Shown here: one piece after another, positions 1-15,248 of the stretch
Layout of the letters: each line of letters opens with the position of its first letter
Numbering within the stretch: the first letter of the stretch is position 1
Assembly (NCBI GenBank): GCA_030615705.1
Contig: JAUWYT010000008.1
Location: forward strand, 1 to 15,248
Reading direction: 5' to 3'
Length of the DNA stretch: 15,248 nt
Source: Chloroflexota bacterium
GTDB taxonomy: Bacteria > Chloroflexota > Anaerolineae > VGOG01
Program-made: the position numbers and the translations under genes
The notes under the pieces: model-generated
What the model saw: the letters and a program-made list of their open reading frames with translations, nothing else
The model's database searches: none
Told to the model about the DNA's origin: nothing

Positions 1-5
1 CACGT

Positions 6-682
6 TTACTCAGCTACCAGTTTGCATCCTATTCCCCACACTGTATCAATGATCAGATCAGTGTAGGCATGCTTTTCTCTCAGGTGGGCGATGTGTACGT
101 CGACGGTGCGGGTCTGGCCGTAGAAGTCGAAGCCTCAGACCAGGTGCAAGAGCCGATGCCGGCTGATGACGATAGCTTTATGTTGAGCCAGGGTCAGGAG
201 GAGATCGAACTCCTTGGTTCGCAGTTCAAGGGGCTGGCCTCTCACTGTAACTTGGCGCCGCTGGGGATCTATCGTCACCTGGCCAATTTTATGATCTGCT
301 CCGTCCGGGCAGCTTTCTTATAGCGACGCAACACAGCTCGTACCGGGGCCACCAATTCACGACGATTGAAGGGCTTAGTCAAGTAGTCATCGGCTCCCAG
401 CTCTAGACCTACGACCTTGTCAACATCGTCATTGCGGGCAGTCAGCATAATGATGGGTACATCAGATTCCCCTCGAACTCGTCGGCACACCTCCCAGCCA
501 CCAATTTCAGGCAGCATCAGGTCGAGGACGACCAGGGGTGGTTGCAGGGACTTTATCTTGGCCAGAGCCTCAACTCCGTCACAGGCGTCCTCCACACGGT
601 AGCCCTCCTTCTCCAGGTAGAGTTTGGCCAACTCGACAATATTCTTCTCATCATCAACTACCAGGATGGTCTCTTTGGCCGT
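6..682 (-). pseudogene. Broken OmpR/PhoB-type response regulator
   Basis: The minus strand encodes a receiver domain (VVDDE acidic pocket near the N-terminus, phospho-acceptor Asp in LVVLDLMLPE, MLTA, and K in DDYLTKPFN) followed by a winged-helix Trans_reg_C domain (LELRTKEFDLLLTLA, then TRTVDVHIAHLREK and IDTVWGIGCKLVAE). Three lesions are visible. The natural start of MAKETILVVDDE is ACG (682-680) instead of ATG, with no ATG/GTG/TTG available before codon 17. The frame changes near 281-275, right after IIKLA, as if one base were lost. An in-frame TGA at 137-135 replaces the tryptophan expected in the LLHLVWGFDFYG stretch. TGA cannot mean Trp here because intact neighbours, including rpoD, end in TGA. 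No histidine kinase is visible. The domain assignment is secure. Calling it a pseudogene rests on three separate defects, of which sequencing error could explain one or two. Confidence 0.85.
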
Positions 683-702
683 GGCCCTCCCTTCTGCTTT
701 TG

Positions 703-716
703 ATTTTAGCTAAAAT
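703..716. promoter_or_regulatory. Perfect 14-nt palindrome upstream of the regulator remnant
   Basis: ATTTTAGCTAAAAT is a perfect two-fold palindrome in the 53-nt gap between the rpoD-tRNA terminator and the response-regulator remnant. It could have been an operator or part of an AT-rich promoter for that gene; no clear -35/-10 pair is seen. The function is inference. Confidence 0.3.
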
Positions 717-735
717 GGGCCAAAAACGCGAGGAG

Positions 736-776
736 AAAAAAGGAGCCTCTCTTGGAAATTGATTCGGAGAGGCTCC
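736..776 (-). terminator. Rho-independent terminator of the rpoD-tRNA unit
   Basis: On the minus strand a perfect 10-bp stem (GGAGCCTCTC at 776-767 pairing with GAGAGGCTCC at 751-742) with a 15-nt loop is followed immediately by six T residues (741-736). It lies 33 nt past the tRNA 3' end, which fits termination of the DUF177-rpoD-tRNA transcript. Confidence 0.9.
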
Positions 777-808
777 CAGGAATTTTCTGGCTGCTGCTGG
801 CTAGGAGG

Positions 809-881
809 CGCCCCTGGAGGGAGTCGAACCCCCGACAAAAGGTTTAGGAAACCTCTGCTCTGTCCTCTGAGCTACAGGGGC
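809..881 (-). tRNA. tRNA-Arg(CCT)
   Basis: A full cloverleaf can be drawn: acceptor stem GCCCCTG/CAGGGGC, D-arm GCTC/GAGC, a 5-bp anticodon stem (one G-T pair) with loop TTCCTAA giving anticodon CCT, a short variable loop, and a T-arm GGGGG-TTCGACT-CCCTC (one G-T pair). The discriminator is G, and CCA is not encoded. Anticodon CCT reads AGG, so the isotype is arginine. The 5' end starts 14 nt after the rpoD stop codon, with a terminator just beyond the 3' end, suggesting it is cut out of the rpoD mRNA. Confidence 0.93.
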
Positions 882-895
882 ACCACAACTCTTGT

Positions 896-2086
896 TCAAG
901 TGAGATACTCCTTCAGTTGGCGGCTGCGACGTGGGTGGCGCAGCCGGCGCAGAGCCTTGCCCTCGATTTGGCGAATGCGCTCCCGTGTCAGGCCGAATTT
1001 TTGACCCACTTCCTCTAAAGTGTAGCTTCTTCCATCCTGTAGGCCGAAGCGCAGGCGCAAAATGCGAGCCTCGCGGGGTGTAAGGGTAGTTAAGACCTCC
1101 TCCACCTTCTCCTTCAGTAGGTGCTCGTAGGCGCTTTGAGTGGGAGTAGGGGTGGTGTCGTCTTCGATGAAGTTTCCCAGTTCATTATCTTCCTCCTCAC
1201 CCACTGGCCTCTCTAAAGAGAGGGGACGCCATGACACTCTGAGCATCCATCGCACCTTGCGTGGTTCCAGCTTCAACTCCTCGGCTATCTCCTCGGGGGT
1301 AGGCTTGCGGCCCCGTTCCTGCTCAAGGCGCCTTGCTGTCTTGTAAAGCCTCCTAATGCGGTCACTCATGTGGACAGGGACGCGGATGGTGCGCCCCTGG
1401 TCAGCGATAGCCCGGGTGACGGTTTGGCGAATCCACCAAGTCGCATAGGTACTGAATCTGTAGCCCCGCCGATAGTCGAACTTTTCGACAGCTTTCATCA
1501 ACCCGAGGTTCCCTTCCTGGATCAAATCAAGGAAGGGCACCCCTCGCCCCATGTATTTCTTAGCGATGCTGACCACCAGGCGGGTGTTGGCCTTAATGAG
1601 GTGCTCTCGGGCTGCTTTGCCTTTGTCAATAGCTCGCTCCAACCTCCTTCGCTCTTCTGGGTCGCGACCGTCCTTGCTCAGGCGACGCTGGGCTGCTTGG
1701 CCTCTTTCCAGAAGCTTAGCCAGCTTTACCTCCTCCTGAGTGGTCAGAAGGGGCACGCGGGCCATCTCTTTTAGATACAGGCCAATGGAGTCGTCGCTGG
1801 AGATGCCGCTCAAATCGAGAGCATCTTTTTCTTCTTGTCCTTCTTCCCCCGCAGCTTCTTCTACCTCTTTTACCCCCCCTTTATCGGTAGTTTCTCTTCT
1901 CCCGTCCTCGTAGATCTCAATACCTGCGTCCTGAAAGTAGATGAAGATGTCCTCCAGTTGCTCCAAATTCTCTTCCGCCTCAGGAAAGGCCTCCAATATA
2001 TCATCAAGGGCAAGATGCCCCTGCATTTCAGCTCTTTCCAAAAGCTCCGTTACCGTGTCTATTTCTCTTTCTGGGTGTATGCGCAT
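896..2086 (-). CDS. rpoD: RNA polymerase primary sigma factor
   Basis: This 396-residue protein has the layout of a primary sigma-70 factor that directs RNA polymerase to housekeeping promoters. Region 1.1-like N-terminus (about 1-60) and an acidic linker (60-98) are followed by region 1.2 ([16 protein letters not shown], about 99-130). Region 2 (about 163-240) contains [26 protein letters not shown] and the -10/melting segment [12 protein letters not shown]. Region 3 spans about 243-318, including a 3.2 segment rich in acidic residues. Region 4 (about 325-390) has the helix-turn-helix [29 protein letters not shown]. The start ATG is 17 nt downstream of the DUF177 stop, so the two are cotranscribed. 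Only the short non-conserved spacer between regions 1.2 and 2, as in compact RpoD/SigA proteins, distinguishes it from the larger E. coli protein. Five likely promoters in this window match its expected TGnTATAAT target. Confidence 0.97.
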
Positions 2087-2102
2087 CTTTCAAACCTCCG
2101 TT

Positions 2103-2597
2103 CTATAGTAGTTCCTTGAGCCCTACCAGGCGGGGATCGACGATTTCCTGCACACAGTCACAAGCCCCCGCGTTTAGATTTTTCCCGCACTCGATGCACA
2201 ACCCCAACCCACGACAGTCGGGCCTACAAAGCGGCCGCATGGGCAAAGCCAGCAGGATCTGTTCTCGCAGGGCATCGGTAAGGTCCAGGATGCCCTTCAC
2301 TCCAATGGGGAATATAGTCCCTTCCTGGGGTTCTATAGGGGGCAAGCCGAATTGGGCCTCCAGATGGAAATTAATCGGCTGAGAAAAGGTCTCCAGACAG
2401 CGGGCACATTCTAGCTGTACCTGGCTATGTAACGGCCCTTCGCCGAAGATGCCTCTGTTGGTGCGTGTGAACTCAACGGTCCCCTGCACGAACTGTACGA
2501 ATAGATCTTCTGCCAGTTTCTCTTGGGGCTGGTCTATGTCGAAGCTGGTTTTAGAGCCGACTGGTTCTTCCAACAGTCTGGCTAGGTCAAATCTCAT
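2103..2597 (-). CDS. DUF177/YceD family protein
   Basis: A 164-residue protein matching the DUF177 (YceD) family, which in bacteria is associated with 23S rRNA and ribosome biogenesis and usually sits beside rpmF. Recognisable parts are MRFDLARLL at the start, CARCLETF in the middle and the cysteine-rich end PLCRPDCRGLGLCIECGKNLN followed by CDC, which could bind metal. I chose the ATG at 2597, with GAGGG about ten bases upstream. A longer open frame back to 2702 uses a TTG and would run through the structured leader, so it is unlikely. No rpmF follows; the next gene is rpoD after 16 nt. Molecular function is not settled for this family. Confidence 0.85.
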   Translation of the reverse strand: MRFDLARLLEEPVGSKTSFDIDQPQEKLAEDLFVQFVQGTVEFTRTNRGIFGEGPLHSQVQLECARCLETFSQPINFHLEAQFGLPPIEPQEGTIFPIGVKGILDLTDALREQILLALPMRPLCRPDCRGLGLCIECGKNLNAGACDCVQEIVDPRLVGLKELL

Positions 2598-2619
2598 CTC
2601 ATTCACGCCCTCTTCTAGC

Positions 2620-2713
2620 AGGGCTTGAGAGGCCCTCAGACAAAAAATGCGACTTGCGGTTAACCGGGTGATTAACCGGCCCCAAGATGGGCCCCGTCGC
2701 AATTCCTCTCAAG
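2620..2713 (-). promoter_or_regulatory. Structured 5' leader with attenuator-like U-tract
   Basis: The DUF177-rpoD leader is densely self-complementary. CTTGAGAGG at 2713-2705, almost at the predicted transcript start, is exactly complementary to CCTCTCAAG at 2632-2624. Inside, TGCGAC (2701-2696) pairs with GTCGCA (2653-2648), directly followed by six Ts (2647-2642). That helix encloses two hairpins: GGCCC/GGGCC (2693-2689 with 2682-2678) and CGGTTAA/TTAACCG (2678-2672 with 2663-2657). A competing hairpin AGGGC/GCCCT (2636-2620) would present CTCTCAA in its loop, the same bases needed by the outer helix. The layout is that of an attenuator or autoregulatory leader. I do not recognise a named RNA family, and the regulatory function is inference. 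Confidence 0.6.
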
Positions 2714-2721
2714 GCATATAT

Positions 2722-2750
2722 ATTATAGCACAATAATAGTGATATGTCAA
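2722..2750 (-). promoter_or_regulatory. Consensus sigma-70 promoter for DUF177-rpoD
   Basis: TTGACA (2750-2745), a 17-nt spacer and TATAAT (2727-2722) are both perfect consensus hexamers, with an added extended -10 (TGC before TATAAT). The start of transcription should fall near 2715, just before the structured leader. Confidence 0.9.
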
Positions 2751-2795
2751 GTCTTTTTACATAAGTTTGTCCTCTTCTGCAGCTCTGAAGGTCAT

Positions 2796-3470
2796 CTACT
2801 CTTTCCAACCATATTCCCCAACTAAAGGCACGAAAGCCACAGCAGTTAGACGCTCCCTTATCAGCAGATCACTTTGACGCCTCACCTTAACCAGTACCTG
2901 GGACCACTGGCTCCCCACCGGCGCCACCAAACGCCCCCCGTCGGCCAACTGATCCGGTAAAGGCTGGGGGACCTCTGGCGCGGCGGCCGTGATGATAATG
3001 GCCTCATAGGGGGAGTGTTCCGGCCAGCCCAGGGTGCCATTGCCCACCCTGACCACGACGTTGTCGTAGCCTAGTTGAGCGAGGACTTTCTCAGCTTGTT
3101 GAGCCAGCGCGGCGTGGCGTTCCAAGCTGTATACTTGACGGGCCAGGCGGCTCAGGATGGCTGCCTGGTAGCCGGAGCCTGTGCCGATTTCCAGCACCTT
3201 TTCTTGCCCTGTGAGTTCTAGGAGCTCGGTCATCAGAGCTACGATATAGGGCTGGGAGATGGTCTGCCCGTGCCCGATGGGTAAGGGACCGTCGCAGTAG
3301 GCCAAGCTGCGCATGTCCTCCGGGATAAATAGGTGGCGAGGCACCTGGCGCATGGCCTCCAGCACTCGCTTGTCCTTGATGCCACGGCGGGCCAACTGGC
3401 TCTCGACCATGTGCTCCCGTTCCTTCTCGTAGTCCGTGCTTAAGCTCCGGCCTTTGCCTCGCCTCAACAT
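2796..3470 (-). CDS. pcm: Protein-L-isoaspartate O-methyltransferase
   Basis: This 224-residue enzyme transfers a methyl group from S-adenosylmethionine to isoaspartyl residues in damaged proteins, starting their repair. The family signature is clear: REHMVESQLARRGIKDKRVLEAMRQVPRHLFIP at the N-terminus, the substrate-side segment AYCDGPLPIGHGQTISQPYIVALM, the SAM-binding motif I VLEIGTGSGYQAAILSRL, and the later AIIITAAAPEVP and LVAPVG segments. Length is normal for the family. The ATG at 3470 has GGAGGAG five or so bases upstream. It appears to be a single-gene unit with its own extended -10 promoter (about 3525) and ends 45 nt before the rpoD promoter. Confidence 0.95.
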   Translation of the reverse strand: MLRRGKGRSLSTDYEKEREHMVESQLARRGIKDKRVLEAMRQVPRHLFIPEDMRSLAYCDGPLPIGHGQTISQPYIVALMTELLELTGQEKVLEIGTGSGYQAAILSRLARQVYSLERHAALAQQAEKVLAQLGYDNVVVRVGNGTLGWPEHSPYEAIIITAAAPEVPQPLPDQLADGGRLVAPVGSQWSQVLVKVRRQSDLLIRERLTAVAFVPLVGEYGWKE

Positions 3471-3519
3471 CGCTCCTCCCCCAGGTCGCGTTTATCCTCT
3501 TCGCTTTGAGCTGTAGTCA

Positions 3520-3528
3520 ATTATATCA
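3520..3528 (-). promoter_or_regulatory. Extended -10 promoter of pcm
   Basis: TGATATAAT on the minus strand is an extended -10 (TG, one base, TATAAT), 50 nt upstream of the pcm start. No good -35 hexamer is seen 16-18 nt upstream, which is normal for extended -10 promoters. Confidence 0.6.
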
Positions 3529-3578
3529 CAGAAGGCCGATGTTATCCACTCAAAGGAATGGGAGCGTCACAATAGGCT

Positions 3579-3614
3579 CACAAGAAATAGCCGAGGCCTA
3601 TTGACCTCGGCTAT
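3579..3614 (-). terminator. Hairpin, possible weak terminator
   Basis: ATAGCCGAGG and CCTCGGCTAT (3587-3596 and 3605-3614) form a perfect 10-bp stem with an 8-nt loop. On the minus strand it is followed by TTCTTG, a poor U-tract. It sits just past the decayed helix-turn-helix gene, so it may be that gene's terminator; evidence is only the hairpin and its position. Confidence 0.4.
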
Positions 3615-3633
3615 GCTCAGCATTTCCACAGAG

Positions 3634-3984
3634 TTATGCTCCAGATCCAGCAGCCCTCCTGGCTTTGAGTAGAGTCATCCTCTCGTCTAGCATTTCGTCC
3701 ATCTCTTCCATCTCATCAATCTCCTTTGACCTCGTAGACAAATCTACGGTACCCGTTGCCTCGGCCTAGAACAGGGTGGCCTTCCTTCCAGGCCGCGAAT
3801 CATAGGCGAGAGCAAATTGCTCTAACTCGTTCTTCCTGATCAGCCACTTATTAGCGAACTTAAACGCGGGAATCTTTCCCTGGCGAATCAGCCTTCGGAT
3901 CGAATCTGGGTGTATGCTAAGACGTGTCAAGTCGGGGTGGAAGTTGTTTCTATTTACCGGGGTGACTTCTTGGCTGCAAAGTAG
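3634..3984 (-). pseudogene. Decayed excisionase-like helix-turn-helix gene
   Basis: The minus frame reads LLCSQEV (from 3984), then an atypical stretch, then RLSIHPDSIRRLIRQGKIPAFKFANKWLIRKNELEQFA. The latter is the core of an excisionase/MerR-like DNA-binding domain (helix-turn-helix followed by the KIPAFK..NKWLIRKNELE wing). The segment between SQEV and RLSIHPDS does not fit the family. There is no plausible start codon in front of SQEV, and a TAG interrupts the frame at 3768-3766. After the TAG the same frame continues open for 43 codons and ends in a charged tail (EIDEMEEMDEMLDERMTLLKARRAAGSGA) with TAA at 3636-3634. A 25-codon ORF could start at the ATG at 3711 behind AGGAG, but I would not call it. 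The HTH identification is good; the pseudogene status is likely but not certain. Confidence 0.6.
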
Positions 3985-4124
3985 CCAGGCAAGAATGGGG
4001 TCAGGAAGCCGAGTGAGGCTTTTGAAGCAAGGGAAGAAGGTGAGGGCCCCGGATGCTCGTAAGAGAGACCTCGCCTTCTTCTAGGCTCCTGCGTCCCCAC
4101 GCCAGGAGTTGCACCATGCTTAAT

Positions 4125-4152
4125 ATTATACCAACTTTCTTTAAGCAAGCAA
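4125..4152 (-). promoter_or_regulatory. Candidate promoter upstream of the HTH remnant
   Basis: Minus-strand TTGCTT (4152-4147), a 16-nt spacer and TATAAT (4130-4125), with TGG before the -10 making it an extended -10. It points toward the decayed helix-turn-helix gene. Confidence 0.5.
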
Positions 4153-4165
4153 GCCAAAAGAGAGG

Positions 4166-4200
4166 GCAAACCTTAAAATCTCTCCGAGCAAACCTTAAAA
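4166..4200. repeat. 13-nt direct repeat, possible operator
   Basis: GCAAACCTTAAAA occurs at 4166-4178 and again at 4188-4200, a 22-nt period (about two helical turns), just upstream of the minus-strand promoter at 4152-4125. That position suits binding sites of an activator or of the nearby HTH protein. The repeat is exact; the role is inference. Confidence 0.5.
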
Positions 4201-4317
4201 AGCTTCGAGCGGGTTCAACCGAATTCATGGGGATGCGACGCCCTCTTGCTGTTGCCAAACCTGCTGACCAGTTCATAGGGCAGGGAATCAATGAACCCCA
4301 AATTCTCGTTCTATGGC

Positions 4318-4932
4318 TCAGCGGTTTCCTTGCACTTCCTCCTCTAGCCGAGTGAAGAATTCGACCATGTAGCGGTGGCGCTCCTTGGCTATCTGGCGGG
4401 CTGTGTCTGTGAAGAGTGCTTCCTTGAGCTGGGAGAGCTTGAAGATGAACTCGTGGACCGGTGTGTGATCGGTCGATTGTGACTCAGCGAGTGAGTCGGC
4501 GGGGGTCCCCGCCCAGAGGCGCTGGCCTCGTTTGCCGGCCAGGGCATAGGCCCGGGCGATGCCGATGGCTCCTATGGCGTCCAGTTTGTCGGCGTCGTAG
4601 AGGACTCTAGCTTCCAGCGTCTGGGGAACGACTTCATCCCGGAAGCGGTGGGAGGCGATGGCCTGGGCCACGGCCTCGACCTTATCGGCGGGGTGCCCGG
4701 CCAGGATTTGGCGGGCCCGCTCGGCCCCCACCCTGGCGTGGCAGGCCCCAGTGCGCTCCTCCTCGGCCCGAGCCACATCATGGAGGAGCGTAGCTGTCCG
4801 CACGATCTCCATCGCAGCCCCATCGGCCTGGCCGATGCGCTCAGCCAGGGCCAGCACTCGCAACACATGGTCGAAGTCATGGGCTGCATCGGAGTCGGTG
4901 TAATACTGGCGGGCTTCTTCTATCCCGATCAT
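4318..4932 (-). CDS. HD-domain phosphohydrolase
   Basis: A 204-residue cytoplasmic protein of the HD metal-dependent phosphohydrolase superfamily. The metal ligands can be read: AHDFDHVLRV near residue 20, LLHDVAR near 50, a distal His in AIASHRF, and DADKLDAIGAIG. The last motif is typical of small stand-alone HD hydrolases of unknown substrate. It is the last gene of a minus-strand unit with the cyclo-ligase-like and glycosyltransferase genes, 27 nt after the former. The start ATG at 4932 has an AGGGGGA stretch about ten bases upstream. Substrate cannot be deduced; nucleotides or phosphate esters are the usual ones. Confidence 0.88.
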   Translation of the reverse strand: MIGIEEARQYYTDSDAAHDFDHVLRVLALAERIGQADGAAMEIVRTATLLHDVARAEEERTGACHARVGAERARQILAGHPADKVEAVAQAIASHRFRDEVVPQTLEARVLYDADKLDAIGAIGIARAYALAGKRGQRLWAGTPADSLAESQSTDHTPVHEFIFKLSQLKEALFTDTARQIAKERHRYMVEFFTRLEEEVQGNR

Positions 4933-4959
4933 CGCTTTGTTCCCCCTGAAGAAGGTGTC

Positions 4960-5556
4960 TCAGGGCCGATTGACAGAGATCACTCCGCCAGGCATCAAGA
5001 CATAGTCGACGGGGACGTCGTTCTCGTCAACTAGAGTGGAGAGGTCATCCACGATCTGAGCTTCGTGGACGATGGTGACTACTTTGACGTCGGGCTCGGC
5101 GAGTCCCCTCTCCCTCAGGTAAGCGATCTCTTTGTCGCCGTAGCCCTTCCCCTTGCCCAGGCGGTTGCCACGTCTGTCCACGGCCACGCTTCCTTGGACT
5201 ATGAGGTCAACAGGGGTAACCAATGGCACGCCGTATTTGAAGAGCCCTTTTATAGTGGTGGAGATGGGCTTGTCCCTGGGGTGGATCTCTAGAAACGAGC
5301 GCATGTGAGGCGTGGCCACGGCCAGCACCTTTCCCCTCTCCAGAACCAGATCGCGGGCCCTTTTGAGGGCGTAGTCGGGGGCAGAGAAGACGCAGCGGGC
5401 CGCTCGGAACTCTGCTAGCTCAAGCAGGCGCATGGTCGCCACGTCGTTCCCTGCGAAGTTGGGTATGCGCCCAAAGCAGGGACGGGGGAAGGCGGCGATG
5501 TCCTCCGTCTCGAGTCTCTCCCAGATGCGCTGGCGGATGTCTTCTTTGGTGGCCAT
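4960..5556 (-). CDS. 5-formyltetrahydrofolate cyclo-ligase-like protein
   Basis: A 198-residue protein of the 5-formyl-THF cyclo-ligase / MTHFSD-like family (NagB-like fold). The authentic enzymes use ATP to convert 5-formyl-THF to 5,10-methenyl-THF. Visible features are KEDIRQRIWERLE at the start, PNFAGNDVATMRLLEL, and the nucleotide/folate-binding signature NRLGKGKGYGDKEIAYL at about 132-148 (canonical GxGxGYYD-type loop). It has YGD where canonical enzymes have YYD. The C-terminus VDYVLMPGGVISVNRP also fits. It belongs to the divergent branch with PNFxGND rather than the canonical YfcA/MTHFS type, so the exact reaction is uncertain. The ATG at 5556 starts 6 nt after the glycosyltransferase stop with GAGG just before it, indicating translational coupling. 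Confidence 0.82.
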   Translation of the reverse strand: MATKEDIRQRIWERLETEDIAAFPRPCFGRIPNFAGNDVATMRLLELAEFRAARCVFSAPDYALKRARDLVLERGKVLAVATPHMRSFLEIHPRDKPISTTIKGLFKYGVPLVTPVDLIVQGSVAVDRRGNRLGKGKGYGDKEIAYLRERGLAEPDVKVVTIVHEAQIVDDLSTLVDENDVPVDYVLMPGGVISVNRP

Positions 5557-5562
5557 TATCCT

Positions 5563-6684
5563 CTAGCAGAGGTCGGCGATTAAACGAGCAACTTCCAAAG
5601 TTGCTTCCGGTCGTGCCAGGCGGCGGGCGTTCTCGCCCATCCAGGCCAGGACATCGCTTCCGGGAGTCACCAATTGCTCAAGCGTAGCTGCCACCTCCCC
5701 CGGCGTGGGAGCCCAACGCCCAGCTCCACTTTTCACAACATAGTCCACGGTGCCTTCCTCCTGGCCTGGGATAGCCCCGCTGAGGACGATGGGCAGCCCG
5801 CAGGCGAGGGCCTCGCAGATGGTGGCCGGCCCGGCCTTGGTGACGACGACCTCGGAGGCGGCCATCAACTCCGGCATGTTGTCTACAAAGCCGAAGACCG
5901 TGGTCGGGATCTCCCAATCCACACTTTCGAGCCGCTGTCTCAGCGGCCTGTTGCGGCCGGCTATCACCAGGAGTTGGGCTGGAAGACGTGCCTCGGCGAT
6001 AGCTCTGGCGATTCGGAAGACCTTGCCCATCCCCTCGCCGCCCCCCACCAGGAGTAGGGCTGGCATGTCAGGCTTCAAGCCCAACTTCCCCTTCCGTTCG
6101 CTTTTTCCTCCCAACTCCTGTCTAAACTTTAAGCTCACCGGCAGCCCTATCACTTTGAGCTTCTGAGGGGATAAGCCGCAGGCCAGTGCCTTTTGACGGA
6201 CCGCATCGCCGGGGACGATGTAGAGGGTTACGTCGGGGCAGAACCAGGAAGCGTGAGCCCGCACCAGGTCGGTGACGAGGCTGATCACAGGGATGGGCTT
6301 GTCTAGCCCTCTCATAGCCTGCACGGCCAGATGGTTGCCCAAGGGATGGACAGAGACAATTGCCTGAGGCATCGTTCGGTGAAGCAGTTGTACCAGTCTA
6401 CTCCTAGCCAAGGGGACGAGAAGCTTCAAGACGAGCGCCATCCGCCTTTGGTTGTCGCTGATGCGCCAAAGCCAACCCCACAGGGAGCCGCTGTAGGTAA
6501 CAGCAGGTCTGTACAGTTGGATGGCGCGGTTCAGAGGGAAGGGGGGGCAGTCCGCGATAAAATCGAGGAGCTGCACATCGAATTCGCCTGGCTTGATGTG
6601 CTCCAGCCCCTCGGTGATGGCCTCGGCTGCGCTGCGGTGGCCGCCGCCGGTATCGGACATGAGAATGAGAACCTTCTTGGGCAT
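5563..6684 (-). CDS. MGDG synthase-like glycosyltransferase (GT28)
   Basis: This 373-residue protein resembles monogalactosyl-/glucosyl-diacylglycerol synthases and MurG (GT-B fold), which move a sugar from a UDP-sugar onto diacylglycerol at the cytoplasmic membrane face. The N-terminal half starts VLILMSDTGGGHRSAAEAI, the glycine-rich acceptor-side motif of the family, and contains IVSVHPLGNH and VISLVTDLVRAHASWF. The C-terminal half has ALLLVGGGEGMG, VFGFVDNMPELMAASEVVVTKAGPATICEALACGLPIVLSG, which is the nucleotide-sugar binding region, and GQEEGTVDYVVKSGAG. Length is normal. The Shine-Dalgarno before the ATG at 6684 is weak. It follows the DUF951 gene by 62 nt and is coupled to the next gene. 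A glycolipid-synthesis role is the best guess; the sugar is not predictable. Confidence 0.9.
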   Translation of the reverse strand: MPKKVLILMSDTGGGHRSAAEAITEGLEHIKPGEFDVQLLDFIADCPPFPLNRAIQLYRPAVTYSGSLWGWLWRISDNQRRMALVLKLLVPLARSRLVQLLHRTMPQAIVSVHPLGNHLAVQAMRGLDKPIPVISLVTDLVRAHASWFCPDVTLYIVPGDAVRQKALACGLSPQKLKVIGLPVSLKFRQELGGKSERKGKLGLKPDMPALLLVGGGEGMGKVFRIARAIAEARLPAQLLVIAGRNRPLRQRLESVDWEIPTTVFGFVDNMPELMAASEVVVTKAGPATICEALACGLPIVLSGAIPGQEEGTVDYVVKSGAGRWAPTPGEVAATLEQLVTPGSDVLAWMGENARRLARPEATLEVARLIADLC

Positions 6685-6746
6685 CGCGGAGACTGGTCCT
6701 AGAGTGAGGCTGTGGACTGAGCAGACGAGGAAGGAGCTGAGGGAGC

Positions 6747-6989
6747 TTAAGGAACTGGGGGGACATCAATTCCCTCAGATCCCCTTCCTGTCACGCCTCC
6801 ATCTCCTCGACTAACGAACTTCTTCACGCTCTTTTCGAATTTTCGTCTGGGCATCAGCACGCGGCGGCCACAGGTGCGGCACTTGATGCCGATGTCGGCT
6901 CCAAGGCGCACCACCTCCCACTCGTAGCCTCCACAAGGGTGTTGCTTACGCAATCGCACTACGTCACCTAAGCGGATGTCCATGGGCAT
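6747..6989 (-). CDS. DUF951 family protein
   Basis: An 80-residue protein that fits DUF951: [56 protein letters not shown]. The first part looks like a small beta barrel. CGGYEW plus CRTC give three cysteines that could bind metal. The C-terminal 20 residues ([19 protein letters not shown]) are a low-complexity tail beyond the usual domain. GGGGAGGT lies eight or nine bases before the ATG at 6989. It is the first gene behind the promoter at 7018, so it probably heads the unit leading to the glycosyltransferase. Family function is unknown; a nucleic-acid-binding role is often suggested from size and charge, but nothing here proves it. Confidence 0.85.
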
Positions 6990-7012
6990 GGCCTGTTACC
7001 TCCCCGGATTTC

Positions 7013-7021
7013 ATTATAGCA
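7013..7021 (-). promoter_or_regulatory. Extended -10 promoter for the DUF951 unit
   Basis: TGCTATAAT on the minus strand, 24-32 nt upstream of the DUF951 start. The -35 region (near TCGCAA) is poor, as expected for extended -10 promoters. It shares the 11-mer TGTGCTATAAT core, except for the first base pair context, with the rpoD and M50 promoters. Confidence 0.7.
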
Positions 7022-7079
7022 CATCCAGCCTGATATTGCGAATCTCGAGCCTCAAAAAAAAGCCACAAATGCTTTTCGC

Positions 7080-7108
7080 TTTGCCTCCTCCTCGTTTTGT
7101 GCTATAAT
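7080..7108 (+). promoter_or_regulatory. Promoter for the M50 protease gene
   Basis: TTTGCC (7080-7085), 17 nt, then TATAAT (7103-7108) with TGC in front (TTGTGCTATAAT). It lies 54 nt upstream of the M50 start and is divergent from the promoter at 7013-7021. Confidence 0.75.
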
Positions 7109-7161
7109 AACCCCCGGTGTTGAAGCCTGTGTTTTAGTCCCATTTTGGCGAAGAGGAAAAG

Positions 7162-7821
7162 ATGTTCCTGGGGCGCAGCTTTCTAGAAATTGTTGCTTTT
7201 CTGCTCTCTCTGCTCATTGCCATTGATGTCCACGAGTTTGCTCACGCTTGGATGGCCAACGAGCTGGGCGACCCTACGGCCCGATACTATGGGCGCCTGT
7301 CTCTTAATCCGTTGGTTCACCTGGATCCCATGGGCACGGTAATGATGCTCTTCAGCATCTTCTACGGGTTTGGCATTGGCTGGGGCAAGCCCGTGCCGGT
7401 CAATCCAATGTATCTACGCAAAGGGCCGCGGGTTGGCATGGGTATGGTGGCAGCAGCGGGGCCTCTGTCTAATCTGGTGCTGGCGGCTATAGTAGCCATC
7501 CCCATCAGGCTGGGCCTCCCGCTGCCCGCATTCCTGATGGGCTTGCTCCTCACCGTGATAAGCGTTAACATCGGCATAGCCCTCTTTAACTTGCTGCCGC
7601 TCCCCCCCTTGGACGGCGCCAGCATCCTGCGGGGAATCCTCAGCACCATCCGAGCCGCATGGGCTTACCAGGTTTCAGAAGCTTTAGACAGAATACAAGC
7701 CCAAGGCCCCATCATCTTTATCTTACTGATCATGGTTGATCAAGTCTTGCCCATCAGCATCCTGGGCTTGATTCTTGGGCTGCCGTATCGTTTGCTCTAT
7801 CGCTTGATTGCAGGCTTCTAG
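7162..7821 (+). CDS. M50 family site-2-type metalloprotease
   Basis: A 219-residue integral membrane zinc protease related to site-2 proteases, which cut substrates within the membrane. The first hydrophobic helix ends in the zinc motif DVHEFAHAW (HExxH at about residues 24-28). The third zinc ligand is the Asp of NLLPLPPLDG near residue 151, preceded by hydrophobic helices. GWGKPVPVNPMYLRKGP and AAAGPLSNLVLA are also characteristic of the compact Rce1-independent 'YdgP/YwhC-like' M50 branch without a PDZ domain. The ATG at 7162 has GAGG five bases ahead. The next gene starts directly at its stop codon, so the two are cotranscribed. Substrates are unknown. Confidence 0.92.
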   Translation: MFLGRSFLEIVAFLLSLLIAIDVHEFAHAWMANELGDPTARYYGRLSLNPLVHLDPMGTVMMLFSIFYGFGIGWGKPVPVNPMYLRKGPRVGMGMVAAAGPLSNLVLAAIVAIPIRLGLPLPAFLMGLLLTVISVNIGIALFNLLPLPPLDGASILRGILSTIRAAWAYQVSEALDRIQAQGPIIFILLIMVDQVLPISILGLILGLPYRLLYRLIAGF

Positions 7822-8547
7822 GTGTATCGGATCAGCCAGTTCTTCCGGGCTCTGGTAGCTTGGGTGCCAAAACAGGAACTCAGCCTGCTAAGCGAATATC
7901 TGACTCCAGTGCAGGCCGAGCTTTTTCAACGGATGCCCCGATGTGACCAACGCCATGGCCTGGATGTCTTCCATGCCTTGCGGACAAAGCAGCACAATGA
8001 CCACGACTTGCTGATAGCTGCCCTCTTGCACGATGTGGGCAAGAGCGGCGGTTTCCTGAGCCCTTCGACAAGCCCTCGGCCTGAGGCTCGGCCCGAAGGC
8101 TCAGGACGGCGCCTGTCGAAGGGTGGGCGGTTGCGATTGTGGCATCGAGTGCTCATCGTCCTGATCGAGGCACTCAAGCCTCAACCCTTCGACGGGCCCC
8201 TGGTCCTTTGGCACTGTACCGGACCCTTGGTCCTGGGGCCCTGTACTTGTCGTCCAGGACAAGTGCCCAAGGACCCAGGGCGGTCCAGTACGGTGCCCAG
8301 GGACAAAGGGCTCAGGACACCGCTGTTGGATAGGCTGGCCTCGGAGGAACCGTCCAGTTGGCGCTACCCCTTCTTCGTCCATCAGCAGCATCCCGAGTTA
8401 GGAGCGGAGTTGGCTCAAGCGGCGGGTTGTTCGCCTACCACTGTAGAGTTGATTCGACGTCATCAAGAGCCTCTCGCCGACAACCCGTTCAGAACTCATG
8501 AGGACGAACTGCTGGCAGCACTGCAGGAGGCCGAGGGGGTGAACTAA
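7822..8547 (+). CDS. HD-domain protein with two repeat-encoded insertions
   Basis: The framework is an HD-domain hydrolase: MPRCDQRHGLDVFHALRT supplies the first His, AALLHDVGKS the HD pair (about residues 68-77), and TVELIRRHQEPL a late His. Two segments do not belong to the domain. Residues about 78-102 (LSPSTSPRPEARPEG...) come from repeat copy A directly after HDVGKS. Residues 121-167 (QPFDGPLVLWHCTG...LRTP) come from copy B between IEALKP and LLDRLAS. Removing them restores GKSGGRLRLWHRV and EALKP-LLDRLASEEPSSWRYPFFVH, both natural-looking. Copy B adds exactly 141 nt, so the frame is kept. The GTG start at 7822 follows the M50 stop with no gap, suggesting coupling. Whether the enzyme still works with a loop inserted beside its metal site is open. 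Confidence 0.85.
   Translation: MYRISQFFRALVAWVPKQELSLLSEYLTPVQAELFQRMPRCDQRHGLDVFHALRTKQHNDHDLLIAALLHDVGKSGGFLSPSTSPRPEARPEGSGRRLSKGGRLRLWHRVLIVLIEALKPQPFDGPLVLWHCTGPLVLGPCTCRPGQVPKDPGRSSTVPRDKGLRTPLLDRLASEEPSSWRYPFFVHQQHPELGAELAQAAGCSPTTVELIRRHQEPLADNPFRTHEDELLAALQEAEGVN
8054..8125 (+). repeat. Palindromic element copy A (in HD gene)
   Basis: Outer arms CCCTTCGACA (8061-8070) and TGTCGAAGGG (8114-8123) are perfect inverted repeats. Between them a CCTGAGGCTCGG / CCGAAGGCTCAGG imperfect hairpin. The left arm is read in phase c-CCT-TCG-ACA. CTCAGGAC near the right arm is shared with copies B, C and F. Confidence 0.85.
8182..8322 (+). repeat. Palindromic element copy B, multi-layer (in HD gene)
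   Basis: Starts CAACCCTTCGACGGGCCCC and ends GGGCTCAGGACACCG. Layers from outside in: CCTGGTCCTTTGG with CCCAGGGACAAAGG; CACTGTACCGGACC with GGTCCAGTACGGTG; CCCTTGGTCCTGGG with CCAAGGACCCAGGG; and the core TACTTGTC-GTCCAG-GACAAGTG. It is exactly 47 codons and read in phase CCC-TTC-GAC. It is nearly the reverse complement of copy D. Confidence 0.9.
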
Positions 8548-8590
8548 CAAGTCAACAAGTAACGAGGTAACGAGTAACAAGTCAACGAGG
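8546..8590 (+). repeat. Degenerate 15-nt tandem repeat
   Basis: Three 15-nt units alternate 8- and 7-nt halves built on AACAAGT/AACGAGG: AACAAGTCAACAAGT, AACGAGGTAACGAGT, AACAAGTCAACGAGG. The array begins inside the stop codon of the HD gene and occupies the first part of the spacer before tyrA. Confidence 0.8.
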
Positions 8591-8646
8591 ATTTGAAAAA
8601 GGAACGTTGTAGTGTTTCGGCAAATGTAACAGTGCCAAGTTAGAAT

Positions 8647-8675
8647 TGACCACCTGACCAAAGACCATCTGACCA
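8647..8675 (+). repeat. GACCAtCTGACCA-type repeat before tyrA
   Basis: Short direct units (TGACCACCTGACCA, then AGACCATCTGACCA) directly ahead of the tyrA ribosome binding site. The 19-nt stretch at 8657-8675 matches 11569-11587 inside a glycosyltransferase gene with two differences. Confidence 0.7.
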
Positions 8676-8690
8676 GATAAGGAGGTTTTT

Positions 8691-9755
8691 ATGAAAAAAC
8701 CGCGGATTACGATAGTGGGTTTGGGCTTCATTGGTGGATCCATCGGGCTTGCCCTGCACCAAGCTGAAGCCGATTTCGAGATAGTCGGCCACGACCGGGA
8801 ACGCGCTGTAGCCCGAAAGGCGAAAAAAACCGGTGCTGTGGACAAGACCGACTGGAACCTGGTCTCCGCGTGCGAGGGCGCTGACCTGATCGTCATTGCC
8901 ACCCCGGTGGGGGCCATCAAGGACACTTTGACGGCCGTCGGGCCTTACCTCAAGCCAGGTTGCTTGATCACCGACACGGCCAGCATCAAGGCACAGGTAA
9001 TCGAATGGGCAGAAGAGATACTCCCCGAGGAAGTGAACTTCGTAGGCGGGAATCCCATCGTTAGTGATGTAGGGACAACCCTTCGACAGGCCCCTGGTCC
9101 TTTGGCCCAGGGACAAAGGGCTCAGGACACCGCCGCCGCTGGGCGCCTGTCGAAGGGAATTGACGCGGCCAGAGCTGACCTTTTCTCTGGAGCGATTTAT
9201 TGCCTCACCCCCGCAGCAGGTACTGCTTCCGACGCAGTGCGGTTGGCCTCCGATTTTGTTTACCTCTTGGGCGCTGAGCCCTACTTTCTCGATCCCCTCG
9301 AGCACGATGGCCTCATGGCCGGCGTTGATCACCTGCCCTTCGTTCTCTCCGCTGCTTTACTGGGGATCACCACCGAGAGCGCATCATGGCGGGAGATGCG
9401 CAGGCTGGCCGGAGGTGCCTTCGAGAGCGCCACTCGCTTCGTCTCGGCTGACCCAACGACTTATGGCGATGCTTGTCTCGTCAACAGGGAAAACATTGTG
9501 CGCTGGATTGACACCTGTTTGAGGAGGCTGGGTGAACTAAGGGAGACCATCCTTGCCGAGGACGCCGAGAAATTGGAGCAGGTCTTCGAGAAGGCTCTGA
9601 TAGCTCGCCAGAGATGGCTGAAGTCCAGGGAAGAAGGTAGCTGGGACGTTCGTGAGCCTCAGTCGAAGGAGGGACGGCCACCCGAGGTGCCTGCATCGCC
9701 GGGCTTCATGAGCCGGCTCTTAGGCTTGAGAGGCCTAGGTGGGTGGAGGACGTAG
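8691..9755 (+). CDS. tyrA: Prephenate dehydrogenase-like protein with repeat insertion
   Basis: A 354-residue protein of the TyrA family, which oxidatively decarboxylates prephenate (or arogenate) in tyrosine synthesis. The N-terminus ITIVGLGFIGGSIGLAL is the NAD(P)-binding Rossmann loop; VIATPVGAIKDTL, DTASIKAQVIEWA and GIDAARADLFSGAIYCLTP are family blocks, followed by the helical dimerisation domain. The usual GGHPMAG motif reads GGNPIVS here, so the position of the conserved histidine is Asn121. Just after it, residues about 129-156 are encoded by repeat copy C. AAGGAGG lies five bases before the ATG. The extra C-terminal tail (EEGSWDVREPQ onward) is low in family resemblance. The family is certain; retained activity is not. 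Confidence 0.88.
   Translation: MKKPRITIVGLGFIGGSIGLALHQAEADFEIVGHDRERAVARKAKKTGAVDKTDWNLVSACEGADLIVIATPVGAIKDTLTAVGPYLKPGCLITDTASIKAQVIEWAEEILPEEVNFVGGNPIVSDVGTTLRQAPGPLAQGQRAQDTAAAGRLSKGIDAARADLFSGAIYCLTPAAGTASDAVRLASDFVYLLGAEPYFLDPLEHDGLMAGVDHLPFVLSAALLGITTESASWREMRRLAGGAFESATRFVSADPTTYGDACLVNRENIVRWIDTCLRRLGELRETILAEDAEKLEQVFEKALIARQRWLKSREEGSWDVREPQSKEGRPPEVPASPGFMSRLLGLRGLGGWRT
9076..9157 (+). repeat. Palindromic element copy C, simplest form (in tyrA)
   Basis: Perfect 13-bp outer arms CCCTTCGACAGGC (9079-9091) and GCCTGTCGAAGGG (9145-9157). Inside is a single C-type module, CCCTGGTCCTTTGG joined directly to CCCAGGGACAAAGG, then CTCAGGACACCGC. There is no inner layer. Read in phase CC-CTT-CGA-CAG, giving TLRQAPGPLAQGQRAQDT. 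Confidence 0.92.
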
Positions 9756-9763
9756 GGCTAGCT

Positions 9764-10024
9764 GTGGCCATCGTTTATGTTCTGCAATGCGCCGACGGGA
9801 CTCTCTACACTGGCTGGACAACGAACTTGGGGCAGCGTCTGCGGGCTCACAACAGTGGACAGGGCGCCAGGTATACCCGTGGCCGTCGGCCGGTGTGTCT
9901 AGTGTACTGGGAGGAGCAGCCTACCAGGAGCACGGCGCAAAGGCGAGAGGCGGCCATACGCCGCCTAACCCGTGCCAGCAAACTAAAGCTGATCGAAAGG
10001 AAGCGCAATGGCGAAAGCTACTGA
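9764..10024 (+). CDS. GIY-YIG nuclease-domain protein (UPF0213/YhbQ-like)
   Basis: A small stand-alone GIY-YIG domain: VAIVYVLQCADGTLYTGWTTNLGQRLRAHNSGQGARYTRGRRP has the VYxL...LYTG pair that corresponds to GIY...YIG, the catalytic Arg region (LGQRLRAHN), and the family-specific RREAAIRRLTRASKLKLI near the end. Length (86 residues from the GTG at 9764) fits the UPF0213 group, whose role in DNA metabolism is not well settled. An upstream GTG at 9743 in the same frame would overlap tyrA by 13 nt. I prefer 9764 because the domain begins right after it and AGGG precedes it. The stop is overlapped by the start of the GT2 gene, and repeat copy E begins six bases beyond the stop. Confidence 0.82.
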   Translation: MAIVYVLQCADGTLYTGWTTNLGQRLRAHNSGQGARYTRGRRPVCLVYWEEQPTRSTAQRREAAIRRLTRASKLKLIERKRNGESY

Positions 10025-10820
10025 GCGGTGTCCTGAGCCTGACTTCGGCGAGCCCCTCGGCCTGAGCTCGGGACGAAGGCTCAGTCGAGCCGTCGAAGGG
10101 GAGAAAACCTTGGGACAGGAAGAGTTGAGCATATCAGTGGTCTTGCCCGCTTACAACGAGGAGGCAAACGTTCGCCAGGCCGTTGGAAGTGCGCTTGAGG
10201 TGATGGAATCCATCACTCCTAGCCACGAGATCATCGTGGTGGATGATGGCAGTCATGATCGTACCTCGGAGGTTGTCGAGGAACTTGCGGAGAGCTATCC
10301 TAAGGTCACGCTAATCCGGCATGAAATCAATCGGGGCTATGGTGGGGCCTTGAACTCTGGTTTTAGCGCTGCTACCGGTGAACTGGTCTTCTTTACGAGT
10401 TCCGATAACCAATATGACGTCGCTGAAGTAAGGAAATTGCTGCCTTTTATCGAAACCGCTGAACTGGTGATCGGTTATCGGGCCAACCGGCAAGATCCCT
10501 TCATCCGTCGCCTTTTCGCCTGGGGCTGGAATACGTTGGCAAATCTGATGTTTGGTTATGTGGCTCGCGACATTGACTGCGCTTTTAAGCTTTTCAAGCG
10601 CGAGATTCTATCCCAGGTCCGTATAACCTCAAAGGGCGCCATGATAGACACGGAGCTGCTGGTTGGGGCAAAGAGAAGGGGTTTTCGCGTCATCGAGGTG
10701 CCGGTAAGCCATTTCCCCCGCTTGGCGGGAGCGCAAACTGGAGCGAATGTCCACGTTATTCTACGAGCCTTTCGGGATTTGCTCAGGTTCCGCCTGCAAT
10801 TGTGGAGAGAGGCGGATTAG
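10008..10820 (+). CDS. GT2 polyprenyl-phosphate sugar transferase (DPM1-like)
   Basis: A GT-A family 2 enzyme resembling dolichol/undecaprenyl-phosphate mannosyl- or glucosyltransferases, which load a sugar onto a lipid carrier on the cytoplasmic side. Family blocks: ISVVLPAYNEEANV, EIIVVDDGSHDRTSEVVEEL (nucleotide binding), RGYGGALNSGF, the acidic FTSSDNQYD where DADGQFD-type motifs sit, DIDCAFKLFKREIL, and GFRVIEVPVSHFPRLAGAQTG. No membrane anchor is visible. From the ATG at 10008 (AAGGAAG ahead, 17-nt overlap with the previous gene) the first 30 or so residues are encoded by repeat copy E and resemble nothing. A TTG at 10110 has GGGGAG six bases upstream, formed by the end of that repeat, and would give MGQEELSISVVLPAYNEE. 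Both starts are possible; function is secure. Confidence 0.88.
   Translation: MAKATERCPEPDFGEPLGLSSGRRLSRAVEGEKTLGQEELSISVVLPAYNEEANVRQAVGSALEVMESITPSHEIIVVDDGSHDRTSEVVEELAESYPKVTLIRHEINRGYGGALNSGFSAATGELVFFTSSDNQYDVAEVRKLLPFIETAELVIGYRANRQDPFIRRLFAWGWNTLANLMFGYVARDIDCAFKLFKREILSQVRITSKGAMIDTELLVGAKRRGFRVIEVPVSHFPRLAGAQTGANVHVILRAFRDLLRFRLQLWREAD
10030..10101 (+). repeat. Palindromic element copy E (start of GT2 gene)
   Basis: GTCCTGAGCCTGACTTCGGC ... CCCCTCGGCCTGAGCTCGGG ... GACGAAGGCTCAG ... GTCGAAGGGG. It has the same order of blocks as copy A, with more mismatches in the outer arms. Its last bases create a GGGGAG that can serve as a ribosome binding site for the downstream TTG. Confidence 0.75.
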
Positions 10821-10829
10821 CTTCAGGCA

Positions 10830-13800
10830 ATGAGCGATGTTTTGGAATCGAGCGCTGATAGAACGACCAATCGAAGCGAGGGCTCGGGGGTACCTCCTGC
10901 CCCCTCTTTGCACCCCGGCCGAGAATGGCTCTCCTATGCTTTGTTGCTCCTTTTCATAGCCTTGGCTTTCGCTCGAGGGATCTACGGATTGGGGTCCCAA
11001 AGCCTCTGGTGGGATGAGAGCTTAAGCTTGCAGCGGGCCAGCTATGATTTGCCTCTCATCTTGTCCAACGAAATCGTCCTCACCGATACCACCAGGCAGT
11101 TGATTACTTTCGACAATCACCCTCCCCTCTATTTCCTCCTGTTGCACTTCATGGTCAAATTGGCGGGCCAAAGCGAGTTCGCCCTGCGGTTCCCCTCCCT
11201 GGCCTTCAGTGTTTTGACCGTACCCTTGCTCTACGCTCTGGGGAAGTGCCTCTGCGATCGGGGTGTAGGGCTGTTGGCTGCCCTCTTCGGCGCTATCTCT
11301 CCGTTATACCTCTGGTACTCCCACGAAGCGAGAATGTACACCATGCTCACTTTTCTGGGCCTGCTGTCGTTCTACACCCTGTTGAGAATGCTGCGTCCTA
11401 AGCCCTTTGTCCCTGGGCACCGTACTGGACCGCCCTGGGTCCTTGGGCACTTGTCCTGGACCCTTTGTCCTTGGGCCAAAGGACCAAGGGCGACAAGTAC
11501 AGGGCCCCAGGACCAAGGGTCCGGTACAGTGCCAAAGGACCAGGGGCCTGTCGAAGGGTTGACTCAGTACCAAAGACCGTCTGATCACCCGACCAGGGAC
11601 CATCTGACCATAATCTATGTTTTGTCCTCCGTAGCTATGTTGGCTACCCACTATCTGAGCTTTTTGGTCTTGCTAGCGGAGCTGGTTGTCTCTTTCTTAT
11701 TCATCCGCGAGGCCAGGTGGCAGCGCGTAGCGATTCCAGTGCTTGGAGTTCTATTGATTGCCTTGCCCATCCCTTACCGCGGATTTTCCACCTTAGCCGA
11801 AGGGGAGGCGGGCGGGTTTCGCTTTACCCCTCTGCTCGAGCTCCTGCGTGATGTGTCCAACTCCTTCAGCCTGGGGCTATCGGCCAAGGCCGAACAGGTC
11901 TTGGTCGTCCATTGGGTCTTTCGAGGCGTTTTCCTGATCGGGGCTCTGGCCATAGCCCGGAGGGGTTTTCGCCCTCTGTCTCCTAAAGCCTTGTCAGCTT
12001 TGATCTATTTATTGGTGCCCCTCTTTTCTATCTATCTCCTCTCCTATGTCCAACCAGCCTATATGAACATCCGGCATCTGATGGTGTCCAGCCCTGCCTT
12101 TTATCTGATCTTGGCCGTGGGGCTGGTCACCATCAGGAAGAAATGGCCTCTGATCTTCGCCAGTTGTTTAGCCTTGATGGTTGTTGGCTCAGCTCACTCC
12201 ACCCAGCAGTACTTCTACAACGAAAAACATGCTAAAGATGATCATCGGAGCTGGGGGGAGTACCTCCAGGCCCATGCCCAGCCGGGTGACATCATAGTCG
12301 TAGACCCACCGCACATCTCCCAGCTTTACCATTACTATGCCGACGCTGGCCTGCCCTGGACGGGGTTGCCACGGTTGGTCAGCCCCGAAGAAGCCACCAT
12401 CTCTGCTCTTGAGGAGTTGATGGCCGGGTACGAACGCATCTGGCTGGCCTTCTCTGGCACCCCTGACTGGGGCGACCCAGAGGGTTTGCCCAAGAAGTGG
12501 CTTGAAGAGAGTGCCTTCTTGGTGGATGAGCGAAGCTTTCACACCTACTCCTCTTTGGTGCAAACCTTTTGTTTCCTGACGAATCCGCCCATGCTCGATA
12601 CCCCGCCTGAGGTTCAACACCGGGTGGAGACGAACTTTGAGGACAAGCTCCTGTTTTTAGGTTATGATCTGAAGGGCAGGCCCGCCGCTGGTGGGCAGTT
12701 TTTGCACCTGAACCTGTATTGGAAAGCCCAGCAGAAGCTGGGGGAAGATTACGGGGTTTCGCTGCGTCTTCTCGACGGGGAGAATCGCCTCTGGGGGCAG
12801 GCCGATCGGGCACCCCTCAATGGCCACTATCCCACCTCACAGTGGCAGCCGGGCCAGATCGTCAAGGACGATTATGAGCTTTTAATTGATGCCGGCACGC
12901 CGCCGGGTTGGTACCGTTTGGAGATGGTGGTTCACGACGACAGCCAGGCGCTGGCTATCGTCGGTGAGAATCCAAGCCCCCGGAGGACGGCGGTAGATAT
13001 TGGGTTCCTTGAGGTGGAAAAGCCAGCCTCTCCACCTTCGCTGGCCTCATTGCCCCTGGAACATCGTCAGGGTATGGATTTTGGGGATCTTCAGCTCCTG
13101 GGCTACGACTTGGTCGAAGGGAGCTACCGGCCGGGAGATTGGGTGTGGGTACGACCATACTGGCGAGCCCTTCGGCTGGCCCCTGGTCCTTTGGCACTTG
13201 TCCTGGACGACAAGTACAGGGCCCAGGGACAAAGGGCTCAGGACAGAGCCACGCGGAAGCTGGCACAAGATTACTCCTTCTACCTGCGTCTGGTGGATGA
13301 GAGCAGGCGGCTTTGGGCCGAGGAGGTGATTCGCCCTGCTGGCGATGGATACCCCACCATCTCTTGGCATGAGGGGGAGATAGTGAAGGGGCAACACTCG
13401 CTACGCATCCCCTTTGACGCCCCTGAAGGGGATTACTACCTGGGGATCGTGCTGCGGCAGCCTAAACTTGCTCAGTCAAGCGGCTTCCTGGCTGGTTTGT
13501 TTAGAGCATTCTCCTCCGATGGCGATGCCCTGGACCTGGGAAAGATCCACATGGTTGAGGCCCAGCGCGAGTTCGACGTTCCGCCCATCCAGCATCCTTA
13601 CCAAGCTAACTTTGGAGGCTTGGTGGAGTTTTTGGGTTATGATTTAGAGAGGACCGAATTGAGTTCCGGCGATGTCCTGCCTCTGACCCTCTATTGGCGG
13701 GCCCTTGAGCAGATGGACACTAGCTACACGGTATTCACTCACTTGCTGGACGAAGACCATTGCATCTGGGGGCAGCAGGACAACCCGCCAAAGGAAGGGG

Positions 13801-14018
13801 GGCATCCGACGACGTTGTGGATGAAAGGCGAAGTGGTGACCGACAGTTATCATATTCCTGTAAACCCTGATGCCCCGCCGGGCGAATACGTCATCGAGAT
13901 AGGCTTGTACGACGCGGCGACGGGAGCCCGGCTGCCGGTTCTCGATCAAGAAGGGCTGATGCTCGACAACAGGATTCTGTTAGCGAAGATTGAGGTGGAC
14001 AAATGGACTCTTCGCTGA
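10830..14018 (+). CDS. Large GT-C membrane glycosyltransferase with three beta-sandwich repeats
   Basis: A 1062-residue protein. Residues about 33-465 form a multi-helix GT39/PMT-like GT-C domain: SLWWDESLSLQRA has the acidic motif of the first outer loop, NHPPLYFLLLHFMVK and ALRFPSLAFSVLTVPLLYALG follow; these enzymes use a polyprenyl-phosphate sugar. After a soluble stretch come three tandem modules, starting near 603, 750 and 928. Each opens F-x-LLFLGYDL, continues LxLYWxA...YxVxLRLLDExxxxWGQ and GHPTxxWxxGEIVxDxY, and closes PPGxYxLEIGLYD. These are probably extracytoplasmic carbohydrate-binding sandwiches. Two stretches are foreign: about 188-260 (repeat copy D plus another repeat) between membrane helices after LLRMLRP, and 780-806 (copy F) between YWRAL and LAQDYSFYLRLVDE. 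The frame survives both. It lies 9 nt after the GT2 gene, which probably makes its donor. Confidence 0.85.
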   Translation: MSDVLESSADRTTNRSEGSGVPPAPSLHPGREWLSYALLLLFIALAFARGIYGLGSQSLWWDESLSLQRASYDLPLILSNEIVLTDTTRQLITFDNHPPLYFLLLHFMVKLAGQSEFALRFPSLAFSVLTVPLLYALGKCLCDRGVGLLAALFGAISPLYLWYSHEARMYTMLTFLGLLSFYTLLRMLRPKPFVPGHRTGPPWVLGHLSWTLCPWAKGPRATSTGPQDQGSGTVPKDQGPVEGLTQYQRPSDHPTRDHLTIIYVLSSVAMLATHYLSFLVLLAELVVSFLFIREARWQRVAIPVLGVLLIALPIPYRGFSTLAEGEAGGFRFTPLLELLRDVSNSFSLGLSAKAEQVLVVHWVFRGVFLIGALAIARRGFRPLSPKALSALIYLLVPLFSIYLLSYVQPAYMNIRHLMVSSPAFYLILAVGLVTIRKKWPLIFASCLALMVVGSAHSTQQYFYNEKHAKDDHRSWGEYLQAHAQPGDIIVVDPPHISQLYHYYADAGLPWTGLPRLVSPEEATISALEELMAGYERIWLAFSGTPDWGDPEGLPKKWLEESAFLVDERSFHTYSSLVQTFCFLTNPPMLDTPPEVQHRVETNFEDKLLFLGYDLKGRPAAGGQFLHLNLYWKAQQKLGEDYGVSLRLLDGENRLWGQADRAPLNGHYPTSQWQPGQIVKDDYELLIDAGTPPGWYRLEMVVHDDSQALAIVGENPSPRRTAVDIGFLEVEKPASPPSLASLPLEHRQGMDFGDLQLLGYDLVEGSYRPGDWVWVRPYWRALRLAPGPLALVLDDKYRAQGQRAQDRATRKLAQDYSFYLRLVDESRRLWAEEVIRPAGDGYPTISWHEGEIVKGQHSLRIPFDAPEGDYYLGIVLRQPKLAQSSGFLAGLFRAFSSDGDALDLGKIHMVEAQREFDVPPIQHPYQANFGGLVEFLGYDLERTELSSGDVLPLTLYWRALEQMDTSYTVFTHLLDEDHCIWGQQDNPPKEGGHPTTLWMKGEVVTDSYHIPVNPDAPPGEYVIEIGLYDAATGARLPVLDQEGLMLDNRILLAKIEVDKWTLR
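11393..11561 (-). repeat. Palindromic element copy D, deepest nesting, inverted (in GT-C gene)
   Basis: Orientation is opposite to copies A-C. On the plus strand it runs from CGTCCTAAGCCCTTTGTCCC to CCTGTCGAAGGGTTG. It has all layers of copy B plus one more: within the core CACTTGTCCTGGA...GACAAGTAC an extra C-type palindrome CCCTTTGTCCTTGGG/CCAAAGGACCAAGGG (11461-11490) replaces the loop. Read as KPFVPGHRTGPPW... without stops. Confidence 0.9.
11569..11610 (+). repeat. GACCAtCTGACCA-type repeat inside coding sequence
   Basis: ACCAAAGACCGTCTGATCA (11569-11587) and a partial second unit CCAGGGACCATCTGACCA (11593-11610) directly follow copy D in the GT-C gene. They are read as QRPSDHPTRDHLT. 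The same unit occurs between genes at 8657-8675. Confidence 0.7.
13168..13249 (+). repeat. Palindromic element copy F, intermediate nesting (in GT-C gene)
   Basis: CCCTTCGGCTGGC, then CCCTGGTCCTTTGG, then the core CACTTGTCCTGGACGACAAG, then CCCAGGGACAAAGGGCTCAG and GAC. Compared with copy C, one hairpin layer is inserted exactly between TTTGG and CCCAGGG. Same phase as copy C (APGPLA...AQGQRAQD). The right outer arm CCTGTCGAAGGG is missing. Confidence 0.88.
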
Positions 14019-15248
14019 GAGAGCAGATCATGGAACATCGGTGGCTGGCTTTGATCTTGGCGGCTTTTGTCACGTTGGCGACGGTGTATAACGTGACCAC
14101 CCCGCTCTTTGAGGCCCCTGATGAAGGTGATCACTATCGCTACGTCAAGCATCTTGCCGATGGACATAGTTTGCCAATGCTCGAGCCTGGGCCAAATTGG
14201 GTGGGACATGAGGGCTGGCAGCCACCCCTCTACTATACCCTTGGAGCGTTGACCACCTTCTGGATCGACACCGATAACGCAAGACAGCTTGAATGGGTGA
14301 ACCCCCACCGGGATGGGGGAGGTGGCGGTATGAACGTGGTCTATCATACCTCGGCGGAGAGTTTCCCTTATCGGCGGGCAGCCTTAGCCATGCACATTGT
14401 TCGCTTCCTCTCCACGTTGATGGGGGCCGTGACCGTAGTAGCTACCGGTCTAATCGCCTTAGAATTGTTCCCCGACCAGAAGTGGATAGCCATCGGTGCT
14501 GCTGCCATTAATGCCTTTAATCCGCAGTTCCTCTTCATCAGCGGTGTTATTAACAACGACAATTTGGTAACAGCTCTGTCATCGCTTGTATTACTCATGC
14601 TCCTTCGTCTGTTGAGGCGAAGCGTGCAGATAAGGGATTTTATGATCCTGGGCCTTTTGCTCGGCCTAGCCTTTTTGGCCAAAGTGAGCGCCTTGGCTTT
14701 GCTGCCACTGACATTGGTTGTCTTGGCTCTTCTTGCTTATCGTCAGCGCTCTTTGAGGGTCTTTCTTAGCTATGGCATGAGCACCATTGCAGTGGCCTTT
14801 ATCGTTTCCGGCTGGTGGTACTTACGCAATTGGGTTCTCTACGATCACCCATTAGCTTGGCAGACGATGTTAGAGATGTCTGCTCCCCTTCTTCGAACCC
14901 AGCAGCGCGGTTTAATGGACGCTCTGAGCTATGCTCAATGGTTGCGGAGGTCGTTTTGGGCGGTCTTTGGCTACGGCATCTTGATGGATCCCTCCTTATA
15001 CGAGATCTTAGACTTCGTAAGTTGCATCGGCCTGGCTGGCTGGGCGATTTTAGTGGTGAGGCAGTGGAAGCGACGAAGCCTTGATAGATCCACGGCGCTT
15101 GGCCTCTCCGTTCTACTTTTATGGGCAATGATGGTTTTCGCCTCGTTGGTCAGGTGGATGCAAATCCTCGAGGCGAGCAACCAGGGCCGGCTCCTCTTTC
15201 CAGCTATCTCTTCAATCTCCATCTTGCTTTTCGTCGGGCTGGCCCAGC
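14003..15248 (+). CDS. GT-C/DUF2142-like membrane glycosyltransferase, 3' end beyond window
   Basis: An open frame of 415 codons with no stop before the window ends. It starts at ATG 14003 within the last codons of the previous gene (16-nt overlap, GAGGTG just upstream), so it is coupled to it. The first helix (LALILAAFVTLATVYNV) is followed by TTPLFEAPDEGDHYRYVKHLADG, with the acidic PDExxH motif, and HEGWQPPLYYTLGAL. Then come many membrane helices, including FNPQFLFISGVINNDNLVTALSSLVLLMLLRLL, LLGLAFLAKVSALALLPLTLVVLALL and SGWWYLRNWVLYDHP, and the late block NQGRLLFPAI. This layout is typical of lipid-carrier-dependent GT-C enzymes and DUF2142 proteins that act outside the membrane. Sugar and acceptor are unknown. 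Confidence 0.88.
   Translation, partial: MDSSLREQIMEHRWLALILAAFVTLATVYNVTTPLFEAPDEGDHYRYVKHLADGHSLPMLEPGPNWVGHEGWQPPLYYTLGALTTFWIDTDNARQLEWVNPHRDGGGGGMNVVYHTSAESFPYRRAALAMHIVRFLSTLMGAVTVVATGLIALELFPDQKWIAIGAAAINAFNPQFLFISGVINNDNLVTALSSLVLLMLLRLLRRSVQIRDFMILGLLLGLAFLAKVSALALLPLTLVVLALLAYRQRSLRVFLSYGMSTIAVAFIVSGWWYLRNWVLYDHPLAWQTMLEMSAPLLRTQQRGLMDALSYAQWLRRSFWAVFGYGILMDPSLYEILDFVSCIGLAGWAILVVRQWKRRSLDRSTALGLSVLLLWAMMVFASLVRWMQILEASNQGRLLFPAISSISILLFVGLAQ

Follow-up and report, generated by a model that had tools for sequence, protein, structure and literature searches.

The window analyzed here, the whole 15,248-nt stretch of contig JAUWYT010000008.1 from a metagenome-assembled genome (MAG) of a Chloroflexota bacterium (G000), carries a series of genes with palindromic elements inside them (Table 1). 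A preliminary description had placed six such elements at 8054-8125, 8182-8322, 9076-9157, 10030-10101, 11393-11561, and 13168-13249, five within open genes and one at a gene start, and had seen none outside 8054..13249; all six are present at these positions, and a BLAST search of the six against the contig returns only these segments. Two lie in the HD-domain gene, one in the TyrA homologue, and two in the large PMT_2 glycosyltransferase, and the sixth (10030-10101) occupies the N-terminal or leader part of the family 2 glycosyltransferase, upstream of the conserved part, the alignment with G001 and G002 beginning only at residue 39-41. As was also proposed, conserved sequence resumes on both sides of the elements with the genes in frame, in a manner comparable to Rickettsia palindromic elements. 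In G001 and G002, which represent two further genera of this family, the syntenic orthologues carry no insert at either HD site or at the TyrA site. At element 1 the host gene exceeds its counterparts in these two genomes by 75 nt, and the homologues P0123-P0125 are without 9 aa of the element; at element 2 the empty site of both genomes reads CCTCAA/YTGTTGG, the stroke marking the position of the insertion. Two inverted pairs of elements in the window are 96-97% complementary over 72-75 nt, and an Rfam scan of the window matched only a tRNA.

Table 1. Host genes, elements, and nested modules in the window
Feature	Position	Strand	Evidence or remark
Host gene 1, HD-domain protein	7822..8547	+	Pfam HD PF01966, 25.2 bits, match precedes element 1; carries two elements
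Element 1, core-type repeats and one nested 27-nt palindrome	8060..8124	+	Module search
Module H (27 nt), nested in element 1	8073..8099	+	Module search
Element 2, 138-nt insertion (24+30+27+30+27), stack A-B-C2-I-D	8185..8322	+	Exact parse
Module B (30 nt) of element 2	8197..8310, split 8197-8211 / 8296-8310	+	0 mismatches
Module C2 (27 nt) of element 2	8212..8295, split 8212-8223 / 8281-8295	+	0 mismatches
Module I (30 nt, class I) of element 2	8224..8280, split 8224-8238 / 8266-8280	-	0 mismatches
Module D (27 nt) of element 2, innermost	8239..8265	-	Missing from P0121, which is 9 aa shorter
Host gene 2, prephenate dehydrogenase (TyrA) homologue	8691..9755	+	Pfam PDH_N and PDH_C flank the element
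Element 3, core A with module B and an inverted partial core at the 3' end	9076..9157	+	Allelic series
Module B (30 nt) of element 3, uninterrupted	9091..9120	+	10 aa missing from P0002
Host gene 4, family 2 glycosyltransferase	10008..10820	+	Pfam Glycos_transf_2, 116 bits, residues 48-208 of stop-to-stop frame
Element 4, core-type repeats and nested 27-nt module (10053-10079)	10030..10101	-	Module search
Host gene 5, large PMT_2-type glycosyltransferase, two elements	10830..14018	+	Pfam PMT_2, 47.3 bits; orthologues in G001 and G002
Element 5, stack A-B-C2-I-D-E, five modules nested in A	11393..11559	-	Parse and alleles
Nested modules of element 5, 144 nt together	11403..11546	-	All 0 mismatches
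Module B of element 5	11403-11417 / 11532-11546		0 mismatches
Module C2 of element 5	11418-11432 / 11520-11531		0 mismatches
Module I of element 5	11433-11447 / 11505-11519		0 mismatches
Module D of element 5	11448-11460 / 11491-11504		0 mismatches
Module E of element 5	11461-11490		0 mismatches
Element 6, stack A-B-D	13165..13251	+	Parse
Module B of element 6	13180..13236, split 13180-13194 / 13222-13236	+	0 mismatches
Module D of element 6, at the centre of B	13195-13221		0 mismatches

The elements are made of modules of fixed length with exact insertion points; they occur as stepwise alleles and reside in frame in conserved genes. Their description as one family is confirmed, with two amendments: the units are nested stacks of 24-, 27-, and 30-nt modules whose stepwise insertion at the centre had been missed, and the two elements at 8054-8125 and 10030-10101 carry 27-nt modules different from those of the remaining four. 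The core repeat A has 24 nt, CCTTCGACARG^CTCAGGAC, where ^ is the single position at which it is split by an inserted class I palindrome. Class I modules are 30-nt and class II modules 27- or 30-nt imperfect palindromes; A is split by class I, class I at its dead centre by class II, and class II again in turn. With the point of entry written as nucleotides on either side, class II enters class I at 15+15 (44 of 44 cases) and F enters C at 13+14 (9 of 9), and class I enters D at 13+14 (18 of 18), D2 or D3 at 14+16 (9 of 9), C or C2 at 12+15 (4 of 4), and E, the one off-centre type, at 9+21 (6 of 6).

Recursive excision with the 12 modules defined resolved 143 modules, 128 of them exact, spread over 49 loci and 38 contigs out of the 41 examined, with a maximum nesting depth of 7 and a mean divergence of 0.56% from the module's own consensus; shuffled segments yielded 0 modules. 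The window is only a sample, and the MAG holds at least 49 nested loci, a lower bound because 40 of 84-86 candidates were scored and 41 of 322 contigs examined. As the library was built from these same loci, exact matches are not independent of it, whereas the allelic series are. When no module library was used, 59 palindromic inserts could be paired with a copy elsewhere that lacks the interruption, and 57 of these inserts are multiples of 3; the 59 were kept from 265 events by a palindrome filter whose cut-off lies close to the 99th percentile for random sequence. Without the filter, 164 of the 265 empty-site events are multiples of 3, and there are many pairs of 28, 29, or 31 nt, which we attribute to jumps from an arm of one module to a similar arm of another.

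Pairwise divergence is 13.8% among the 18-nt A cores that surround B (32 rows, of which one is off by a base) and only 1.5% among the B copies enclosed in them, which gives an age order of insertion with A as the older. Additions are palindromic and nearly all at the tip, as would also be expected if replication slippage or template switching at the palindrome tip made the elements grow locally, with no mobility involved; such growth should, however, leave varied local copies, not the few near-identical module sequences that recur at 49 loci, and we regard it as extremely unlikely. No constant target-site duplication is visible at the junctions as read, the candidate duplication ranging from 0 to 3 nt by module type. 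The elements were also considered as MITEs and set aside, since the terminal inverted repeats with fixed target-site duplication that define that class do not describe them.

Intermediate stacks were found at single sites in metagenomic relatives (90-96% protein identity), with the DNA of G001 adding a further state, and every allelic step is a whole number of codons. The TyrA site is without an insert in P0005, carries A in P0002 and A-B in the window; element 2 occurs as A-B-C-I and as A-B-C-I-D. At site 1 of the large glycosyltransferase the series runs none, A, A-B-C, A-B-C-F, and A-B-C-I-D-E, with bare A in G001, A-B-C in P0242, and A-B-C-F in P0241; G002 has a tandem array there. Site 2, empty in 10 of the 12 homologues aligned (the G001 contig stops short of it), has A in P0242 and A-B-C in P0241 against A-B-D in the window. 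Two observations count against stepwise in-frame growth: P0003 and P0004 carry another sequence variant at the TyrA site, and the metagenomic homologue P0184 appears to lose its reading frame after the element. The stacks could be thought an artefact or chimerism of a fragmented MAG, which is in 322 contigs and in which 60 nt or less separate 14 of the 49 nested loci from a contig end. To this we give next to no credence, as other records (P0002, P0121, P0241, P0242), whose longest contigs are not the same as the window's, hold shorter forms of the stacks at these very sites and an exact B module is also present in the IMG/VR contig L121.

A more serious alternative is homologous recombination or gene conversion, in which pre-existing A or A-B copies exchange their interiors without any insertion. 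Identical stacks do recur within different A cores, B-C-F being the sole module set in 7 loci and B-D-E in 4, and the difference between A-B-D and A-B-C at site 2 could be a one-step cassette exchange inside B. Since whole stacks recur, the 143 modules overstate the number of independent insertions, and some modules may owe their place to recombination between copies. As the general explanation it is possible but, in our judgment, doubtful: each arm offers only about 12-15 nt of shared flank, the initial entry into every module centre is left without an origin, and at one site bare A (G001) would have to become a five-module stack (window).

The in-frame residence of the elements within unrelated conserved genes, and their absence from orthologues, follow the Rickettsia type; hosts in the MAG include CoaE, HisA, MutL, Mfd, and the TyrA homologue. 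Only 21 of the 48 nested loci with a spanning frame count as inside a gene by size. A Pfam match was found in 24 of the 30 spanning frames tested, a sample of the 41 with at least 180 aa, and in several of them, for example Fe-ADH and amidohydrolase, the element is outside the matched domain. For CoaE, HisA, and TyrA, homologues in the PDB can be aligned to either side of the element without loss of residues; the TyrA homologue aligns to 4WJI through residues 11-130 and 156-313. The alignments are less clean for Mfd, with 153 unaligned query residues against 125 in the target, and for MutL, with 52 against 4, the element itself being 37. An AlphaFold model of the TyrA homologue was set aside for its mean pLDDT of 50.5.

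Genes stay readable because each nesting step is a whole number of codons, and the modules themselves tend to be open. The five modules that we picked out as principal (B, C, D, E, and F) contain 0 stops over six frames, against 5.9 in arm-permuted shuffles (p 0.0014). Over all twelve modules, 66 of 72 frames are open against 58.8 in shuffles (p 0.011), and the stop codons number 9 against 14.6 (p 0.067), a shortage that is only marginal. Among element segments of at least 100 nt, 18 of 38 are open in 5 or 6 frames, as compared with 2.0% of random stretches. B is read in 5 of the 6 frames across 15 gene-borne copies, so that no particular peptide is kept. It could be proposed that the inserts are skipped by the ribosome, as in Magnusiomyces mitochondria and phage T4 gene 60, and the presence of nucleotide blocks in many genes does resemble the mitochondrial case (PMC5009743). 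Skipping, however, would make no demand on the length of an insert or on the openness of its frame, whereas the filtered inserts are nearly all multiples of 3 and the segments unusually open. With frame and openness preserved, translational bypass is not required, and we consider it very unlikely.

To judge from database searches, the modules look lineage-specific. Among 396 genomes of the class, with at most two candidates scored per genome, BLAST matched only this MAG and G001, and a B-bearing element had matches in G000, G001, and G049 among 100 relatives. Uninterrupted A is present in 11 of 60 genomes, this MAG included, with 33 exact copies in G001 and only 4 in G000. Two exact class I patterns have no match in genome_contigs, a set with one genome per species in which near relatives of the MAG may be absent; in viral_contigs two class I patterns match one and the same contig, and two nested-junction patterns match nothing there. 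No modules were found in phages or plasmids, and searches of the open-licence literature for exact core strings and nested-palindrome descriptions found no relevant report.

The modules might instead be REP-type elements moved as single-stranded hairpins, without duplication, by a RAYT- or IS200-like Y1 (HUH) transposase. Hairpin recognition and insertion without fixed duplication, both features of the Y1 family, would fit, and Y1_Tnp genes are present in G000 (4), G001 (3), and G002 (2). Yet thirteen 10-letter module or core patterns gave a single match in the nine Y1_Tnp loci (a 10-mer in L132, likely by chance), no module lies in the flanks examined (up to about 1.5 kb) of the four genes in G000, a MAG that is 79.6% complete and so may lack one such locus, and GTAG was read on neither strand of any of the 12 module sequences, where the REP/REPIN tag would be expected. 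This origin is unlikely, and RAYT/REP membership is not supported.

Among known systems, the small dispersed repeats (SDRs) of Nostoc, which Elhai is said to have described in 2008 (Genome Research), are reportedly 21-27 nt long, hairpin forming, and in some cases nested in their own copies. The present units of about 21-30 nt likewise lie inside copies of themselves or of relatives, as SDRs do; the SDRs differ in being cyanobacterial and probably of other sequence, and they are not known to form codon-multiple stacks with allelic series inside conserved genes. SDR5 inserts at an exact point of HIP1 (PMC4390886).

The preliminary description named Rickettsia palindromic elements as the established case, and they are a real precedent but not the sole one: according to the accessible part of Di Nocera 2013 (PMC3733652), intragenic REPs occur in Opitutus terrae and other species, and RPE-4 and RPE-6 are themselves classed as CGTC REPs. 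As portrayed there, the Rickettsia elements are short palindromic repeats, in frame in unrelated conserved genes, as here, but of other sequences and phylum, and they form single units, dimers, or clusters, whereas the Chloroflexota modules are hierarchically nested. GTAG and CGTC REPs are likewise palindromic repeats found in genes, the latter having a CGTC tag followed by an 8-9 bp stem that starts with AT pairs. The modules differ in being without GTAG, core A starting with CGTC on one strand (CGTCCTGAGC) but without such a stem, its halves being noncomplementary by reading, and no Y1_Tnp gene was found beside module copies. Insertion of REPs within palindromes is reported (for example T. 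roseum GTAG-23), but that part of the source (PMC3733652) does not describe modules of codon-multiple length that enter one another precisely in the middle. IS elements that target REPs also take a palindromic repeat as a specific insertion target, but there the inserts are IS elements and not 27/30-nt modules (Tobes and Pareja 2006, PMC1525189). Mitochondrial hairpin elements, GC clusters, and bypassed inserts are hairpin or block insertions, sometimes in genes, but organellar, and the bypassed ones disrupt the frame and are skipped (PMC2800124 and PMC5009743).

The best explanation, to which we assign a probability of roughly 0.7, is that these are very small nonautonomous mobile modules whose target is the hairpin apex and whose sequence is translated within host proteins without harm. 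The 30-nt class I and 27/30-nt class II modules would insert at one fixed point, either in the middle of A or at the tip of another module's hairpin, with an enzyme acting in trans that may recognize the extruded hairpin or cruciform tip. No such enzyme was found, which counts against this reading. Repeated rounds, in which the two classes mostly alternate, would then produce Russian-doll stacks, and whole stacks such as B-C-F appear to move into pre-existing A copies. The persistence of stacks in genes would follow from steps of 9 or 10 codons each and from the absence of stop codons in all six frames of most modules (9 of 12).

A bolder reading, which we hold with slightly less than even confidence, is a self-assembling hairpin system of two mutually targeting, codon-quantized classes, each inserting at the other's apex and growing inside working genes. 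If this is true, it would represent a mode of apex-targeted, recursive 27/30-nt mobility with no known enzyme, and the conserved proteins of a wild population would carry standing in-frame variation in length.

This is mobile DNA near the lower size limit, with an exact recursive rule and with intermediate steps that survive as natural alleles. The origin of short bacterial palindromic repeats becomes directly testable here, as one can read off what is targeted (the hairpin tip), the size of the unit (27 or 30 nt), and the sequence in which insertions took place, and the modules offer a clean substrate for finding the responsible enzyme. In this way mobile DNA may lengthen conserved enzymes by peptide segments and still leave them intact.

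Our analysis supports insertion that is recursive and lands precisely at the centre of hairpins. The window makes up the whole of one contig (C250) of a MAG of 1.90 Mb, which is 79.6% complete and in 322 contigs. The preliminary description had placed six related elements in it, and a reading of the window bore out all six at the positions tabulated here; two inverted pairs among them are 96 to 97% complementary across 72 to 75 nt. Named relatives of the window's TyrA homologue come from Anaerolineales, Anaerolineae or Chloroflexi bacteria, which makes Chloroflexota the most likely source. BLAST of the MAG with one element gave at least 100 matches and with another at least 30. Together, the window and 40 more contigs (about 268 kb) hold at least 74 repeat segments, the window's six among them; the count is a lower bound because both searches scored 40 of 84 to 86 candidates.

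Positions of the elements and of features discussed with them (window coordinates unless a contig, C, or fetched stretch, L, is named)
Feature	Position	Content
HD-domain gene, first element	8054-8125	
HD-domain gene, second element	8182-8322	138-nt insert, 24+30+27+30+27
TyrA homologue, gene	8691-9755	
TyrA homologue, element	9076-9157	core A + B
93-aa ORF between TyrA and GT2 genes	9743-10024	no element
GT2 start, region compared with L130, L131	10020-10110	CATCACG arrays in G001/G002
GT2 gene, element	10030-10101	
Glycosyltransferase site 1, region compared with L130, L131	11390-11562	tandem GTCAAACGTGAAAC-like units replace element in G002
Glycosyltransferase site 1, element	11393-11561	A-B-C-I-D-E
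Glycosyltransferase site 2, element	13168-13249	A-B-D
Stack L081	C22:3591-3876	deepest stack, 7 levels
Stack L090	C65:709-909	
Stack L083	C247:515-720	
Stack L092	C43:5592-5731	
B-like module, L116	C6:1874-1930	31 nt, one additional C
B in an IMG/VR contig	L121:1254-1283	exact 30-nt B, no core A

Folding and reading of repeat segments from this set reveal long hairpins that are themselves built of hairpins. In a library-free test, we identified internal stretches whose removal yields uninterrupted sequence known from another locus. Lengths were divisible by 3 in 164 of the 265 events, and a palindrome filter on the removed stretch kept 59, of 27 nt (20 events), 30 nt (24), 21 nt (8), 57 nt (3), 12 nt (2) and 26 nt (2), with 57/59 being multiples of 3. 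Recursive excision with a library of 12 module sequences, taken from the same data, removed 143 modules at 49 loci (no mismatch in 128, one in 10, two in 2 and three in 3); the same procedure found none in shuffled segments, and 25 of the 74 segments are without any module of this library. At many loci the residue is the 24-nt core repeat A, as where CCCTTCGACAGG is followed directly by CTCAGGACA.

The modules obey a nesting rule. Class I palindromes (30 nt, among them B and I) are hosted by A or by class II, and class II palindromes (27 or 30 nt, among them C, D and F) are hosted by class I, at its exact centre in 44/44 cases. Class I divides D into 13 and 14 nt (18/18), D2 or D3 into 14 and 16 nt (9/9) and C or C2 into 12 and 15 nt (4/4). 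The alternation is broken by F in C, a class II module centrally placed in another (9/9), and class I in E is an off-centre exception, at 9 and 21 nt (6/6). Outermost modules are of class I in 44 of 53 cases and of class II in 9. Site 1 of the window's PMT_2-type glycosyltransferase contains a bracket-like nest of five exact modules in 144 nt. The long stacks L081, L090, L083 and L092 have similar flanks, with GCTGCTTTTCAC upstream and a CTTTTCTTTGTGCCTTGG-like stretch downstream (in part on C22) except on C43, where the contig ends; judging from these flanks, the four may be embedded in a longer repeat that they share. The B-like module of L116 lies within a long open frame with Pfam matches of unrelated kinds.

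Stepwise alleles occur at single sites. When the window glycosyltransferase is aligned with 12 of 90 listed homologues, 10 of the 12 are without the stack at site 1, and the same 10 are empty at site 2. Site 1 holds bare A in G001, a relative from another genus of the family, A-B-C (C nested in B nested in A) in the metagenomic protein P0242 and A-B-C-F in P0241, and site 2 holds A in P0242 and A-B-C in P0241. Among the 27 TyrA proteins aligned with that of the window (120 listed, 910 found), P0005 is without the element and P0002 carries the core, minus exactly the 10 residues of B; P0003 and P0004 have another sequence variant here. In the HD gene, the second site is empty in two other genera. 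When the HD protein is aligned with 13 of 120 listed homologues (341 found), P0121 is missing nine residues, precisely those of D, the innermost module. The more distant P0129 carries a 19-residue module-like insert at a different place, and P0178 an insert resembling core plus B. In P0184 the reading frame is apparently lost past the second element; either the allele is broken or the record contains an error. Given the tandem arrays of G001 and G002 (the latter from a further genus), glycosyltransferase site 1 and the GT2 start tolerate varied inserts.

A spanning frame is missing at one of the 49 nested loci, and at 21 of the remaining 48 the frame has 200 codons or more, with 30 or more on either side of the nest; for 14 of the 49, a contig end is no more than 60 nt away. 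Pfam matches, obtained for 24 of 30 frames scanned, include CoaE, a His_biosynth protein (HisA by PDB match), MutL, Mfd, the TyrA homologue, Fe-ADH, an amidohydrolase, an ABC ATPase and a PAS/GAF histidine kinase, and in several Pfam-supported hosts the element falls outside the matched domain. In PDB sequence comparison of five hosts, the insertions in CoaE, HisA and TyrA are clean, at about 43, 33 and 25 residues respectively, and cost the target no residue, MutL shows 52 unaligned residues facing 4, and the Mfd alignment is less clear. The TyrA homologue is without the usual histidine, as GGNPIV stands where prephenate dehydrogenases of known structure have their GHP motif; many relatives have GGDPIV, and G001 and G002 possess a second TyrA copy, 34 to 40% identical. 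The 93-aa ORF, matched at 76 to 78% in these two genomes, is one that we take, by eye, to be like GIY-YIG proteins.

Each module adds 9 or 10 codons, and 9 of the 12 library modules are stop-free in all six frames. Of 38 segments 100 nt or longer, 18 are open in five or six frames, versus 2.0% of stretches drawn at random from these contigs. Compared with arm-permuted shuffles, five hand-picked main modules have 0 stops versus 5.9 (p 0.0014); for all twelve, the shortfall in stops is marginal (9 versus 14.6, p 0.067) and open frames are higher (66/72 versus 58.8/72, p 0.011). That ribosomes bypass the inserts is unlikely, since reading frame and openness are preserved. The 15 copies of B use five of the six frames between them, so there seems to be no selection for a module peptide.

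Exact, uninterrupted core A is present in 11 of 60 genomes, the MAG itself counted, and is patchy among relatives. Pairwise divergence is 1.5% for B copies versus 13.8% for the A cores around them, and the inner modules therefore look young. Two exact class I patterns had no match in a one-genome-per-species collection, and BLAST of 396 genomes of the class (with up to two candidates scored per genome) gave matches only in the MAG and in G001, which has diverged relatives of one B-in-A and of one class I in class II. G049, from the same class, has 69 exact copies of core A (CCTTCGACARGCTCAGGAC), yet a single short match to a B-bearing element. The sole match to B in viral_contigs is IMGVR_UViG_3300009136_000791, where it lies between two long ORFs and also between two near-identical TTTGATCATTT-type stretches.

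As regards mechanism, Y1_Tnp genes are present, with no modules seen in their flanks as retrieved, and no fixed target-site duplication was seen. Some stacks probably owe their present place to recombination between copies. Elhai is said to have described nested repeats of 21 to 27 nt in Nostoc in 2008. Intragenic REPs and RPEs are known (PMC3733652). Searches of openly licensed literature yielded no account of modules, each a whole number of codons long, that nest in one another's centres inside genes.
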